A stretch of DNA of 64,000 nt from Candidatus Melainabacteria bacterium (GTDB lineage Bacteria; Cyanobacteriota; Vampirovibrionia; Obscuribacterales; Obscuribacteraceae), in contig DAIDIP010000009.1 in the NCBI GenBank assembly GCA_027451745.1, positions 1 to 64,000 of the forward strand, read 5' to 3'. Shown in pieces: positions 1 to 64,000 of the stretch. The notes below the pieces were generated by a model, which was given only the letters and a program-made list of their open reading frames with translations, did no database searches and was not told the DNA's origin. How positions within the stretch are numbered: the stretch's first letter is position 1; each line of letters starts with the position of its first letter. The position numbers were made by a program, and so were the translations under genes.

Positions 1-207
1 ATGTAAAATATCAAAATGGTTTTCCAGAACCCACTGCCCAATTACCCGTTTTTAAAAAGCTATTTTGCAAGATGGACAAATTAACCTATCAATAGCTAAT
101 TTGGGTGACAACATTTTTAGTGATTAGCGAGAAGATGCTATTAAATTGCCTTAAGAAAGGCAACGGTTAGCGTATTCGAGCACCCCATTCATCCAATGGA
201 ATTAGCT

Positions 208-663
208 ATGCTTCGGCGTTCAAACAAACGTTCAGATAAAGGTTCACAGATTGCTGAATTAGCAGCAGTTTTAGTAGCATTTTTTCCGCTCGCCCTAATT
301 ACTATCGTAGCTGCAAATGAAGCAATACAAGTATATGAAATATATTCTTCTTTGAACCAGGTGGCTATCGTAACAGCACGAAAACTAGCCATAGCATACC
401 AGCAGAACCCCACTAATACAGTGGCAAACCCTGGTACCGTGCTCAGTAACATTACCTTTTGCAATATTGTTAAAAGTTCATCTCAATTTACCAGCCCGAC
501 CAGTACTAGTGGCTGGAACACCTCGGTAACACCAGCTACGGTGACAGTAGTAGTTAGCTTTAAAAGTGGCCAATATGGTTGTCCAAACTTTCCCGATCCT
601 GATCCATTACAAATTGGAAGCAATCTCACGCTTACAGCCACCGCTAGTGCTCCCTTGCAATAA
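208..663 (+). CDS. TadE-like pilus assembly protein
   Basis: Small secreted or membrane protein of the TadE/TadG pseudopilin class, which in tight-adherence (Flp) pilus systems sits in the inner membrane and helps pilus assembly. After a basic N-terminus (RRSNKRSDKG) comes the SQIAELAAVLVAFFPLALIT segment, whose conserved Glu followed by a long hydrophobic helix is the TadE hallmark. The rest is a Ser/Thr-rich extracytoplasmic domain with two Cys that could form a disulfide. I chose the ATG at 208 because a GGA lies seven bases before it; an ATG at 196 is the alternative. It is followed after 18 bases by a TadG-like gene, so the two are probably co-transcribed. No pilus ATPase or secretin is visible, so the main tad operon must lie elsewhere or upstream. 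Confidence 0.72.
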   Translation: MLRRSNKRSDKGSQIAELAAVLVAFFPLALITIVAANEAIQVYEIYSSLNQVAIVTARKLAIAYQQNPTNTVANPGTVLSNITFCNIVKSSSQFTSPTSTSGWNTSVTPATVTVVVSFKSGQYGCPNFPDPDPLQIGSNLTLTATASAPLQ

Positions 664-681
664 AAATTACAGGAGATTCTT

Positions 682-1692
682 ATGCTTCGATTTCATACCC
701 GTGAAAGCTCAAATGGAATGTTCCTTTCCGTTCTATATGCTTTCGCTTTCTTATCTGTCTTAGTACTTTCTTCGTTAGCTGTCGATATTACTCATCGCGT
801 AGCGGTTCAAGATGGGCTGCAACATGCAGTTGATGCCGCTGCTTTAGCAGGAGCACAACAACTTATTAATAATGGCTCAGCTCAAACAGCAAAGAGTGCT
901 GCCGTTAGCATTGCTACAGCCAATACAGTCGATAATATAGCGATAACAGATAATCCACCAGCTACAGCTGTGGCTGTTTCGGTGAACACAACCGCAAATC
1001 CCAAAACAGTAACCGTAACGGTACAACGGACAATGATAAATTTATTTGCTTCTCTACTCAATCACCCAACATCACAAGTGACAGCTAGTGCTACAGCTTC
1101 AGCTAGTCAAGGATTGAGCACAGTCAACCCCAATCAAGTAGGCACTATAGCAGTAAGTTTGGATTATGTACCTTCTTCTGGACCAGAACAAAATCAAGCA
1201 TTACAGACAATTACAGCCGGACAAAGTTTCACCATTGATCTTGCTAATAATGATAATAGTGGGCAAGGAAATTGTAATCAAAAAGAAGCAAATGGATGTC
1301 TTATCCGCAGTATAGGTTCATCAGATATTTCAACACTTTCTAGCAGCCTCTCTTTAGGAAGCACCCAAGTACAGTATCCAGGGTCAAATGCAGGTGTAGC
1401 ACAATGGACTTCTCTGATAAATAATGGAATCATACAAGTAGGTGATACTCTTGCTATGGTATTGGTGACTGGCACTCCCCCTGGTAGCCAACAAACTCAA
1501 AACTTGACAGTGGTTGGGGTTTGCGGGCTAAATATAACCAGTCTTAATTCAAGTAAAAAATTGATTACAGGCACCATTCAAGATCCCATTACTTTATCTG
1601 GTCAAGGAGGCAGCGCTCCGAGTACAGGAAGCACTACTACGGACACTTTTATATCAACAAATGCTCCCTGGCAGTGTGTCTTAACTCAATAA
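682..1692 (+). CDS. TadG-like Flp pilus-associated protein
   Basis: Protein of 336 residues with the N-terminal Tad (TadG-like) domain: a hydrophobic helix (about residues 13-35), then AVDITHRVAVQDGLQHAVDA and AAALAGAQ, which closely matches the family's conserved pattern. The C-terminal 200 residues are Ser/Thr/Gln/Asn-rich and look like a surface domain of unknown fold. There is no clear von Willebrand A domain, so this is a short TadG type. The ATG is preceded by AGGAGA at good spacing. It follows the TadE-like gene by 18 bases and precedes a small membrane protein by two, which supports an operon. The family is known to act in pilus biogenesis and adhesion; a direct role here is inferred. 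Confidence 0.75.
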   Translation: MLRFHTRESSNGMFLSVLYAFAFLSVLVLSSLAVDITHRVAVQDGLQHAVDAAALAGAQQLINNGSAQTAKSAAVSIATANTVDNIAITDNPPATAVAVSVNTTANPKTVTVTVQRTMINLFASLLNHPTSQVTASATASASQGLSTVNPNQVGTIAVSLDYVPSSGPEQNQALQTITAGQSFTIDLANNDNSGQGNCNQKEANGCLIRSIGSSDISTLSSSLSLGSTQVQYPGSNAGVAQWTSLINNGIIQVGDTLAMVLVTGTPPGSQQTQNLTVVGVCGLNITSLNSSKKLITGTIQDPITLSGQGGSAPSTGSTTTDTFISTNAPWQCVLTQ

Positions 1693-1694
1693 AT

Positions 1695-2087
1695 ATGGAA
1701 AGTAATAAAAAACAGCGGCGTTCTTGTTGGCATAGCTCATTAGCGGCATTGCAATTTATAAATGAGTGTTATCGTGGCTCTGATGCTAAGACTCGCAAAA
1801 TGGACCACATTACTAACATACTGATTATATTAGCAATTACTTTAACTACATTTTGTATACTTTTCCCTAAACAAAATCAAATCTTATACTTATTCTCTGA
1901 TTTCTTTATTGGCACTTCAATTATTTTTTACATCGTCAATAGATTTGGCATTGTAACCACATTAGACAAAAGACAAGCAGTGCTCATTGCCGAACTCTTG
2001 CTGGGTTTCATATGCCTTGGCCTTTATATAGCTTCAAATTTTGCAGGCCTCACCATATGGATTCGTTCAGTTGTTCAAATACACTAA
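1695..2087 (+). CDS. Small hypothetical membrane protein
   Basis: Unrecognised 130-residue protein. A basic, Ser/Cys-containing cytoplasmic N-terminus (about 40 residues) is followed by three hydrophobic segments: around ITNILIILAITLTTFCILF, QILYLFSDFFIGTSIIFYIV and AVLIAELLLGFICLGLYIAS. The ATG at 1695 starts two bases after the stop of the TadG-like gene, so I prefer it to an in-frame ATG at 1674 that would overlap that gene. Position and spacing suggest co-expression with the pilus genes, perhaps as a membrane partner, but nothing in the sequence identifies a function. Confidence 0.6.
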   Translation: MESNKKQRRSCWHSSLAALQFINECYRGSDAKTRKMDHITNILIILAITLTTFCILFPKQNQILYLFSDFFIGTSIIFYIVNRFGIVTTLDKRQAVLIAELLLGFICLGLYIASNFAGLTIWIRSVVQIH

Positions 2088-2178
2088 GTAATACTCAAAA
2101 GTATAGAATTAAACTATTATGGAAACTTGCCATTGACAATTATTTTTTTCGTAATTTAAACCTTATAGTTGCTAAAAA

Positions 2179-2206
2179 TTGACGCTTGCCTTCTAGCCTG
2201 TAAAAA
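2179..2206 (+). promoter_or_regulatory. Predicted sigma-70-type promoter of tRNA-Leu
   Basis: TTGACG at 2179-2184 is separated by 16 bases from TAAAAA at 2201-2206, giving a -35/-10 pair whose start point would fall about 7-10 bases before the tRNA at 2221. A further TTGACA lies near 2145 but has no convincing -10 partner. Confidence 0.5.
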
Positions 2207-2220
2207 TAGATGGTCTTTAT

Positions 2221-2304
2221 GCCTTTGTGTCGGAACTGGTATACGAGCCGCACTTAAAATGCGGTGCCCGTAAGGGATTGAGGGTTCGAATCCCTCCAAA
2301 GGCA
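2221..2304 (+). tRNA. tRNA-Leu (anticodon UAA)
   Basis: An 84-base class II tRNA. The acceptor arms GCCTTTG (2221-2227) and CAAAGGC (2297-2303) pair fully, the anticodon stem CCGCA/TGCGG encloses loop CTTAAAA with anticodon TAA, the T arm contains GGTTCGAATCC, and a variable arm of about 12 bases lies between them as expected for leucine. Discriminator base is A. The 3' CCA is not encoded: the gene is followed directly by ATTTTTTG, so the tRNA depends on the CCA-adding enzyme encoded at 25.7-27.1 kb. Confidence 0.95.
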
Positions 2305-2325
2305 ATTTTTTGATATATCTATATT

Positions 2326-3156
2326 CTATATCGAACTAAGTTTGACCTTATTCTCTAGAACACCAATTTTTTCTACTTCAAAATGAACAATGTCTCCGTC
2401 TTTCAGCCAAGGATAACGGGCCGGTTCAAGTTCTTTGCGGGTGGCTGGATCTAGCCTAGCCATAAACTCAGCGATACAGCCACTGCCTATGGTACCAGAT
2501 CCAAATATGTATCCGGGCTGCACACTAATATTATTCTGTCCCAAAAAACACATTAAACGCGGGAAAGTCCAGGCTTGTTGTTTGCCTGTTTGAGGATGTT
2601 TGTAATAGATAGAATTATAGTTAGAAGATAAACGCTCTTCGCCATTTACCTTTAATTTCATTGCCAGACTAAAAACACCGTCTTGATTCATTTCTAATTC
2701 AGAAGGCGAAATAAACTTTGGACCTATACTATTACCAATAATTGCTTTACTGTGCGCTGGACCTAAGCCAAGCATGTCTTTTAACTGAATATCACGAGCA
2801 GACCAATCATTCAAAATGGTCAACAAACATGATTCTTTAAAAAAGGTTATCGCTTGTTCTATGCTTGTAAGCTGCGCTTCTTTAGTCACATAACAGGCTA
2901 ATTCGAACTCGTAATCAGCTGCTCTCACACAAGCAGGTACAATGACCTCATCTTTATTCCCATACAATTTTTCTGGCACAATATCATTAATATAGTAAGC
3001 GGCATGATCATACCAACCCGGCCAAATGTTAGTGCCTCGTTTTTCTCTGATTTGGCGAACATGCGTTTCAAAACCCAAAAAATCTAGCAAAATTCTTGGT
3101 TCAGGAACTTTTTTACCGAAAATCTCAGCTGTTTCTATACTTCGTTTAAATAGCAC
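2326..3156 (-). CDS. Fumarylacetoacetate hydrolase family protein
   Basis: Member of the FAH superfamily, metal-dependent enzymes that hydrolyse or decarboxylate C-C bonds in diketo and aromatic-degradation intermediates. The 276-residue length fits the family. Visible marks are the acidic metal-binding stretch ADYEFELACYV, the NDWSARDIQ motif, and FGSGTIGSGC near the C-terminus, the equivalent of the family's usual GTxxG loop. The start appears to be GTG at 3156, preceded by AAGGAT. It is a single gene, divergent from a rhodanese gene. No other aromatic or tyrosine catabolism genes are nearby, so the substrate (fumarylacetoacetate, acylpyruvate, oxaloacetate or other) cannot be assigned. Confidence 0.85.
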   Translation of the reverse strand: MLFKRSIETAEIFGKKVPEPRILLDFLGFETHVRQIREKRGTNIWPGWYDHAAYYINDIVPEKLYGNKDEVIVPACVRAADYEFELACYVTKEAQLTSIEQAITFFKESCLLTILNDWSARDIQLKDMLGLGPAHSKAIIGNSIGPKFISPSELEMNQDGVFSLAMKLKVNGEERLSSNYNSIYYKHPQTGKQQAWTFPRLMCFLGQNNISVQPGYIFGSGTIGSGCIAEFMARLDPATRKELEPARYPWLKDGDIVHFEVEKIGVLENKVKLSSI

Positions 3157-3267
3157 AATTTATCCTTTATTCTTAGCAATGTAGACTATGATTATTGCAT
3201 GCTAAAAAGAATCATGGTCAAGTAATTATCAAAGCAACATACAACAATAATTAAACGAGCAAAAAAA

Positions 3268-3645
3268 ATGAAGCATTCTGAAGCGTTCGAGAAATTAGTC
3301 TCAACTATAAGAAAAGATATTTCTGAGATCTCTATAGATACTTTTATTAAAAAGCAGCAAAATGCAGAAGCCATCAAGCTTATAGATGTGAGAGAGGATC
3401 ATGAATGGTCCCAAGGGCACATAGAAAACGCTTTTCATTTAGGACGAGGCATAATTGAAAGAGATATCGAAAAATATTTTCCTGAGCGCAATATTTGCTT
3501 GGTACTTTATTGTGGAGGCGGCTACCGATCAGCTTTGGCAGTCGATAGTCTAAATAAAATGGGTTATACAAATGTCCACTCATTAGTGGGCGGCTTTCGT
3601 TCTTGGTGTGAAAAAGGACTACCAATAACCAACAATGGCAAATAA
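3268..3645 (+). CDS. Rhodanese-like sulfurtransferase domain protein
   Basis: Single-domain rhodanese of 125 residues. An extra N-terminal segment of about 35 residues precedes the domain, which shows IDVREDHEWSQGHIENAFHL, then the active-site loop YCGGGYRSALAV with the catalytic cysteine, and GGFRSWCEKGLP at the end. Such proteins carry sulfane sulfur on the active cysteine in thiosulfate or persulfide metabolism. There is no signal peptide, so it is probably cytoplasmic. The start is an ATG after an A-rich stretch with only a weak ribosome site. It stands alone, divergent from the FAH gene, and is followed by a small hairpin. Confidence 0.88.
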   Translation: MKHSEAFEKLVSTIRKDISEISIDTFIKKQQNAEAIKLIDVREDHEWSQGHIENAFHLGRGIIERDIEKYFPERNICLVLYCGGGYRSALAVDSLNKMGYTNVHSLVGGFRSWCEKGLPITNNGK

Positions 3646-3653
3646 CTAATAAA

Positions 3654-3670
3654 CCTGTCTTGTAGACAGG
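3654..3670 (+). terminator. Hairpin after rhodanese gene, possible weak terminator
   Basis: CCTGTCT and AGACAGG form a perfect 7-bp stem with a 3-base loop, starting nine bases after the rhodanese stop. It is not followed by a clear T-run, so intrinsic termination is only possible. Confidence 0.35.
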
Positions 3671-3849
3671 GCAAGGATTTTAGCTAGCGATCACTATTTA
3701 GGTGGACGACAAATCACTAGCTATTGCGATTCACGAAACCACAACACCTCTTGATATCATAGTCTTATGTCACGTTATTCGGACATGTTCGAAACCGCGT
3801 ACTGATGGCGTTAGCAGGTATAAATTCAATTAGGTATGGGTTATAAAAA

Positions 3850-4122
3850 ATGATTACTAAGGATATGACAGTCCACGACAGATTGGTTGTAGCGCTAGGC
3901 GAGATTCTTCAGGAAAGAAGAAATAAGCTTGGTCTATCGCAGAATGAATTAGCCAGAGCAAGTGATTTCCATCGTTCTTATATAAGCGATGTCGAACGCG
4001 GCTATCGGAATATTTCGCTTAAAAATCTAAGCAGGTTAGCAGCAGCACTAGAAATTCCAATTTCAAATCTGCTTGCCTTAGCTGAGCAAAAAGTTGAATT
4101 ATTGCATCAAATAACTAATTAG
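3850..4122 (+). CDS. XRE-family helix-turn-helix regulator
   Basis: Compact 90-residue DNA-binding protein. Residues about 14-72 form a Cro/C1 helix-turn-helix: LGEILQERRNKLGLSQNELA, then RSYISDVERGYRNISLKNL and LAAALEIPISNLL. These are the five-helix pattern and the typical YISxxERGxRN recognition region. There is no second domain for ligand sensing or peptidase activity. It stands alone, convergent with the bioA gene, with no toxin-like partner beside it. A role as a small housekeeping repressor is likely, but its targets cannot be read from the sequence. The ATG at 3850 has little ribosome-site support; an internal ATG at residue 6 is possible. Confidence 0.85.
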   Translation: MITKDMTVHDRLVVALGEILQERRNKLGLSQNELARASDFHRSYISDVERGYRNISLKNLSRLAAALEIPISNLLALAEQKVELLHQITN

Positions 4123-4164
4123 CAACCTTGCTTCAATTTGCTTATGGCGCTAGGTAGACCGCAG

Positions 4165-5472
4165 CTAGGCAGCTAAAAGTTTGCTTATTACAGTTGCGGT
4201 TTTCTTATAGATTAATTCCAATTCGTCCGCTCTAATGCAGTATGGTGGCATTAAATAAATTGTATTACCTAGGGGACGAATTAAAAGCCCCTCATCTAAA
4301 AATGCTTGTCTCATGGTCAATCCTAAGGCATTGAAATAGTGCGTGCGTTCATCTGTAATTACATCAAACGCTAAAATAGTTCCACAATAGCGAAGTTTTT
4401 CTAAAAACTGACAATTGCCGAGCCATTTTTGAAAAAACATTTGATGCAGTTTTGCCATATCTTTAAAATTATTTTGCATGTCATTTAGTAACTTTATTGA
4501 AGCATAAGCTGCAGCGCAGGCAAGCGGATTACCCGTATAAGAATGGCTATGAAAAAAAGCTTTCTGTATGTCATCACTATAAAACGATTGATAAATTTCT
4601 TCAGTCGCAATAGTCAATGCTAAGGGTAAGAAACCACCAGTAAGACCTTTAGAAAGACAAATAATATCAGGCCGAGTTTTACTCTTGGCACAGGCAAACC
4701 AATCACCGGTGCGCCCAAATCCTGTCATAACCTCATCATAAATAAGCAATATGCCATACTCATGAACCAGTTTCTCTAGTTCTTGCATAAACTCGATTCT
4801 ACACATTCGCATACCCCCAGCCCCTTGTATGAGCGGTTCAATAATGACCGCAACATACCGTTGACCTTGCGTAGCGAAAAGACTTTTTAGTTTTGATAAA
4901 GACTCTTCTTCTTTCAAATGTACATCCTTGTCGCCTTCCCAAGTTGCCGGAAACGGGATAGAGTCTGTTTCAAAAAGCAATTTCTCAAATGGTTTAAAAA
5001 ATGCTGTAGACTTTCCTAAAGACATAGAACCCACGGTCTCGCCGTGATAGCCTTGGTCAAAATTAACAAATTTAACCCGCTCTTTGTTGTCTTTGTTTTG
5101 CCAAAACTGATACGCCATTTTCATAGCTACTTCAACTGCTGTTGTGCCATTATCAGAAAAAAATACTTTCGCTAAATTTGCAGGTAAATATTTCAATACT
5201 TCGTTGGCTAGCCTTTCTGCCGGATCGTGAGTAAATCCTGCAAAAATAACGTGTTCAAGGATCTGTGATTGTTCATAAATAGCCTTAGCTATTTCTGGCT
5301 GACTGTGGCCATGAACATTTACCCACCAGCTGGAAATACAATCTACAATATTACGTCCATCCTCAAGCTCTAAATAGATACCATTTCCCCGCCTCACTTT
5401 TAATGGCGGAGGAGCAGTTTTAGCTTGAGTGAACGGATGCCAAACTGGTGAAGGCATTTGTTGAGTTTTCAT
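4165..5472 (-). CDS. bioA: Adenosylmethionine-8-amino-7-oxononanoate aminotransferase
   Basis: PLP-dependent class III aminotransferase that converts KAPA to DAPA in biotin synthesis, using S-adenosylmethionine as amino donor. Visible are the N-terminal VWHPFTQ substrate-side motif of BioA, SSWWVNVHGH, the cofactor motif DEVMTGFGRTG, and SKGLTGGFLPLA containing the Schiff-base lysine (about residue 275). The length of 435 residues is normal. I start it at the ATG at 5472, which has GGAAAAG upstream, rather than at 5499. Even so it overlaps the end of bioD by about 50 bases, which suggests translational coupling. It is transcribed after bioD and divergently from bioF. Confidence 0.95.
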   Translation of the reverse strand: MKTQQMPSPVWHPFTQAKTAPPPLKVRRGNGIYLELEDGRNIVDCISSWWVNVHGHSQPEIAKAIYEQSQILEHVIFAGFTHDPAERLANEVLKYLPANLAKVFFSDNGTTAVEVAMKMAYQFWQNKDNKERVKFVNFDQGYHGETVGSMSLGKSTAFFKPFEKLLFETDSIPFPATWEGDKDVHLKEEESLSKLKSLFATQGQRYVAVIIEPLIQGAGGMRMCRIEFMQELEKLVHEYGILLIYDEVMTGFGRTGDWFACAKSKTRPDIICLSKGLTGGFLPLALTIATEEIYQSFYSDDIQKAFFHSHSYTGNPLACAAAYASIKLLNDMQNNFKDMAKLHQMFFQKWLGNCQFLEKLRYCGTILAFDVITDERTHYFNALGLTMRQAFLDEGLLIRPLGNTIYLMPPYCIRADELELIYKKTATVISKLLAA

Positions 5473-6109
5473 TTGTGTCTTTTCCAAAATATTTCTCAAA
5501 GGATCCTAATAATGTTTGTCTATTCACAATACTCATAGGCTCGATCTGTGCAAGGACTTTCACTTGAGCATAGTGTTCTATCGCTAGTCGATTATTCTCA
5601 TGTCTTTGTCCATTCATTATCACACCCAGTACCGGGATAGAGTGCTGGCGCAATTTATCCACAGTTAAAACTGTGTGGTTGATAGTTCCTAGTCCGCTGC
5701 GAGCCACCACAAGCACTGGCAGCTGTAAATGTAATATCACATCCAAAATAGTTTGATTATCATTTATAGGTACCATAAGCCCCCCGGCACCTTCAACAAT
5801 CAAATGGGATAAAGGACTATAGTCTGGCATTTTTATTTTGTTCAATTCAATTTGCACATTTTCAGCTTTCGCAGCTTCATGTGGTGATACATGTGGAGCA
5901 AAAAGATAAGTTTCTTTGAAAAAATGAGTAGCAGGCAATCCAGCGTGATCCCGCAACCAGTCTGTATCAGTATATGGCAATCCTGTACGTATTGGCTTCC
6001 AATATCCAGCGCTCAATCCTAATGTTAACAATGCGCATACAACTGTCTTACCCACCTCGGTATCTGTGCCTGTTACAAAAAAAGCAGACGGAAATGAATA
6101 TTTTGTCAC
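5420..6109 (-). CDS. bioD: Dethiobiotin synthetase
   Basis: ATP-dependent carboxylase that closes the ureido ring of dethiobiotin from DAPA. The P-loop variant FVTGTDTEVGKTVV lies at residues about 10-23, YWKPIRTGL carries the conserved lysine, and VEGAGGLMVPI is the family's second signature. The 229-residue length is typical. It is the first gene of a leftward pair with bioA, whose start lies inside the end of this gene. The C-terminal tail after about residue 205 is Ser/Thr-rich and probably not catalytic. No BirA-type operator was recognised in the 157-base divergent region before bioF. Confidence 0.95.
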   Translation of the reverse strand: MTKYSFPSAFFVTGTDTEVGKTVVCALLTLGLSAGYWKPIRTGLPYTDTDWLRDHAGLPATHFFKETYLFAPHVSPHEAAKAENVQIELNKIKMPDYSPLSHLIVEGAGGLMVPINDNQTILDVILHLQLPVLVVARSGLGTINHTVLTVDKLRQHSIPVLGVIMNGQRHENNRLAIEHYAQVKVLAQIEPMSIVNRQTLLGSFEKYFGKDTNENSTNAFTSLASVHSS

Positions 6110-6266
6110 TGTAAATCACCAACTGGAAAAACTCATTATATGAAAGACTGAAATTAAGGTGATGACAATAATTTAAGTTCTGTGAGAATACAAGATAAAA
6201 TTGCTTATTTTGAGCTTTACTAATAAACTTATTCTACTCTTGTCCACTGTCGTAGATTGATGAACT

Positions 6267-7421
6267 ATGTTACCCACATTAATCAATAACAAGCTTGTTG
6301 AGCGCCAATTAAATTCCAATTTGCGCGCTCTTAGATCAATGAGTGACATTAGGGCAAATGAAATAACCATTGACGGCAATAAACTTATTAATTTCACTTC
6401 CAATGATTATCTATCTTTATCGCAACATCCGTTACTAAAAGAAAGAGCTATTCAAGCAATAGAAAAATATGGCGTGGGAAACCCGTCTTCTAGATTATTG
6501 GCGGGCAATTCAGAATTATATTGTCAAATTGAAACGCAACTGGCTCAGTTAAAAGGCACTGAAACAGCAATCATTTTTCCGACTGGTTTTCAAACCAATC
6601 TTACAGCATTACATGCACTCTCAAAACTCAATTCTTTTATTCTGTGCGACAAGCTCAGTCACAATAGCGCCATCTTAGGAGCTCAATTAAACACACACAG
6701 ATTTAAGCGCTTTGCTCACAATGATTTAGAAGACCTTACTCGACTCATATTGAAGCATGGAGACGACAATGTTCTAGTGTTTACAGAGTCAGTGTTTAGT
6801 ATGGATGGGGATATAGCACCAATTAAAACGATACAAGAATTATGCCAAACAAGCAAAAGTTTTTTATACGTGGACGAAGCACACGCAACAGGTTTATTTG
6901 GCAAGAATGGTATGGGACTGGTCGAAAGTCCTCAAGAAAACACATTAGTAATGGGTACTTTTGGCAAGGGCTGCGGTAGCTTTGGTGCTTATATTGCTTG
7001 TTCAAATCAATTGCGCGACTATTTAGTCAATTTTTGTTCAGGACTTATTTATACTACTGCACTCCCTCCTCCTGTACTTGCCTCTATTTATGCCGCTTTG
7101 GAGCTGATACCACAAATGGCACCAGAGCGAGATAGGCTACAGAAGCTTGCCACAAGAATACGAGATGAGCTTAGAAACATTGGTTTCCAAACAGGTCAAT
7201 CAGTCAGTCCTATCATTTCTTTATACTTAGGTAGCAGTGACTTAGCTTTGTCCTTGAGCGCCTATTTGGAGAATAGAAATATCTATGCTCGTGCAATAAG
7301 GCCACCTACCGTTCCAGATAATACAGCCCGGATTCGTTTATCAGTAACATTGGCTCATACTGACTCGGACATAGATTACCTGATTACAGTTCTAAACGAT
7401 TGGCATGCAAACAAACATTGA
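6267..7421 (+). CDS. bioF: 8-amino-7-oxononanoate synthase
   Basis: PLP enzyme of the alpha-oxoamine synthase family that condenses a pimeloyl thioester with L-alanine to KAPA. Sequence marks are FTSNDYLSLSQHP near residue 45, NPSSRLLAGN, LCDKLSHNSAILGA, VDEAHATGLFG, and the Schiff-base lysine in MGTFGKGCGSFGAY (about residue 235). The 384-residue length is normal. It opens the rightward biotin operon bioF, bioH/G-like, bioC, bioB and overlaps the next gene by 17 bases. Confidence 0.95.
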   Translation: MLPTLINNKLVERQLNSNLRALRSMSDIRANEITIDGNKLINFTSNDYLSLSQHPLLKERAIQAIEKYGVGNPSSRLLAGNSELYCQIETQLAQLKGTETAIIFPTGFQTNLTALHALSKLNSFILCDKLSHNSAILGAQLNTHRFKRFAHNDLEDLTRLILKHGDDNVLVFTESVFSMDGDIAPIKTIQELCQTSKSFLYVDEAHATGLFGKNGMGLVESPQENTLVMGTFGKGCGSFGAYIACSNQLRDYLVNFCSGLIYTTALPPPVLASIYAALELIPQMAPERDRLQKLATRIRDELRNIGFQTGQSVSPIISLYLGSSDLALSLSAYLENRNIYARAIRPPTVPDNTARIRLSVTLAHTDSDIDYLITVLNDWHANKH

Positions 7422-8136
7422 ACTATACTTTCTTCATGGATGGGGTTTTGAGAGTGGAGTCTGGAAAAACTGGCTTCCTCAGTTAAACTCCGACAACTCC
7501 TCTTTTATATTCGACAGAGGATATTTCAGCTCCCACAAAAACAATTTTTCTTTAGCAAAATCTATTCATCCAAAAATTGTTATTGCTCATTCTTTTGGAT
7601 TGCACTATCTATCAGTACTGGATCTTAGCCAAATTCATACCCTCATTTTATTGGGCAGTTTCTTACACTTTCATCAACATAGTAACAATCATAGATTAGC
7701 TAAAAAGAAAATTGCTCTCATGAAAAAGCAGCTGGTTATCGATCCTAAAAATTTACTTTGCGACTTTTACACTAATTGCGGCATAACTCGATCATTATCT
7801 CAATTTCAGAACATTAATCAGCAATTATTGCATGAAGATCTACACTATTTAGATACCAATCAAATCAGCTTAGACTCTCTTAAATCTATAAAAGAAGTAA
7901 TACTTTTACACGGATATCACGATAAAATTGTCAACATTCAACACAGTCAGACAATACACAAAGAATTACCAAACAGCAAATTACTTATCAATCCATATGC
8001 CGATCATTCATTACCCATTGCTTATAGTCAATGGTGTTTAAAGGCAATTGAATCTCAACTGCAAATACAAATATTCAATCATTGCAATACACTCAACGAA
8101 AAAGAACGACATGACAAAGTTACCATTCCTATATAG
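7405..8136 (+). CDS. Putative pimeloyl-ACP methyl ester esterase (BioH/BioG-like)
   Basis: Alpha/beta hydrolase of 243 residues lodged between bioF and bioC, overlapping both (17 and 26 bases). The N-terminal LHGWGFESGVWKNW matches the HGWG/oxyanion region of BioH and BioG. The nucleophile elbow is AHSFG (about residue 57), and an acid in GYHDKIV and a histidine in YADHSLPI complete a plausible triad. In the BioC pathway an esterase must remove the methyl cap from pimeloyl-ACP, and this gene's place in the operon fits that step exactly. Overall similarity to classical BioH is low by eye, so it may be a divergent or separate type of gatekeeper esterase. Function is inferred from context plus triad. 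Confidence 0.72.
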   Translation: MQTNIELYFLHGWGFESGVWKNWLPQLNSDNSSFIFDRGYFSSHKNNFSLAKSIHPKIVIAHSFGLHYLSVLDLSQIHTLILLGSFLHFHQHSNNHRLAKKKIALMKKQLVIDPKNLLCDFYTNCGITRSLSQFQNINQQLLHEDLHYLDTNQISLDSLKSIKEVILLHGYHDKIVNIQHSQTIHKELPNSKLLINPYADHSLPIAYSQWCLKAIESQLQIQIFNHCNTLNEKERHDKVTIPI

Positions 8137-8983
8137 CGAAGAACAAAATTACACTGCTTTGATTGCTAATTTCTCCAAACAAGCAATTTTCTATGAGCAA
8201 GCTGCTCATGTGCAAAAGTATGCTGCCCAGAGATTAGACAACCTAATTACTGAGCATACCGCAATACATAATGACGGAAATATTATCGACATTGGCTGTG
8301 GGACAGGAGTTTTATCCAAATATTTAATCCAAAGATTTCCAACCCGCAATATTTATTTTATTGATCCAGCAGCGGGTATGCTGCAAATATGCAAACAAAA
8401 TATGATCAACACAACAACGCATCATCTCAAGCAAGATACATATTTCATTGAAAGCAGTATAGAAAATTATCTAGCCGATGCCCATTTTAGAAACCTGAAA
8501 TACACTCTTATTGCTTCATCTTTCACTCTCCATTGGCTGCGCAATTTTAAACATGTAATTCACGAACTACTCAATCGATTAGAAGTTAATGGACAATTTG
8601 TCTTTTGTTTTCCCATCGATGGATCATTTCCTGAGTGGCAAGCAATATGTGCTGAATTAAACCTTCCTTTTACAGCAAACACTTTTCCAAGTCCAGATGA
8701 TCTTTTATCGCTGATAGATTCCACAAAATTCACAATTAATTTTCAGGAATACTCCTATCCGCGTCAGTTTTCTAGCGCTTTGCACTTTTTTCAAGAAATC
8801 AAAATGATGGGTGCCAATTCCCCTTCGCCCATTAACAGTAATTATTTGGCACAATCAAATAAACTTGGTCGACTAATTAAAGCTTGGGATAAACGTTGCC
8901 ACCCTAAAGCAGAAAATAAATATAATCAGAGACTTATATGTACTTACAGGATTATTGAAGGGATAATTACACGTTATAAGTAA
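8111..8983 (+). CDS. bioC: Malonyl-ACP O-methyltransferase
   Basis: SAM-dependent methyltransferase that caps malonyl-ACP so that the fatty acid synthase can extend it to pimeloyl-ACP. SAM-binding motif I is IIDIGCGTGVLSKYL (about residues 57-71), followed by YFIDPAAGML and, later, ASSFTLHWLRNF, the last being characteristic of BioC. I chose the ATG at 8111, where homology begins (MTKLPFLYSEEQ); upstream in-frame ATG 8048 would add 21 unlike residues inside the esterase gene. The product is about 290 residues, slightly longer than E. coli BioC. It is the third gene of the rightward biotin operon. Confidence 0.9.
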   Translation: MTKLPFLYSEEQNYTALIANFSKQAIFYEQAAHVQKYAAQRLDNLITEHTAIHNDGNIIDIGCGTGVLSKYLIQRFPTRNIYFIDPAAGMLQICKQNMINTTTHHLKQDTYFIESSIENYLADAHFRNLKYTLIASSFTLHWLRNFKHVIHELLNRLEVNGQFVFCFPIDGSFPEWQAICAELNLPFTANTFPSPDDLLSLIDSTKFTINFQEYSYPRQFSSALHFFQEIKMMGANSPSPINSNYLAQSNKLGRLIKAWDKRCHPKAENKYNQRLICTYRIIEGIITRYK

Positions 8984-9007
8984 TCGCCTTAATTTACAGG
9001 TCTCTAA

Positions 9008-10054
9008 ATGACAACAACACTAAGTACAAACCAAAGCACAATAACTAAATCTGAGCTAAACAATACTAAATCAGACACTTTGCATAACAATCCGATTAGA
9101 ACTAATTGGACATTAGAAGAAGTAAAGCAAGTCTATACTATGCCTCTTATAGAGCTAGTTTTCAAAGCTGCTTCCATTCACAGACAATTTCATGATCCTC
9201 GCTATGTGCAAAAGTGTACTTTATTGTCAATAAAAACTGGTGCTTGCCCAGAAGACTGTGCTTATTGCCCACAGTCAGCTCGTTATAATACCGAAATTAA
9301 GCCAGAACCACTTATGGACCTTAAGTCTGTAATGGCAGCTGCCCAACACGCAAAAAACAATGGCAGCAGCCGTTTTTGTATGGGCGCCGCTTGGCGAGAA
9401 GTCAAGAATAATGATGATTTCGAGCAAGTTTTGTCCATGGTAAAAGAAGTAAGCAAATTAGATTTAGAAGTTTGCGTCACACTTGGCATGCTCAGTTTAG
9501 AGCAGGCCAAGCGTTTAAAGGAAGCCGGACTAACTGCTTACAATCATAATTTAGATACCAGCCGCGACTATTACGAAAAAATCATTACTACTCGTACTTA
9601 CCAAAATAGACTCGATACATTAAACAATGTATCGAGTGCCGGCATTAATGTATGTTGCGGCGGCATCGTCGGAATGGGAGAAAATGACGAAGATCGTATT
9701 AGTTTAATACATACATTAGCTACATTACCTCAACATCCCGAATCTGTACCAGTAAATGCATTAGTACCTGTAGATGGCACACCCCTAGCTCAACAAAAAC
9801 CCATCGCCAAATTTGATTACATTCGCATGATTGCCACAGCACGCATTACAATGCCTGCTGCTAGAGTACGTCTTTCAGCAGGCAGATTAAGTCTATCTTT
9901 TGCTGAACAAGCTCTATGTTTTATGGCGGGAGCAAATTCAATTTTTGCCGGAGAAAAATTGTTGACTACACCAAATTGCGAACAAGATCAAGACGAAATG
10001 ATGTTTAATCTGCTCGGTATCAAGTCAGATCCTGAATCAACTATAATGCAATGA
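9008..10054 (+). CDS. bioB: Biotin synthase
   Basis: Radical SAM enzyme that inserts sulfur into dethiobiotin. The [4Fe-4S] motif CPEDCAYCPQS is present at about residue 79. The ligands of the second, [2Fe-2S], cluster are also visible: Cys in SSRFCMGAAW, Cys in EVCVTLGML, Cys in CCGGIVGMGE and Arg in VRLSAGR. The 348-residue length is normal, with an N-terminal Thr/Asn-rich extension of about 35 residues. It ends the biotin operon. Its TGA overlaps an ATG (ATGA at 10051) that would start the following hydrolase, so that gene was probably coupled to it. A perfect inverted repeat lies inside the coding sequence at 9611-9636. Confidence 0.96.
   Translation: MTTTLSTNQSTITKSELNNTKSDTLHNNPIRTNWTLEEVKQVYTMPLIELVFKAASIHRQFHDPRYVQKCTLLSIKTGACPEDCAYCPQSARYNTEIKPEPLMDLKSVMAAAQHAKNNGSSRFCMGAAWREVKNNDDFEQVLSMVKEVSKLDLEVCVTLGMLSLEQAKRLKEAGLTAYNHNLDTSRDYYEKIITTRTYQNRLDTLNNVSSAGINVCCGGIVGMGENDEDRISLIHTLATLPQHPESVPVNALVPVDGTPLAQQKPIAKFDYIRMIATARITMPAARVRLSAGRLSLSFAEQALCFMAGANSIFAGEKLLTTPNCEQDQDEMMFNLLGIKSDPESTIMQ
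9611..9636. repeat. Perfect inverted repeat inside bioB
   Basis: CTCGATACAT and ATGTATCGAG are perfect 10-bp complements separated by six bases (TAAACA), within the bioB reading frame. It would form a stable hairpin in the mRNA. It encodes an ordinary stretch of BioB, so it may be coincidental. Confidence 0.6.
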
Positions 10055-11169
10055 AAAAAGCCAATTGCGTATCGTTTATCATAGGACTTGTTTATTTTGC
10101 TTATCTTCAAATACAGCACTAGCAATCAATCCACCAATAACCAACCTGAAACTAGATTCCTCCCAAGCTGATAGCTTTGAAAATACCCAAGCATTGATCG
10201 ATCAAGCTGACAAACTGTACTGGCAGGAAAAATACAATGACGCTTTGCCGTTATATCAACAAATTTCAGATCTTACTCTCGAATGTTTACCTAATGAACG
10301 CAGTTTAGCAAAACCCGGTCCATGGAAGCTTGTTACTACAAATGAGGTAGATCCGCCAGGATGGGTATGGCTAGACCCAACTCAAGAATTGAAAGGAATT
10401 ATTGTCTGCGTACACGGCTTAGGTTTAACCGCTAGATCCTTTGATTCTTTTGCCAAACAAATCATAGAATCAGGCTATTCGGTAATCGCTTTTAATGTGC
10501 GGGGTTTTGGTAGTTATATATCTTCAAAAGCGGGGGGACAAAGTTGATTTCGATCAATGCTTAAATGATTTGTCCACTGTTTTAAAAATCATCGACAAAG
10601 ACAATAAAGATCTACCAATTTTTATTCTTGGAGAATCTATGGGTGGCGCAATTGCATTACAATTAACCTCTGAATACCCCAATTTGGTAACTGGCTTAAT
10701 CTGCTCAGTTCCAGCCGGAAGTCGTTACAAGGCATCCAGTACTAATTTGGATGTTGCTATTCATTTGGTGAAAGGTATTAATCGCCCTTTTGACATAGGC
10801 ACCAAAATCGTTGGGCAGGCAACAAAGGAAGAACGTTTGCGCAAAGAATGGTCCGCCGATCCATTTAATCGCTTGTATTTATCACCAAAAGAATTACTAG
10901 AATTTGCTAGCTTTATGAGCAAAAATAAAACCTCCGCCAGCAAAATAAAAAATACACCGGTCCTAGTATTTCAAGGTGTACAAGATAAATTAGTAAAAGC
11001 AAAAGGTACCCTTGAAATATATAATTCCATTGCCAGTCAAGACAAAGATTTAGTTTTGATAGGCTCTTCTGAACATTTAATCTTTGAAAATACAAAATGT
11101 CCATTATCCGCTCTATCCGGCATACTGGGCTGGATGCAGTCTCACAGCCAAAAACCCAACCTCAATTAA
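10051..11169 (+). pseudogene. Alpha/beta hydrolase (lysophospholipase-like), interrupted by two frameshifts
   Basis: A serine hydrolase coded in three pieces. The ATG at 10051 overlaps the bioB stop and starts a signal-peptide-like stretch (MKKANCVSFIIGLVYF) that runs into TAG at 10120. The body continues in a second frame from about 10100 (NTALAINPP..., IIVCVHGLGLTARSFDSF, FNVRGFGSY) to TGA at 10545. The rest resumes in the first frame, KVDFDQCLNDL and GESMGGAIAL, with a later Asp (GVQDKL) and His (SSEHLIFE) completing the triad. At 10532-10537 there is a run of six G; removing one G restores SKAGDKVDFD. The two shifts (-1 then +1) cancel. The downstream part is intact, so this is either a recent pseudogene or two sequencing errors. 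Intact, it would be an exported hydrolase of about 370 residues. Confidence 0.75.
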
Positions 11170-11239
11170 ATATAATACATACCGGTATTTTATCGAGCTT
11201 AGCGATATTATATTACTTAAGAGTCTAAGAGTTTAAATT

Positions 11240-11917
11240 ATGCCTAGTCCTACATCAGTATTAGTGCGCGAGATTCCGCTATTTCCTCTGCCTGAGGTAG
11301 TCTTATTTCCAGAGGCTGAATTACCTTTGCATATATTTGAGAATCGATATAAGCAAATGGTCAAAAATTTACTCAAAACAGACAAACAATTTGGCGTTTT
11401 ATTACTAGATAAAAAAAGTGGTAAGGCTTTTAACACAGGTTGCACAGCAGAGATCAAAGAAACATTTTATTTGTCTGATGGACGGATTAACATACAAACT
11501 CACGGACTGAAAAGATTTAAACTTCTTAAAATTACTGAACACCAGCCTTATTTAGTAGGTTTGATTAAGTGGATAACAGATGAACCCTCCGCAATAAGTC
11601 TGGCAAACTTACAAGACCAAGCCAGCCTTTTAATAAATGACATTGTCCGCTTAACTAATAAACTCACCAGAAGTCTAATGCCTGGAATGGAATCACCCGA
11701 TCATATTCGACTACCTATGACACTACCAGAAGAAGCGGAATCTTTTTCTTTCTGGATCGCAAACAATTTATTTAGTGATCCATATGAAAAACAAGCTTTG
11801 CTTACTCTAACCGACACAAAATTACGCCTACAACAAGAAATCAATAGCCTCAAAGCGCTCAGTAATGAACTTATCGCTCGAGCAGCTATTGAAGATGCGT
11901 TTAGCAAGGCAAAGTAA
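11240..11917 (+). CDS. LON substrate-binding domain protein
   Basis: Stand-alone protein of 225 residues consisting of the LON N-terminal (substrate-binding) domain without the AAA+ or protease domains. Conserved parts are REIPLFPLPEVVLFPEAELP, LHIFENRYKQMVKNLL, FGVLLLDK, and the all-helical second half with LPMTLPEEAESFSFWIANNL. This is the usual form of Lon-like domain proteins in cyanobacteria and related groups. Their function is not established, but a role in recognising protein substrates is often proposed. It is followed after 34 bases by an unrecognised gene in the same direction. Confidence 0.88.
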   Translation: MPSPTSVLVREIPLFPLPEVVLFPEAELPLHIFENRYKQMVKNLLKTDKQFGVLLLDKKSGKAFNTGCTAEIKETFYLSDGRINIQTHGLKRFKLLKITEHQPYLVGLIKWITDEPSAISLANLQDQASLLINDIVRLTNKLTRSLMPGMESPDHIRLPMTLPEEAESFSFWIANNLFSDPYEKQALLTLTDTKLRLQQEINSLKALSNELIARAAIEDAFSKAK

Positions 11918-11951
11918 TTCAACTGTTTTACATGGAGCATAAAAGTTTAAA

Positions 11952-13067
11952 ATGGTGGACAGCTCAAATCCTGAGCAAAAGGAAAAAATGACAGATCCAG
12001 CAGCATCGGAAACACAGCATTCGTTTAATAATAAGTGGGATTTGGCTAGTAAGCATGAGTTGCAACCCACTCAAAGCGCACTGCAAGCCTCTCATGTTAT
12101 TTTGGATACTCTTAGGCTAAGGCGTGGTTCAGAAACAGCCAAATGGTTAAACACACTCGAAGATCAAATTACACCAAGCTATTCGGCTAACACGTCCAGT
12201 CAAAGCGGATTAAATTCCAGCACTGCTGCAAATATTCAAGCGCGCCCAGATGAAATTCTACTGAATGAAAAAGTAATGATAGATACAGCCATCCGCGGTC
12301 TAGATAAAATTTTTGATGAATTTGAGCTATATGCACTCGAGTTCAATCGAAACGCCAAAGGCACAGATTTAATGGTGACGTGCACTCGTCCAATCAAAAA
12401 TATGGATAACAATGATAAATGTATTTCCTATGCCGGACATTTATCAACACGCTTATGGGCAATGGTAGTACGCGGCTGTACTACTAGAGTAGAAGTTTTT
12501 GTTATACCTTCTGAACTCCTTCTTGCTTTTAGTATCCATAGTATGAATGAGACTGGATATCAACCTCTATTAGTTGTCGAGTCCGAATGGCATGGCAGTA
12601 ACCCTGTTTGGCATATTGAAAAAAATATCATTACATTAGAACAAGTACCGATACTAGCCAAAGAATTATTTGGTGATCTTATCAGAGTAGCAAGCGGTCA
12701 AATGAGTGAAAAAGAATTATTTGCTCACCCTAAGCAACAATTCGATTTAGGAAAGAATCTTGCTGTCGGCTATCAAAATCCAGCTAGTTTAGTAAATCCA
12801 TCACCAAATACTAATAATGTTCAAAGTACAAATAACCTTCCAGAAGCGGTTAGTTCAGCTATTAATTTAGCCAGTTTAAGCGCCGCGGATCAACTGCTTA
12901 GTCTAATAACCAAAGATATAAATCAGTTACTGGAAGCTGGAAAAGTTGCTCTACAATCAGACGATTCTGTGAATTTCGAAAAGATAAAAACCTTGACTCA
13001 GCAAATGGATGCTTTAAGAACTGTCCTTACCTCTTCCCTAGAAAATATACACAAGGCCAATCAATAA
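11952..13067 (+). CDS. Hypothetical protein, unrecognised
   Basis: Protein of 371 residues with no family I recognise. Residues about 1-100 are polar, Ser/Gln/Asn-rich and probably disordered. The centre (about 110-260) looks like a folded alpha/beta domain with IRGLDKIFDEFELYALEFN, the strands LMVTCTRPI and LWAMVVRGC, and VEVFVIPSELLLAFSI. The C-terminal 110 residues are again low complexity (Asn/Ser-rich), ending in a helical stretch. No signal peptide or membrane segment is present, so it is probably cytoplasmic. The ATG at 11988 has a better ribosome site (AAGGA) than the ATG at 11952 and may be the true start. It lies between the LON-domain and MDR genes on the same strand. Confidence 0.6.
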   Translation: MVDSSNPEQKEKMTDPAASETQHSFNNKWDLASKHELQPTQSALQASHVILDTLRLRRGSETAKWLNTLEDQITPSYSANTSSQSGLNSSTAANIQARPDEILLNEKVMIDTAIRGLDKIFDEFELYALEFNRNAKGTDLMVTCTRPIKNMDNNDKCISYAGHLSTRLWAMVVRGCTTRVEVFVIPSELLLAFSIHSMNETGYQPLLVVESEWHGSNPVWHIEKNIITLEQVPILAKELFGDLIRVASGQMSEKELFAHPKQQFDLGKNLAVGYQNPASLVNPSPNTNNVQSTNNLPEAVSSAINLASLSAADQLLSLITKDINQLLEAGKVALQSDDSVNFEKIKTLTQQMDALRTVLTSSLENIHKANQ

Positions 13068-13080
13068 TTCAGATAGACTA

Positions 13081-14124
13081 ATGCTAAATATTTCCACTGC
13101 TACAAAAATTAAGTCTTATCGGTTAGACAAATTTGGTATTGAAAATTTGGCTTTAAAAGAAAGCGATCAACAATCACTCAATAGCAATCAAGTAAGAGTG
13201 AAGATTCATGCAATATCTTTAAACTACAGGGATCTTTTGATGATCAATGGTCATTACGATCCCAAAGTCCTCTCATCAGGAGAATTAATTCCATGCTCCG
13301 ATGGGGCTGGCGAAGTAATCGAAGTTGGCTCTCAAGTAACCAGATTTAAACCTGGTGATAAAGTAGCCGGAATATTTTTGCAGCAATGGCTTTCTGGTGA
13401 GTGCACATATGAGATGACCGGTAGTGCTTTGGGCGGAGCTATTGCAGGTGTTTTAGCCACTTACAAAGTCTTTGATCAAAATGGTCTTGTTTTACTACCG
13501 ACTGACTATTCATACGAGGAAGGCTCTACTTTACCTTGTGCGGCAATTACTGCCTGGCATGCCTTAATCAGTACAGGAAAAGTTAAAGCTGGAGATATCA
13601 TACTCATACAAGGTACCGGTGGCGTATCAATTTTTGCCCTTCAATTTGCCAAAATCAGTGGAGCAATAACAATAGTCACTTCAAGCAGTGACGAAAAACT
13701 TGAGAAAGCTAAAAAGCTCGGAGCCGATCATACAATCAACTATAAAAAAACTCCTGACTGGGAGATCAAAGCACGCGAATATACAAATAATCTAGGTGTA
13801 GACCATATTATAGAAGTAGGCGGCTCACAAACGCTTGGTAAATCTTTCAAAGCTGCAAAGTTAAATGGAAGAATTTCGGTAATTGGTATTTTGAGCGGCA
13901 CCGAAAGTGGTATCAGTCTCTTGCCAATACTAATGAAAAATCTATCTGTCCAGGGAATTTATGTAGGTTCTAGAGACATGTTTGAAGCAATGAATAAAGC
14001 CATATCGGCGAATAATTTAAAACCTGTAATTGACAAAGTATATCCATTTGCCCAAGCTAAAGAAGCTTTTCAATATCTCGAAAGTGCTCAACATTTTGGT
14101 AAAGTAGTAATACGAATCGACTGA
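13081..14124 (+). CDS. Zinc-independent MDR alcohol dehydrogenase / quinone oxidoreductase
   Basis: Medium-chain dehydrogenase/reductase of 347 residues. The GroES-like N-terminal domain contains LNYRDLLMINGHYDP and CSDGAGEVIEVGSQVTRF, and the Rossmann domain has IIQGTGGVSIFALQFAK (usual form GTGGVG; here the third Gly is Ser) and LGADHTINYKKTPDW. The zinc ligands of classical alcohol dehydrogenases are not evident, which points to the quinone-oxidoreductase-like or acryloyl-reductase-like branch using NADP(H). The substrate is unknown. It follows the unrecognised gene by 13 bases and precedes a small SRPBCC protein. Confidence 0.85.
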   Translation: MLNISTATKIKSYRLDKFGIENLALKESDQQSLNSNQVRVKIHAISLNYRDLLMINGHYDPKVLSSGELIPCSDGAGEVIEVGSQVTRFKPGDKVAGIFLQQWLSGECTYEMTGSALGGAIAGVLATYKVFDQNGLVLLPTDYSYEEGSTLPCAAITAWHALISTGKVKAGDIILIQGTGGVSIFALQFAKISGAITIVTSSSDEKLEKAKKLGADHTINYKKTPDWEIKAREYTNNLGVDHIIEVGGSQTLGKSFKAAKLNGRISVIGILSGTESGISLLPILMKNLSVQGIYVGSRDMFEAMNKAISANNLKPVIDKVYPFAQAKEAFQYLESAQHFGKVVIRID

Positions 14125-14155
14125 TTTACAAACAAGGAGCTTAATAGCAAAACTA

Positions 14156-14653
14156 ATGGCTGATAAAACACTTATCAAAGTCGCTGTAGAAATACTTATT
14201 GAAGCCGAGTCTTATCAAGTGTTTAACGCCCTTACTACAGGCACAGCAATATGGTGGGCAACCCCCTATTTACAACGCAAAGACGCGCGCGATTTAGTCA
14301 TGGAACCAAAAGTAGGCGGCAGATTTTACGAGCGTTGGACTTTAAATAAAAATGATTCAAAAGGTTATCTCCACGCTACAGTTATAGCTATAGATTCACC
14401 TAAATTGTTGCGATTGCAAGGTCCTTTCGGCATGGCAGATCGTGCTGCATGGGGCACTGCTACAGTCAAGCTTAAGCCAATAAATGACAACACTTATGTA
14501 CACTTTTCTTTCCACGCTTTCGGTGAGCTGAATGAAACAATAGAAGTTGAATACGCTCGGGGATGGAATGATCTTCTAGGCAGACTTAAATTTTATGTAG
14601 AAGAAGGCGCAGCCCAAGGCATAAAACATGACCCAAGCCTGAGCCTAGACTAA
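14156..14653 (+). CDS. SRPBCC (AHSA1/START-like) domain protein
   Basis: Protein of 165 residues with the helix-grip fold pattern of the SRPBCC superfamily: VAVEILIEAESYQVFNALTT near the start, GGRFYERWT in the middle, then a final helix in VEYARGWNDLLGRLKFYVEEG. The WTLN... and GWNDLL features fit the AHSA1/YndB-like branch. Such proteins bind small hydrophobic ligands, but no ligand can be assigned. An AAGGAG lies about 15 bases before the ATG, a little far for efficient initiation. Its end overlaps by four bases the end of the convergent hydrolase gene. Confidence 0.82.
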   Translation: MADKTLIKVAVEILIEAESYQVFNALTTGTAIWWATPYLQRKDARDLVMEPKVGGRFYERWTLNKNDSKGYLHATVIAIDSPKLLRLQGPFGMADRAAWGTATVKLKPINDNTYVHFSFHAFGELNETIEVEYARGWNDLLGRLKFYVEEGAAQGIKHDPSLSLD

Positions 14654-15507
14654 ATACTTTTTTGAGCTGTATTTAGTTCAGACAGAGATTGCAAAAACAC
14701 ATCGATTGTTGATACAAAATAGCCTAGATCGCCAAACACCATATCCTTGTGTCCTCTTTTTTCAAAAGCAATTATTTGTTTCGGCTCTGGTGCACCAGCA
14801 AATAGGCTTTCAGCATGCGAAAACGGAACCACTATGTCTTTTTCACCATGCATTATTAATAACGGTACATTTACTTGTTGTAAATTGTTCAAGGTATGCA
14901 AAGAGTGGCTTGGAAACAGCCAGTCAGGATATAAGTACAATAAAGGTATTTTTTCAGTGGCAATCCTCCTCAATGAGATAAAACCAGACTGACAAATAAT
15001 AGCCTTTGCTCTTCGCACAATAGCTAAATGCGAAGTTATAGCAGCCCCTATTGACTCTCCATACAGAACAATGTTTTCGGCCAACACTTGTTCTTGCTCA
15101 ACCAAATAATCGTAGGCAGCCTCTGCATCTTTTGTAACACTTCCCAAATCAGGCAATCCAGTACTTGCTCCATAACCTGAATAATCATAAATAAAAACAG
15201 ATGTGCCAGCTTTAAGAAGTCCTTCGGTCAAATAATTATGAGTCTCAATATTGCCAAGATTTCCATGGCTAACAAGCATTGTATATATAGACTTTGGATT
15301 GCGAAAATACCAAGCACACAGCCTATTATCATCACTTTGCGTAAAATAAATGGCTTTCCCCTTAATACCCGCAATTATAGGACTTGCCTCATGACTGCGC
15401 ATCGGCAAGCGAGGAAATAATACTGGTCTATAAAACCACGCGGCAAACCGAGGCGCAAAAACAATATAAAAAACAATAATTGCACCCAGGAAATACAACC
15501 AATTCAT
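14650..15507 (-). CDS. Membrane-anchored alpha/beta hydrolase
   Basis: Hydrolase of 285 residues with a single N-terminal membrane anchor (about residues 3-22, WLYFLGAIIVFYIVFAP). The core has LVSHGNLGNIETHN (oxyanion region), YDYSGYGASTG, the nucleophile elbow YGESIGAA, an acid in MHGEKDIVVPFSHAE and a histidine in EKRGHKDM. This matches the BEM46/ABHD13-17-like family, serine hydrolases thought to act on acyl groups at membranes; the substrate is unknown. It is transcribed alone, convergent with the SRPBCC gene and divergent from the sdh operon. Confidence 0.85.
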   Translation of the reverse strand: MNWLYFLGAIIVFYIVFAPRFAAWFYRPVLFPRLPMRSHEASPIIAGIKGKAIYFTQSDDNRLCAWYFRNPKSIYTMLVSHGNLGNIETHNYLTEGLLKAGTSVFIYDYSGYGASTGLPDLGSVTKDAEAAYDYLVEQEQVLAENIVLYGESIGAAITSHLAIVRRAKAIICQSGFISLRRIATEKIPLLYLYPDWLFPSHSLHTLNNLQQVNVPLLIMHGEKDIVVPFSHAESLFAGAPEPKQIIAFEKRGHKDMVFGDLGYFVSTIDVFLQSLSELNTAQKSI

Positions 15508-15624
15508 AATCGCCTTTAATCTAGCAAGCCTCCCATTCTAACAAATAGTAACAAGCAGAACACTCTACTTAAAACATATCAAGTAGCCAGTGAGTGCGCT
15601 TGAGTAGAATAAAGGCTTTGCCAT

Positions 15625-15633
15625 TGCTATAAT
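15625..15633 (+). promoter_or_regulatory. Extended -10 promoter of the sdh operon
   Basis: The sequence TGC-TATAAT at 15625-15633 is a perfect extended -10 element (TGnTATAAT). No good -35 is seen at 17 bases, as is usual for extended -10 promoters. The predicted start near 15640 leaves a leader of about 50 bases before sdhC. Confidence 0.55.
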
Positions 15634-15690
15634 CAAGATCGCTAAAATACCTTTTAGCAACGTAAGCACTTCATACTAAGGGATTTACTC

Positions 15691-16443
15691 ATGCAACAAA
15701 GTAGCAGCTTAAGACAGCAAGCAAGCTTTGGTACAACCACTCGCAAAGACGCCTGGTGGGTAGAACCTGTACTTGTGGGGCTAGGGTTTGCCGCATTTAT
15801 CATTTATGCTACATTCCGCGCTTTTGAAAATAATTATTTTGAAATAGGACCTTATCTTTCACCATTTTATTCACCAAAGTTCAATTTTGATTGGTGGCAT
15901 ATGTCACCTGCTTTTCTTATTCTTTGGATTCCTGCTGGCTTTAGAGCTACATGTTATTACTACCGCAAAGCCTATTACCGAGCATACTTCGCCGACCCGC
16001 CAGCTTGTGCTGTGGGACATTTTGGTGGAGAAAAATATTGTGGTGAAACTACTTTCCCTCTTGTCTTACAAAATCTGCACCGTTATTTCTTTTATTTAGC
16101 CACAATAGTCCTAGCGGTCCTATGGTATGACACTGTTAAAGCATTCTTTTTCAATGGTGCTTTTGGTGTCAGCATAGTTAATTTGATCATGCTTGCTAAT
16201 GTAATTCTTTTATCTGGCTACTCATTTGGGTGCCATGCCTGTCGTCACTTAGTCGGAGGTAAACTTAATTGCTTTTCGGCCAATGCTTGTACAAAATCAC
16301 AATTTAAAATCTGGCATTGGGTAACTCGTTTAAATGAACACCATATGCTTTGGGCCTGGTTAAGCTTGTTTTCTGTAGGATTTACAGATTTCTATATACG
16401 TCAGGTTGCGTGCGGCGCTTTCCCTGAACTACAATTTTTTTAG
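15691..16443 (+). CDS. sdhC: Succinate dehydrogenase membrane anchor / cytochrome b subunit
   Basis: Integral membrane protein of 250 residues immediately before the flavoprotein and iron-sulfur subunits. It has about five membrane segments, the first at VEPVLVGLGFAAFIIYATF, and histidines in or near helices (WWHMSP, NLHRYFFYL, FGCHACRHLVGG, HHMLWAWLS) suited to haem ligation. This is the single large anchor type found with actinobacterial- and acidobacterial-type SDH rather than the SdhC+SdhD pair. Its ribosome site (AAGGGA) is well placed. The role is inferred from context and membrane topology, because anchor subunits are poorly conserved. Confidence 0.85.
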   Translation: MQQSSSLRQQASFGTTTRKDAWWVEPVLVGLGFAAFIIYATFRAFENNYFEIGPYLSPFYSPKFNFDWWHMSPAFLILWIPAGFRATCYYYRKAYYRAYFADPPACAVGHFGGEKYCGETTFPLVLQNLHRYFFYLATIVLAVLWYDTVKAFFFNGAFGVSIVNLIMLANVILLSGYSFGCHACRHLVGGKLNCFSANACTKSQFKIWHWVTRLNEHHMLWAWLSLFSVGFTDFYIRQVACGAFPELQFF

Positions 16444-16464
16444 AGCCAATTAGGAAACTTGATA

Positions 16465-18282
16465 ATGTCGGAAAATCAAAATTACGAAACTCATGAATGT
16501 GATGTATTAGTTATTGGCGCTGGTGGCGCTGGATTACGAGCAGCAATTGAAGCTTCAGCACAAGGTGTGTCCGTTGCACTGGTTTGCAAATCTCTTTTAG
16601 GTAAGGCCCATACTGTAATGGCAGAAGGCGGAATAGCAGCAGCTTTAGCTAATGTAGATGCTGAAGATAATTGGAAAACACATTTTCGCGATACCATGCT
16701 GGGCGGAAAAATGCTCAACAATTGGCGTATGGCTCAATTACATGCCCAAGAAGCGCCATTACGAGTAAAAGAACTCGAACATTGGGGGGCTGTTTTTGAT
16801 CGCACTAAAGACGGCAAAATTCTTCAAAGAGCCTTCGGTGGTCATACTTATAAAAGACTCTGTCATGTCGGTGATCGTACTGGATTAGAAATGATCCGAA
16901 CTTTGCAAGATCGTGGCATACACCAAGGCATAGACGTATATATGGAATGCACTATTACCAAGCTATTAAAAGATGGTGATCGTATATCGGGAGCTTTTGG
17001 TTATTATCGTGAAGACGGTCGTTATGTACTTTTTCAAGCCAAAGCAGTAATTTTAGCTACCGGTGGAGTAGGTAAATCTTTTTCTGTTACCTCTAATTCT
17101 TGGGAGTACACAGGAGACGGACAAGCATTAGCATATGAAGCTGGTGCAGATTTAATAGATATGGAATTTGTGCAATTTCATCCCACCGGTATGGTCTGGC
17201 CACCAGGCGTACGTGGTCTTCTTGTAACTGAGGGTGTACGAGGAGAAGGCGGTATTTTACGCAATACGAACGGCGAACGTTTTATGTTTAAATACATTCC
17301 TGAAGCAAACAAAAAAGATTTTGCTGAAACTGATGAAGAAGCAGCACGTTGGGTAGAAGCGGCCGTAAACGGACAAAAGACCGACGCAAGACGTCCACCT
17401 GAATTATCTACAAGAGACAATGTTGCTCGCTCAATTTATACAGAAGTAAAAGAAGGCAGGGGCTCAGAGCACGGTGGGGTCTATCTTGATATTAGCTATC
17501 AAGATCCAGAACGCGTAAAGAAAAAATTGCCATCTATGTACCATCAATTTAAAGACTTAGCTGATGTTGATATAACTGCTCAACCAATGGAGGTTGGGCC
17601 AACCATGCACTACATAATGGGTGGTATACGCGTTGATGCAGACACTCAAGCTAGTCGCGTTCCGGGACTATTTGCTGCCGGTGAATGTAGCGGTGGTATG
17701 CATGGAGCTAATCGTTTAGGCGGTAATTCACTCTCTGACTTGCTTGTATTTGGCCAACTAGCAGGCGCTGGCGCAGCCAATTATGCAAAAAGCTTATCTT
17801 CCACCCCTTCAGTATCCAACGAACAAATCAAATCTGCTATTGATGATCTCGAAGAACCATTTAAAGCAGACAAAAATGTCAATCCTTTTGACCTGCACAA
17901 AGAGCTAAATCAAATCATGAGCACTTATGTAGGTATTTTCCGTGAAGAAGAAGATCTGAGGACTGGCTTAGAAAAACTAAACCAATTAAAAGAAAAAATA
18001 AAACATGCTTCTTCTTCACCAAATAAAATCTATAACCCTGGCTGGCACCTTTGCCGAGACTTACAACATATGATGATTTCTTCTGAAGCAATTACTCGCG
18101 GTGCTCTTAATCGTAAAGAAAGTCGCGGTGCTCATAGCCGACTGGACTATCCTGCAACTGATCCTGAATATGGTAAATGCAATACTTCTATTTTCCAACA
18201 AGGCGATGAAATGAAAGTCGAAATGACCCCATGCCCAGAAATGCCTTGCGAATTAAAAGAATTATTTGAAAAGAAACACTAG
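16465..18282 (+). CDS. sdhA: Succinate dehydrogenase / fumarate reductase flavoprotein subunit
   Basis: Catalytic subunit of complex II, oxidising succinate to fumarate with covalently bound FAD. The dinucleotide fold is CDVLVIGAGGAGLRAAIEAS, the FAD-attachment region is FGGHTYKRLCHVGDRTG, and active-site stretches FVQFHPTGMV and MHGANRLGGNSLSDLLVFG are clear. The ATG at 16465 has AGGA upstream; a TTG two codons earlier is less likely. About 605 residues is normal. It overlaps a possible GTG of sdhB and lies 21 bases after sdhC, so the three genes form one operon. Confidence 0.96.
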   Translation: MSENQNYETHECDVLVIGAGGAGLRAAIEASAQGVSVALVCKSLLGKAHTVMAEGGIAAALANVDAEDNWKTHFRDTMLGGKMLNNWRMAQLHAQEAPLRVKELEHWGAVFDRTKDGKILQRAFGGHTYKRLCHVGDRTGLEMIRTLQDRGIHQGIDVYMECTITKLLKDGDRISGAFGYYREDGRYVLFQAKAVILATGGVGKSFSVTSNSWEYTGDGQALAYEAGADLIDMEFVQFHPTGMVWPPGVRGLLVTEGVRGEGGILRNTNGERFMFKYIPEANKKDFAETDEEAARWVEAAVNGQKTDARRPPELSTRDNVARSIYTEVKEGRGSEHGGVYLDISYQDPERVKKKLPSMYHQFKDLADVDITAQPMEVGPTMHYIMGGIRVDADTQASRVPGLFAAGECSGGMHGANRLGGNSLSDLLVFGQLAGAGAANYAKSLSSTPSVSNEQIKSAIDDLEEPFKADKNVNPFDLHKELNQIMSTYVGIFREEEDLRTGLEKLNQLKEKIKHASSSPNKIYNPGWHLCRDLQHMMISSEAITRGALNRKESRGAHSRLDYPATDPEYGKCNTSIFQQGDEMKVEMTPCPEMPCELKELFEKKH

Positions 18283-18296
18283 TGAAGGGAAAAAAC

Positions 18297-19043
18297 ATGC
18301 CTGAAGCAACACTAAAAGTTTTCCGCAGCAAAGGTGATACTAACACCTTTGAAACATACAAAGTTCCAATAGAAGATGGTATGGTCATTTTAGATGCTAT
18401 CCATTACATTCAACAACATTATGCTCCTGACCTAGCTGTACGCTGGAATTGTAAGGCAGCAAAATGTGGGTCCTGCAGTGCTGAAGTAAATGGCAAACCT
18501 AGCTTAATGTGCAAAACTCGTATGGACGACTTTACTACTGGCGAAGAAATTACAGTTGAACCACTAAGAACTTTCCCACTTGTAAAAGATCTAGTTACAG
18601 ACGTCTCATGGAATTACCAAGTCAACAAAAAGATTCCACCCTTCACCACAAACGACAATGGGGAATGGGTCATTTACCAAGAAGATATTGAACGTGTGCA
18701 AGAATTTCGCAAATGCATAGAATGTTTTCTATGCCAAGATGTTTGTCACGTACTGCGTGATCATGATCGCAAAGATGCTTTTATGGGCCCGCGCTTTTTA
18801 GTACGTACCGCCGGTTTAGACATGCATCCAAAAGACACTCTCAATCGCAGTAAATACGTCAAAGAACAAGGCGGCATCGGTTTATGCAATATCACCAAAT
18901 GCTGTAGTGAAGTTTGTCCAGAAGAAATTCATATTACCGACAATGCAATTATTCCAATGAAAGAGCGTGTAGTTGATCAATTCTATGATCCAGTCACTAT
19001 GTTCTTAAATAAAATATTCAACAATAAAAAGAAATTGGTCTAA
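18297..19043 (+). CDS. sdhB: Succinate dehydrogenase / fumarate reductase iron-sulfur subunit
   Basis: Electron-transfer subunit of complex II. The [2Fe-2S] ligands lie in NCKAAKCGSCSAEVNGKPSL plus a further Cys in MCKTR. The [4Fe-4S] and [3Fe-4S] clusters are served by CIECFLCQDVCHV and by CNITKCCSEVCPEEIH. The ATG at 18297 has GAAGGG eight bases upstream and is preferred to an in-frame GTG at 18282. At 248 residues the length is normal. It ends the sdh operon, with only 12 bases separating it from the convergent zinc-ribbon gene. Confidence 0.96.
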   Translation: MPEATLKVFRSKGDTNTFETYKVPIEDGMVILDAIHYIQQHYAPDLAVRWNCKAAKCGSCSAEVNGKPSLMCKTRMDDFTTGEEITVEPLRTFPLVKDLVTDVSWNYQVNKKIPPFTTNDNGEWVIYQEDIERVQEFRKCIECFLCQDVCHVLRDHDRKDAFMGPRFLVRTAGLDMHPKDTLNRSKYVKEQGGIGLCNITKCCSEVCPEEIHITDNAIIPMKERVVDQFYDPVTMFLNKIFNNKKKLV

Positions 19044-19055
19044 TTTTGCTACTTA

Positions 19056-19673
19056 TTACTGTTCAGTAGTAGTACTTTGATCGGATTCGCTAGATTTGTT
19101 TTCGCCAGTATTTGTTTCATCACTGCTATCTGAAGATCCAACAGCGACACTATATGTAATAGTGGCATGTGAATGACTATCGTTTAAAGTAAGTGTTCCA
19201 ATCTGTGCAGGAACCATAAGCGACTTTACGGGCTCAACAATCGACTTTCTAATACTTGGGTCTTTTAAATTAACATCAATAGTCAACTCAACAGGTTGTG
19301 GGTAACTACGATCCACCGTTTTCTCTCCTGCCATATAAACAAATTTGCAAATTTTAGATTGCCCAGAGACATTTTGCAAAATAGCATTTTCCAGTTTTTC
19401 TCTAGCCGCTGGCGGGGCTAAAGCAGCGTCGCCCGGAGGAGGCTCCGGTCCGCGCTTAATCAATTGTCCAACCCAACTATTTTGTATAGCGTAAAAAAGT
19501 AGTCCACCAATTAGAAGCACAATTAAGATCAAGCCAAGAGGATTAAATGGCTTTCTGTACTCTTGCATGGACTGCCCCTGAAATTCTGGCCTGACTTGTT
19601 GTTTCTGTCCGCAAACCGGACAAAAAGCTTCATGCCCGTGTAATGGAACTTGGCATTGAGGACAGTCATGCAT
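19056..19673 (-). CDS. Zinc-ribbon membrane protein, hypothetical
   Basis: Protein of 205 residues. The N-terminus holds a zinc ribbon (CPQCQVPLHG...CPVCGQKQ, residues 4-24), followed by a Pro-rich linker, one membrane helix (LGLILIVLLIGGLLFYAI, about 47-64) and an extracytoplasmic region with a beta-rich segment (VELTIDVNLKDPS, IGTLTLNDSHSHATITYSVA) and an acidic Ser/Thr-rich tail. The layout of a cytoplasmic zinc ribbon joined to an outer domain recurs among bacterial envelope proteins of unknown role. No partner genes help. Confidence 0.65.
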   Translation of the reverse strand: MHDCPQCQVPLHGHEAFCPVCGQKQQVRPEFQGQSMQEYRKPFNPLGLILIVLLIGGLLFYAIQNSWVGQLIKRGPEPPPGDAALAPPAAREKLENAILQNVSGQSKICKFVYMAGEKTVDRSYPQPVELTIDVNLKDPSIRKSIVEPVKSLMVPAQIGTLTLNDSHSHATITYSVAVGSSDSSDETNTGENKSSESDQSTTTEQ

Positions 19674-19870
19674 ATGTAAATACTCGCAAATCTAAGTTAC
19701 GAATAATGTTTTACCATAATCCGATTATCTATGTACAAAAGAGACAAAATCCCGGTTTATCCTTAATTGCACCAATTTTAGCTAACATATCATCTCTATA
19801 TAAAAAGTAGGCGAGTGAATGATAAAATCAATGGGTTATAAACCTTCCTTAAATAAATCTCGGTTTTGTT

Positions 19871-21229
19871 ATGTCCAAATATCTCAAGTTTAGCCTTTTA
19901 ACCACCATATTGATTTTTGGACAAACAGTAATGCTAGAGGTATATGCTGACACTTCTGCAATTAATATTGATCAAGCATTGTCTAAGTTGGAAAATAGAT
20001 TTTTTGAACATCAATATTCTACCGATGACGATTCAGATCGCATCGATCGCCTTGAAAAATTTGTATTTGGTTGCACACAAAGCGGCTCAACAGTCGGTCG
20101 AGTACAACATCTGGTATCTACACTTCCAGATGAAACTTTGACTAAAATTGCTAATTCTCCTGCTAATTCTAATGATACATCTAGCTATGCTGCAACTAAT
20201 GCACAACTCCCCAGCACTACTAGCAGTGGCACATCTGAGAATTATCCAGACACTAGTAATGATACAGATCAAGCCAGTAATACTCCTGCAGGCCGCGCCT
20301 TCGATTACTCATCCTATCCTAGTGTCACTACTCTCGAGCAACAAATATTCAATCACACTTACACTAATGATACTCTCCCTCAAAGATTGAACCGTCTGGA
20401 GACAAAAGCTTTTGGTGCACCTTCAAAAAGTAATGATTTAAGTCAAAGAGTGGATAATTTAGAAAGTTACGAACAAAGACACGATATTTATGGTGAAAAT
20501 AAAATGGCTAACAATACCAGCCATACATTTGCTTTTGCACCTGTTAGTCACCCAGTACAAAACATGAATAACTCTGAAAGTAGTGATAATGAACAAGATG
20601 ATGTACCAAGCAAACCTCGTGAATATATCAGTAAAACCGGATCATTCGTAGGCAGCGTGGAGGAACGAGTTTCTATGATGGAAGCTCAGTCTTTTGGTCA
20701 TACTTATCCTGATCGTCCGCTCGACAAACGTTTAAGCAAACTAGAAAAAAAATTATTGCCCAATCAAAATAATGCACAGTTAGGATTATTTGAACGTACA
20801 GGAAAATTATGGGCAGCTCTTCACCCAGCCGACAAAAATAAAGTAGATCAGTTCTTGGCAAATAATGAACTGGTAGACAATCGCATAGTTAGCAAAGACT
20901 CTGCCAATACTACTAACAATTTGCTTGCTAGTTCAAGTAATAATGCTTCTTCTGCGCTGAGTACTGCCAGCACAAACAACAATACTGCAACAACTGCACC
21001 TACAAAGAAACATTCTTGGCTCAGTAAATTAGCTGCTTCAATGGGCAATACTAATAACTCTGGCTATTCAATAGGCAGTACAGGACCAGGCTCAACCCCA
21101 ATTTACAATGCTCCAGGTATGTACAACTACACTGGTGGTCCAACACCAGCAGGTTATACAAGCCGCTCATTTGGAGCAAGTTTTGGTCCAGGCGCAGGAC
21201 CCTTTGGCGTACCAATTGGTTTCTGGTAA
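19871..21229 (+). CDS. Secreted protein with three LE-x(n)-F-x-H-x-Y repeats, hypothetical
   Basis: Unrecognised exported protein of 452 residues. An N-terminal signal peptide (FSLLTTILIFGQTVMLEVYA) is followed by three copies of a unit of about 45 residues: residues 38-81 (LENRFFEHQY...RIDRLEKFVFG), 155-198 (LEQQIFNHTY...RLNRLETKAFG) and about 264-312 (MEAQSFGHTYP...RLSKLEKKLL). The consensus is an LExxxF or MEAQSF start, an aromatic/His-x-Tyr step, then R-L-x-(R/K)-L-E and a second short helix. Between them lie Ser/Thr/Asn-rich linkers. The tail is Gly/Pro/Tyr-rich and probably disordered. It may be a surface or periplasmic scaffold; function unknown. Confidence 0.65.
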   Translation: MSKYLKFSLLTTILIFGQTVMLEVYADTSAINIDQALSKLENRFFEHQYSTDDDSDRIDRLEKFVFGCTQSGSTVGRVQHLVSTLPDETLTKIANSPANSNDTSSYAATNAQLPSTTSSGTSENYPDTSNDTDQASNTPAGRAFDYSSYPSVTTLEQQIFNHTYTNDTLPQRLNRLETKAFGAPSKSNDLSQRVDNLESYEQRHDIYGENKMANNTSHTFAFAPVSHPVQNMNNSESSDNEQDDVPSKPREYISKTGSFVGSVEERVSMMEAQSFGHTYPDRPLDKRLSKLEKKLLPNQNNAQLGLFERTGKLWAALHPADKNKVDQFLANNELVDNRIVSKDSANTTNNLLASSSNNASSALSTASTNNNTATTAPTKKHSWLSKLAASMGNTNNSGYSIGSTGPGSTPIYNAPGMYNYTGGPTPAGYTSRSFGASFGPGAGPFGVPIGFW

Positions 21230-21258
21230 AAATATTTCTAAAGGAAATTATTTCTCGA

Positions 21259-22560
21259 TTACCATTTAAAGAAGCGATGAGCTTTACTAATTAACTTTAT
21301 TCTGTCTGCTGAAACACCAACTTCCTTTGCAATATTGCGCCACTGTGAAATTGCCGTTTGTACTTGGTTAACAATTTCTTTAGCTCGCCCTCTTTTCATT
21401 AATGCCATTTTGGCGAATGCTTCAAAATCTTCAATAACAAAACCATCACGCTTTCCATTCATAGACATTTGATGTTGTCCAGTCCATGGACCAGATGGAT
21501 TGTATGCATACATCATGTCAAACGCTGGTGATAATGACCATTTCCCACCTTTATCCATAAGATAGGCGATATTTTTTGTATGATCATCTTGATTCCTACC
21601 AACAATATTAAACACCATCCGTCGAAATTGTTCCTCAATACTATTCATTGGTAGTTTTAGTCGCTCCATCACTTGGATAGCCTGTTCATAAGAACACGCG
21701 CCTGCTTGATTGAAATCAAAATGAGCCATGGCACATAGCGATTGCATATGAATTTTTTCGCCGTTATCTTTACGATCAAAACGTTTAGCCATAAAGTGAT
21801 TGCGTCCATTTTCCTCAAGAATATGACATTCACTCATTGCAATACCAGCTATTAAAGCCATTTTGTAATATGCATATTCAATCAATCCATAACCACTTGG
21901 ATCATCTAATTCTTTATCTTTGTTACCCGATACACCATCAAATTTCAAAAGCCAATAAGTAAATCCCTGGTCAACCCCTATTTGTCCTGATCGTATTTCA
22001 TTGGTCTGCGGATTCCAAGCAACAATCGCTTTTGCGCGAGCTCCTGCTGCTGATGTACCAACACGCAAAATATCGCTTAACGCTTCTGATTTGCGCTTAT
22101 CATTAAGCGATATTTTGAATTTTTTTTTCTCGCTCAAAATCTCGCTTGCCAATTCAACTAATTCATCTACCTCTATTGGTTTCGACGTTTTAGCCCTTGG
22201 TCCCTTTGCTGGCACAAATTCAAGGGCACCCATTCCGCGATCACCTATATAACAAAGCTTTTCTACAGGATTCATACTATTCTCTGGACGCCCTTGTTGA
22301 GCTAGCCAAGCATTAATAAGGGCGTTGCCAAATTTGTCCGGAAGTGAGTCAGCTAACATTCCCGGCAACCCATGAAACGTTTCTTTGCTAAGCGCTAGAA
22401 AAGAATAAATAGTTCTTGATAAAGGCATCATTAATGGTGCTAATTGAATGCCACTCCTTACAAATTCCGGCTCATATTCAAAAAATGCATAGCCACGATC
22501 CTCATTCCATGAAACCGCTCCAATATTACTACCCCAAAGTTTTACACTTGCTACAGTCAT
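21259..22560 (-). CDS. hipA: HipA-family serine/threonine kinase toxin
   Basis: Toxin of a type II module. HipA kinases phosphorylate targets such as glutamyl-tRNA synthetase to slow growth. The N-terminal half contains the HipA domain (LWGSNIGAVSWNEDRGYAFF...LSRTIYSFL). Kinase landmarks are the P-loop-like VGTSAAGARAKAIVAW, HFMAKRFDR, the catalytic VGRNQDDHTKNIAYL and the metal-binding LSPAFDMMYAYN. At 433 residues it is full length with all key residues in place, so it is probably active. It overlaps the antitoxin gene by four bases (ATGA), typical of coupled modules. Its target cannot be read from the sequence. Confidence 0.93.
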   Translation of the reverse strand: MTVASVKLWGSNIGAVSWNEDRGYAFFEYEPEFVRSGIQLAPLMMPLSRTIYSFLALSKETFHGLPGMLADSLPDKFGNALINAWLAQQGRPENSMNPVEKLCYIGDRGMGALEFVPAKGPRAKTSKPIEVDELVELASEILSEKKKFKISLNDKRKSEALSDILRVGTSAAGARAKAIVAWNPQTNEIRSGQIGVDQGFTYWLLKFDGVSGNKDKELDDPSGYGLIEYAYYKMALIAGIAMSECHILEENGRNHFMAKRFDRKDNGEKIHMQSLCAMAHFDFNQAGACSYEQAIQVMERLKLPMNSIEEQFRRMVFNIVGRNQDDHTKNIAYLMDKGGKWSLSPAFDMMYAYNPSGPWTGQHQMSMNGKRDGFVIEDFEAFAKMALMKRGRAKEIVNQVQTAISQWRNIAKEVGVSADRIKLISKAHRFFKW

Positions 22561-22910
22561 GATTCATCATTCCATTTCCAAGGAGCTGATTGCCTCTGTC
22601 TTTTAGCCTTCCGCGGTGAAGCACGTAATCGCTTTTTCTTGCCTGATTTTATTTGTTCAATTGGGCTGATTGGTGGATAGCTTACTAGTTGATCAAGGTG
22701 ATGAATAATTCCCAGTGCTCGTAATATCCGAATAAAATTGGACAATTGTATTGAATACCCTTGTTCAATTCTATAAATTGTATTTATTCCAGTTCCAGAT
22801 TCTTTTGCCAGCTCGCCCTGCGTGAAATTCCGATTAATACGCTGCCTGGCAATACGTTTACCTAATTCTTCCAATATTGCCTGGTCAGAAGCTTCAATTT
22901 GAATATCCAC
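22557..22910 (-). CDS. hipB: HipB-like XRE antitoxin
   Basis: DNA-binding antitoxin of 117 residues paired with hipA. The XRE helix-turn-helix covers about residues 12-66, with QRINRNFTQGELAKESGTG and NTIYRIEQGYSIQLSNFIRI. The C-terminus is strongly basic (KSGKKKRLRASPRKAKRQR) and longer than in E. coli HipB, which may add DNA or toxin contacts. By family knowledge it should neutralise HipA and repress its own promoter. Inverted repeats at 22966-23015, just upstream, look like its operators. Confidence 0.9.
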   Translation of the reverse strand: MDIQIEASDQAILEELGKRIARQRINRNFTQGELAKESGTGINTIYRIEQGYSIQLSNFIRILRALGIIHHLDQLVSYPPISPIEQIKSGKKKRLRASPRKAKRQRQSAPWKWNDES

Positions 22911-22965
22911 AACCCACCACTTTTAAAGGATAAAGGGTATTTATTTACTTATTCTATCATTTTTG

Positions 22966-23015
22966 GTGGATTAATACAAGTCAATTAATCCACTATTATT
23001 AATGGATTAATTGAC
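22966..23015. promoter_or_regulatory. Predicted HipB operator: three half-sites
   Basis: GTGGATTAAT (22966-22975) and ATTAATCCAC (22984-22993) are perfect 10-bp inverted arms. The middle arm also pairs with a third copy: GTCAATTAATCCA (22980-22992) and TGGATTAATTGAC (23003-23015) are perfect over 13 bp. Half-site centres are about 18-23 bases apart. The cluster starts 56 bases upstream of the hipB start, the usual place for autoregulation. Confidence 0.7.
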
Positions 23016-23096
23016 ATCTGTCTAAACAATATTAGTTGAAGCCACATGGCTTAGCGATTCATAATTTGGGAACGCTAGCACTTGTATATATTTAGG

Positions 23097-23822
23097 TTAT
23101 TTATTCGGTATCATACGCACAAAGCGTTCGGTAATTAGTTGCGGTCTAGTAATAGCTGATCCAACAACTACAGCAAACGCACCATATCTAAATGCTTTTT
23201 TTACTTCTTCTGGGTGCCAAACACGTCCTTCAAGAATTACTGGCACGTCAATATGCTCAACTAATTTTTTTAGCAAATCCAAACCTGGACCTACTGAAGT
23301 CATTTGTTCCGTTTCTTTTGTATAACCAAAAAGTGTAGTAGAAACTAGATCAGCACCACAAGAATAAGCATTCATACCTTCTTCAAAGGTACTTATATCT
23401 GCCCACACCGGCTTTATAAGCTCATTATGAACACGAGATATTGTTTCCTTCAGACTAAGATTATCTGGTCGAGGTCTGCTGGTTGCATCCAGGGCAATAA
23501 TATCGCAGCCTGCTTCAGCAAGACTTTTTGCTTCAGCATAAGACGACGTAATATAAACTTTGTTCAAACGCTCATTTTCTTTTACCGTTTTCGACTTAGT
23601 AAGACCTATTATTGGTAAGTGAGTCGCAGCGCGGACAGACTTTATGTTTTCCACTCCTTCAAGACGCAAGGCCTTAGCACCACCCATAATGGCGGACAAA
23701 GCTAACGCTTTAATATGTTCAGGAGAATCGAGTGGTTCTCCTGAACTGGCCTGACAAGACACTATCAATATTTTTTTTAGCGTATTAATTACTGAATAAG
23801 TGGAAGATTTTATACTTTGCAT
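23097..23822 (-). CDS. nanE: Putative N-acetylmannosamine-6-phosphate 2-epimerase
   Basis: TIM-barrel protein of 241 residues resembling NanE, which converts ManNAc-6-P to GlcNAc-6-P. Visible are LIVSCQASSGEPLDSPEHI (family start), AIMGGAKALRLEGVENIK, PIIGLTKSK, AGCDIIALDATSRPRP, VWADISTFEEGMNAYSCGAD, and the phosphate-binding end GAFAVVVGSAITRP. A lysine in GLTKSK is the expected catalytic residue. No sialic acid transporter, lyase or kinase is nearby, so the gene may serve recycling of amino sugars rather than sialic acid use. It is divergent from the M23 peptidase gene. Confidence 0.88.
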   Translation of the reverse strand: MQSIKSSTYSVINTLKKILIVSCQASSGEPLDSPEHIKALALSAIMGGAKALRLEGVENIKSVRAATHLPIIGLTKSKTVKENERLNKVYITSSYAEAKSLAEAGCDIIALDATSRPRPDNLSLKETISRVHNELIKPVWADISTFEEGMNAYSCGADLVSTTLFGYTKETEQMTSVGPGLDLLKKLVEHIDVPVILEGRVWHPEEVKKAFRYGAFAVVVGSAITRPQLITERFVRMIPNK

Positions 23823-23940
23823 TATTAACCTAAGACGGCAACTGTTGAGCTTTTAGTATAATTCGTAACTTTATATTGACAACTAAACTATACATGTGAA
23901 ATAACTATTCAATCTGCTGTATATCAATTTGGACATGAAA

Positions 23941-24029
23941 TTTGGACTAAATGAACCGGTTTTAAGAAAGTCCAAAAACGGCTCCAGCAGTGGTAAACTG
24001 ACGACTCATATTTATACTGACAATTGTCA
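23941..24029. promoter_or_regulatory. Palindromes in the divergent nanE / M23 peptidase region
   Basis: TTTGGACT (23941-23948) and AGTCCAAA (23969-23976) form an 8-bp inverted repeat enclosing the smaller palindrome AACCGGTT. Further on, TGACAATTGTCA (24018-24029) is a perfect 12-bp palindrome ending 17 bases before the peptidase start. Both could be operators; no regulator is assigned. The ATG at 24047 has no clear Shine-Dalgarno sequence. Confidence 0.4.
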
Positions 24030-24046
24030 ATAAGCACATTTATCTG

Positions 24047-25255
24047 ATGAAACAAGACCTTTTCAAAACTTTTTTACCAATCAAATTTGTAGTAGCAGCA
24101 CTTCTTATTACAAATAGTTTTATCGCCTCTCTATACTTGCCTGCAATTGCTAGGGCAATTCTTAATCAGGCAGAAGAACAAAGTCCGGTGGTTTCGGAAG
24201 ATACGCGCACACGCTTAGAACAAATAGAAGCACGCCGCAAAGAATTGCATGAAAGAGCAACTATGGTGCGCAAAAAAGAACAACTGGCTCTTTTACAATT
24301 AAGTCGTATTGAAAACAAGTTGAGCGTAACCAAAGGTGCTCTTACTGCCAGTAAAAGAAAACTTGAAAAGACCCAAGACAAAATTACTGAAGTACAACAA
24401 ACCATAAGTCAGGTCAAAACAGATGAAAGCAGCCTTACAGAACAAGCTGCTCAGCGCTTACGCGAAATCTATGAAGGACAACGTCTAAACTTCATAGAGA
24501 TGCTTATGCAAATTGATTCCCTGCAAACTTTGCTCGATAAATTGTTCTACCAAGAAAAAATTGCTGTTCTTGATAGACAACTTCTAGAATCTCTACGTCT
24601 AAGGGAAGCAGCTCTTGCCCAAAACAAAGATCAGCTCGGAAAACAAAAAAATCAATTGGGAGATTTAGTCTCTACTTTTGCTCGTAAAGCAATGGCTATC
24701 GCCAAAGAAAAATTTGATCAACAACAAATTGCAAACAGACTCAAAACCCAAAGAGCTTTCTACGAACAGGCAGAAAAACAATTAGCTAGCGAATCACATC
24801 AACTTGAAACACAAATTGTGCAAATGGAATCCTCACAACGCAATCATAACCAGCACATGTTTATGGGCAGTGGCCGTTTATCGGCACCTTTAAGAGCCGA
24901 CATAACATCTCCATTTGGTTGGCGCAAACATCCTATTTTTGGCATAAAACGTTTCCACACCGGTATAGACTTGGCTGGACCAAATCACTCAGCTATTCGG
25001 GCAGCTGATAGTGGTAATGTTCTTTATACAGGTTGGTATGGCGGTTACGGCAAAGTTGTCATCGTTAGTCATGGCAAAGGAATGGCTACTTTGTATGCCC
25101 ATTTGTCTAAAATAGCTGCTGCCGTCGGCAACAATATCGCTAAAGGTGATGTTATCGGCTACGAAGGCACAACAGGCTTCTCAACCGGTCCTCACTTACA
25201 TTTTGAAGTACGCATCAATGGCAAACCAAATAATCCAGTGCAATATCTTCGTTAA
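24047..25255 (+). CDS. EnvC-like murein hydrolase activator, peptidase M23 family
   Basis: Envelope protein of 402 residues. The order is a signal or anchor segment (about 12-38, IKFVVAALLITNSFIASLYL), a long coiled coil (about 50-270, rich in Gln, Glu and Lys), and a C-terminal LytM/M23 domain. The metal-ligand regions of M23 are present: RFHTGIDLAG, a His in YAHLSKI, and GPHLHFEVRINGKP. With all zinc ligands kept, it could be an active endopeptidase. EnvC-like proteins instead usually activate amidases at the division site; sequence alone does not decide between the two. It abuts a convergent small gene at its stop. Confidence 0.88.
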   Translation: MKQDLFKTFLPIKFVVAALLITNSFIASLYLPAIARAILNQAEEQSPVVSEDTRTRLEQIEARRKELHERATMVRKKEQLALLQLSRIENKLSVTKGALTASKRKLEKTQDKITEVQQTISQVKTDESSLTEQAAQRLREIYEGQRLNFIEMLMQIDSLQTLLDKLFYQEKIAVLDRQLLESLRLREAALAQNKDQLGKQKNQLGDLVSTFARKAMAIAKEKFDQQQIANRLKTQRAFYEQAEKQLASESHQLETQIVQMESSQRNHNQHMFMGSGRLSAPLRADITSPFGWRKHPIFGIKRFHTGIDLAGPNHSAIRAADSGNVLYTGWYGGYGKVVIVSHGKGMATLYAHLSKIAAAVGNNIAKGDVIGYEGTTGFSTGPHLHFEVRINGKPNNPVQYLR

Positions 25256-25513
25256 TTAGGCTATTCTTGCTACTTTGTTTTGTAATTCTTGAACAAAATC
25301 ATCTTGTCCTAGCAAATAACCACGTCTTGCTTGGTCATCGGTATAAGTTATGACAGCTTCAGTTAAACTATTGAGCAAGCTTAAGGGAACAAATTCGCTC
25401 ACTTGATTAAGCAAACGTTCAACTGCTACCCATTCTTCTGTTTGTAATGGTATGGCATCGTCAAGCCGCGTCATTACAGTATAATTTTGAATTTTTTCGG
25501 CTCTATTATTCAT
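25256..25513 (-). CDS. Small hypothetical protein
   Basis: Unrecognised protein of 85 residues, predicted soluble and largely helical: QTEEWVAVERLLNQVSEF, VPLSLLNSLTEAVITYTDDQ, then RRGYLLGQDDFVQELQNKVA. Its stop lies directly against that of the M23 peptidase gene. The upstream 156 bases to the cca gene hold nothing I can name. The coding quality (regular amphipathic pattern, no odd composition) supports a real gene, but its function is unknown. Confidence 0.55.
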   Translation of the reverse strand: MNNRAEKIQNYTVMTRLDDAIPLQTEEWVAVERLLNQVSEFVPLSLLNSLTEAVITYTDDQARRGYLLGQDDFVQELQNKVARIA

Positions 25514-25669
25514 TTGGCACCATATCCTTTCAGCAAAATTCAGAACGGATACCTACGCCTGCGCAATCTGCTATATATGCTGACGCATTTTCCTACTAGT
25601 TTTATGCCCGAGAATTATTGTTCTAAGCATTAAACGCACTTGCCAAGCAGATCATTATTCTTTAATTAG

Positions 25670-27139
25670 CTATTGCTCTTGATCTGATTTATTTTGCCAA
25701 GATCGAACAAAATCCTCTGCCTGAGCCAGATTGCTAACTTCTTTCATTTCTTGCGCTTCTTGTAAAGCTTCCAAGATTTTGCCCAATTTTTTACCTGGAG
25801 CTATATCAAGTAATTTCATAATGTCATTACCATCCAACAGCTTTGTCATACTTTCTGTTGTCGCACAATAATCATAAAACCCACTCAAAAGACTATAGAA
25901 CTTATCGCGTAAAAAGTTCGACTTATCGTCTGTCATTTGAGGACCTTTTGTCGCTCCTAAATCACCAAGAGCAAGAAGAATCAAAGCAGGAAAATCTCGC
26001 TGAGTTTTTCTATAGAGACGATTAATCCCTTTAGCAGTAGCTGGAGTGTTGTGAAATAGCTGTCCAGGTCGAAGATGCAATGCAATAAGCATACTAACTA
26101 AATTTTCGGTAGCATTCGACCATCGCAAACGTTTAGCAATAGGAGAAACCATGCCCTCACCCGTTCGTTCATGACCAATAAATGTGTGTTTTCCTTCTTC
26201 GGTAATTACCCATGTGCCAGGCTTGCCGATATCGTGCAACAATGAAGCTAGCTTACAAACAGCTAAATTGCTTATTCCTGGCGACAGATAGTCAGTCAAA
26301 TTCGTTTTTTCCCAGACACTAAACTCTTTCAAGAACTCTTCTTCGGCTTTAATTACTGCTTCTACGCTATGGTCAAATAAATTCAAATGATGATAGGCAT
26401 TGTTAGTGACTTGTCGTGTAGCTTTAAGCTCTGGAAATATCACTTCTAACAGACCAGTTTCAGCCAACATTTTAATTATGCTAGCACTCTTATTAACACC
26501 AAAAATCAAAAACAGTTCATAACTGATTCGCTCTCCTGCCACAGTGTCAATACTCTTAGAATATTGCTTTATCCAAGCAAGAGTTCGACTGTCAATTTCA
26601 AATTTAAGACAGGCAGCAAAACGAAAGGCTCGCAAAAGCCGCAATGGATCACTTACAAATACTGCTGGATCTAAGCATCTAATGCTACCGTTTTTGATAT
26701 CATCGATGCCGCCTACTAAGTCAACAATCTCGCGCCCTTCATTTGCGTCCATATACAGAGCATTAATAGTAAAATCTCGCCGCTGTATATCTTGATCTAT
26801 GTTTTTCCCTTCACATCCAGCAAAATCCAAAATATATCCATCTGGCATTACTACCCGAGCAGTATCATTCTTTTCATCAAGGGCAACAAAATGTCCTTTT
26901 AATTGATCAGCAATTAGTCGCGCAAATTCAAAAGCAGAACCACCCAAAATGGCATAATCTAAGTCTTTACTCAATAATTTGTATTGGGGATTTAGACTAT
27001 GTACAACTAGATCACGGACATAACCACCAACTGCAAATATATTTAGTTTACTAGCCACTGCTTTTGCAACGACCTGTTTATGAATATCCCCTACAAGTAA
27101 ATGATTGCCTGCAGGGAGCGTGAATACTGTTTTGGGCAT
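25670..27139 (-). CDS. cca: CCA tRNA nucleotidyltransferase / poly(A) polymerase family
   Basis: Class II nucleotidyltransferase of 489 residues, here most probably the enzyme that adds CCA to tRNA 3' ends. The catalytic head contains IFAVGGYVRDLV and SKDLDYAILGG (DxD-type metal ligands), then RRDFTINALYMDA, SDPLRLLRAFRFAA and a Ser/Arg-rich neck. A C-terminal HD domain follows (LLHDIGKPGTW...FIGHERTG). I start it at the ATG at 27139, where homology begins; the longer in-frame form would run into the neighbouring gene. Both tRNA genes in this window lack an encoded CCA, which fits its job. A pure poly(A) polymerase role cannot be excluded. Confidence 0.9.
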   Translation of the reverse strand: MPKTVFTLPAGNHLLVGDIHKQVVAKAVASKLNIFAVGGYVRDLVVHSLNPQYKLLSKDLDYAILGGSAFEFARLIADQLKGHFVALDEKNDTARVVMPDGYILDFAGCEGKNIDQDIQRRDFTINALYMDANEGREIVDLVGGIDDIKNGSIRCLDPAVFVSDPLRLLRAFRFAACLKFEIDSRTLAWIKQYSKSIDTVAGERISYELFLIFGVNKSASIIKMLAETGLLEVIFPELKATRQVTNNAYHHLNLFDHSVEAVIKAEEEFLKEFSVWEKTNLTDYLSPGISNLAVCKLASLLHDIGKPGTWVITEEGKHTFIGHERTGEGMVSPIAKRLRWSNATENLVSMLIALHLRPGQLFHNTPATAKGINRLYRKTQRDFPALILLALGDLGATKGPQMTDDKSNFLRDKFYSLLSGFYDYCATTESMTKLLDGNDIMKLLDIAPGKKLGKILEALQEAQEMKEVSNLAQAEDFVRSWQNKSDQEQ

Positions 27140-27156
27140 AAAAACTCTGTTAAGTA

Positions 27157-28266
27157 CTAGTTGCTTTGCGCTGGAAGAGATTCCTGCAACTCTAACTCTT
27201 CTTGCATCTCCTCTTCTACCTCTTGCGCTTCTTTTGCCGAGAAGCGGAAGTGTCCTGCCATATAAACGATACCACCAACCAAGCTGCTTAATGTAATAAG
27301 ACTTAGCCAAATGATGGCATAGGTTAAGCCTAAAGAACGGTCAACTTGTGCTAAAGACAAGAAATACGTATATGCCCATTCTCTTACGCCAATACCATTA
27401 AAACTAGGTGTAATAAATCCTAGAACCGCAACTGAAGGATAGAAAACAAAGTAATACCAAATTGGTACTTTAAACAATCCCAATGCCAAGCCAATGATGA
27501 CATGACATACCACCACAATTACTTGCAAAAATATTGACAATAAAAATGAGATTAAAAGCAGCTTTTTATCGCTTTGATAGATTTGCAAAGCTGGATGATG
27601 CAATTGTCTAGTTATCCAGTTTTGTGGACCCAATATTTGCTTAGCCAACATAGGAATGATGGGCAAAACACAATAAATAAAGAATGTCCCAGCAAAAATA
27701 GGCAATTTTAAGGACAAAGGCATCGTCGAACCACCCGGACCGAGCATTAAGCCAAAAGATGCAAACAAAAAGAGAACTGCTATTCCCATTGTTCGATCCA
27801 TAAAAACCGAATAAAAAGCAGTTCTGTATTTATGTGTGCCTTTGGCCAGGTAGTAGCATCTACTCGCGTCCCCACCAACCGTAGAAGGTAAGAACAAATT
27901 GAAAAATAAACCCATAAAACAGTACTGAACTAGCTTGAGATAAGAAGTTTGAAAACCAACTGCTTGGGCCAATAATTGCCAGCGATAAGCATTGAGAAAT
28001 GTAGAAGATAAAAAAATCAAAGCAGCTAAAAATAGTAATTTAAAATTAGCGGCTGAAGCTGCTTGCCAACTCTTTGACAAATCTATCTTGCCAAAAAGAA
28101 ATAGACTGCCAAACATTAAAACGCTAACGCCAGCTTTAATTTTCAGCTGTGTAGATGGACTTAATTTTCGCCATGATGAAAGCAGCGGGATTTTGAGACT
28201 ATTTACCGGGCTACTATCCAAGTGCTTAATCTCATTTGCTGGTAATTCCAAATCTACAGACCCCAT
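27157..28266 (-). CDS. Flippase-like membrane protein (LPG synthase TM / UPF0104 family)
   Basis: Polytopic membrane protein of 369 residues with about eight helices. Family features are the N-terminal helix region LKIKAGVSVLMFGSLFLF, FLNAYRWQLLAQAVG, FLPSTVGGDASRCYYLAKG (the conserved Gly-Gly-Asp loop), and the later FNGIGVREWAYTYFL. This is the transmembrane part of lysylphosphatidylglycerol synthases without the catalytic domain. Stand-alone members are thought to move lipids or act with glycosyltransferases, but none is adjacent. It precedes cca by 17 bases on the same strand. The C-terminus is acidic (Glu/Gln-rich). Confidence 0.85.
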   Translation of the reverse strand: MGSVDLELPANEIKHLDSSPVNSLKIPLLSSWRKLSPSTQLKIKAGVSVLMFGSLFLFGKIDLSKSWQAASAANFKLLFLAALIFLSSTFLNAYRWQLLAQAVGFQTSYLKLVQYCFMGLFFNLFLPSTVGGDASRCYYLAKGTHKYRTAFYSVFMDRTMGIAVLFLFASFGLMLGPGGSTMPLSLKLPIFAGTFFIYCVLPIIPMLAKQILGPQNWITRQLHHPALQIYQSDKKLLLISFLLSIFLQVIVVVCHVIIGLALGLFKVPIWYYFVFYPSVAVLGFITPSFNGIGVREWAYTYFLSLAQVDRSLGLTYAIIWLSLITLSSLVGGIVYMAGHFRFSAKEAQEVEEEMQEELELQESLPAQSN

Positions 28267-28463
28267 ACTTACTTTCCAAATTTACTAATAATCCGAAGGA
28301 CAAATGATCAGACAATCGATCTTATCCTAGGCTTCATTAACCTTAGATTCGATGACTCTTAACTAGATTAAATATTACCAATGGAGACCATTTAATCAAT
28401 TAGTAAGTGCTCAATTAAAAATAGCCGAAAGACATATCTAAATCCTCTTTCTTTGCGTTAACT

Positions 28464-28475
28464 TATCAATTGATA
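28464..28475. promoter_or_regulatory. Palindrome upstream of ctpA-like gene
   Basis: TATCAATTGATA is a perfect 12-bp palindrome about 83 bases before the start of the S41 peptidase gene. It shares the CAATTG core with the palindrome before the M23 peptidase gene. The rest of the 290-base divergent region shows nothing I can name. Confidence 0.3.
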
Positions 28476-28557
28476 TAGTAAGCTAGCAATTAAAGAATGT
28501 ATGTTTTAGGCTTAATGAGGGTACACTTTAATTAGAATCGCAATACGGTGCTCGGCT

Positions 28558-30006
28558 TTGAGAAATTTTCTTTCAAATCAAACCAGTTACAATCGAAATA
28601 GCAGATGGTTAGGACGAATTGGCGTACCAATTTTGTTTTGTTTGCTTTTCTTTGGTATTCAAACTTGCATAATTTTGGGCGAAAAAGGCGAAGGAGAATC
28701 GCAGGCTCTCGCCTATCAAGGTTATGGACAACCTTATGCTATCGCCCAAGGCACAAAACCTTTGCTTAGCCCACAAATTTTATATGAACATGCTTGGCAC
28801 TTGGTTAAAGATTCGTTTTTTGACCAAAAATTCAATGGCGAAGACTGGACTCGTTGGGAACACCATTACGACAATAAGCTAAAAACAATGGATGATGCTC
28901 ATAAAGCCATCGAAACTATGTTAGCTAGTCTTGCCGATCCTTATACACGCTTCTTAGATCGCGATGCTTTTGATGAAGAAAAGTCTCAAATCGATGCCCG
29001 TTTATTTGGTGTTGGCATGTTGCTTGGCATGAACAAAGAACACAAAGTAGTAGTCATTGCCCCAATTGAAGGCACTCCCGCATATAATGCCGGCATTCAT
29101 CCAGGTGATGAGATTGCAGAAGTAGACAATAAGCCTGTTAAAGGACAATCACTGGATCAAGTCGTAAAGCAAATACGCGGTCCTATTAATACTAAAGTAA
29201 CCATCACTTATATGCGCAAACTTGAAAAGCATAAAGCAGTTCTAAGTCGTGCTGAAATACCAATTAAAGCCGTTGCTAATGTTGATGTATTGCCAGGTAA
29301 TATCGGTTATATAAGACTGGACAGCTTTATTTCATCTAGAGCAAATACAGAGATGAGAGAAGCTCTTAAAAAAACAGCCACTACTGATGGCTTAATCATC
29401 GACTTGCGAAATAATCCAGGTGGCTTACTTTCTAATGCCATTGAAATAGCCAATATGTTCCTCGATGGTAAAGTCATTGTTAGTACAATAGACGCCGATG
29501 GCTATAAGAGCTCGCAATATTCTTCTCATAGCCCAACCTGTAAAAAGCCTATTGTTATTCTGATTAATAAAGGTAGTGCGAGTGCCAGCGAAATTCTAAG
29601 CGGTGCTTTGAGGGATAATGGGCGAGCCAAATTAGTTGGTCAAACATCTTTTGGCAAAGGGCTAGTACAGGCTATTAATAAATTAGATGATAATTCCGGC
29701 ATTAATATCACTATCGCTCGTTATTTGACACCAGATGATATCGATATTCATAAAGTCGGCATTGTTCCTGATTACAAAGTTATCTTAAAAGACGAAGACT
29801 ATGATAAAGGTCGCGGTCCTTGGTGGATTGATTTAAACTACAGCAGCTTTAAACATTCGCCTGCAGACGGTAAAGACGTACAGCTTAACAAGGCTATTGA
29901 CGTGCTCAAAACCGAAATAGCGAAGGCAAATGAAAGCCAGAGCAAAACCGCTTCAGCAGTCCCTGCTCCTCATAGCAGTGTACAAAGCGACATGCAAGGC
30001 AATTAA
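28558..30006 (+). CDS. Carboxy-terminal processing protease (S41 family, CtpA-like)
   Basis: Exported serine protease of 482 residues. A signal anchor (about 22-42, VPILFCLLFFGIQTCIIL) is followed by the N-terminal helical part, SLADPYTRFLD, a PDZ domain (about 140-220, APIEGTPAYNAGIHPGDEIA), and the S41 catalytic core with LDLRNNPGGLLSNAI-like IIDLRNNPGGLL, NKGSASASEILSGAL (nucleophile Ser) and GQTSFGKGLVQ (general-base Lys). The start is a TTG, as for several envelope genes here. The family trims C-termini of periplasmic proteins, including cell-wall hydrolases. The tail is Ser/Ala/Gln-rich. Confidence 0.93.
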   Translation: MRNFLSNQTSYNRNSRWLGRIGVPILFCLLFFGIQTCIILGEKGEGESQALAYQGYGQPYAIAQGTKPLLSPQILYEHAWHLVKDSFFDQKFNGEDWTRWEHHYDNKLKTMDDAHKAIETMLASLADPYTRFLDRDAFDEEKSQIDARLFGVGMLLGMNKEHKVVVIAPIEGTPAYNAGIHPGDEIAEVDNKPVKGQSLDQVVKQIRGPINTKVTITYMRKLEKHKAVLSRAEIPIKAVANVDVLPGNIGYIRLDSFISSRANTEMREALKKTATTDGLIIDLRNNPGGLLSNAIEIANMFLDGKVIVSTIDADGYKSSQYSSHSPTCKKPIVILINKGSASASEILSGALRDNGRAKLVGQTSFGKGLVQAINKLDDNSGINITIARYLTPDDIDIHKVGIVPDYKVILKDEDYDKGRGPWWIDLNYSSFKHSPADGKDVQLNKAIDVLKTEIAKANESQSKTASAVPAPHSSVQSDMQGN

Positions 30007-30023
30007 GTAAGAAGGGCTCTGCT

Positions 30024-30422
30024 TCAGTTCTTAAGCTTAACTGCAACTGGCAGTCCCTGTTCATTAACGCAAACATAAGTTACTTCTGCCTCAGTGACTT
30101 GTATTTCTTTGCCATCGCGCACGACCTCTACGTCAATTTGAACAGTAATGGAAGATTTGCCAATATATGTAGTGGTAGCATAAAAACTAAGCAAATCACC
30201 AACTTTGACTGGTGCTTTAAATATCACTTCTTTGAAGGCCTTAGTAACAGCTCGCTGGCTTGTGCATTTGCCCACCTGTACAGCCGCAGCTAAATCTATA
30301 TAGCTTAAAATGATTCCACCAAATATAGTACCGTTAGCATTAGTATCTTTGGGAAGCAACGTTACTCTTATTGCTGGATCTTTGCTTGACACAGAAGTAT
30401 TTGATTTTATTTCGTTTGCCAT
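30024..30422 (-). CDS. Acyl-CoA thioesterase, hotdog fold (YciA-like)
   Basis: Protein of 132 residues with a single hotdog domain of the YciA/acyl-CoA hydrolase type. Conserved are the catalytic region LPKDTNANGTIFGGIILSYI with its Asn, the following DLAAAVQ with the catalytic Asp, and the central beta strands AFKEVIFKAPVKVGDLLSFY and SSITVQIDVEV. Such enzymes hydrolyse acyl-CoA thioesters in the cytoplasm; chain-length preference cannot be read here. It is downstream of the SOD and membrane protein genes on the same strand, 11 bases after the latter. Confidence 0.9.
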   Translation of the reverse strand: MANEIKSNTSVSSKDPAIRVTLLPKDTNANGTIFGGIILSYIDLAAAVQVGKCTSQRAVTKAFKEVIFKAPVKVGDLLSFYATTTYIGKSSITVQIDVEVVRDGKEIQVTEAEVTYVCVNEQGLPVAVKLKN

Positions 30423-30433
30423 TTTTGATGATA

Positions 30434-30790
30434 CTACAGACAGTGGTGCAAATATTGCAAGCGAGCAGTTGTTTGATTATACAACTCATCATATGCAATT
30501 AAAATTACTTGTGCAACACCAAACCAAACTATCCATAATAGTATGCCAAAAGTAGTTATGACAAGATCGCCATAGCGCTCGGAAATAATAAATCCATGTA
30601 AACGCAGACTAAATTTCCATAGCACATAAATAAAAGTGGCCAACAAAAGCCCTGCAAACCCCGCCCTAATTGCAGCAAGAAGGGAGGCGCCCATAGTCAA
30701 GAGATATAAAAAACACGGCAATAGAAATGAGCTATACACCCAAAACCATTTTCTTAACCAATTAAAATAGTCCTTAAGCAACTGGCTCAA
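30434..30790 (-). CDS. Small membrane protein coupled to SOD, hypothetical
   Basis: Unrecognised protein of 118 residues with three strongly hydrophobic segments (around FWVYSSFLLPCFLYLLTMGA, GFAGLLLATFIYVLWKF and GILLWIVWFGVAQVILIAY). Its ATG lies 17 bases inside the end of the superoxide dismutase gene, so translation is probably coupled, and a thioesterase gene follows after 11 bases. No functional motif is visible. A link to the exported SOD (membrane anchoring or assembly) is conceivable but unproven. Confidence 0.6.
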   Translation of the reverse strand: MSQLLKDYFNWLRKWFWVYSSFLLPCFLYLLTMGASLLAAIRAGFAGLLLATFIYVLWKFSLRLHGFIISERYGDLVITTFGILLWIVWFGVAQVILIAYDELYNQTTARLQYLHHCL

Positions 30791-31583
30791 CCAAACAACA
30801 AGGATTTTTGATAGCTGCCATAAAACGTTTTGCTGCTATTTCCCAGTCGATATTTTGCATAAACGCATCAAGATATTTTGCTCTATCAATACCATAGTCC
30901 ACCATATATGCATGTTCATAAACATCCAGGACTAGGATTGGCACTATATTAGCAGGCGTATAAACGTTATGCAGATCCAGTCCAAAAGTCTCTATTCGAT
31001 TAATGCGGGTATTATATCCAACTATGACCCAACCTCGCATCGATTTTCCTGCAGCCTTTAAATAGTCAGCAAACTTTGACCAGTTTCCAAAACGATCATC
31101 AAGCGCAGCGCGCAAGTCACCCGTTGCTTCACCACCCTTGCCGCCAAGATTGGCAAAATAATACTCATGATAAATAGCTCCGTTTAAAGCATAACTTTGC
31201 TCAACTAACAATTCACGCAATGGCGAATAAGTTGGATTTGCTGAAACTAAATCAACATCCTTTAGTTTACGATGAATTTCATTAGCCTTCTTGACATAAC
31301 CCTGATAAAGCTTGAGATGTTGACTGATCTGACTTTGAGATAAGCCTTCCAGTTTTTTACTTAGCAAATGAGCAAAGTCTTTTGCTATATAGGGCTCAGC
31401 ACTTGAACTGGTATCAACAATTGATGCTTGGCTTGCTGCTTTAGCAACCGCCTTAGAGGTAAACAAAGTTGATGCTGTTACAGCACCCATTAACAAAACA
31501 TCGCGACGGGTCAATTCAGATTGATTTTGTGCCTCAGTTTCATTAATTAGATTCGGTTGGCACTGCTTTGTCTCATTGATCAT
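30774..31583 (-). CDS. Tat-exported Fe/Mn-type superoxide dismutase
   Basis: Superoxide dismutase of about 269 residues with an N-terminal twin-arginine signal (LTRRDVLLMGAVTASTLF, about 22-45 from this start), so it should fold in the cytoplasm and be exported. Domain marks are ISQHLKLYQGYVKKAN (first metal His), AIYHEYYFANLGG (second His), GWVIVGYN, and LDVYEHAYMVDY (Asp and His ligands). The region between the first His and the conserved Tyr is one residue shorter than in E. coli SodB, a variant I recall from other environmental bacteria. The ATG at 31583 has a strong GGAGGG site, so I prefer it to 31610. The metal (Fe or Mn) cannot be decided. Confidence 0.87.
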   Translation of the reverse strand: MINETKQCQPNLINETEAQNQSELTRRDVLLMGAVTASTLFTSKAVAKAASQASIVDTSSSAEPYIAKDFAHLLSKKLEGLSQSQISQHLKLYQGYVKKANEIHRKLKDVDLVSANPTYSPLRELLVEQSYALNGAIYHEYYFANLGGKGGEATGDLRAALDDRFGNWSKFADYLKAAGKSMRGWVIVGYNTRINRIETFGLDLHNVYTPANIVPILVLDVYEHAYMVDYGIDRAKYLDAFMQNIDWEIAAKRFMAAIKNPCCLVEPVA

Positions 31584-31776
31584 TTTGCCCTCCTTATGGA
31601 TCACACCCATTTGACCATTATATTGTTGTCAGCTTGGAAAGTGATTTTGTATTAAATTTTATGCTTGTCCTTATAAAATTAGCAAAATTGGCATTGCTTC
31701 ATTTTCATCCACAGAAGCCAATAGCATAGCGATTAATATAGAATTAGCATATAGCTCTCGTGTAAGGAAATAAAAA

Positions 31777-33252
31777 ATGACTATTGCTGAGGTCAATGCG
31801 CTAAAACCAAGTGCTAGTTACAGCCTGACAGTGCGCTTGAAAATAACTAATATTCCCGGAATGCTTGGCAAGATTACTTCTCTTATCGGACAGGTAGGCG
31901 GCGACATTGGTGCTATCGACATAGCGGGTTTTGAAAAAAACTTTATTATTCGCGACATTACAGTAAAGGTGCGCGATTCAATTCATGGTGAAAAACTTGT
32001 TGACGCTTTGAAAGACGTAAAAGACGTTGAAGTTATTCATGTTTCTGATCGCACTTTTTTAATGCACTTAGGCGGAAAAATTCGCGTCACTAACAAAGTA
32101 CCGCTGCATACTCGAGACGATCTTTCTATGGCCTACACTCCAGGTGTTGCCCGGGTATGCTTAGCCATTCATGATAAACCAGAAGACGTTTATACTCTCA
32201 CTATTAAACGTAATACTGTCGCTGTGGTAACCGACGGTACTGCGGTTCTTGGATTGGGCGATATTGGACCCAAAGCAGCTCTGCCTGTTATGGAAGGAAA
32301 GGCTATGCTCTTTAAAGAATTTGGCAAAATTGACGCTTTTCCAATTTGTTTAGATACTCAGGATACCGAACAAATTATACACACAGTTAAAAACATAGCC
32401 CCCGTATTTGGTGGCATTAATTTAGAGGATATCTCCGCGCCACGTTGTTTTGAAATCGAATCAAGACTAAAAAAGGAACTCGATATTCCAGTCTTTCATG
32501 ATGATCAACACGGCACCGCAGTAGTCGTCTTGGCCGCTCTTTTAAATGCCATTAAAATAATAAATAAAAAGCTCTCCGATCTCAAAGTTATTGTTAGCGG
32601 TGTTGGTGCCGCTGGTGTGGCTTGTACAAAAATTCTTATGAGTGCAGGGGTTCAAAATGTTATCGGCTTTGATCGCAGTGGTGCTATTTATAAAGGGCGC
32701 AAAGACAACATGAACTATATGAAAGAATGGTTCGCCGAAAACACCAACAATACTTGTTTTAAAGGTTCTTTAGATAATGCGCTTGCAGGTGCTGACTTAT
32801 TCATGGGTTTATCTGGACCTGGCACAATAGAGGCAAAATCACTAAAAAAAATGAATAAAGATGCAATAGTGTTTGCTATGGCTAACCCAATTCCAGAAGT
32901 TATGCCAGAGGAAGCAGCGCCCGTTGTTAGAATTATGGCAACTGGACGTTCTGATTATCCAAACCAAATTAATAATGTTCTTGCTTTCCCTGGAATTTTT
33001 CGTGGTGCTCTCGATTGCCAGGCTACTGATATCAATGAAGAAATGAAATTAGCGGCAGCCTATGCCATAGCATCAGTTATAAGCGATAACGAGTTAAATG
33101 AAGACTACATTATTCCAGGAGTATTTAATCCTAGAATTGTAGAATTAGTAGCTAAAGCAGTGGCATCGGCCGCCATTAAAACTGGTGTTGCTCGCAAAAC
33201 CACAAAAGATTCTTCTGATTTACAATTTAAAGAACATGATTTTGAAGAATGA
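31777..33252 (+). CDS. Malic enzyme with N-terminal ACT domain
   Basis: Oxidative decarboxylase of malate to pyruvate, 491 residues. Residues about 15-90 form an ACT-type regulatory domain ([20 protein letters not shown]), which suggests allosteric control by an amino acid or other ligand. The malic enzyme core follows: [51 protein letters not shown] (metal ligands), the NAD(P) fold [17 protein letters not shown], and [15 protein letters not shown]. Ribosome site AAGGAA is present. Cofactor preference is unclear. With complex II nearby it supports a working TCA/anaplerotic network. Confidence 0.93.
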
Positions 33253-33276
33253 CACTAAGTAATTTATGAGGAGTCT

Positions 33277-33537
33277 ATGTCAAAGTTAGATAAACAACGT
33301 GCCGAACGTGAACGCGAAGCCTATAAAAGAGAAGAGCTTGAACGAGCAGAACGCCGAAAAGCTGAAGATATAGAACGGACTAAACATAAGCGCGAAGATG
33401 AAAAACGCCACTGGGATAAACAAATAATCAAACAGCAAAAAGATAAAAAAGAAAAAGAGATTGCCGAAATCGAAGCAAAGAGCAAGGCATATTTAGAAGC
33501 TTTAGAAAAGAAAAAGAATCAAGAAGAGCAGCCTTAA
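33277..33537 (+). CDS. Small charged coiled-coil protein, hypothetical
   Basis: Protein of 86 residues composed almost wholly of Lys, Glu, Arg, Ala and Gln, predicted to be one continuous charged helix (for example REREAYKREELERAERRKAE). GAGG precedes the ATG. It follows malic enzyme by 24 bases and ends one base before the convergent transferase gene. Such composition allows no homology assignment. It might be an artefact of charged sequence, but the strong ribosome site and its fit between neighbours favour a real gene. Confidence 0.55.
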   Translation: MSKLDKQRAEREREAYKREELERAERRKAEDIERTKHKREDEKRHWDKQIIKQQKDKKEKEIAEIEAKSKAYLEALEKKKNQEEQP

Positions 33538-34803
33538 CTAACTTTCTGCATTACCTTCAGCACCTACTGTTTTTTTTCGTTGCCTGTGTCGATTCAATAC
33601 TTCTGAAAAGAACCCTGCCATAAATAATACTGCTGAGGCCAATAGAAGGAAATATACTTGCTGTCCCACAACCGCCGCCGCAACCAGTCCAAGTAAAGCT
33701 GAGACTCCGTATAGCAAATAAGCTACTGACTTTTGTGACAGTCCTGCTTTTAAAAGTCTGTGATGAATATGTTCTGAATCAGGAGTAAAAATTGATTTCC
33801 CTTGCGCTGTTCGGCGAATGACTGCCCATGTTGTATCTAAAAGTGGGAAAAACAATATCAATATCACTAGCAAAAAAGTCGGCACTATCAGAGTAGCCGC
33901 AGCAGCTCCTTTAATAACACCCGTAATTGAAACAGCACCAAGAATAAAACCAGTCAAATAAGCTCCTGAATCACCCAGAAATATTCGTGCGGGATTAAAA
34001 TTCCAACGCAAAAACCCTAGAAGTGCCCCAGCTAAAACTGCTGCAGTAAGAGCTGCATATGGACGATCAATGCTATCAGCCATTGCTACTGTCCAAATAG
34101 TTAAGGCCGAAATAGCTGATACACCAGCAGCCAAACCATCCATACCATCAATTAAATTAACGGCATTGGACATACCCACCAACCACATAACAGTAATTGG
34201 TAAGCTCCACAGTCCAAGATTAAGAGCATTATTTGTATGAGTGCCTAATCCACAAAAATTAGACAAGCCACTTAGCACCCAAGATAGAGTGTGCTCACCA
34301 AAAGTAAACCCTGGTATGTGACAGGACAAAGGAATAGTTTTAATTCGTACTCCTAAAGAGTAGGCCGCACATGCAGCTAACGTTTGTACTAGTAGTTTTA
34401 GCTTTGCTGGTAAAGACTCCAGATCATCTATAAGACCCAAAATAAAAATCAGAGTACCACCCAAAGCAATACCTGCTAAACCACCTTCACCCACCCGGGC
34501 ATTCTTTGGAAAGCGTCCGGTCATAGCTACCAAAATAGCTATAGTAAGCATGACACTAATATAAATTGCCACCCCACCCAAACGCGGTACAGCCATTTTA
34601 TGTATACGTCGCTCTTCGCCCGGCTGATCAACGAGGCCAAGTCTCAACGCTCGAGAACGGATTTCAGGTGTAAGCCACCAACTTATAGCTAGCGCAATTA
34701 AGAACCCCGGTATCTGTGTCTCATCAAATCGCCCATCACAGATAAAAATGGCCCAGATACTTCCAACTATAAGAAGAAGTAATTGGAAAAATCTAATTGC
34801 CAA
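33538..34803 (-). CDS. Undecaprenyl-phosphate sugar-1-phosphate transferase (WecA/TagO-like)
   Basis: Polytopic membrane enzyme of 421 residues in the MraY/WecA family, which attaches a sugar-1-phosphate (usually GlcNAc-1-P) to undecaprenyl phosphate to start a surface polysaccharide. Diagnostic sites are HKMAVPRLGGVAIYI, FILGLIDDLESLPAKLKLL (Asp pair), NAVNLIDGMDGLAAG, FLGDSGAYLTGF and SEHIHHRLLKAGLS. The HIHHR motif marks WecA/TagO/WbpL-type enzymes rather than MraY. It lies 31 bases after glyA on the same strand. The following polymer genes are not here, so the polysaccharide is unknown. Confidence 0.9.
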   Translation of the reverse strand: MAIRFFQLLLLIVGSIWAIFICDGRFDETQIPGFLIALAISWWLTPEIRSRALRLGLVDQPGEERRIHKMAVPRLGGVAIYISVMLTIAILVAMTGRFPKNARVGEGGLAGIALGGTLIFILGLIDDLESLPAKLKLLVQTLAACAAYSLGVRIKTIPLSCHIPGFTFGEHTLSWVLSGLSNFCGLGTHTNNALNLGLWSLPITVMWLVGMSNAVNLIDGMDGLAAGVSAISALTIWTVAMADSIDRPYAALTAAVLAGALLGFLRWNFNPARIFLGDSGAYLTGFILGAVSITGVIKGAAAATLIVPTFLLVILILFFPLLDTTWAVIRRTAQGKSIFTPDSEHIHHRLLKAGLSQKSVAYLLYGVSALLGLVAAAVVGQQVYFLLLASAVLFMAGFFSEVLNRHRQRKKTVGAEGNAES

Positions 34804-34834
34804 TTTTTCTAACTCCCATTGCCCTATAAAACAT

Positions 34835-36100
34835 TTATCTAACGCTAACTTCTTTTGCTTTCATGTCTGGATAGAGAGGAAACTTTGTACATAGATCGGC
34901 CACCGCCTGTCTAACTTCTTTCTTTACCTCTTCACTTTCTGGGTTCTTTAAAGTTTTGGCAATTGCTGAAGCAATAATTTCCATTTCCTTTACTCCCATA
35001 CCTCTGCTAGTAATTGCTGGTGAACCTAGGCGAATACCGCTTGTTACAAACATTTTTTCAGGATCATTAGGGATCGAGTTTTTATTTACAGTTATTCCTA
35101 CTTCTTGCAAAAGATCGGAAGCTTTCTTACCAGTTAAACCAATAGGACGCAAATCAACACATAGCAAATGGTTATCTGTACCACCGGATACAATATCGCA
35201 TCCACTGGCTTTTAAAGCTTTAGCAAGTGCGTCAGCATTAGCTTTCACGTTGCGCTGATACTCAATGAATTCTGGTTGCATTGCTTCGTGAAAAGCTACT
35301 GCTTTAGCTGCTATGACATGCATAAGCGGTCCGCCCTGAAGACCTGGAAAAACGGCTTTATCTATAGCGTTTGCAAACTCAGATTGACACATTACTACCC
35401 CACCCCGAGGACCACGCAATGTTTTATGAGTGGTAGTAGTAACAAAATGTGCATAAGGAAATGGATTAGGATGCAACCCAGCCACTATCAATCCAGCAAT
35501 ATGAGCAATATCGGCCATAAACAAAGCACCAACACTATCAGCAATTTTTCTAAACTTTTCAAAATCTATAATGCGTGAATAACAGCTTGCTCCAGCTATG
35601 ATCAATTTTGGTCGGGTTTCTTTAGCCATTGCCGCCACCTCATCATAATCAATCAAGTCTGTTTGTGGATTTACTCCATAAGCAGCTACTTTAAACCACT
35701 TACCAGAAATACTAACCGGTGAGCCATGAGTTAAGTGTCCGCCCTGATCTAATCTCATACCTAATATCGTGTCACCAGGATTTAAAACAGCAAAATAGAC
35801 GGCTGTATTGGCTTGTGCTCCACTATGAGGTTGCACGTTTGCATGAGGAGCATTAAATAGCTTCTTGACGCGATCAATGGCTAATTGCTCTACGCCATCT
35901 ACATATTCACAACCGCCGTAATATCTTTTACCTGGCAGTCCTTCAGCATATTTATTAGTGAGAACAGAACCCTGTGCTTCCAATATAGCTTCGCTTACAT
36001 GATTCTCACTAGGAATCAATTCCAAGCCTTCCTGCTCTCGTCTGACTTCACTTTGAATAAGATCATATATTGCTTTGTCTGTCTGTTCTAACTTCGTCAC
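34835..36100 (-). CDS. glyA: Serine hydroxymethyltransferase
   Basis: PLP enzyme interconverting serine and glycine with tetrahydrofolate, 421 residues, full length. Conserved are [69 protein letters not shown] and the Schiff-base lysine in [14 protein letters not shown] (about residue 227). It is upstream of the WecA-like gene in the same direction. The 365 bases upstream hold no gene, and no glycine riboswitch could be recognised there. Confidence 0.97.
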
Positions 36101-36465
36101 TTGTTATCCTGCGCTCCATCAATAGTTGCATTTAATATTGTACCGGCTTCCCGCCCAGCAGCCATCAAAGAAGGTTATTTTGCTGTAATTAATAGACATA
36201 ACGCACACAGTAAACCATTCAAAGGGATGAATTGTCTGCCTTTTTCAATAATTTAACCGAGCATTTTAAAGAGAAATCATTCCAAGAGATAATGTTTTGC
36301 CTGCTTAGAATCCACATAATTAGGGCTCTAAACGAACTCTTGTAGGACAAGATTTTGTACGCACAATTTAGACAATGACGACTTCTGTATTCAATCGCAA
36401 CAAAGTATTGCTGAACATATGCTTGTCCCTAATAGACCCCAAAAGCACTATAGATAAATAGCTTA
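36101..36465. other. Gene-free interval between recO and glyA
   Basis: These 365 bases hold no credible reading frame, tRNA or strong hairpin that I can see on either strand. They must contain the glyA promoter. AT-rich stretches occur (for example TTTAATATTGTA near 36130), but no -35/-10 pair is convincing. Confidence 0.5.
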
Positions 36466-37314
36466 TCAAATTAAGTCCAAAGCTTTCATTTTCTTACCGG
36501 CCAGATGCTCGATATATGTTTCTAGTAAATTGCGTGCAGCCACAAGCGCTTTATCTATTACTTCAGCCTGCACATTATGATGGGCTGGAGCACAATAATT
36601 TGCTGCTGCCAAAATAAGTTTCTTCCACACAAGTGGGGTTAAGTAAGTAAAGTGCGAAGAAAAAGTGTCCTTACTACTAAGATCCTCGTTATGTCTATAA
36701 TTGTTCCCTGTTTCTGCCAAATGCAAGACAGACCTTCGTCCTTTTCCTTCAACATTTCCTTTTGAAAAACACTCATTGCATATCGCTCCACCTAATTCAT
36801 GATGAAAAACGCTCAAATCACTCTCAATTAATCGCTTCCGGCATACAACACAAGAATCTAATTCTGGCCTCAAGCCCAGTAAATCCAGTAAAGATAGTTG
36901 AAAATTCAAACAATGATAAATATAATTACCACCTGCCTGACACAACTGTCTTAATGCTTTGAGAAAAACATCAAAATACAATTCAGATTCTTGATTCAGC
37001 CCTTGTCCTAAATTACAAGTAAGCTCCGCATAATACAAAGCATAGCTCAATCTATCTAAGTCATTCCGTAAAGACTTAAAACTCTCTATACCTTCAGCCT
37101 GAGTAATGATATCGAGAGATTTTCCATTGGCAAGCAATAGTTTATTCACAGCTAATAACTCTGCTCGACCGGCAATCTTCGAGCCAGGCTTTCTAGCTCC
37201 TTTTGCAACCGCTCTAATTAGCCCTCGCTCCGCAGAAAAAAGAGTAATGATCTTATCCGCTTCGCCAAGATTAAAGGTGCCAACATTGATTGCTCTTACT
37301 GAATAAGTAGGCAT
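36466..37314 (-). CDS. recO: DNA repair protein RecO
   Basis: Recombination mediator of 282 residues that helps RecR load RecA at gaps. The N-terminal OB domain begins TYSVRAINVGTFNLGEADKI and ITLFSAERGLIRAVAKGARK. The helical part contains the zinc site, seen as CVVCRKRL and, 30 residues on, CNECFSKG. The length is slightly above the usual 240-250 because of an insert after the zinc finger (about residues 190-215). It ends a tightly packed leftward operon, eight bases after gnd. The pairing of a repair gene with sugar metabolism is probably incidental. Confidence 0.92.
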   Translation of the reverse strand: MPTYSVRAINVGTFNLGEADKIITLFSAERGLIRAVAKGARKPGSKIAGRAELLAVNKLLLANGKSLDIITQAEGIESFKSLRNDLDRLSYALYYAELTCNLGQGLNQESELYFDVFLKALRQLCQAGGNYIYHCLNFQLSLLDLLGLRPELDSCVVCRKRLIESDLSVFHHELGGAICNECFSKGNVEGKGRRSVLHLAETGNNYRHNEDLSSKDTFSSHFTYLTPLVWKKLILAAANYCAPAHHNVQAEVIDKALVAARNLLETYIEHLAGKKMKALDLI

Positions 37315-37321
37315 AATGCAC

Positions 37322-38782
37322 TTACTTACTAGGGGCTTTTGCTTTAACTTGATCCTGCATCATCTTAGGCCAATCAGCATGTATGAATCCTAGTTCTGGT
37401 TTCCCAACCACCTCAAAGGTATGAGCACCAAAATAGTCTCTTTGTGCCTGTGTTAAATTCTGAGGCAAACTAGCACTCAAATAACTATCATAATAATTCA
37501 AACTAGCAGCCAGTGCTGGTACTGGTATTTTCTTTTCTATAGCAAACGAAATAGCGTAACGCCATTTATCATTAGCATTCTTTTGAAAATCAGCGAATTC
37601 AGGATCTAGAAGCAAGTTGGCTAATTTATTATCTCGAGCAAAGGCTTGCCTAATTTGCTCCAATAATCGAGCTCGAATAATGCATCCACCTTTCCAAATG
37701 CGAGCAGTTTCGGCTAAGTTGATATTCCAATTATATTCTTTCGACCCAGCGGCAATTAATGCCATACCCTGAGCATAACTACATATTTTGCTAGCATATA
37801 GGGCATCATGTAAGGCGAAAATGACAGCCTCTTTATCATCGGCCCCTGCCGAAACAACAAATGGTTTTAGCCTTGCAGCAGCATTCACACGTTCATCTTT
37901 AAGAGCAGATAATTGTCTAGCGGTAAGAGCAGCATCAATGGTTGGAATTGGTATACCAAGCTCCAAAGCCAACTCAGCTGTCCATTTTCCTGTACCTTTC
38001 TGCCCAGCTTTGTCTACAATTTGATCAACGAATGGCTTTCTAGTCTGCGGATCTTCTACTCCTAAAATATTGGCCGTAATCTCTATCAAAAACGAATCAA
38101 GAATTCCTCTATTCCACTGCGAAAAGGTTTGAGCAATAGTTTCGGCGCTGAGACCTAGACCGCGTCTTAGGACATCATAGACCTCAGCAATAAGCTGCAT
38201 GTCACCATACTCAATACCATTGTGAACCATCTTTACAAAATGGCCAGCACCATCGGGACCTAAATATGTTACGCAGGGGCCATCATTTACTTTAGCTGCA
38301 ATAGCTTCCCAAATGGGACGTATTTGTTCATATGCTTTTTTATCCCCGCCTGGCATAAGGGAAGGTCCATTCAATGCCCCTTCTTCTCCACCAGAAACGC
38401 CTGAACCAATAAAGAAAATGCCATCTTTAGCTAAAGCGTTTTCCCGACGCTGTGTATCTTTAAAATGAGAATTGCCACCATCTATGATAATGTCACCTTT
38501 CTCCAAGAATAGCTTAAATCCATCGATGGTCTTATCTACAGCATCTCCAGCTTTCACCAATAGAATAATCTTTCTTGGCTTTTCTAAACAAGCCATAAAC
38601 TCTTTTAAATCGTGACAGCCTATAACATTTTTTCCAGCTGCTTGATTGGCAATGAAAGCATCAGTTTTTTCTTGGGTCCGATTGTAAACTGCTATCGAAA
38701 AACCATTTCGCTCAATGTTGAGAGCCAGATTCTCACCCATTACTCCCAATCCAATTAGACCCACTTTTGCAATTTTATTCAT
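37322..38782 (-). CDS. gnd: 6-phosphogluconate dehydrogenase, decarboxylating
   Basis: Oxidative pentose-phosphate enzyme of 486 residues producing ribulose-5-phosphate, CO2 and NADPH. The Rossmann motif is GLIGLGVMGENLALNIERNG with NRT after the second strand, which indicates NADP. Substrate sites include DGGNSHFKDTQRRE, GSGVSGGEEGALNGPSLMPGG, HFVKMVHNGIEYGDMQLIAE with the catalytic Lys, and the C-terminal FGAHTFEVVGKPE. Its start overlaps the preceding gene by four bases (ATGA). The long form of about 480 residues is the E. coli-type enzyme. Confidence 0.97.
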   Translation of the reverse strand: MNKIAKVGLIGLGVMGENLALNIERNGFSIAVYNRTQEKTDAFIANQAAGKNVIGCHDLKEFMACLEKPRKIILLVKAGDAVDKTIDGFKLFLEKGDIIIDGGNSHFKDTQRRENALAKDGIFFIGSGVSGGEEGALNGPSLMPGGDKKAYEQIRPIWEAIAAKVNDGPCVTYLGPDGAGHFVKMVHNGIEYGDMQLIAEVYDVLRRGLGLSAETIAQTFSQWNRGILDSFLIEITANILGVEDPQTRKPFVDQIVDKAGQKGTGKWTAELALELGIPIPTIDAALTARQLSALKDERVNAAARLKPFVVSAGADDKEAVIFALHDALYASKICSYAQGMALIAAGSKEYNWNINLAETARIWKGGCIIRARLLEQIRQAFARDNKLANLLLDPEFADFQKNANDKWRYAISFAIEKKIPVPALAASLNYYDSYLSASLPQNLTQAQRDYFGAHTFEVVGKPELGFIHADWPKMMQDQVKAKAPSK

Positions 38783-39300
38783 ATAGGTATCGACTCATCA
38801 GATTGAACATCTATAACTTTAACCCCAGCCCCAACAAGAAAATCAATTACATCTTGAACATGACTTCCCATGGGCCATAATGGTACATCCAAATCATTAT
38901 AAGATGTATGAAAAATTATACTTGCAGAGTCTTGATATGGATAGTACTCAACATACTTTATGTCTGACAATAAAACAACTTGACTAGATTTTTTATTGTT
39001 CAAATTGTCTGCAATTGCAAATATAGCTTCATTGTCGCTAAACTCAAGTGTATAGTCACACAATATTTCCCTTATCAACTTGTAAGCAGTAACGGTCAAA
39101 AAACAAGCAAATACACTGGCCGACAATAACAAAGGAAAAACAAAATAAGCATTATGCTGGAAAGCTATATAACTAGTTACAAAGCCTACAATAACTAGCG
39201 CATAGCCAAAACAAATACCATAAAAAGTCGGACGAGCACGTCTAATACAAGCTTGACGACTAGATACAAGCTTGATTGGCATAATTGACTTAAGCCCCAA
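38779..39300 (-). CDS. Membrane protein with possible PH-like domain, hypothetical
   Basis: Unrecognised protein of 173 residues. Two adjacent membrane helices (around GICFGYALVIVGFVTSYIAF and YFVFPLLLSASVFACFLTVT) are followed by a cytoplasmic beta-rich region with YTLEFSDNEAIFAIADNL, VVLLSDIKYVEYYPYQDSA and a final helix (VQDVIDFLVGAGVKVIDVQ). That order resembles bacterial PH-domain membrane proteins. The start is a TTG at 39300, or an ATG six codons later. It overlaps both neighbours (the CPBP protease gene by 11 bases and gnd by four), so it sits in one operon. Confidence 0.6.
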   Translation of the reverse strand: MGLKSIMPIKLVSSRQACIRRARPTFYGICFGYALVIVGFVTSYIAFQHNAYFVFPLLLSASVFACFLTVTAYKLIREILCDYTLEFSDNEAIFAIADNLNNKKSSQVVLLSDIKYVEYYPYQDSASIIFHTSYNDLDVPLWPMGSHVQDVIDFLVGAGVKVIDVQSDESIPI

Positions 39301-40810
39301 ATAATAAGAGCACTAAAGTAAAAGTAGCGCTATTCCACAATCCGTGAGCAATCATCGCCGGGAGAATACTGTTAGTCTTCTCATAGGCGCAAGCGAATAT
39401 ACAACCCAAACAGAAAAGAGGCAATACAGCCCCTATGTCCATATGGGCAATAGCAAAAAGCCCACTACTTATAACGTTTGCAAAAAGCATGCCGTGTCGG
39501 CTACGCAAATAACTATAGAAAAAACCTCGAAAAAGACTTTCTTCACACAAAGGCGCCAAAACACCTAATATTATATAGAACACAACCACAGTAAGGCTGC
39601 TATTGGCTTGAGCGGCGTCCATCACAATGGCTATTATTGGATTGCTCGAACCAGACGATCCAAAGAAGGTTGCCGAAATAAAATACGCTGCTATAACAAG
39701 TGGGAAAGCAGCTAGCCACGTCAAAAATCCTATAATCACTAAAGACAGACTGCCATTATTATTAACTCTAAAGCGTAAATTTAGACCATTAAGAAACTTC
39801 TGGCCGTGTGGACGAAGTGCAAAAAAATAAATATACAAAAGGGCAGGACCATTGCTGAGCGCATAAATTAGCCCTATAGAAAGAGCAGACATTAGGGAAT
39901 TTCCTTGTCCAACTTGTATTCCCAATGCTCGTTGTTTTAACGACATAAACAGAGCCCCAACAGCAATTTGGGTAAAAAACCAAGCAATAAAAACAAATGC
40001 TACAGTTTGCCAATCAAAAATATTCTTAGTCTTATCATCAACTAACGAGTTTTCACTAACTTTGCTAGTCTGTTTAAAGCTGATAATTGCTTGATACAAA
40101 AGTATCAAAGAACCGCATAAAGCAGCAATCGTAAAACCTATGGTTATCATTACGATCTTTAAAATATAAATGCGCGTTTTGGTCGCAATGGTTGATCGCA
40201 AAACATCAATCTCAGCATTTTCGTTGCTAAGTTCATATGCTTTTAACAAAGCCTGTTCTCTAAACCAGCTATCTGGTAAGTGCGTCTCAATTACCCTGGC
40301 TGCATTCAGGTTATTGCTCTTTATTCCCGAATATATAGAATAAATAGCCGAGGCTAGGTCTTTGTCCTTTTCAGAAATATGCTTCTCATTAGAGTTAATA
40401 ATTACCCCTAATTCATTAAGATCGCATTTTATATCCTCATTAATTCGCTTTTTAAAAATTATGTTTTTTACTAGGATATTTACATCGTTTGGTTCTGCTT
40501 TATAGGCCTTATCCAAAAAATCCTCTGCCTGCTTAATTACTTTAGTAAAAGCATCAACAGTCTTTACACCTGCTCCTAGTCCAAAATTGTTTCCCCGACT
40601 GGGCAAAGAGCTCATTGCATCCACAAAATGCATAAGCATTTCTGCTCGGTAACATTGAATCAAGGCTGCTGAACGTGCTTGAGATTTCTCATGTTGGCTA
40701 CCGACCGAAAAGGTCCTAAGCACAATAAGAACAACTAAACCAAGTAATATAAAAAGGAAGGTATTTTTTATTGGCGAGCTTTTATTCACCAGAGAAGAAG
40801 GTGGCGCCAT
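39290..40810 (-). CDS. CPBP-family intramembrane protease
   Basis: Membrane protein of 506 residues. The C-terminal half carries the CPBP (Abi/CAAX protease) signatures: CEESLFRGFFYSYLRSR (EExxxR), SGLFAIAHMDIGAVL (catalytic His) and PAMIAHGLWNSATF (HxxxN/D). The N-terminal half has one signal-anchor helix, a helical extracytoplasmic region of about 170 residues (FVDAMSSLPSRGNNFG, KAYKAEPNDVNILVK), then further helices. Family members cleave prenylated proteins or signal peptides or regulate surface processes; the substrate here is unknown. It overlaps the next gene downstream and the one upstream by 11 and 29 bases. Confidence 0.87.
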   Translation of the reverse strand: MAPPSSLVNKSSPIKNTFLFILLGLVVLIVLRTFSVGSQHEKSQARSAALIQCYRAEMLMHFVDAMSSLPSRGNNFGLGAGVKTVDAFTKVIKQAEDFLDKAYKAEPNDVNILVKNIIFKKRINEDIKCDLNELGVIINSNEKHISEKDKDLASAIYSIYSGIKSNNLNAARVIETHLPDSWFREQALLKAYELSNENAEIDVLRSTIATKTRIYILKIVMITIGFTIAALCGSLILLYQAIISFKQTSKVSENSLVDDKTKNIFDWQTVAFVFIAWFFTQIAVGALFMSLKQRALGIQVGQGNSLMSALSIGLIYALSNGPALLYIYFFALRPHGQKFLNGLNLRFRVNNNGSLSLVIIGFLTWLAAFPLVIAAYFISATFFGSSGSSNPIIAIVMDAAQANSSLTVVVFYIILGVLAPLCEESLFRGFFYSYLRSRHGMLFANVISSGLFAIAHMDIGAVLPLFCLGCIFACAYEKTNSILPAMIAHGLWNSATFTLVLLLFGA

Positions 40811-41087
40811 ACTCTCCTAACTCACCAAAACCGGTAAATTCACCATAATCACCAAATCCATCTGGTCCTGCAAATTCAGTCCCCAAGTCATACATAAAGT
40901 CGAGCTTGGCATTTTCTTGACTATAGCCTTTATCTGCCGCCGGGACTTGATCAGCGTAATAACCCCACGGAAAGCGCGAAGATAATTTTCGACGCGTAAA
41001 AAACCGAGGTAGTTTGATATAGCGCAAACTATAGAACACAAACAAAGCGCCTATAAATTCTACTAGTATTATGCCGCCCCAATTCAT
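40782..41087 (-). CDS. Small membrane protein with acidic Gly/Phe tail, hypothetical
   Basis: Unrecognised protein of 101 residues. One N-terminal membrane helix (GGIILVEFIGALFVFYSLRY) is followed by a short basic segment (FFTRRKLSSRF) and an acidic C-terminus with repeated Gly-aromatic steps (GPDGFGDYGEFTGFGELGEY). The tail overlaps the start of the CPBP protease gene by 29 bases. The topology (basic side in the cytoplasm, acidic tail) suggests a single-span protein, perhaps a partner or substrate of the adjacent protease, but this is inference only. Confidence 0.55.
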   Translation of the reverse strand: MNWGGIILVEFIGALFVFYSLRYIKLPRFFTRRKLSSRFPWGYYADQVPAADKGYSQENAKLDFMYDLGTEFAGPDGFGDYGEFTGFGELGEYGATFFSGE

Positions 41088-41240
41088 GATTCTTATAATG
41101 GCTCTTCTTGTTTTCTAAAAGTCCGATTGATTAAACATGCACTGCTTCCTTGTTAATGCTAGTCAAATAGACCAGCCTAGTCAAGGTTAAAATGGGAAAA
41201 GTACCATATCTAGTAATGTTTAGCCTGACTTTTAGCCAGC

Positions 41241-41447
41241 TTATTCAGGATCTGTAAGAAGGGCAACCTTTTGCGAACCAACTGTGCTAACCGACATCTT
41301 GGGTGATTGGGTGCGTTTAAAATTTTCAATATAGCGCCTCAAAGCCTCTCTAATTAAATCAGAACGGCTCCGATGCTCAACTTGAGCAACAAAATCTACC
41401 TGTTCGAGTAAACCTCCTGGAAGAGCAACAAGTACTTTCTTTGGCAT
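41241..41447 (-). CDS. Ribbon-helix-helix (CopG-like) DNA-binding protein
   Basis: Protein of 68 residues with the RHH pattern: the strand KKVLVALPGGLLEQVDFVA, then RSRSDLIREALRRYIENF. The ATG at 41447 has AAGGA eight bases upstream and fits the domain; an in-frame start at 41477 would add ten unlike residues. The tail (about 48-68) is Ser/Val-rich. CopG-like proteins are often antitoxins, but no toxin gene flanks it, so it may be a solitary regulator. The next gene-free 200 bases on its upstream side show no operator I can name. Confidence 0.82.
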   Translation of the reverse strand: MPKKVLVALPGGLLEQVDFVAQVEHRSRSDLIREALRRYIENFKRTQSPKMSVSTVGSQKVALLTDPE

Positions 41448-41665
41448 TTCAGTTCCTTCTAAGTAACAAGGGGACAAAAAACAACGATTTCACAAGGCAA
41501 TCTGCTCATTTTATCGAGTCGAATAAAAGCGCAAACTGTATAAATAAAATCGCAAATTTCATTCATCGAATGAACTCTGAAAATCTACACTGCCTGGCCA
41601 AATTTTTAAAGACCTAAAACGCCATAAAATAGAAAATCACAGTAAAACTTAAATAATCGCTTTTT

Positions 41666-41791
41666 TTATTCATTATCTGACTTAAGTATTTTGGCTAAAA
41701 GAAATATACAGAACAAAGCAAAAATAACTAATAGAGCCACTATTAGTATCGAGCCGATATGGAACAGATCAAATAGTTTAGGGAAACTCAA
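41666..41791 (-). CDS. 41-residue single-span membrane peptide
   Basis: A short frame with start TTG at 41791 and stop at 41666. The product begins (M)SFPKLFDLFHIG and continues into a strong membrane helix (SILIVALLVIFALFCIFLLA) with a short charged end KILKSDNE. GAGG lies eight bases before the TTG. It starts 10 bases after the stop of the SCP2-like gene on the same strand, so it could be the last cistron of that unit. It is too short for homology assignment. A frame on the opposite strand over the same bases looks like a shadow by composition. Confidence 0.55.
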   Translation of the reverse strand: MSFPKLFDLFHIGSILIVALLVIFALFCIFLLAKILKSDNE

Positions 41792-41801
41792 TTATTTATC
41801 C

Positions 41802-42197
41802 TCAAGAAATTGTTTTATATATTTCTGGATAAAAATTGAAAGCAGGTTTTATAACAGGGAGAAGAGCAAGTGCTTTGTTAACTGGTCCTTTTGATACGAT
41901 TTTTCCCGAAATTAAGGCTAAAGGGATATTGACTTTGCCCAGCCAAAAATCATGAGCCAGATCTGATTTCATATACATTTCTACAACTGGCTTAAAATTT
42001 ATTTCGCCTACATATATTTTCATTTCGTTGCCATCCGTACAGTCAACAGTCAATTTACTTTCAGGTTCTTTATAATAAAAACTAATACTTATCTTTGATT
42101 GCAATAGTTGACTAGACATTTGTTCGTCTTCTCTTATTGCATCCCAAAGCATCAACAACACTCTATTCAATTCTTCAGTGTTTTTAAAAGCTGACAT
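41802..42197 (-). CDS. SCP2-like sterol/lipid-binding domain protein
   Basis: Protein of 131 residues with a pattern like the SCP2 sterol-transfer fold: ISISFYYKEPESKLTVDC, MKIYVGEINFKPVVEMYM, DLAHDFWLGKVNIPLALISG and KIVSKGPVNKALALLPVIKP, the final helix-rich segment being typical. SCP2-like domains bind hydrophobic ligands. Its ATG lies at the end of the alcohol dehydrogenase gene (one base overlap), so the two are probably coupled. The assignment rests on pattern by eye and could be confirmed by a profile search. Confidence 0.62.
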   Translation of the reverse strand: MSAFKNTEELNRVLLMLWDAIREDEQMSSQLLQSKISISFYYKEPESKLTVDCTDGNEMKIYVGEINFKPVVEMYMKSDLAHDFWLGKVNIPLALISGKIVSKGPVNKALALLPVIKPAFNFYPEIYKTIS

Positions 42198-43354
42198 TAA
42201 TATGCATTCCTATAAATTTCAACAATATCATCAGGTGTTGCTTGACGTGTATTAAAGATCATAGCTGGATCACTACTTGCCAAAGCAACCAATTGTGCCA
42301 ATTTTTCCGACTTCAGTTCAGGTACATCCAAACCTCTTAAATTACTTGGTAAGCCAAGAGTTTTTATCAATTTTTCCAGGCTCTCAATGAGAATATTTGC
42401 CGCAATTTCATCATCAGTATTCTCGGTGAGCTTTAAATAACGAGCAACTTGAGCATACCGTTGAGCTGCAAAGCTGAGATTAAAGCGCATACCATGTGGG
42501 AGAAGCACAGCATTAGTCATGCCGTGATGTGTAGAAAACTGACCACCTAAAGCATGAGAAAGTGCATGGACAATTCCAACTCCACAACTGCTAAAAGCCA
42601 TGCCAGCCATTGTTGAAGCTACCAAAGTTTGGCTACGTGCTTCCATATTTTGACAATTATTTTTAGCTTCTGGTAAAAAGTTAAAAAGCATACGTAAAGC
42701 ATCCATGGCTAAAGCATTTGTAAACGGAGAACTTGTTCCCTCAACCACTAATGCCTCCAAACAATGAGTAATTGCATCCAGTCCAGTAGCGGCAGTCAAT
42801 CGTGCGGGCAAACTAACAATAAGCTCTGGATCTAAGATGGCATGACTCATTGCCAAAAATTCGCTACCGAAAAACAATTTTTTTCCTTCTTTATCATCTT
42901 TGATCATTGCTACAGGTGAAACCTCAGCCCCTGTCCCTGCAGTTGTCGGAATAGCTACAGAAGGTAAAAGCCTGCTTGCTATATTATTCATCCCTTGATG
43001 CTCTAGAGCATTGCCGCCAAAAGCAAGAATTATATTGACTACCTTGGCGGTATCCATTACAGAACCACCACCTAATGCAATCACACCATCACATTTTTCT
43101 TGCTTGGCAAGCCTGGCTGCATCATTAACTGCGGTCAAATTCGCATCAGGAAGTACATCACTGAAAACAAATAAACTACCTTGCGATTGCCATTCCTTTA
43201 TTAATGACTTTACCAAGTCAGTTTTGACTAATTGTTTGTCTGTAATCAGAACAGCGCGTTGGCTGCCAAGTTCTTTAAGCAACTCAATAGCACTGATTGC
43301 TATGCCTTGTCCGAAATTGATTTTGGTAGGCGCATGAAATACAAATGGATCCAC
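42197..43354 (-). CDS. Iron-containing alcohol dehydrogenase
   Basis: Group III alcohol dehydrogenase of 385 residues. The NAD(P)-binding half has GVIALGGGSVMDTAKVVNII and PTTAGTGAEVSPVAMI. Metal ligands are visible as Asp and His in GLDAITHCLEALVV, and His in VHALSHALGGQFSTHHG. This family (Fe- or Zn-dependent) acts on alcohols, aldehydes, lactaldehyde or butanol; substrate unassigned. It is followed directly by the SCP2-like gene, which may carry a hydrophobic substrate, though this is conjecture. Confidence 0.92.
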   Translation of the reverse strand: MDPFVFHAPTKINFGQGIAISAIELLKELGSQRAVLITDKQLVKTDLVKSLIKEWQSQGSLFVFSDVLPDANLTAVNDAARLAKQEKCDGVIALGGGSVMDTAKVVNIILAFGGNALEHQGMNNIASRLLPSVAIPTTAGTGAEVSPVAMIKDDKEGKKLFFGSEFLAMSHAILDPELIVSLPARLTAATGLDAITHCLEALVVEGTSSPFTNALAMDALRMLFNFLPEAKNNCQNMEARSQTLVASTMAGMAFSSCGVGIVHALSHALGGQFSTHHGMTNAVLLPHGMRFNLSFAAQRYAQVARYLKLTENTDDEIAANILIESLEKLIKTLGLPSNLRGLDVPELKSEKLAQLVALASSDPAMIFNTRQATPDDIVEIYRNAY

Positions 43355-43603
43355 AATATCTCCAACTTAGAAACCGTCATAATGCTTATCTATATATTTC
43401 CGCAAGCAAATGACCCGACTAATTACAAAATAACAAATTATTCAGGTCAAAAGGAAAGTCATTACTACAATTCAGTAAGTGTTTACTCAAAATCTTGGCT
43501 AAACCAATAGGATTGCGCTTTATACAGATGAGAGAAAAGCTTACTTTACAAAATCAAGAACAATTAAGCCTAACTCAAATTTGTATAGTATTCGAAAAAG
43601 ATG

Positions 43604-43633
43604 TTGACATCCAATTATTCAAGCGGCGACAAT
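43604..43633 (+). promoter_or_regulatory. Predicted promoter of LptD-like gene
   Basis: TTGACA at 43604-43609 and GACAAT at 43628-43633 are 18 bases apart. The start would fall about 20-25 bases before the TTG start codon. The 308-base gap from 43355 to 43662 otherwise holds nothing I can support. Confidence 0.5.
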
Positions 43634-43662
43634 ACCCTTATATGTAAATAGGAAATATACTT

Positions 43663-45657
43663 TTGAATTCAGTCAGAACCAAATCCAATAAAATGGTTGC
43701 CAATATTTTGCTTTCAAGCATTCTAATGACAACATTGTCGCCAATCATAAGCAGTCCTGCTATTGCTGCAGCCAGCTCTACTGACACATCTGGCTATACC
43801 CCATCGGGCACATTACTTTTACCTCTAACGCCCAAGCTGGATGCTTTAGACACAAAAAACAAGTCATCTAGTCTCAATCAAACAAACGTTAAATCAGCAA
43901 ATAGCACCGATCAGCCTCCTCCTATACTTGAAACCTCGGCTGAAAAGGGTGCTATAAACACCCAAGCCATGGACAATGGAGCAGAAACTTTCAATGAAAA
44001 CACAACCCTGAAAGGCACTATCCAAATCGTTGCTGATGACACAGAGTTTGATCAGGACAAAAACACATTTTTAGGTACAGGAAATGCTGTAGCAATCATT
44101 GGTGGTCAAAATTCCAAATTGCAAGCTGACAGTATTCTTTTTGATCAGAGCAAACAAACTATTGATGCACGTGGCAATGTAAGTATTTTAAGAGATGGAC
44201 AAATTACAAATGGCAGCGCTTTCAAATTCGATGTCAATTCAGATGAATATCTGATCACCAAACCTGAAACACAAATCGAAAAAACACAAATAGTTGCTCG
44301 TAAAAGTATCGGTAGCAAAGACGGCATAGCTTTTAAAGAAGGTTCTATGGATATGCCTGTACCTTTCTTTCTTGCTAAAAACCTTGCCAATGCCCCTCTT
44401 GGTTATCGCGAAGAAATAATGGAACAGAAGCGTCATCCTGAAGCTTATATTCCAGATCATCCCAGCTTTAAATTCAAAGCTAGAAAAATGGTCTACGAAC
44501 GCTATAAAGAAACCGGGAATTTAACCATTATGGGCGGTAGAATGGATTTTGGTACCTTTTCCATTCCGGTTGGCAAATTAGTTTGTACAGTAGGACAAAC
44601 AGATTTCAAAGCTGTAATACCTACTACACCATATGTCGGTAATAACCTATGGTCGGGCGGTATGAACATCGGTCCTCAATTCAATACTGCCGTGGGTAAA
44701 AAGTCAGTTTTTTCCTGGTCGCCAATGGTTCAATTAGGCGGTAGACCCAGTAATAGTACATCTGGCAACTCAGTTGGTTTAGCAGGAAGAGTGGCATTTA
44801 CAAATCCTCTTTATCAAGCGCACTTTGCTTATGGTTCAGTTAGCAATCTATTAATTGCTGACTTTAAAGCAACTGTTTGGCACACCGTTAGATTGCAATC
44901 AGGTATTAACCGATTCTTGCCAGATGGTATGTTAGGACTTACTCGAGCTAGAGTAGCTCTCGAATTAAATGATAATCATCCCTTCTATAATATCCCTTAT
45001 CTAAGTAGCTTAAATTTCCGCACCGCCGCTGGCTGGTACCAAGACAATCCACAATTGGTTTATATCAGCAGTAATTATGCTCAGTTGCACGGCAATCCTA
45101 ACCAAACCGTTATGAATTCCGGATATAAGGTTCAAGAACAAGTCTCATTTGTTACTCACCCACTCTTTAATTTCGGTGACGATAAATGGGGTGCTAAAGG
45201 ATATATATACGGCGGTGCAGCTGCTAGAGCTTACTCGACTGGGGATTCCAGTTTGATTGGCCAATTGAGCCCTATTCTTGATGTACATATGAGCCGTTTG
45301 CGCTTCCAAGGCGGCTATACATCATCAAGTGTTAACGGCCAATCGCCTTTCGTATTTGACCAATATATTCAAGGTCAAAATTCAGTTTTCTTACAAGGCG
45401 ATGTGAAACTTAACAAATACCTTTCAATCGGCGGCATGACTGGTTATAACATGACCCAGAAGTTGAGTTATTCAAAGACTCTTATTGCAGCCATTGGACC
45501 ACCTGATTTAAAGTTGATCTTTGGCAAAGATTTCATTTTAAATAATTATCGTCTTGGTTTTAATGTTCTTTATGGACAACCAGTCCAATTCGACAAATTA
45601 GTCTTTAAAGGCAATCCGGATCAAGGGCAACTTGGAAATAGGACAGGTGGAATTTGA
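43663..45657 (+). CDS. LPS-assembly protein LptD-like (OstA domain plus barrel)
   Basis: Outer-membrane protein of 664 residues. A signal peptide (about 10-38, KMVANILLSSILMTTLSPI) is followed by a disordered part, then an OstA/LptA-type domain (about 125-250) with IQIVADDTEFDQDKNTFLGT, GNAVAIIGG, LQADSILFDQSKQTIDARGN and FKFDVNSDEYLITKPETQ. From about residue 270 the sequence is a beta-barrel with many short amphipathic strands (GLAGRVAFTNPLYQAHFAYG) ending near the C-terminus. It is shorter than proteobacterial LptD and resembles cyanobacterial-type homologues. The start is TTG, preceded by AGGAAA. It is followed by a ROK kinase whose TTG overlaps the stop. Confidence 0.78.
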   Translation: MNSVRTKSNKMVANILLSSILMTTLSPIISSPAIAAASSTDTSGYTPSGTLLLPLTPKLDALDTKNKSSSLNQTNVKSANSTDQPPPILETSAEKGAINTQAMDNGAETFNENTTLKGTIQIVADDTEFDQDKNTFLGTGNAVAIIGGQNSKLQADSILFDQSKQTIDARGNVSILRDGQITNGSAFKFDVNSDEYLITKPETQIEKTQIVARKSIGSKDGIAFKEGSMDMPVPFFLAKNLANAPLGYREEIMEQKRHPEAYIPDHPSFKFKARKMVYERYKETGNLTIMGGRMDFGTFSIPVGKLVCTVGQTDFKAVIPTTPYVGNNLWSGGMNIGPQFNTAVGKKSVFSWSPMVQLGGRPSNSTSGNSVGLAGRVAFTNPLYQAHFAYGSVSNLLIADFKATVWHTVRLQSGINRFLPDGMLGLTRARVALELNDNHPFYNIPYLSSLNFRTAAGWYQDNPQLVYISSNYAQLHGNPNQTVMNSGYKVQEQVSFVTHPLFNFGDDKWGAKGYIYGGAAARAYSTGDSSLIGQLSPILDVHMSRLRFQGGYTSSSVNGQSPFVFDQYIQGQNSVFLQGDVKLNKYLSIGGMTGYNMTQKLSYSKTLIAAIGPPDLKLIFGKDFILNNYRLGFNVLYGQPVQFDKLVFKGNPDQGQLGNRTGGI

Positions 45658-46655
45658 CCGGTAGTCATTCTGTTTTGGACAATAATAGTTTAGACAATAT
45701 GCTCAAAATAAAAATGCCTGCTGTTGGAATAGATCTTGGTGGCACAAAAATTATGATCGCTGCTGTGAACAGCGAAGGTATTGTTGGCGAAACAATAAAA
45801 GTACCAACGCCAAAAAGTCCACCAAATATACTAAACAAATTTGTTGAATTGATAAATCAGATCAAAAAAGAGCATCTCATAGCTGGTATTGGCATTGCAA
45901 CCCCAGGTATTGTGGATACAGAACTTGGCATACCTATTGGCGCCACAGGCAACTTACCCGGTTGGACTGATACTAAAATAAAGCAAATCATTGAGAGTCA
46001 AACTCTATTGCCTGTTTATGTCGAGAATGATGCCAATGCAGCCGCTTATGCTGAAGCTCATACGCGCAATTTAAAAGACAAAAAATGCGTCATCGTATTA
46101 ACTATAGGCACCGGTATTGGTGGCGGCATTTTAATTGATGGTAAAGTGTTTCATGGCGCCAACCATGGAGCTGGACATTGCGGACATATAAGAATCTCGA
46201 CAGACAATAAACGCCTATGCACTTGTGGACTTTTTGATTGCTACGAAGCTTATGCCTCCGGCACAGGACTTCTTGCTACAGCAAAAGAAATACTAGCTAA
46301 TGTAAATCCTAGCCAATCACCGTTAGCTAAAGATTTAGCACTTTTATCTAATGAAGCAGTCTTTGCTGCTTTTACAAACAAAGATTTAATAGCCGAAAAA
46401 ATAATAAATACTTGGCACAAACATTTAGCAATAGGCATGGCATCTTTAGCCAATGCCCTTAATCCAGACTGCTTTGTATTGGGTGGTGGTTTATGCAATT
46501 TTATAAACTATGAATTACTAAACGAAATGCTTATCGATCTCACTTTGCCTAAAATTAACGAAAATCTCAAAGTATACAAATCGGAATTAGGCTATCATGC
46601 CGGCATGATAGGGGCAGCGCAATTAATTTTAGATAAATTGGCAACTGTGAACTAG
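45654..46655 (+). CDS. ROK-family sugar kinase
   Basis: Kinase of about 333 residues (from the TTG overlapping the upstream TGA) or about 318 from the ATG at 45699. The N-terminal ATP-binding motif is GIDLGGTKIMIAAVN, then IATPGIVDTELGI, YVENDANAAAYAEAH, IGTGIGGGILIDGKVF, and the zinc-binding site HCGHIRI plus CTCGLFDCYEAYASG (a Cys-x-Cys-Gly-x(2)-x-Cys pattern). These are features of ROK glucokinases/fructokinases; glucose or N-acetylated sugars are likely substrates. The overlap suggests coupling to the LptD-like gene. Confidence 0.92.
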   Translation: MTGSHSVLDNNSLDNMLKIKMPAVGIDLGGTKIMIAAVNSEGIVGETIKVPTPKSPPNILNKFVELINQIKKEHLIAGIGIATPGIVDTELGIPIGATGNLPGWTDTKIKQIIESQTLLPVYVENDANAAAYAEAHTRNLKDKKCVIVLTIGTGIGGGILIDGKVFHGANHGAGHCGHIRISTDNKRLCTCGLFDCYEAYASGTGLLATAKEILANVNPSQSPLAKDLALLSNEAVFAAFTNKDLIAEKIINTWHKHLAIGMASLANALNPDCFVLGGGLCNFINYELLNEMLIDLTLPKINENLKVYKSELGYHAGMIGAAQLILDKLATVN

Positions 46656-46659
46656 CCGA

Positions 46660-47580
46660 TCAAAGTTGCTGATTCCAAAGATGATTCATAACTGAGCGAG
46701 CAGCCACGCTACCTTGCCCAGAAGCTACAGCCAGTCGCCAATATGGAGGAGAAGCAAGATCGCCAATGGCATAAACACCCGAATTAGAAGTCTCCATATA
46801 TTCATTTATAAGTATATGCCCCCTTGAATCCATCTTAACTTGTCCGATGAATAATTGATTGTTGGGAATTTGACCAATCTTAGCTACAACTGCTTCACAA
46901 AAAATATTTTCACTTTTTTCTGTTCTTAGATTCTTCACTAACACGCTTTCGATCTCAGCAGTGCCTTTCAAACCCTCTACTTTTGACTCCAAATATACAA
47001 CAATATTTTTTTGTTTGTGTATATCATTAATAAGATCTGGACGCGCATGAAATTCTTTTTTTCGATGCACCAAAGCCACTTGCTTCGAATATTTAGCAAG
47101 CCATAATGCCTCAATCAAAGCACTATCGCCTCCACCAACCACAACCACACGCTTGCCTTGTAATTGGTCTTCTTTACCTTCAACCATGTAAAACACTTTT
47201 TTAGAAAGTTCATTTTCATCCTCAAATTGCAATTCGCAACGACGCGCACCTGTTGCCAAAACTATTGCTTTGCTACGCATTGTTGTTTTACTTGTTTTCA
47301 TAATTTTCTTACTTAGATCAATCTCCACCAATTCTTCGTTACGTGATATTGGCAACAAAAGTTCGGACGAAGTTCTTTCAAGGCTACTTTCTAAGTCTTT
47401 GCCATTTTCAAAAATCGTCCCGGGTAAATTTCTAATACGATTAGCTATTAACGATATTTGCCCTCCAAGAGAATGATTTTTCTCAACAATAATATGTTTA
47501 ACATAATTATCGTGCAATTCTAAGGAGCAACTTATTCCTGCAAAGCCACCACCAATTATAACTACATCAAACTCTTCCAT
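46660..47580 (-). CDS. Thioredoxin-reductase-fold NAD(P)/FAD oxidoreductase without CxxC
   Basis: Flavoprotein of 306 residues with the TrxR architecture: FAD motif VVIIGGGFAGISCSLELHD, VLATGARRCELQF, NAD(P) motif VVVVGGGDSALIEALWLA, VHRKKEFHARPDL, and the FAD tail GVYAIGDLASPPYWRLAVAS. The redox-active CxxC normally found just before the NAD(P) motif is absent: that place reads VFYMVEGKEDQLQG. It is therefore unlikely to reduce thioredoxin and is closer to TrxR-like ferredoxin/flavodoxin-NADP reductases. It is the last gene of a three-gene leftward unit, overlapping the preceding gene by 14 bases. Confidence 0.85.
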   Translation of the reverse strand: MEEFDVVIIGGGFAGISCSLELHDNYVKHIIVEKNHSLGGQISLIANRIRNLPGTIFENGKDLESSLERTSSELLLPISRNEELVEIDLSKKIMKTSKTTMRSKAIVLATGARRCELQFEDENELSKKVFYMVEGKEDQLQGKRVVVVGGGDSALIEALWLAKYSKQVALVHRKKEFHARPDLINDIHKQKNIVVYLESKVEGLKGTAEIESVLVKNLRTEKSENIFCEAVVAKIGQIPNNQLFIGQVKMDSRGHILINEYMETSNSGVYAIGDLASPPYWRLAVASGQGSVAARSVMNHLWNQQL

Positions 47581-48766
47581 TTAAATAACCTGTATCATTG
47601 TTGGCAAAATAATATATATGAAGAACCGCCCCACCCCGATTAAAACCACAAATTATGCTCTCTTTCGTTAACACTACATGTGCAATTCCTAGATTTGAAT
47701 AGCTTCCTTCACTATTAAATAAAATATTTGACTTTCCCGTATTTAAACTCCAACCAATCAAGTTTGCTTGTCTGTCTAATCCAAATACTCTTACATCCTT
47801 TATTGTTTGACTATCAGAACGCGCGGCAGTAAATTGTGGATACGTAGTCACACAAATTCCTCCATTACCCCAAGCCAAATCATGACCAAATGCAAATGCA
47901 GAAATAATTTCATTCTCAATATAGTCAAACAATAAAAAACCGCCACCTTTTAGGATGCTCGTATCATCTACATTCTCTGTGCAGTTTATGTCATGACCAG
48001 CGCAAAATAAATACTTCTCTTGTAAAAAAGATAAATATCGGGCATAAAAATCGACCTTTACTTTACAGACCAACTCATCAAAAATTATCGATCTATTTTT
48101 ACTCTGCTTTATTTTATACACATACACATTTTGCTTAAATGCTATTGCTAATAAATTCGCTGGTTTATTTACTGCTATAGCTGTAACTATGCCCAACTCA
48201 GTAAAGTATGCCTCATATTCCAACCTCTTATTGCACCCAGAGATCCATTCATCATCTTTTTTCCATATAGGTACTGAAATATACAATCCGGGTTTAGAGG
48301 GTTCATCTGTATAGTATCCACATGGAGAACTGCTTACTAAACAACCATTTATCAGTAGCGTTTGTTCTACATCACCAAGCCAGATTTGCTCAGCAACCGG
48401 ATTTAGAATAATAGGACCATTCGCAGTCTCGTCAAATCGAACATCAAAATACTTTAGACAACCAAAATGATTCAACATAAGCAAATATTGTTTGCCTTGT
48501 TCATTTCGTTCCACAAAGATAGCGTGCATATCTAGATCAAAAGCGGCTTTGTCTAAATGATCCAGATATTTTGTATGGTTATAAATAGCCTTAGGCAAAA
48601 GTTTTTCCGTTAATAACTCAGAAATCTCAGTGTTATGACTTGTGTTTGTTATGACCAAATATTCATCAATACAACCGACATAAGCAATGCCTGTAGGTTC
48701 AATGTCAAAATTAGAATGCTGAATATTTGTAGGCATTGATGAATGTTTGATTGCTAAATCAATCAC
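47567..48766 (-). CDS. Unknown protein, possible beta-propeller, between GT9 and flavoprotein genes
   Basis: Unrecognised protein of 399 residues. It is rich in beta strands and turns with recurring hydrophobic strand pairs (GIAYVGCIDEYLVITNTSH, LLAIAFKQNVYVYKIKQS, ENEIISAFAFGHDL, IIFDELVCKVKVDF), which suggests a WD40-like propeller. No signal peptide or membrane helix is visible, so it should be cytoplasmic. Cysteines are frequent. It starts 13 bases after the GT9 gene and overlaps the flavoprotein gene by 14, implying joint expression. No function can be assigned. Confidence 0.6.
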   Translation of the reverse strand: MIDLAIKHSSMPTNIQHSNFDIEPTGIAYVGCIDEYLVITNTSHNTEISELLTEKLLPKAIYNHTKYLDHLDKAAFDLDMHAIFVERNEQGKQYLLMLNHFGCLKYFDVRFDETANGPIILNPVAEQIWLGDVEQTLLINGCLVSSSPCGYYTDEPSKPGLYISVPIWKKDDEWISGCNKRLEYEAYFTELGIVTAIAVNKPANLLAIAFKQNVYVYKIKQSKNRSIIFDELVCKVKVDFYARYLSFLQEKYLFCAGHDINCTENVDDTSILKGGGFLLFDYIENEIISAFAFGHDLAWGNGGICVTTYPQFTAARSDSQTIKDVRVFGLDRQANLIGWSLNTGKSNILFNSEGSYSNLGIAHVVLTKESIICGFNRGGAVLHIYYFANNDTGYLNGRV

Positions 48767-48779
48767 AAAAATATTTCCT

Positions 48780-49724
48780 TCAAATACATTCCAAGCTCTG
48801 ATTTAAAAACAAGTCGCTATGTCTTTCAATGATCCCAATTACATTATCGCAAAGTATGCTGTTCATACAAAACTCACCAGGCTCAGCTTGACATTGCCAA
48901 CTTTTATAAATAAAATCATTGAAGTTAGTCACTGAACTATAAGTATATCCTGATGATTGTTGAATGCAACGAGCATCACAAGATCTAGCGCTGAGATTAA
49001 AGTTGCGCGCGTACTTTCTTTCATAAATAGGATAACTGCGATAAAGTGCTATGGTGGGAAGTCCTTGATGCACGGCTAAATGCATCAAACCTGTGTCGAC
49101 AGCAATTACTGCCTTTGCGCTGCTTATCAAATCCAGAGCATCGACAATGGTAGGTGTTGGTACCCATTTTAACTCCGAGACAAGTTCCTTTACCGCTCTA
49201 GAAGATTCTGGTTGTCCCAAGACAATAACGCTTACCCCATAATCTTTTAGGGTTGCAGCCAAAGACAACCAATTATTTTTTGGCCAATATTTATATTCAC
49301 TATCAGAGCCAGGTACAAATACAATCTTGTCTTTCACCTCATTTATAGACTTATATGGCAGTGACTGTAATTTATCAAAGTCTGCCTGAATACCAAAATC
49401 TTTACTTATTATTTTAAGTAAGTCATTTATTTTATAACCTGGATAAACAATATCAAACACCGCAGAGCCCCACCAGAACTCCTTCTGCAGGGGGTGTTCG
49501 CGCATATTAATATAGCTATCTTTGTTACTCAAACTTTTCAAATCAAAATCTGATTCTAAAACAACTCCGGCCAAACCTTTTATTCTTGTTGCTAATTCGC
49601 TTTGTGCTTTGTCTCTGCTAACCAGATATACTTCTCCAGACATATCAATCATAGCCTGTATTACTGGTAATGACACTACCAGATCTCCCAGTCCTAGTGA
49701 TATTGGAGCAATGAAATAAGCCAT
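48780..49724 (-). CDS. Glycosyltransferase family 9 (heptosyltransferase-like)
   Basis: Protein of 314 residues resembling ADP-heptose:LPS heptosyltransferases. The N-terminal start IAPISLGLGDLVVSLPVIQA shows the Gly-Asp of GT9, VFVPGSDSEYKYWPKNNW is the C-domain nucleotide-sugar stretch, and DLISSAKAVIAVDTGLMHLA is the diagnostic GT9 motif with GLPTIALYR following. The C-terminal 60 residues contain several Cys (SCDARCIQQSSG, KSWQCQAEPGEFCMNSILC), which is unusual for a plain heptosyltransferase. It opens the leftward unit with the unknown protein and the flavoprotein. The acceptor may be LPS or a protein. Confidence 0.83.
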   Translation of the reverse strand: MAYFIAPISLGLGDLVVSLPVIQAMIDMSGEVYLVSRDKAQSELATRIKGLAGVVLESDFDLKSLSNKDSYINMREHPLQKEFWWGSAVFDIVYPGYKINDLLKIISKDFGIQADFDKLQSLPYKSINEVKDKIVFVPGSDSEYKYWPKNNWLSLAATLKDYGVSVIVLGQPESSRAVKELVSELKWVPTPTIVDALDLISSAKAVIAVDTGLMHLAVHQGLPTIALYRSYPIYERKYARNFNLSARSCDARCIQQSSGYTYSSVTNFNDFIYKSWQCQAEPGEFCMNSILCDNVIGIIERHSDLFLNQSLECI

Positions 49725-49766
49725 ATTATTCGATTTTATGTACGATTGATTTCTCTGATATTTAAA

Positions 49767-51224
49767 TCACATTTTTGTTTTTATCTGATAAGTAATCTCA
49801 GAACTAGCATTAGCTGGAACCTTCACCTCAAATTGATAACTGTCGCTATTTAACTTCGTAAAAGGAGTCTCAGAAAAAAATACTGCCAGATCAGGACAAT
49901 GTTCAATATCAGTTACAACAATGTCCTTATTTGAATGATTATTGAATGTTAGCTTAAACTTGTCTATGCGATCATGTTCAGAACTTTGTTCTGCGTTAAA
50001 ATGGTTTCTTTCACCGGTAACATCGAAAGCTTCGCCCAATTGAAGAATTATTTTTTCACCAAATGGAGTATGAGCAATATTGTCTTCTCCAATCAATTGA
50101 ATTTCATGATCTGCATCTTCTTGATACACTTTCACCCGTCCTGCGGGTAATGGTTGTTTTTTCGTATCGTCGTTCTGAAATTGTAATCTAACTTGTACCG
50201 CCATTTTTTGTTTTGGTGGAATAAAACTAAAGTATTGCTGATCGAAAATATATTTTTTTTCCGCTGATACCCCTTTCCTTTCAATCAGAACCATCCTTTT
50301 AATCTGATTGTTGAAAATATTTAGTTTTTCTGGAACAGTATAAAGATGATAGTCGGCAAATGGTTGCTCTTGTGCTTGATTGTTTTTGGCAAGCATAGGC
50401 ATTGACTGAGCAAAAGCTCTAGGAGCAGGCGTATTCATTTGTACACTGCCTGCTATTAATTTCAGACTGACATTTTTGAAGCTAACGCCACAATGATTAT
50501 CCAAAGCAATATAGCCAGTCAGATCAAACTTGTCCTTAGTGTCATCCAACACAATCACATAATCACATTGCCAAGTTGTATCACCAGTCTCATAAGCAAG
50601 AACAACTTTTTGTTCTCCGGCTTTATCAGTTTTGATAACAAAATCAAGTTTTGGATGCATGACTAAGCCTGCTGGCAAGTCATTTAATTCAATTTCGCCG
50701 CGTGTTTTGATAACATATCGCTCTCCTACTTTGGCAAGAATCGGAAATGTGCGACCGTCACTAGCATTTAAATCAACAGGACCTGCCGATAACCCAATTA
50801 ATGTACCTGCCCGTTCTTCTGTCTTTCCATCAATCGATTTATGCTCCAAAATAACAGTTTTACCAATGGAACGTCTTAATACAGATTCTGGTGTCAGAAC
50901 GTCTACAAAATAATTTTGCTCTCGAATAATGAAATTCCCTTTGCCACTCAAAGAACGCAAATTTACAGAATGAACATCAATAGCGCTTGGTAGATTTTCC
51001 CATTCTAAATGGTTTATGCCTTTGTTTAAATCGACAATTTTGTTTTCTTTCACTAGAGCCCGGTTTTGATTATAAACAGTGAGGCTGGTATATCCGTTCT
51101 CATCTTCTGAAACAGATTGACTATTATCAATTTCATTTGCTCGACTGCTCAGAGTTGTCCCGCTGCAAATCAAAATCATAACGATTAACGAAAGAATCAA
51201 TTTGCTAATTATGCTTTTTATCAT
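49767..51224 (-). CDS. DUF4139 domain-containing envelope protein
   Basis: Exported protein of 485 residues. A signal peptide (about 1-27, IISKLILSLIVMILICSG) is followed by the N-terminal YNQNRALVKENKIVDL and GINHLEWENLPSAIDVHSVN stretch and the DUF4139 C-terminal region (WQCDYVIVLDDTKDKFDLTG, then LIERKGVSAEKKYIFD and FNNHSNKDIVVTDIEH). The family is beta-sandwich-rich and of unknown function, often encoded with envelope genes. The ATG at 51224 has AAGGGA upstream, so I prefer it to 51242. It is the last gene of the bamA-skp-lpxD-lpxC unit. Confidence 0.85.
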   Translation of the reverse strand: MIKSIISKLILSLIVMILICSGTTLSSRANEIDNSQSVSEDENGYTSLTVYNQNRALVKENKIVDLNKGINHLEWENLPSAIDVHSVNLRSLSGKGNFIIREQNYFVDVLTPESVLRRSIGKTVILEHKSIDGKTEERAGTLIGLSAGPVDLNASDGRTFPILAKVGERYVIKTRGEIELNDLPAGLVMHPKLDFVIKTDKAGEQKVVLAYETGDTTWQCDYVIVLDDTKDKFDLTGYIALDNHCGVSFKNVSLKLIAGSVQMNTPAPRAFAQSMPMLAKNNQAQEQPFADYHLYTVPEKLNIFNNQIKRMVLIERKGVSAEKKYIFDQQYFSFIPPKQKMAVQVRLQFQNDDTKKQPLPAGRVKVYQEDADHEIQLIGEDNIAHTPFGEKIILQLGEAFDVTGERNHFNAEQSSEHDRIDKFKLTFNNHSNKDIVVTDIEHCPDLAVFFSETPFTKLNSDSYQFEVKVPANASSEITYQIKTKM

Positions 51225-51264
51225 CAACAATCCCTTTCTCAAATGACGATTAATTTAAACGCTT

Positions 51265-52116
51265 TCAAATTTTTACAAGCTTACCTCTTAATTGCTTGGC
51301 TAAGTCGACATCCATTTCATGTCCGCCCTTGATACTAATAAACTGTGCCTGTATTGACAGGGGATTGACGCCACATAAAACAAGATCACCAAATAAATCT
51401 AGCAACTTATGTCTTACGGGCTCATCCTCGTAGTGAAGAGGCTTATCAAAACCTGTTTCGGTTAGACTAACTGATTCACTGCCAATACCCAACATTTCAT
51501 GATCTTTTTGCCAACCAAAAGTACGGGCTTTAGCAATATCCATTATCGGCTGGGAAACTGTCCATTTCCTCCAACGTTTGCCAATACAAGGATGTTGCCA
51601 ATCCATAAGATAAGTAATTGAAAATTCATTAGCTGGCATAGCAATTAGCTGTCTATCACCACGGTTAATAAATACGGCTTCTTTTAATTCAAATTTTTCG
51701 CTAGGTAGTTTAGCTGGAAATCCTGCTTGAGAAAACAAATCAAGCCAAAAATGTGCACTGCCATCACCTAAAGGCAACTCAAGTCCATCGACAACTACAT
51801 CAATATCAAAGGCATTGCAAAAGGCTGCTGCTGCCAAAAAATGCTCAACTAAACATAAACGATTAGAACCTTGTCCTACAACCACATTGCGTAATGTATT
51901 AACTACATTCTCGGCAAGGGCTGGAATTACTACAGGCTTATTATCTTTTAAATCAGAAATTATAAATTTTATCCCGGAACCAGGTTCAGTCAAATAAACC
52001 GACACACTAATGTTTTGCCTAGATGTTGTACCTATATCTTGACATGCAAATAGGGACTTATTCTTAGGAAAACACTCAAGATATTGTTTTTCCACTTGTA
52101 TGGCAGTCACATACAC
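51265..52116 (-). CDS. lpxC: UDP-3-O-acyl-N-acetylglucosamine deacetylase
   Basis: Zinc enzyme committing to lipid A synthesis, 283 residues. The metal ligands of LpxC are visible: His in LVEHFLAAAAF, and His/Asp in VRHKLLDLFGDLVLCG, with the catalytic base His in KGGHEMDVDLAKQL. GLELPLGDGSAHFW matches the conserved substrate loop. It is shorter than the E. coli protein (305) at both ends. The first ATG is 52116; a GTG two codons later has GAGG nearer and could be the start. It follows lpxD by six bases. Confidence 0.95.
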   Translation of the reverse strand: MYVTAIQVEKQYLECFPKNKSLFACQDIGTTSRQNISVSVYLTEPGSGIKFIISDLKDNKPVVIPALAENVVNTLRNVVVGQGSNRLCLVEHFLAAAAFCNAFDIDVVVDGLELPLGDGSAHFWLDLFSQAGFPAKLPSEKFELKEAVFINRGDRQLIAMPANEFSITYLMDWQHPCIGKRWRKWTVSQPIMDIAKARTFGWQKDHEMLGIGSESVSLTETGFDKPLHYEDEPVRHKLLDLFGDLVLCGVNPLSIQAQFISIKGGHEMDVDLAKQLRGKLVKI

Positions 52117-52122
52117 CTCTAA

Positions 52123-53271
52123 TTATTTTTTTGATGTTTCGAATACGGATGATGATTTTATCGATTCTTTCAATTCATCTAACTGATTCTGAAGGTCGAG
52201 AATTTTCTTTTCCATCGCTTTGGATTGATTAAACAAAGATGGCAGTTTACGCGTCAAAACATGAACTGTCATATATTCCCGAACATTGTACGAAGGACTT
52301 CCTAGGTGTATGTCTTTGTCAGCAACGTCTCTCATAACGCCTGCCTGACCTTCAATAATAGCGTCTTTGCCGATTTTTATATGATCTTTCATTCCAGCTT
52401 GTCCGGCGATAACTGCTCTATCACCTATAGTACAAGAACCAGCGATACCTACTTGAGCAACCAAAATAACTTCTGTGCCAATTTGGCAATTGTGAGCCAT
52501 CATAACTAAATTATCAATTTTCGTTCCATGCCCAACTCGCGTAGCACCTATTGTTGCTCGATCGATAGTGCTGTTAGAACCAATTTCAACATCATCCTCA
52601 ATAATCACAGTGCCGATTTGCGGTATCTTCAACAATGGATTTGGTTCGTCAGATAATTCGTTTATGCCCGCCATTCTAAGCTCCATATTAGATGGACGTT
52701 CGGTCACATAGCCAAAACCATCTGCTCCAATTGATGCACCTTGTTGCAAAATAACCCTATTGCCTATCTGTACCTTATCGGCAATCATACAACTTGGATG
52801 AAACAAACAATCTTCACCAATAGATACTTCGCCACCAATTACGGTATTAGCCATAATTTTTGTTCTGGCACCTATTTTTGTTCTTGGTCCAATTACTACC
52901 AAAGGACCAATTGCAACATCCGGACTAATATCGCAAGAAGGATCAACTATTGCGCTGGGGTGAATTCCTTTTTCTGGCAGATATCTTTTAGAACCAACTA
53001 CCATCAGCATTTTATAAATAGCAAGATTTGGTCTAGCCACTGAAATAGTCGGCTTATTTAATTTCGTTCCTTGTGGAACTATAATTGCCTTGGCCTTGCA
53101 TTGATCTATTTGTTTCAATAATTGCTTATCAAATACAAAGGCAAGATCAGATTCTGCAGCAGCCATGGGAGACGTAGCCACATTTTCGACAACTAAATCA
53201 GCAGGACCGTCTACTTTGCCGCCTATAAACTCGGCAATTTGACCTAAAGTCATTGGTGCTGGCAATTTCAT
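52123..53271 (-). CDS. lpxD: UDP-3-O-acylglucosamine N-acyltransferase
   Basis: Lipid A acyltransferase of 382 residues. An N-terminal uridine-binding domain (LGQIAEFIGGKVDGPADLVV, DLAFVFDKQL) is followed by a left-handed parallel beta-helix of hexapeptide repeats (IGPLVVIGPRTKIGARTKI, IGSNSTIDRATIGATRVG) containing the catalytic His in MMAHNCQIG. A C-terminal helix (KAMEKKILDLQNQLDELKE) is coiled-coil-like, as in trimeric LpxD. The next gene on is lpxC. Between it and the upstream skp gene is a strong hairpin. Confidence 0.96.
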   Translation of the reverse strand: MKLPAPMTLGQIAEFIGGKVDGPADLVVENVATSPMAAAESDLAFVFDKQLLKQIDQCKAKAIIVPQGTKLNKPTISVARPNLAIYKMLMVVGSKRYLPEKGIHPSAIVDPSCDISPDVAIGPLVVIGPRTKIGARTKIMANTVIGGEVSIGEDCLFHPSCMIADKVQIGNRVILQQGASIGADGFGYVTERPSNMELRMAGINELSDEPNPLLKIPQIGTVIIEDDVEIGSNSTIDRATIGATRVGHGTKIDNLVMMAHNCQIGTEVILVAQVGIAGSCTIGDRAVIAGQAGMKDHIKIGKDAIIEGQAGVMRDVADKDIHLGSPSYNVREYMTVHVLTRKLPSLFNQSKAMEKKILDLQNQLDELKESIKSSSVFETSKK

Positions 53272-53313
53272 TATATGTCTACCTCAAATATAATTTATTT
53301 TGCAGACATAAAC

Positions 53314-53344
53314 AATAGGAGAACCTGAATCAGGTCCTCCTATT
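53314..53344 (-). terminator. Hairpin between skp and lpxD
   Basis: AATAGGAG (53314-53321) pairs perfectly with CTCCTATT (53337-53344), and ACCT/AGGT continue the stem after one mismatch, leaving a 5-base loop. On the transcribed strand it is followed by GTTTATGT, not a full T-run, so it may be a partial terminator or processing site that lowers lpxD expression relative to skp. Confidence 0.5.
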
Positions 53345-53364
53345 TCTGAACCTGCAAATGTATT

Positions 53365-53880
53365 TTACTTAGTTGCAGCTTTAGCATTGGCTACTGAAGT
53401 GAGTCTTTTGATGACCCCCTCAGTTAAATCAGTTCCACCAACCAAAACAGCTTGCTTCATCAAAACAGTATCAACTTTTTTGGTAGCTGCTTCAGCTTTT
53501 ATAGCTCCATCAATCTCTGTTTCTAATTGACTTTCTAGCACTTGTGCCCTCGCTTGCACTTGCTTTACTTCAGCATCAATTTCATTTTGCAAGCGTTTTT
53601 GCAATCCTTCAAGCTCAGCCGGTGGCTTATGAGCAGCTTTTGATTCCTCATACTGCTTATTGCTATCTTCGATTAGCTTATGCACTTTATTTTCTTGGCG
53701 CTTAAGTTCCTCAGCTGCTTGCTGAGCTCTTGGATAACTAGTTACTACTTTGTCGCGGTCCACTAAGCCAATATTCAAATGTGTTGCTTGAGCAAACACC
53801 TGACCAACGCTAGCTGCCATTGCTGTGCTAAGTAATAGAACTAAATTACTTTTGTTCAAGTAAAGCTTTTTATTTTTCAA
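53365..53880 (-). CDS. OmpH/Skp-family periplasmic chaperone
   Basis: Protein of 171 residues of the Skp family, which holds unfolded outer-membrane proteins for the BAM complex. The signal peptide is LNKSNLVLLLSTAMAASVGQ with cleavage after VFAQA. The mature part starts LNIGLVDRDKVVTSYPRAQQ, the family's beginning, then a long helical hairpin (LKRQENKVHKLIEDSNKQYE...VQARAQVLESQLETEIDGAI). I place the start at the TTG at 53880, which has GGAG eight bases upstream; a TTG at 53895 is in frame. It lies between bamA and lpxD, as in proteobacteria. Confidence 0.85.
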   Translation of the reverse strand: MKNKKLYLNKSNLVLLLSTAMAASVGQVFAQATHLNIGLVDRDKVVTSYPRAQQAAEELKRQENKVHKLIEDSNKQYEESKAAHKPPAELEGLQKRLQNEIDAEVKQVQARAQVLESQLETEIDGAIKAEAATKKVDTVLMKQAVLVGGTDLTEGVIKRLTSVANAKAATK

Positions 53881-54059
53881 TTTCTCAATCTCCAACCCAT
53901 TTTTGCGTTTGCTTCCAAATATTTACACTTGGAATAAAAACTACTTTGTGAAACCAAACTAAGGAACTAGCCTGTTAGCAGCTAATTTAGGCATAGTTTA
54001 CAACATCGCTAGACCATTTTACTACCATTATGTCCAATGACAAAACGCCTAGAAACTGA

Positions 54060-56123
54060 TTAGAACTTCTCACCAAAACCAACAGTCAGTCGCGGTGTGT
54101 AATGCCCCATAACAGAGCTTATCAAGGGAAAACCATAATCCAAACGAATCATCCCTAACATTGGGACTTTTAATCGCACACCTACACCAACCGCAGCTCC
54201 CAAATAAGAGCGGGAAAGCAAGCTATTCGTTAAGCTATTACCACTGACTTGACCAGCATCAAAAAAGAATACACCTTTTACATGCTGATCAATTACTTTG
54301 GCAACCTTTGAATCCATACTGCTCAAAAAGGGTAATCGTGTTCGTATTTCTGCTGTTGTCATAAGCATGGAAGTGCCTGTTCCTAAATCGGTAAAAGCAC
54401 GATAACCTCTTACTCCATTCCAACCACCCATATAATATTGAGCAAATTGCGGCATATTGCCAATAGAAGTGCCTCCTTGCAAATTAGTCGCCAAAGTCAT
54501 TGATTCATTGATTTTTATATATTTACTTGCGCTAGCACCCAATTTAGCAAAACTTGCCGAAGCTAATCCTAACGATGGACTTGTAGATACACGCAACAAA
54601 GTACCCTTAGTAGGATCAATTGCAGCATCTCTGGTGTCATAACTAACCGAGGGACTAACAGTAGCAAACACTCCCCCTTTTAATTGATTTTGTCTTACTC
54701 CATTAGCAATGTTATAGGCTTGAATAGGATTAGAAGTCAATCCAGTCGACATTGTTCGTCCAATCATTCCAGCCAAAATATTCTGACTATTAAAAAGATT
54801 AGCCACATCACGCAAAGATGTATCTTCACCAATGAATCCCAAATTGGCATTCAGATTATTACCCAAAGATTTTGTGAAGGTTACACTTGCCCCTAAAGTA
54901 CGCTGCATGGATTGTTGGATCATAAAACTACCCATATCTCGTCCAAAACCAGATACAGCCATAGTTGTGCCAGTGTTACCAATATTAGGCTTGACATAAT
55001 CAGCCTGTATTTGATACGTGCGCATATTTGGCACAAAGCCAACTCCACCATTACTCAATGTATTACTTAAGCTGCCAGCAAATCCAGTTCCAACTTGGGA
55101 ACTAAGAGAAAGTGACTCTCCTCTTCCACGAAAATTGTTATCAGAAACTGTAAATGAACCAAATGGTCCAGCTAAAGTATCTATGCCACCGCCAAGTCCA
55201 AGCGATCCAGATCTTCTTTCATCCACTTCCACTTTTAAGACATATTTATCTGGATTATCAGGTGAGGGAACTAGAGAACGACGCACGTCTTGAAAATATC
55301 CATTAGCAAAAAGCTTACGCAAATCACTAGTTAACACACGCTCGTTATAAACAGCACCGGGTTTCTGTTTTATAGCTTGTCTAATAATAAAATCTTTTGT
55401 TTTTTTATTGCCTGCTATTTCAATCTTTTCGATTTCGCCTTCATTAATAGTCAGACCTATGGTGCCATCAGGATCATTTCGTACATCTGTTACCCGCGCT
55501 AATACATAACCCTTTTCATGATAACTTTGCTCCACCTTATCGATTGCCGACGAGAGAGCATTTAGATTCTGCGGCTTACCTAATTGTTCAGTGAATATTT
55601 TGTTTATCTCTTGGCTATCAAATACTCTATTTCCAGTAAAAGCGAATTGTGTAATTGGTGCATTTTCTTGCACTCGTATTTTCAGCAATACACCACTACC
55701 GTTGAGTTCTGGCACTACCTGCAAATTACGTTCGTCAAAATAACCAAGACCGTTAATTGCTTTTAAATCTTGCATTACAGTATCGCGATTAAATTTGTCA
55801 CCAGCTCTAGTTTTAATGACATGCATAATGTCTTCAGAAGGCACAAGTCTATTGCCTTCGATTTTTATATTGTCAACAATTAATGAACTTTCAGAATTTT
55901 GTTTGACAGCATTGAGTATGGGCATTGTGGTCGACAGCTCACTCGACGCTCTCTGGTCTGCCGGCTGTGCTTGTTCTTTTACCAATTGCGGTTCATTCTT
56001 TTGAGCGTCTGTTGAAGCGACAGCTTGACATGCAGCATTATTTGTCAACAGGCTAGCGCTCACCGCAAACAGAACGCAATTACGTACTGTCTTTCTCTTG
56101 CAGTTTGTATATACTTGCTTCAA
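54060..56123 (-). CDS. bamA: Outer-membrane assembly protein BamA (Omp85)
   Basis: Core insertase for outer-membrane proteins, 687 residues. A signal sequence (RNCVLFAVSASLLTNNAACQ) precedes about three POTRA domains (for example SLIVDNIKIEGNRLVPSEDI, ITQFAFTGNRVFDSQEINKI, EIEKIEIAGNKKTKDFIIRQ), then a beta-barrel with GLGGGIDTLAGPFGSFTVSD and the conserved GGWNGVRGYRAFTD region and a C-terminal GMIRLDYGFPL followed by the last strand ending in F. Three POTRAs, rather than five, is like the cyanobacterial type. The start is TTG at 56123, with GGAG six bases upstream. Confidence 0.93.
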   Translation of the reverse strand: MKQVYTNCKRKTVRNCVLFAVSASLLTNNAACQAVASTDAQKNEPQLVKEQAQPADQRASSELSTTMPILNAVKQNSESSLIVDNIKIEGNRLVPSEDIMHVIKTRAGDKFNRDTVMQDLKAINGLGYFDERNLQVVPELNGSGVLLKIRVQENAPITQFAFTGNRVFDSQEINKIFTEQLGKPQNLNALSSAIDKVEQSYHEKGYVLARVTDVRNDPDGTIGLTINEGEIEKIEIAGNKKTKDFIIRQAIKQKPGAVYNERVLTSDLRKLFANGYFQDVRRSLVPSPDNPDKYVLKVEVDERRSGSLGLGGGIDTLAGPFGSFTVSDNNFRGRGESLSLSSQVGTGFAGSLSNTLSNGGVGFVPNMRTYQIQADYVKPNIGNTGTTMAVSGFGRDMGSFMIQQSMQRTLGASVTFTKSLGNNLNANLGFIGEDTSLRDVANLFNSQNILAGMIGRTMSTGLTSNPIQAYNIANGVRQNQLKGGVFATVSPSVSYDTRDAAIDPTKGTLLRVSTSPSLGLASASFAKLGASASKYIKINESMTLATNLQGGTSIGNMPQFAQYYMGGWNGVRGYRAFTDLGTGTSMLMTTAEIRTRLPFLSSMDSKVAKVIDQHVKGVFFFDAGQVSGNSLTNSLLSRSYLGAAVGVGVRLKVPMLGMIRLDYGFPLISSVMGHYTPRLTVGFGEKF

Positions 56124-56150
56124 TATCTTCTCCGCTTGCCAGGAGTTTAT

Positions 56151-56176
56151 CTTAGCATGATTTTAATCATGCCAAG
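56151..56176. promoter_or_regulatory. 26-bp imperfect palindrome between bamA and tmk
   Basis: CTTAGCATGATT (56151-56162) and AATCATGCCAAG (56165-56176) are inverted arms with one mismatch around a TT centre. It lies 28 bases upstream of the bamA start, and about 70 before tmk. No T-run follows on either strand, so an operator is more likely than a terminator. Confidence 0.45.
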
Positions 56177-56245
56177 AGAAAGCTTTTTACTTTAATAACT
56201 TGCTTTAATAAGTAATAGATTAGCCACACAATAAGGAGTCATTCT

Positions 56246-56923
56246 TTGTCCGCCAACACGTATTTGAGCAGCTCCAATCAAGAAAAAAAACATCCTGGCA
56301 TATTCATTACCTTAGAAGGCCCTGATGGGGCAGGCAAAACCACACAATTACGTATAATTTCAAAAGAGTTAGATGCGATAAACTGCCAACATATTATTAC
56401 ACGGGATCCCGGCGGCACTGCAGCAGGCAAACAAATTAGACGCATTCTTCTCAATAGTAATTTTCCACTTTCTACAACAGCAGAGTTATTGCTTTATCAA
56501 GCTGATAGAGCACAAAACGTTTCTGAAATTATTCGTCCAGCCCTAGAAAAAGGTCTTATTGTTTTCTGTGATCGATACATTGACTCAACGATTGCCTATC
56601 AAGGCTATGGTAGGGGACTTTGCCTAAAAACAATTGAGACTTTAAATAAAATATCTACAGGTGGACTAAAACCATCTCTAACTCTTTTGTTTGACCTAGA
56701 CAGTGAAGCTGGACTATCACGCCTGCATCCAGGCAATTATGATCGCCTCGAACGAGAAGCCTTAGACTTTCATAAAAAAGTAAGAGACGGTTATCTCACT
56801 TTAGCTAAAAATGAACCTGAACGTTTTTGCATTATTGATGCAAGCGCACCACTTACAAATGTTCAGAGTGCTTTTCGCAAAGCTCTCAATGAAAGACTAA
56901 GTATAAACTTACCAGATGTTTAA
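56246..56923 (+). CDS. tmk: Thymidylate kinase
   Basis: dTMP kinase of 225 residues. The P-loop is ITLEGPDGAGKTTQLRIIS, the DRX motif is FCDRYIDSTIAYQGYGRG, and TRDPGGTAAGKQIRRILL carries the family's Arg-rich segment. The LID region contains LHPGNYDRLEREALDFHKKV. A non-ATG start (TTG at 56246) is used, with AAGGAG eight bases upstream. An N-terminal extension of about 14 residues (ANTYLSSSNQEKKHP) precedes the core. It is divergent from bamA. Confidence 0.95.
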   Translation: MSANTYLSSSNQEKKHPGIFITLEGPDGAGKTTQLRIISKELDAINCQHIITRDPGGTAAGKQIRRILLNSNFPLSTTAELLLYQADRAQNVSEIIRPALEKGLIVFCDRYIDSTIAYQGYGRGLCLKTIETLNKISTGGLKPSLTLLFDLDSEAGLSRLHPGNYDRLEREALDFHKKVRDGYLTLAKNEPERFCIIDASAPLTNVQSAFRKALNERLSINLPDV

Positions 56924-56930
56924 TGAAACT

Positions 56931-57692
56931 CTATGGCTTAACTCTATGAGCAACTTCAGCACTGAGCCCTTCCACATCTCTTCTTATTTCGGCTTCCTGA
57001 TCTGGATCCAATGCCCCACCAGATTCATAAGCGAGTGATTTTTCTTTGCTCAATAAATCATTTGCTCTTAAACGCAAACTCTGATAGTCGGAAGAACTGA
57101 TCTTCCCCTTTTCTTTGGCTTTATCTAAATAACTGTCCATATCAGAAATTATCGTACTTACAGGCGGTAGCGTCTGTCTTGATGTATTGCTATTTGAATC
57201 TACTGTGTAAATTGGATAGCTATTATAAGCATAACCAGCAACCCAGGGATAATAAAAACCCGATGGCCCACGCCAAAATTGATATGGGGCTCCGCCAACG
57301 TTAATGCCATAATAACCGCCTGAAACTAGCTGTGGTATGCCATATACGGGAATCCCAACACCACCAATATTGTAATGGCCCATGTAGTTCGAATATGGAT
57401 AAGCACCGTATACGGCACCACTAAGATTATTATAGTAATTATTGTAGGGATTGTACTGGTTATAGTAGGGATTAGCATAAGGTGTTGGGGCACCATATTG
57501 AACAATGCCAGGATTATATGAATAACCACCACAAGTAGGTGCAGATCCACGAACAGGTACACCAGGAGATTGTGCTACAAGTAAATTGTCCGACATAGAA
57601 GCGTGAGCACAAGCTTGACTTCCGTCAATTAACAATAAAATCAAGGACACTATAAAAATTGACTTGTTTCCATTTAAAAACATTATTTTCAT
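56931..57692 (-). CDS. Secreted Tyr/Asn/Gly-rich protein, hypothetical
   Basis: Exported protein of 253 residues, unrecognised. Signal peptide KSIFIVSLILLLIDGSQA is followed by a central low-complexity region rich in Tyr, Asn, Pro and Gly (NPYYNQYNPYNNYYN, GHYNIGGVGIPVYG), which suggests an exposed flexible or adhesive segment. The C-terminal 85 residues look folded and helical (IISDMDSYLDKAKEKGKISS, YQSLRLRANDLLSKEKSLAY, RRDVEGLSAEVAHRV). Similar Tyr/Gly-rich tails occur in the 19.9-21.2 kb protein. It is convergent with tmk by seven bases. Confidence 0.6.
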   Translation of the reverse strand: MKIMFLNGNKSIFIVSLILLLIDGSQACAHASMSDNLLVAQSPGVPVRGSAPTCGGYSYNPGIVQYGAPTPYANPYYNQYNPYNNYYNNLSGAVYGAYPYSNYMGHYNIGGVGIPVYGIPQLVSGGYYGINVGGAPYQFWRGPSGFYYPWVAGYAYNSYPIYTVDSNSNTSRQTLPPVSTIISDMDSYLDKAKEKGKISSSDYQSLRLRANDLLSKEKSLAYESGGALDPDQEAEIRRDVEGLSAEVAHRVKP

Positions 57693-57702
57693 TTGTTTAG
57701 CC

Positions 57703-58101
57703 TTATGTCTTATTATTTGAAATTACTTCTTTTCGCTTAATTATAGAGTTATTTATTTCTTCAAATACCAAATGTACCGAAATAAGACTCCAAAAGCCCA
57801 ATAAGCCAATAGAGTTAAAGCTAAATACACCAGCATTTGGCAAGCGGTGATTAACAACTAGAGATATCGTGCCTGGTATAGCAAAAAGCAAACAGAAAAT
57901 AACAATACGCTTAGCTACCCTTTGAACCGACTGAGAGTAAGAATGTTCTTTGCTTGATAGATAAACACTAATGAGAGCCAGAATGGCTGCCATAATCATG
58001 CCATGAATAGCAAAATCGAATAACATATGACAAACAACGGCCTCTAATGCCTTTTTGATTAGCGCAATTGTTTCATGAAGATTGAAACTACTGGTTTCCA
58101 C
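57703..58101 (-). CDS. Small membrane protein, hypothetical
   Basis: Unrecognised membrane protein with about three helices (AIHGMIMAAILALISVYLSS, IVIFCLLFAIPGTISLVVNH, FNSIGLLGFWSLISVHLVFE). An open frame runs to 58251, but its beginning lies over the divergent gene and does not look like coding sequence. I therefore start it at GTG 58101, with AAGTGG upstream (about 132 residues), or perhaps ATG 58026. Ten bases separate it from the secreted protein gene downstream. Function unknown. Confidence 0.5.
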   Translation of the reverse strand: METSSFNLHETIALIKKALEAVVCHMLFDFAIHGMIMAAILALISVYLSSKEHSYSQSVQRVAKRIVIFCLLFAIPGTISLVVNHRLPNAGVFSFNSIGLLGFWSLISVHLVFEEINNSIIKRKEVISNNKT

Positions 58102-58138
58102 TGAAATACCACTTCTAACGTACTTGGGGGGTCCTTTA

Positions 58139-58645
58139 ATGATCAAAAATAATATCAAAGGAATAGCATTACTTTTGACATTGATAAGTAGCTTTGCTTG
58201 CCTATCTAATATCAATTGTCTCGTAAAGGCAGCTGAAAAATTAAATCGCAATCAATTGATGCTACTCAATTTAAAAACCGCACCAGAATCAGCCGGTTTT
58301 TATATAGTAAATTCATATCATACAAGTAAAGAAATTTCCCAAAATATTGATCGAGCGCTTAATCAGGTAACAGCGGTAGACAAAACCTATGCCAAATATA
58401 GACGCCGTCCAGATGATAGATTTCTTCAAAGTACTTGTTTGAAACTCACTCTAGCAAAACAAACCGCTCAAGACTTAGAACAACAGTTGCAAGATGCTTT
58501 TGCCGAACTCAAAAGCAATGTAGACGAGAGCCTGATAACGGACGAACGTTTTCCAGCAAGTAAAGAAGAAAAATCTAAAGGAAAGTCTAATATCAAAGAC
58601 AACAAAAAGAAATCAAAACTACCTTTCGCAAGCCATTATTTCTAA
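58139..58645 (+). CDS. Exported helical protein, hypothetical
   Basis: Unrecognised 168-residue protein. Signal peptide (KGIALLLTLISSFACLSNINC; the Cys after it could be a lipoprotein site, but the lipobox is weak) is followed by a mostly helical domain (LNRNQLMLLNLKTAPES, TCLKLTLAKQTAQDLEQQLQ) and a Lys/Ser-rich tail (KSKGKSNIKDNKKKSK). GGGGGG lies before the ATG at 58139. It is divergent from the membrane protein gene and overlaps its possible upstream extension. It precedes the lemA remnant. Confidence 0.55.
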   Translation: MIKNNIKGIALLLTLISSFACLSNINCLVKAAEKLNRNQLMLLNLKTAPESAGFYIVNSYHTSKEISQNIDRALNQVTAVDKTYAKYRRRPDDRFLQSTCLKLTLAKQTAQDLEQQLQDAFAELKSNVDESLITDERFPASKEEKSKGKSNIKDNKKKSKLPFASHYF

Positions 58646-58744
58646 AGTTACTTTCACCAACTTCTTTTCCTAGTCAGCCGCACTTGACAGCAGAGATCAC
58701 AAACAACTTTCTTTTGTTTTCAACAATGCTCACCAAGAACCACC

Positions 58745-59068
58745 ACTGCCACCAAAGGTTCGCCAGAATCTGTTGCTCAAAACGAAAATGTTCTAAGTGG
58801 TGCTCTTCGCCAACTTTTTGCTTTAAGCGAAAATTATCCACAATTAAAAGCCAATGAAAATTTCATTCAATTACAAAATGATTTAAATGAAACTGAAAAT
58901 CGTATTTCTCAAGCACATCGTTTTTACAATGCAAACGTTCGCGAATTAAATACAACTGTAGAATCATTTCCTTCATCAATAATTGCTTCTTCTACCGGTT
59001 TTAAATCAGCACAATATTTTGAAATTGATGATAATGCAGCTCGTAATCCTGTGTCCGTAAAATTTTAG
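58745..59068 (+). pseudogene. LemA family remnant (C-terminal part)
   Basis: An open stretch without start codon ending in TAG at 59066-59068 encodes the C-terminal half of a LemA protein. The pattern is ENVLSGALRQLFALSENYPQ, LKANENFIQLQNDLNETENR, FYNANVRELNTTVESFPSS, then a shortened hydrophobic end (GFKSAQYFEIDDNA). The N-terminal membrane helix and YNxLV...PNLV part of normal LemA (about 80-100 residues) is missing, and in-frame TGA lies upstream near 58685. The preserved part still fits the family well, so loss appears recent. The remaining sequence to 59221 contains nothing recognisable. Confidence 0.75.
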
Positions 59069-59308
59069 CTACTCACCAGATCTTTCATTTTCATTACTTG
59101 TTTTGATACTCAGTCTCAGAGAATTGATTGTTAATATTCACAATTTCTCCACATAAAAGCAGTCTAATTAAACAGTTGCTATAATTACAAGCTTAGTACT
59201 TAGAACCATATATAAGTAATTATGATTATAAACTTGCATCGTTTAGTGTTAGTAAGATCTACTCAGCGACACCGGCATTTTCAAATTATCTGTATTGCCT
59301 TAAACAAT

Positions 59309-61540
59309 ATGCGTCTTGTCACCATATTTAGTATCCTAGCTTTGACATTATTGGCATCGTTTAGCCTAGAGTGCATTGCCGAAACTACTACCAAATTAAA
59401 TGCAGAAGTTTCCTCCTCAGCTAAATTGCAAGGTGAAAAGCCAATACCTGCAGCAATACAGGAAACAAAACTCTATGGAAAAGTAGATATTCTTCGATCT
59501 ACTTGTGCTGAAGTTGGCATAACTTTATCATCTCAAACCCTGCCTGCTACAGTTGAAAAAGTTCAGTTCGGCTCACCAGCTTATGATGCCAATATCGGCG
59601 AAAACGACAAGGTGCTTTCTGCTGAAATTAAAGACAATAAGTTTTGTCTATCCATTGATAGAAACGGACAAAAATATTTAGCTGAAATCAATTTATCTCC
59701 AGAATTCACTGGCACAGTTAAGAACGGTGTTTTGCCTGGTAGCGTTCAACAAACAGCCCTGCCGGGCAGCGTTCAACAAACAGTTTTACCTGGAGGTTTG
59801 CAGCAAACATTATTACAAGGAGCGGCTAATAAATCTGGTAATACTATTGATGGTATTGGTGGACCAGGTGGCGCTGGAGAAATTGGTGTGTCTGGATATA
59901 CTGGAGTAGCACCAGGAAGGCATGAAATAGCCGGTGGTGCTGGGGGGCACGGCGAATTGTTGGACGGTCCTGACGGTGCCCAAGGATTTGACGTACCTGA
60001 TAGAGCTTGGGTCACAAGGCGCGGACCTTCCGGGCACAACGGAATAGATGGTAGGCCGGGGGAATTGGACACCTCTGATGAAGGACAGGGGGACGGATCT
60101 AGAGGGCTCGGGGGACATGGTGGACTCGGTGGACATGGAGGCCTCGGAGGGCTCGGAGGACACCCAGGCCGCTGGGGACGCGGAGATGAAGTTAGAGAAG
60201 CGTGTTCAGGTGGACTAGGTGCTAGTGGTGGGTTCGGCATGCCTGGTGGTCTAGGCGGTGCTGGTATCAATGGTTTGTTTGACGGTATGTTTTATCGTCA
60301 TGAACTGTACGGCCCCGATTGTTTATTATCATCCATGCCTGATTTTATTGAAACAATAGAAGATGGACAAAGCAAAATACCATCGGACAACAAAACCAAT
60401 CTGTCACATGGCGTTAACTCGGAAAGATTAACGTCTTTCGAAAAATCTCTTCCCCCTTTGAAAATCACAATTCTATTGGGTGGTAGTTATATAAACAACT
60501 CATTCAACGGTAAAATTCCAATTTACGACATTATGATGCTATTTGCAGATACTTTAGCTAAATCCGCTAATGAATATCATTTTCCTGCAGGCATGCGCAA
60601 AGCTTTAATCGTAATTGACAAGCAGCCATACCGGACAAATGAACATATTACCGGGTCTTTTAATGGTAATAGTGCAAAATCTTTTTTTGCCACCACTAAA
60701 CCATACATACTGCCTGGTAAAAGTGATCAGGCTAAAATCCCTCTTGACGCAGACATCGATCAACATAAAATTACACTTGCCCCACTAACTATACGCATCG
60801 ATCAGGGTGGCTGTAACCTCAATAATTCATTTAACACTGGCAAAGAACCTAGTTGCCTGAAAGTATTCCACTTGAATTCAGCTCCAAAAGCTTTTTTCGA
60901 TGTGAATATTCATGAACCTGGACCGTTAACTGATATACCAAACAGTAAATTAAGGCCAACACTTATTCAATATAATAATGATACACAGTGCAGTGGTGAT
61001 TGCTTCGATTGCAGATTCCCCACCTTTGAAGATTATTGTTCATTATACGGAACAACTCTTTCAAATACACACTTGTTATTTCCTGATATAAGGCATCTTT
61101 ATTGCACTCTTGAAAATGATTACGGTGACAGAATGCAAAACAAAATAAAAGAAGAGCGCCAACGACTGATCAATGAATGGGCTCAAATTAAAGGACACTA
61201 TTCGATGCAATCATTTCAAAGGACTATTGCTGAGGACCGTCACCAGATAGCTGTCAATTGGAATACCCTCAGAAAACAAAGCGATATATTTGGCTTTGGA
61301 CAAGTACAGTCAGTGCCTGCTAATAAAATTTCAGCATTCCATCGTCCAGTTATTGTAAGAATAAGTCTTGGTGGATCAACAATAAATCAATCTTTTAATA
61401 GAAATGGCAGCCTGACAATATTAGTAAATAAATTTCTAGATAGATTAGCTCAGGAAGTCAAACCATCTATTCTTACTGGCTTGGATCATATGGTTTTCCG
61501 CATGGAAGGATCCTATTTTGAAAATTCATTCAATGACTAA
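59309..61540 (+). CDS. Secreted Gly-rich protein with GG-x(3)-N-x-SFN repeats
   Basis: Unrecognised exported protein, 743 residues from the ATG at 59309, where a signal peptide begins (MRLVTIFSILALTLLASFSL); an in-frame ATG at 59222 is possible. Domains in order: a short PDZ-like region (VEKVQFGSPAYDANIGENDK), three tandem LPGSVQQT repeats, a Gly-rich collagen-like stretch of about 140 residues (GLGGHGGLGGHGGLGG), then a long C-terminal part. That part holds four copies of a beta-strand followed by GGSxINxSFN: near 60475, 60803, 61367 and 61503, the last ending the protein. It appears to be a lineage-specific surface or matrix protein. Function unknown. Confidence 0.65.
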   Translation: MRLVTIFSILALTLLASFSLECIAETTTKLNAEVSSSAKLQGEKPIPAAIQETKLYGKVDILRSTCAEVGITLSSQTLPATVEKVQFGSPAYDANIGENDKVLSAEIKDNKFCLSIDRNGQKYLAEINLSPEFTGTVKNGVLPGSVQQTALPGSVQQTVLPGGLQQTLLQGAANKSGNTIDGIGGPGGAGEIGVSGYTGVAPGRHEIAGGAGGHGELLDGPDGAQGFDVPDRAWVTRRGPSGHNGIDGRPGELDTSDEGQGDGSRGLGGHGGLGGHGGLGGLGGHPGRWGRGDEVREACSGGLGASGGFGMPGGLGGAGINGLFDGMFYRHELYGPDCLLSSMPDFIETIEDGQSKIPSDNKTNLSHGVNSERLTSFEKSLPPLKITILLGGSYINNSFNGKIPIYDIMMLFADTLAKSANEYHFPAGMRKALIVIDKQPYRTNEHITGSFNGNSAKSFFATTKPYILPGKSDQAKIPLDADIDQHKITLAPLTIRIDQGGCNLNNSFNTGKEPSCLKVFHLNSAPKAFFDVNIHEPGPLTDIPNSKLRPTLIQYNNDTQCSGDCFDCRFPTFEDYCSLYGTTLSNTHLLFPDIRHLYCTLENDYGDRMQNKIKEERQRLINEWAQIKGHYSMQSFQRTIAEDRHQIAVNWNTLRKQSDIFGFGQVQSVPANKISAFHRPVIVRISLGGSTINQSFNRNGSLTILVNKFLDRLAQEVKPSILTGLDHMVFRMEGSYFENSFND
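59732..59812 (+). repeat. Three tandem 27-base repeats (LPGxxQQTx)
   Basis: Units at 59732-59758, 59759-59785 and 59786-59812 encode LPGSVQQTA, LPGSVQQTV and LPGGLQQTL. The first two differ by a few bases, the third more. They join the PDZ-like region to the Gly-rich segment. Confidence 0.85.
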
Positions 61541-61729
61541 AACACTCACCAAACAACGCAGTATAAGCTAAGTTTCAACTATCTTCTAAAGCGTTCATCG
61601 ATGCAGTTTTGCCAATCTTATCTAGCCTGAGCATATACACAAGCTAAATCACTTCCAGTAAATCTTTTTGTTGGATTACTTTCATTGAACAAAACTGGAT
61701 CGCTGCAAGCTCTTTCAGACTTAAAATTA

Positions 61730-61801
61730 TGGCTCCGACAGGATTCGAACCTGTAACCAGGCGATTATGAGTCGCTTGCTCCACCATTGAGCTACGGAGC
61801 C
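61730..61801 (-). tRNA. tRNA with anticodon CAU (tRNA-Ile2 or tRNA-Met)
   Basis: A 72-base class I tRNA on the minus strand: acceptor GGCTCCG/CGGAGCC, D arm GCTC...GAGC, anticodon loop CTCATAA on a GCGA/TCGC stem, T arm ACAGGTTCGAATCCTGT, discriminator A, no encoded CCA. The CAU anticodon is shared by elongator Met and by Ile2, whose C34 is changed to lysidine. The GCGACTCATAATCGC anticodon arm is that of Ile2 in E. coli, while the acceptor stem resembles elongator Met, so identity stays open. Confidence 0.9.
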
Positions 61802-61807
61802 ACAAAA

Positions 61808-63163
61808 TTATTTTACGCCAGCTGCAACTGTAGCATTCTTCTCAATAAAGTCAGTTGAAATATCTCCTTTTTGAAATGATGGGTGTGCCAATACACGTTG
61901 ATGAAAAGATATTGTTGTATGAATACCAGTAATACAATATTCGTCTAACGCACGTTGCATCCGATGAATAGCCTCTTCACGATTTTGACCCCATACAATC
62001 AACTTACTTACCAATGAATCGTAGTAGGGAGGAATCACATAACCAGGATAAGCATGGCTATCTACACGCACGCCTGGTCCTCCTGGAGCGATATAAGCAT
62101 CAATACGTCCTGGTGAAGGCAAGAACTTACGCTCAGGATCTTCAGCATTTATACGACATTCAATAGAATGCCCATTAAACTTAATGTCATTTTGCTTAAA
62201 CGGAAGTGGCATGCCCGCAGCAACCCTGATTTGTTCTTTCACCAAATCAATACCAGTTATAAATTCTGTAACAGGATGTTCTACCTGAATACGTGTATTC
62301 ATTTCCATAAAATAGAACTTGTCCCGATCTAGAATAAATTCAACCGTACCGGCGCCTTCATACTTTATTTGTTTAGCTACACGCACAGCTGCTTCACCCA
62401 TTTGTCGACGCAAGTCAGGTGTAATCGCAGTTGAAGGCGCTTCTTCAATTAACTTTTGATGACGTCTTTGCACTGAGCAATCACGCTCTCCTAAATGCAC
62501 ACAATTACCATGACTATCCGCAAGCACTTGAATTTCTACATGCCTAATTGGTTTTAGATATTTTTCTATATATACGCCAGAATCACCAAAAGCAGCCGCC
62601 GCTTCAGAGCGCGCCGAAGCAATGGCAGACGCTAATTGCACTGGATCTTGCACAACGCGCATACCACGACCGCCACCACCAGCAGTAGCTTTTATGATCA
62701 CTGGAAATCCAATATCAGATGCAAGCCTAAAAGCTTCAGCCTCATCTGCAACCAATCCATTACTTCCTGGTACAACTGGAACTTTTGCTTTGCGCATTGT
62801 ATCTTTAGCGGAAGACTTATCTCCCATGGAATCAATGGCTTCTATGCTCGGACCAATAAACTTAATTTTGTGATCTTTGCATATTTCAGCAAAATTTGAA
62901 TTTTCAGAAAGAAAACCATAGCCAGGATGAATAGCATCAGCACCTGTTACAACAGCTGTACTAATAATAGCTGGGATATGTAAGTAACTGCGCTGGGATG
63001 GCGCTGGTCCGATACAATAAGCTTCATCAGCCAGTTTTACGTGCAACGATTCGGCATCAGCTTGAGAATATACAGCCACAGTGCGTATATTTAATTCGCG
63101 GCAAGCACGAATAATACGCAAAGCAATTTCACCACGATTAGCAATCAGAATTTTATCAAACAA
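61808..63163 (-). CDS. accC: Biotin carboxylase subunit of acetyl-CoA carboxylase
   Basis: ATP-grasp enzyme of 451 residues that carboxylates biotin on AccB. The N-terminal domain starts [20 protein letters not shown], the Gly-rich loop is [15 protein letters not shown], and [34 protein letters not shown] and [16 protein letters not shown] are the conserved active-site stretches. Full length. It lies 46 bases after accB on the same strand. Its biotin supply is made by the cluster at 4.2-10.1 kb. Confidence 0.98.
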
Positions 63164-63209
63164 CTTACAATCCTTTTTAATCCAAGCCTAATTCAAGCTA
63201 CTCTTAAAT

Positions 63210-63722
63210 CTAAGCTTTTGGATCAACTAAAAACAATTGTTGACCATACTCAACAGTTGCGCCATTCTCAGCACAGATTTTTACAATTCGACCTGCAATT
63301 TCTGACGGCAAATCATTCATTAACTTCATTGCCTCAATTATACAAACCGTTTGTCCAACAGCTACTTTATCACCTGCCTCAACATAAGCAGGCGTTGAGG
63401 GAGATGATGCTCTATAAAATGTTCCCACCATAGGTGCTGTAATAGCTACAAGATGGTCTTCCTTATCGGAATTATTTCCCTCATGCGTGGATGTTTTTGC
63501 AATTTCAGCAGACGCTGCACCATGACCAACCTTAACGGCAGCTCCGGTATGATTGGGTATAGCTAACTCATGATGTGGTATATGTGGGACAGAAACCACT
63601 GCTCCCCCAGCTGGTTTTTTAATAGTGATTCGCTCTTCTTCAACTTCTATAGTAAGTTCAGCGATATCTGCTTCGCTTACCATGTCTAAAAGAACTTTAA
63701 TTTGATCAATATCAATTTTCAC
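63210..63722 (-). CDS. accB: Biotin carboxyl carrier protein of acetyl-CoA carboxylase
   Basis: Carrier protein of about 170 residues. The N-terminal part (IDIDQIKVLLDMVSEADIAE) is the usual AccB helix, followed by a flexible Ala/His/Ser-rich linker and a C-terminal biotinyl domain with ITAPMVGTFYRASSPSTPAY and the biotinylated lysine in IIEAMKLMNDLP. I prefer the GTG at 63722, which has GAGG seven bases upstream, to TTG at 63737. It lies between efp and accC, an order common in cyanobacteria and many other bacteria. Confidence 0.96.
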   Translation of the reverse strand: MKIDIDQIKVLLDMVSEADIAELTIEVEEERITIKKPAGGAVVSVPHIPHHELAIPNHTGAAVKVGHGAASAEIAKTSTHEGNNSDKEDHLVAITAPMVGTFYRASSPSTPAYVEAGDKVAVGQTVCIIEAMKLMNDLPSEIAGRIVKICAENGATVEYGQQLFLVDPKA

Positions 63723-63740
63723 TTGTTTGCCTCGCAATCA

Positions 63741-64000
63741 CTAAACTCTAGTAATATATTTTCTAGTACGCGTATCAACCCGAACCTTATCACCAACTTT
63801 TATGTGAAATGGGACTGTAACCACTGCGCCTGTTTCCAAAGTAGCTGGCTTACCGCCACCAGAACTGGTATCGCCTCTTTCATCAGGAGTTGTTTCAGCA
63901 ACAATCAACTCTACAGTATTGGGTAGGTCAACACCAATAATACGTCCTTGATACTTGAGTACACTAATATTTTCTAGACCTTCTTTCATAAACTCAGAAG
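63741..64000 (-). CDS. efp: Elongation factor P, C-terminal part (cut by window edge)
   Basis: The last 85 or so residues of EF-P, which relieves ribosome stalling at proline runs. Visible are the middle-domain end ([20 protein letters not shown]) and the C-terminal OB domain with [19 protein letters not shown] and [18 protein letters not shown], the family's standard ending. The frame continues past base 64000, so the start and the N-terminal KOW-like domain with the modified Lys/Arg lie outside. The adjoining accB follows within 20 bases. Confidence 0.97.

Follow-up and report, generated by a model that had tools for sequence, protein, structure and literature searches.

An exported protein with an N-terminal PDZ-like module and a C-terminal SFN repeat region in an Obscuribacterales-like bacterium

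The periplasmic proteases DegP/HtrA and RseP carry PDZ domains whose core, GSPA-x-x-AG-x-x-x-GD, is aligned by a profile built from the N-terminal module of the protein described here. Glycine at every third residue, which marks the central part of the same protein, is shared with the bacterial collagen-like proteins, a group defined by long uninterrupted Gly-X-Y runs and high proline. It is also found, together with low proline and frequent GGX triplets, in Gly-rich PPII-helix bundle proteins, such as the Obg N-domain and the snow flea antifreeze protein (reviewed in PMC8409303).

Here we report the analysis of a 743-aa exported protein encoded at 59309-61537 (+) in a 64,000-nucleotide stretch of contig DAIDIP010000009.1 (hereafter the window), which comes from a host genome of 3.0 Mb in 76 contigs. 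Unlike DegP/HtrA and RseP, this protein is without a protease domain, and its PDZ-like module taken alone lies under the Pfam PDZ cutoffs. Exported proteins of the host's own family have the same N-terminal PDZ module, although in many of these cousins it is combined with a VWA domain bearing a DxSxS motif, whereas Gly-rich and SFN parts occupy that place here. Four copies of a motif ending in SFN had been noticed in the C-terminal part in the original prediction, and we identified homologues of this part in two other genera.

Gene, export signal and genomic context

The open frame spans 59222-61540, and the Met at 59309, which leads directly into a clean signal peptide, is preferred as candidate start to the ATG in the same frame at 59222. 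The signal peptide, the N-terminal part of which (residues 2-18) is helical in a low-confidence AlphaFold model, supports the proposal that the protein is secreted. Genes for Omp85, an OmpH-like protein, LpxC, and LpxD lie nearby, and thus the cell is a diderm one that possesses lipid A genes as well as an outer membrane. The features of the protein are collected in Table 1.

Table 1. Predicted features of the exported protein and their positions in the window; the unit profile was built with SFN units 1, 2, and 3 of this protein among its rows
Feature	Residues	Positions	Strand	Basis
Sec-type signal peptide (MRLVTIFSILALTLLASFSLECIAE)	~1-25	59309..59383	+	read directly from sequence
PDZ-like module	53-136	59465..59716	+	relatives and profile matches
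Three tandem nonapeptides LPG(S/G)(V/L)QQTx	142-168	59732..59812	+	sequence
Gly-rich, Gly-X-Y-periodic stretch	175-326	59831..60286	+	lag-3 Gly count
SFN unit 1: PPLKITILLGGSYINNSFN, helix, strand, ITGSFNG	382-468	60452..60712	+	unit profile, E 4e-27
SFN unit 2: APLTIRIDQGGCNLNNSFN ... CFD	491-567	60779..61009	+	unit profile, E 2.4e-15
Insertion with Cys and a predicted long helix (~85 residues)	~569-654	61013..61270	+	P0002 alignment
SFN unit 3: RPVIVRISLGGSTINQSFN, helix, strand, EGSYFENSFND at the C-terminus	679-743	61343..61537	+	unit profile, E 3.3e-25

The gene is preceded by a truncated lemA and followed by tRNA-Met and accC/accB on the opposite strand. The lemA fragment (58733-59065, +) covers Pfam LemA positions 40-149, its N-terminus is missing in frame, and it is the sole LemA match in the genome. 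A small exported Tyr/Gly/Asn-rich protein without a Pfam match is encoded at 56931-57692 (-). Two minus-strand open frames, 59773-60270 and 59813-60163, were taken as shadows of the G-rich stretch and rejected. GC3 is 0.29 both in the PDZ part and in the C-terminus of the protein, so the C-terminal half shows no foreign sign.

The PDZ-like module, its exported relatives, and the Gly-rich stretch

Alone, the PDZ-like module reaches Pfam PDZ_2 at E 0.0054, with 17.4 bits against a cutoff of 27 and thus below it. A 31-row profile of the module recovered DegP PDZ domains at E 4.3e-8, as well as many other PDZ chains, and identifies the PDZ-like start as a PDZ relative, as had been suggested. In a low-confidence model of the module, strands appear at residues 84-128 only, with pLDDT of about 48-71 there. 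The module was matched in 32 of 146 relative genomes, all within the window's own family, where an exported PDZ module is present in 32 of the 50 genomes searched. Pfam detects a VWA domain in 22 of the 31 proteins with the module; this domain, with its MIDAS DxSxS, is absent from the window protein by the same library.

Family-wide exported PDZ-VWA proteins (L003-L036, e.g., L035:1162-2379 and L017:1327-2391), often several per genome, were observed, and most of them carry the DxSxS metal-site motif. No description of PDZ-VWA proteins in this order was found in the literature searched. Another protein of the window's own genome (contig C3, L036:8191-9255) joins the PDZ-like module to a calpain-like cysteine protease domain, which matches Pfam PF00648 at E 9.1e-5, just under the cutoff. 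A relative of the module from the same genus (L033:4118-4876, -) has an unrelated C-terminus and may hold a second PDZ-like stretch.

Three tandem nonapeptides follow the module, as expected from the predicted layout with its threefold LPGxxQQT. An exported protein of the family (L037:2528-4090, -) opens with about six LxGxxxQxx nonapeptides that resemble these repeats. In the Gly-rich stretch downstream, glycines at lag 3 number 38 versus 20 in shuffles, and 0 of 5000 shuffles reach this count. The stretch had been called collagen-like, and its Gly-X-Y periodicity agrees with that description; however, the X and Y positions are each only 9% proline, and GGX/GXG triplets are frequent. Since proline is scarce, the label is a loose one, and the Gly-X-Y runs are short and interrupted (5-10 triplets), unlike the long proline-rich runs that define the collagen-like group. 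A Gly-rich PPII bundle is no less likely a reading and may fit the stretch equally well or better, although here too the runs of the window protein differ in being interrupted, and the likeness is one of periodicity and composition, no sequence relation having been found. Relatives of the stretch were absent from the 60 genomes searched, and the low-confidence model gives pLDDT of about 30 across most of it.

The SFN units and their homologues

The four predicted copies, GGSYINNSFN (391-400), GGCNLNNSFN (500-509), GGSTINQSFN (688-697), and EGSYFENSFN (733-742), are all present, and the last one closes the protein, stopping one residue short of the stop. A fifth SFN, missed previously, lies at residue 450 (ITGSFNG), and CFD at 565 probably represents a sixth copy in degenerate form. 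Within the last 379 aa, five SFN tripeptides were observed versus 0.15 expected, with a maximum of three in 20,000 shuffles. The even spacing proposed for the copies was not found in this protein: SFN occurs at positions 398, 450, 507, 695, and 740, at intervals of 52, 57, 188, and 45 residues, which are uneven because an insertion splits the array.

The spacing becomes regular in a homologue, P0002, which was the only match to the C-terminal part outside the window's genus in a whole-protein search of 146 relatives (genome G034). P0002 is a separate exported protein of 337 aa, without PDZ or Gly stretches, that aligns over the entire C-terminal region (27% identity, E 5e-29). Its main motifs start at residues 79, 183, and 283, 104 and 100 residues apart, and each is followed some 45-60 residues on by a weaker second motif (IWNG, CFD, and CGN). 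The window protein has the same order, with main motifs at 391, 500, and 688 and secondary ones at 450, 565, and 740; the four copies noticed originally thus correspond to three main motifs and the last secondary one. The insertion is specific to the window protein, being missing from P0002 in the alignment, and contains a helix at 595-627 in the low-confidence model.

The excess of SFN together with the even motif spacing in P0002 argues that the C-terminal region is a real repeat domain. The suggestion of a repeated fold in the C-terminal half is likewise supported by the units themselves and by the recurrence of their motifs in homologues: the scores of the three pairwise alignments between units (W1/W3, W1/W2, and W2/W3) beat 2000 of 2000 shuffles. 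Unit 1 can be aligned with both P0002 and P0003 (see below), unit 2 is short and degenerate, with its CFD conserved in P0002, and unit 3 is 42% identical to P0002 residues 249-335. Two AlphaFold runs gave pLDDT of 34.7 and 36.0, and both of these low-confidence models show a strand, an SFN loop, a helix, and a strand in units 1 and 3. The domain would probably consist of three such units, each running from a strand through a GGSxxNxSFN loop and a helix to a second strand.

A second homologue, P0003 (480 aa), belongs to another family of the order and was found at E 0.002 with a profile of the window protein and P0002, P0003 itself being outside it. Its first unit is PPLGIYLYLNGHEFNNSFNG, the protein ends in NSFNLK, and it too lacks PDZ and Gly stretches. 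Profiles of other units score P0003 at 19.5-25.1 bits, compared with at most 13.0-14.9 bits in 2000 shuffles. When the two units of P0003 are aligned with each other, their score is no better than chance, with 207 of 2000 shuffles reaching it. A unit profile gave convincing matches in 3 of the 53 genomes of the order, the same three. Because its rows include units from each of these, the very low E-values that it gives there arise by construction; P0003 is supported independently by the hit at E 0.002 and by the shuffle test with profiles leaving it out. Recurrence in homologues, a check proposed with the original prediction, was examined directly: two further genera carry the motifs.

Among named relatives that carry the SFN domain, the nearest is a Candidatus Obscuribacterales bacterium (JAIEPM010000395.1). 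No further convincing member turned up among 382 sampled genomes of the class or 386 of the phylum, and a contig scan over 84,980 species, which is sensitive only to close relatives, returned the G034 contig alone. Weak matches in other families (G218, G446, G277, G437, and G168 at E 0.002-0.006, and G095) were rejected as chance, since they fall in short open frames, contain in-frame stops in three cases, or cover a partial unit. Matches were absent from the viral contigs, phages, and plasmids searched for a phage or plasmid origin, and the three loci have nothing in common in their gene neighborhoods.

Neither Pfam nor NCBIfam matches the window protein's C-terminus, P0002, or P0003; the best hits of the SFN domain in PHROGs (E 0.046 and 0.2) and PDB (E 0.66) are not significant, and literature searches on the motif returned nothing relevant. 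The full layout was found in the window genome only, and the earlier impression that no known family has such a layout holds in the libraries searched. The SFN domain represents a genuine family of narrow range, with a clear repeat motif, which these libraries do not recognise and which current protein collections lack.

Possible roles of the SFN domain

The window protein most likely holds or binds something outside the inner membrane. The reading that we favour, as the simplest account, has somewhat less than an even chance: an export protein of a diderm, Obscuribacterales-like bacterium that is docked through its PDZ module and whose SFN domain serves as a head, either structural or for binding a ligand. 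In this LPS-bearing cell, the Sec-exported multidomain protein would use its PDZ module to dock to an envelope partner or a peptide tail, in the manner expected of its VWA-bearing cousins, and the LPGxxQQT and Gly-rich stretches would serve as a flexible or rod-like spacer. Each SFN unit would form a strand, GGSxxNxSFN loop, helix, and strand element, and the loops, placed after strands on one sheet edge, could provide a ligand-binding or packing surface, so that the SFN domain would do the work of the protein as its head, by binding a ligand or partner. In P0002 this head occurs by itself, and this argues for a domain that functions independently.

The original prediction had proposed a surface or matrix module; the sequence indicates export only, and such a role may apply. 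It is rather unlikely that the SFN domain is instead a structural or matrix block, its units packing against one another by their edges or across molecules, with bundles formed by the Gly-rich stretch, in a protein that helps to build a layer of the envelope or surface without binding any small ligand. The repeats, the Gly-X-Y stretch, the 12 Cys of the protein, and its export signal would suit such a role; however, a single SFN-domain gene per genome was found, both homologues are without PDZ and Gly stretches, and presence in just 3 of 53 genomes of the order would be unusual for a main matrix protein.

A more specific version of the docked-head reading is unlikely as a whole: that the domain is a new fold, a three-unit strand-loop-helix-strand array with GGSxxNxSFN loops on one edge binding a ligand, confined to Obscuribacterales and placed in the window genome on the lineage's PDZ export module.

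In alpha/beta proteins, active sites are usually located right after strands. The short conserved polar motif stands in just this position, and other PDZ cousins carry an enzyme-like domain, including the calpain-like protein of the same genome. An enzyme of unrecognised fold, with the conserved Ser/Asn acting in catalysis or metal binding, is nevertheless very unlikely, as the motif is repeated and degenerates between copies (CFD, CGN, and IWNG), and no matches to enzyme families were obtained in Pfam, NCBIfam, or PDB searches. Chance, which the low-complexity Gly-rich and LPGxxQQT stretches might have suggested as the origin of the motif copies, has a negligible probability and is refuted by the shuffle tests and by P0002, the copies lying outside those stretches and being retained in a second genus, where overall identity is 27%.

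The lineage-wide exported PDZ module is joined to different heads (VWA, calpain-like, and SFN), and such combinations may be the way in which proteins facing the envelope are assembled in this little-studied group; the practical weight of the SFN domain is modest until its function is shown. Recent DNA duplication was rejected as the source of the repeats, with just one 15-nt two-copy repeat detected.
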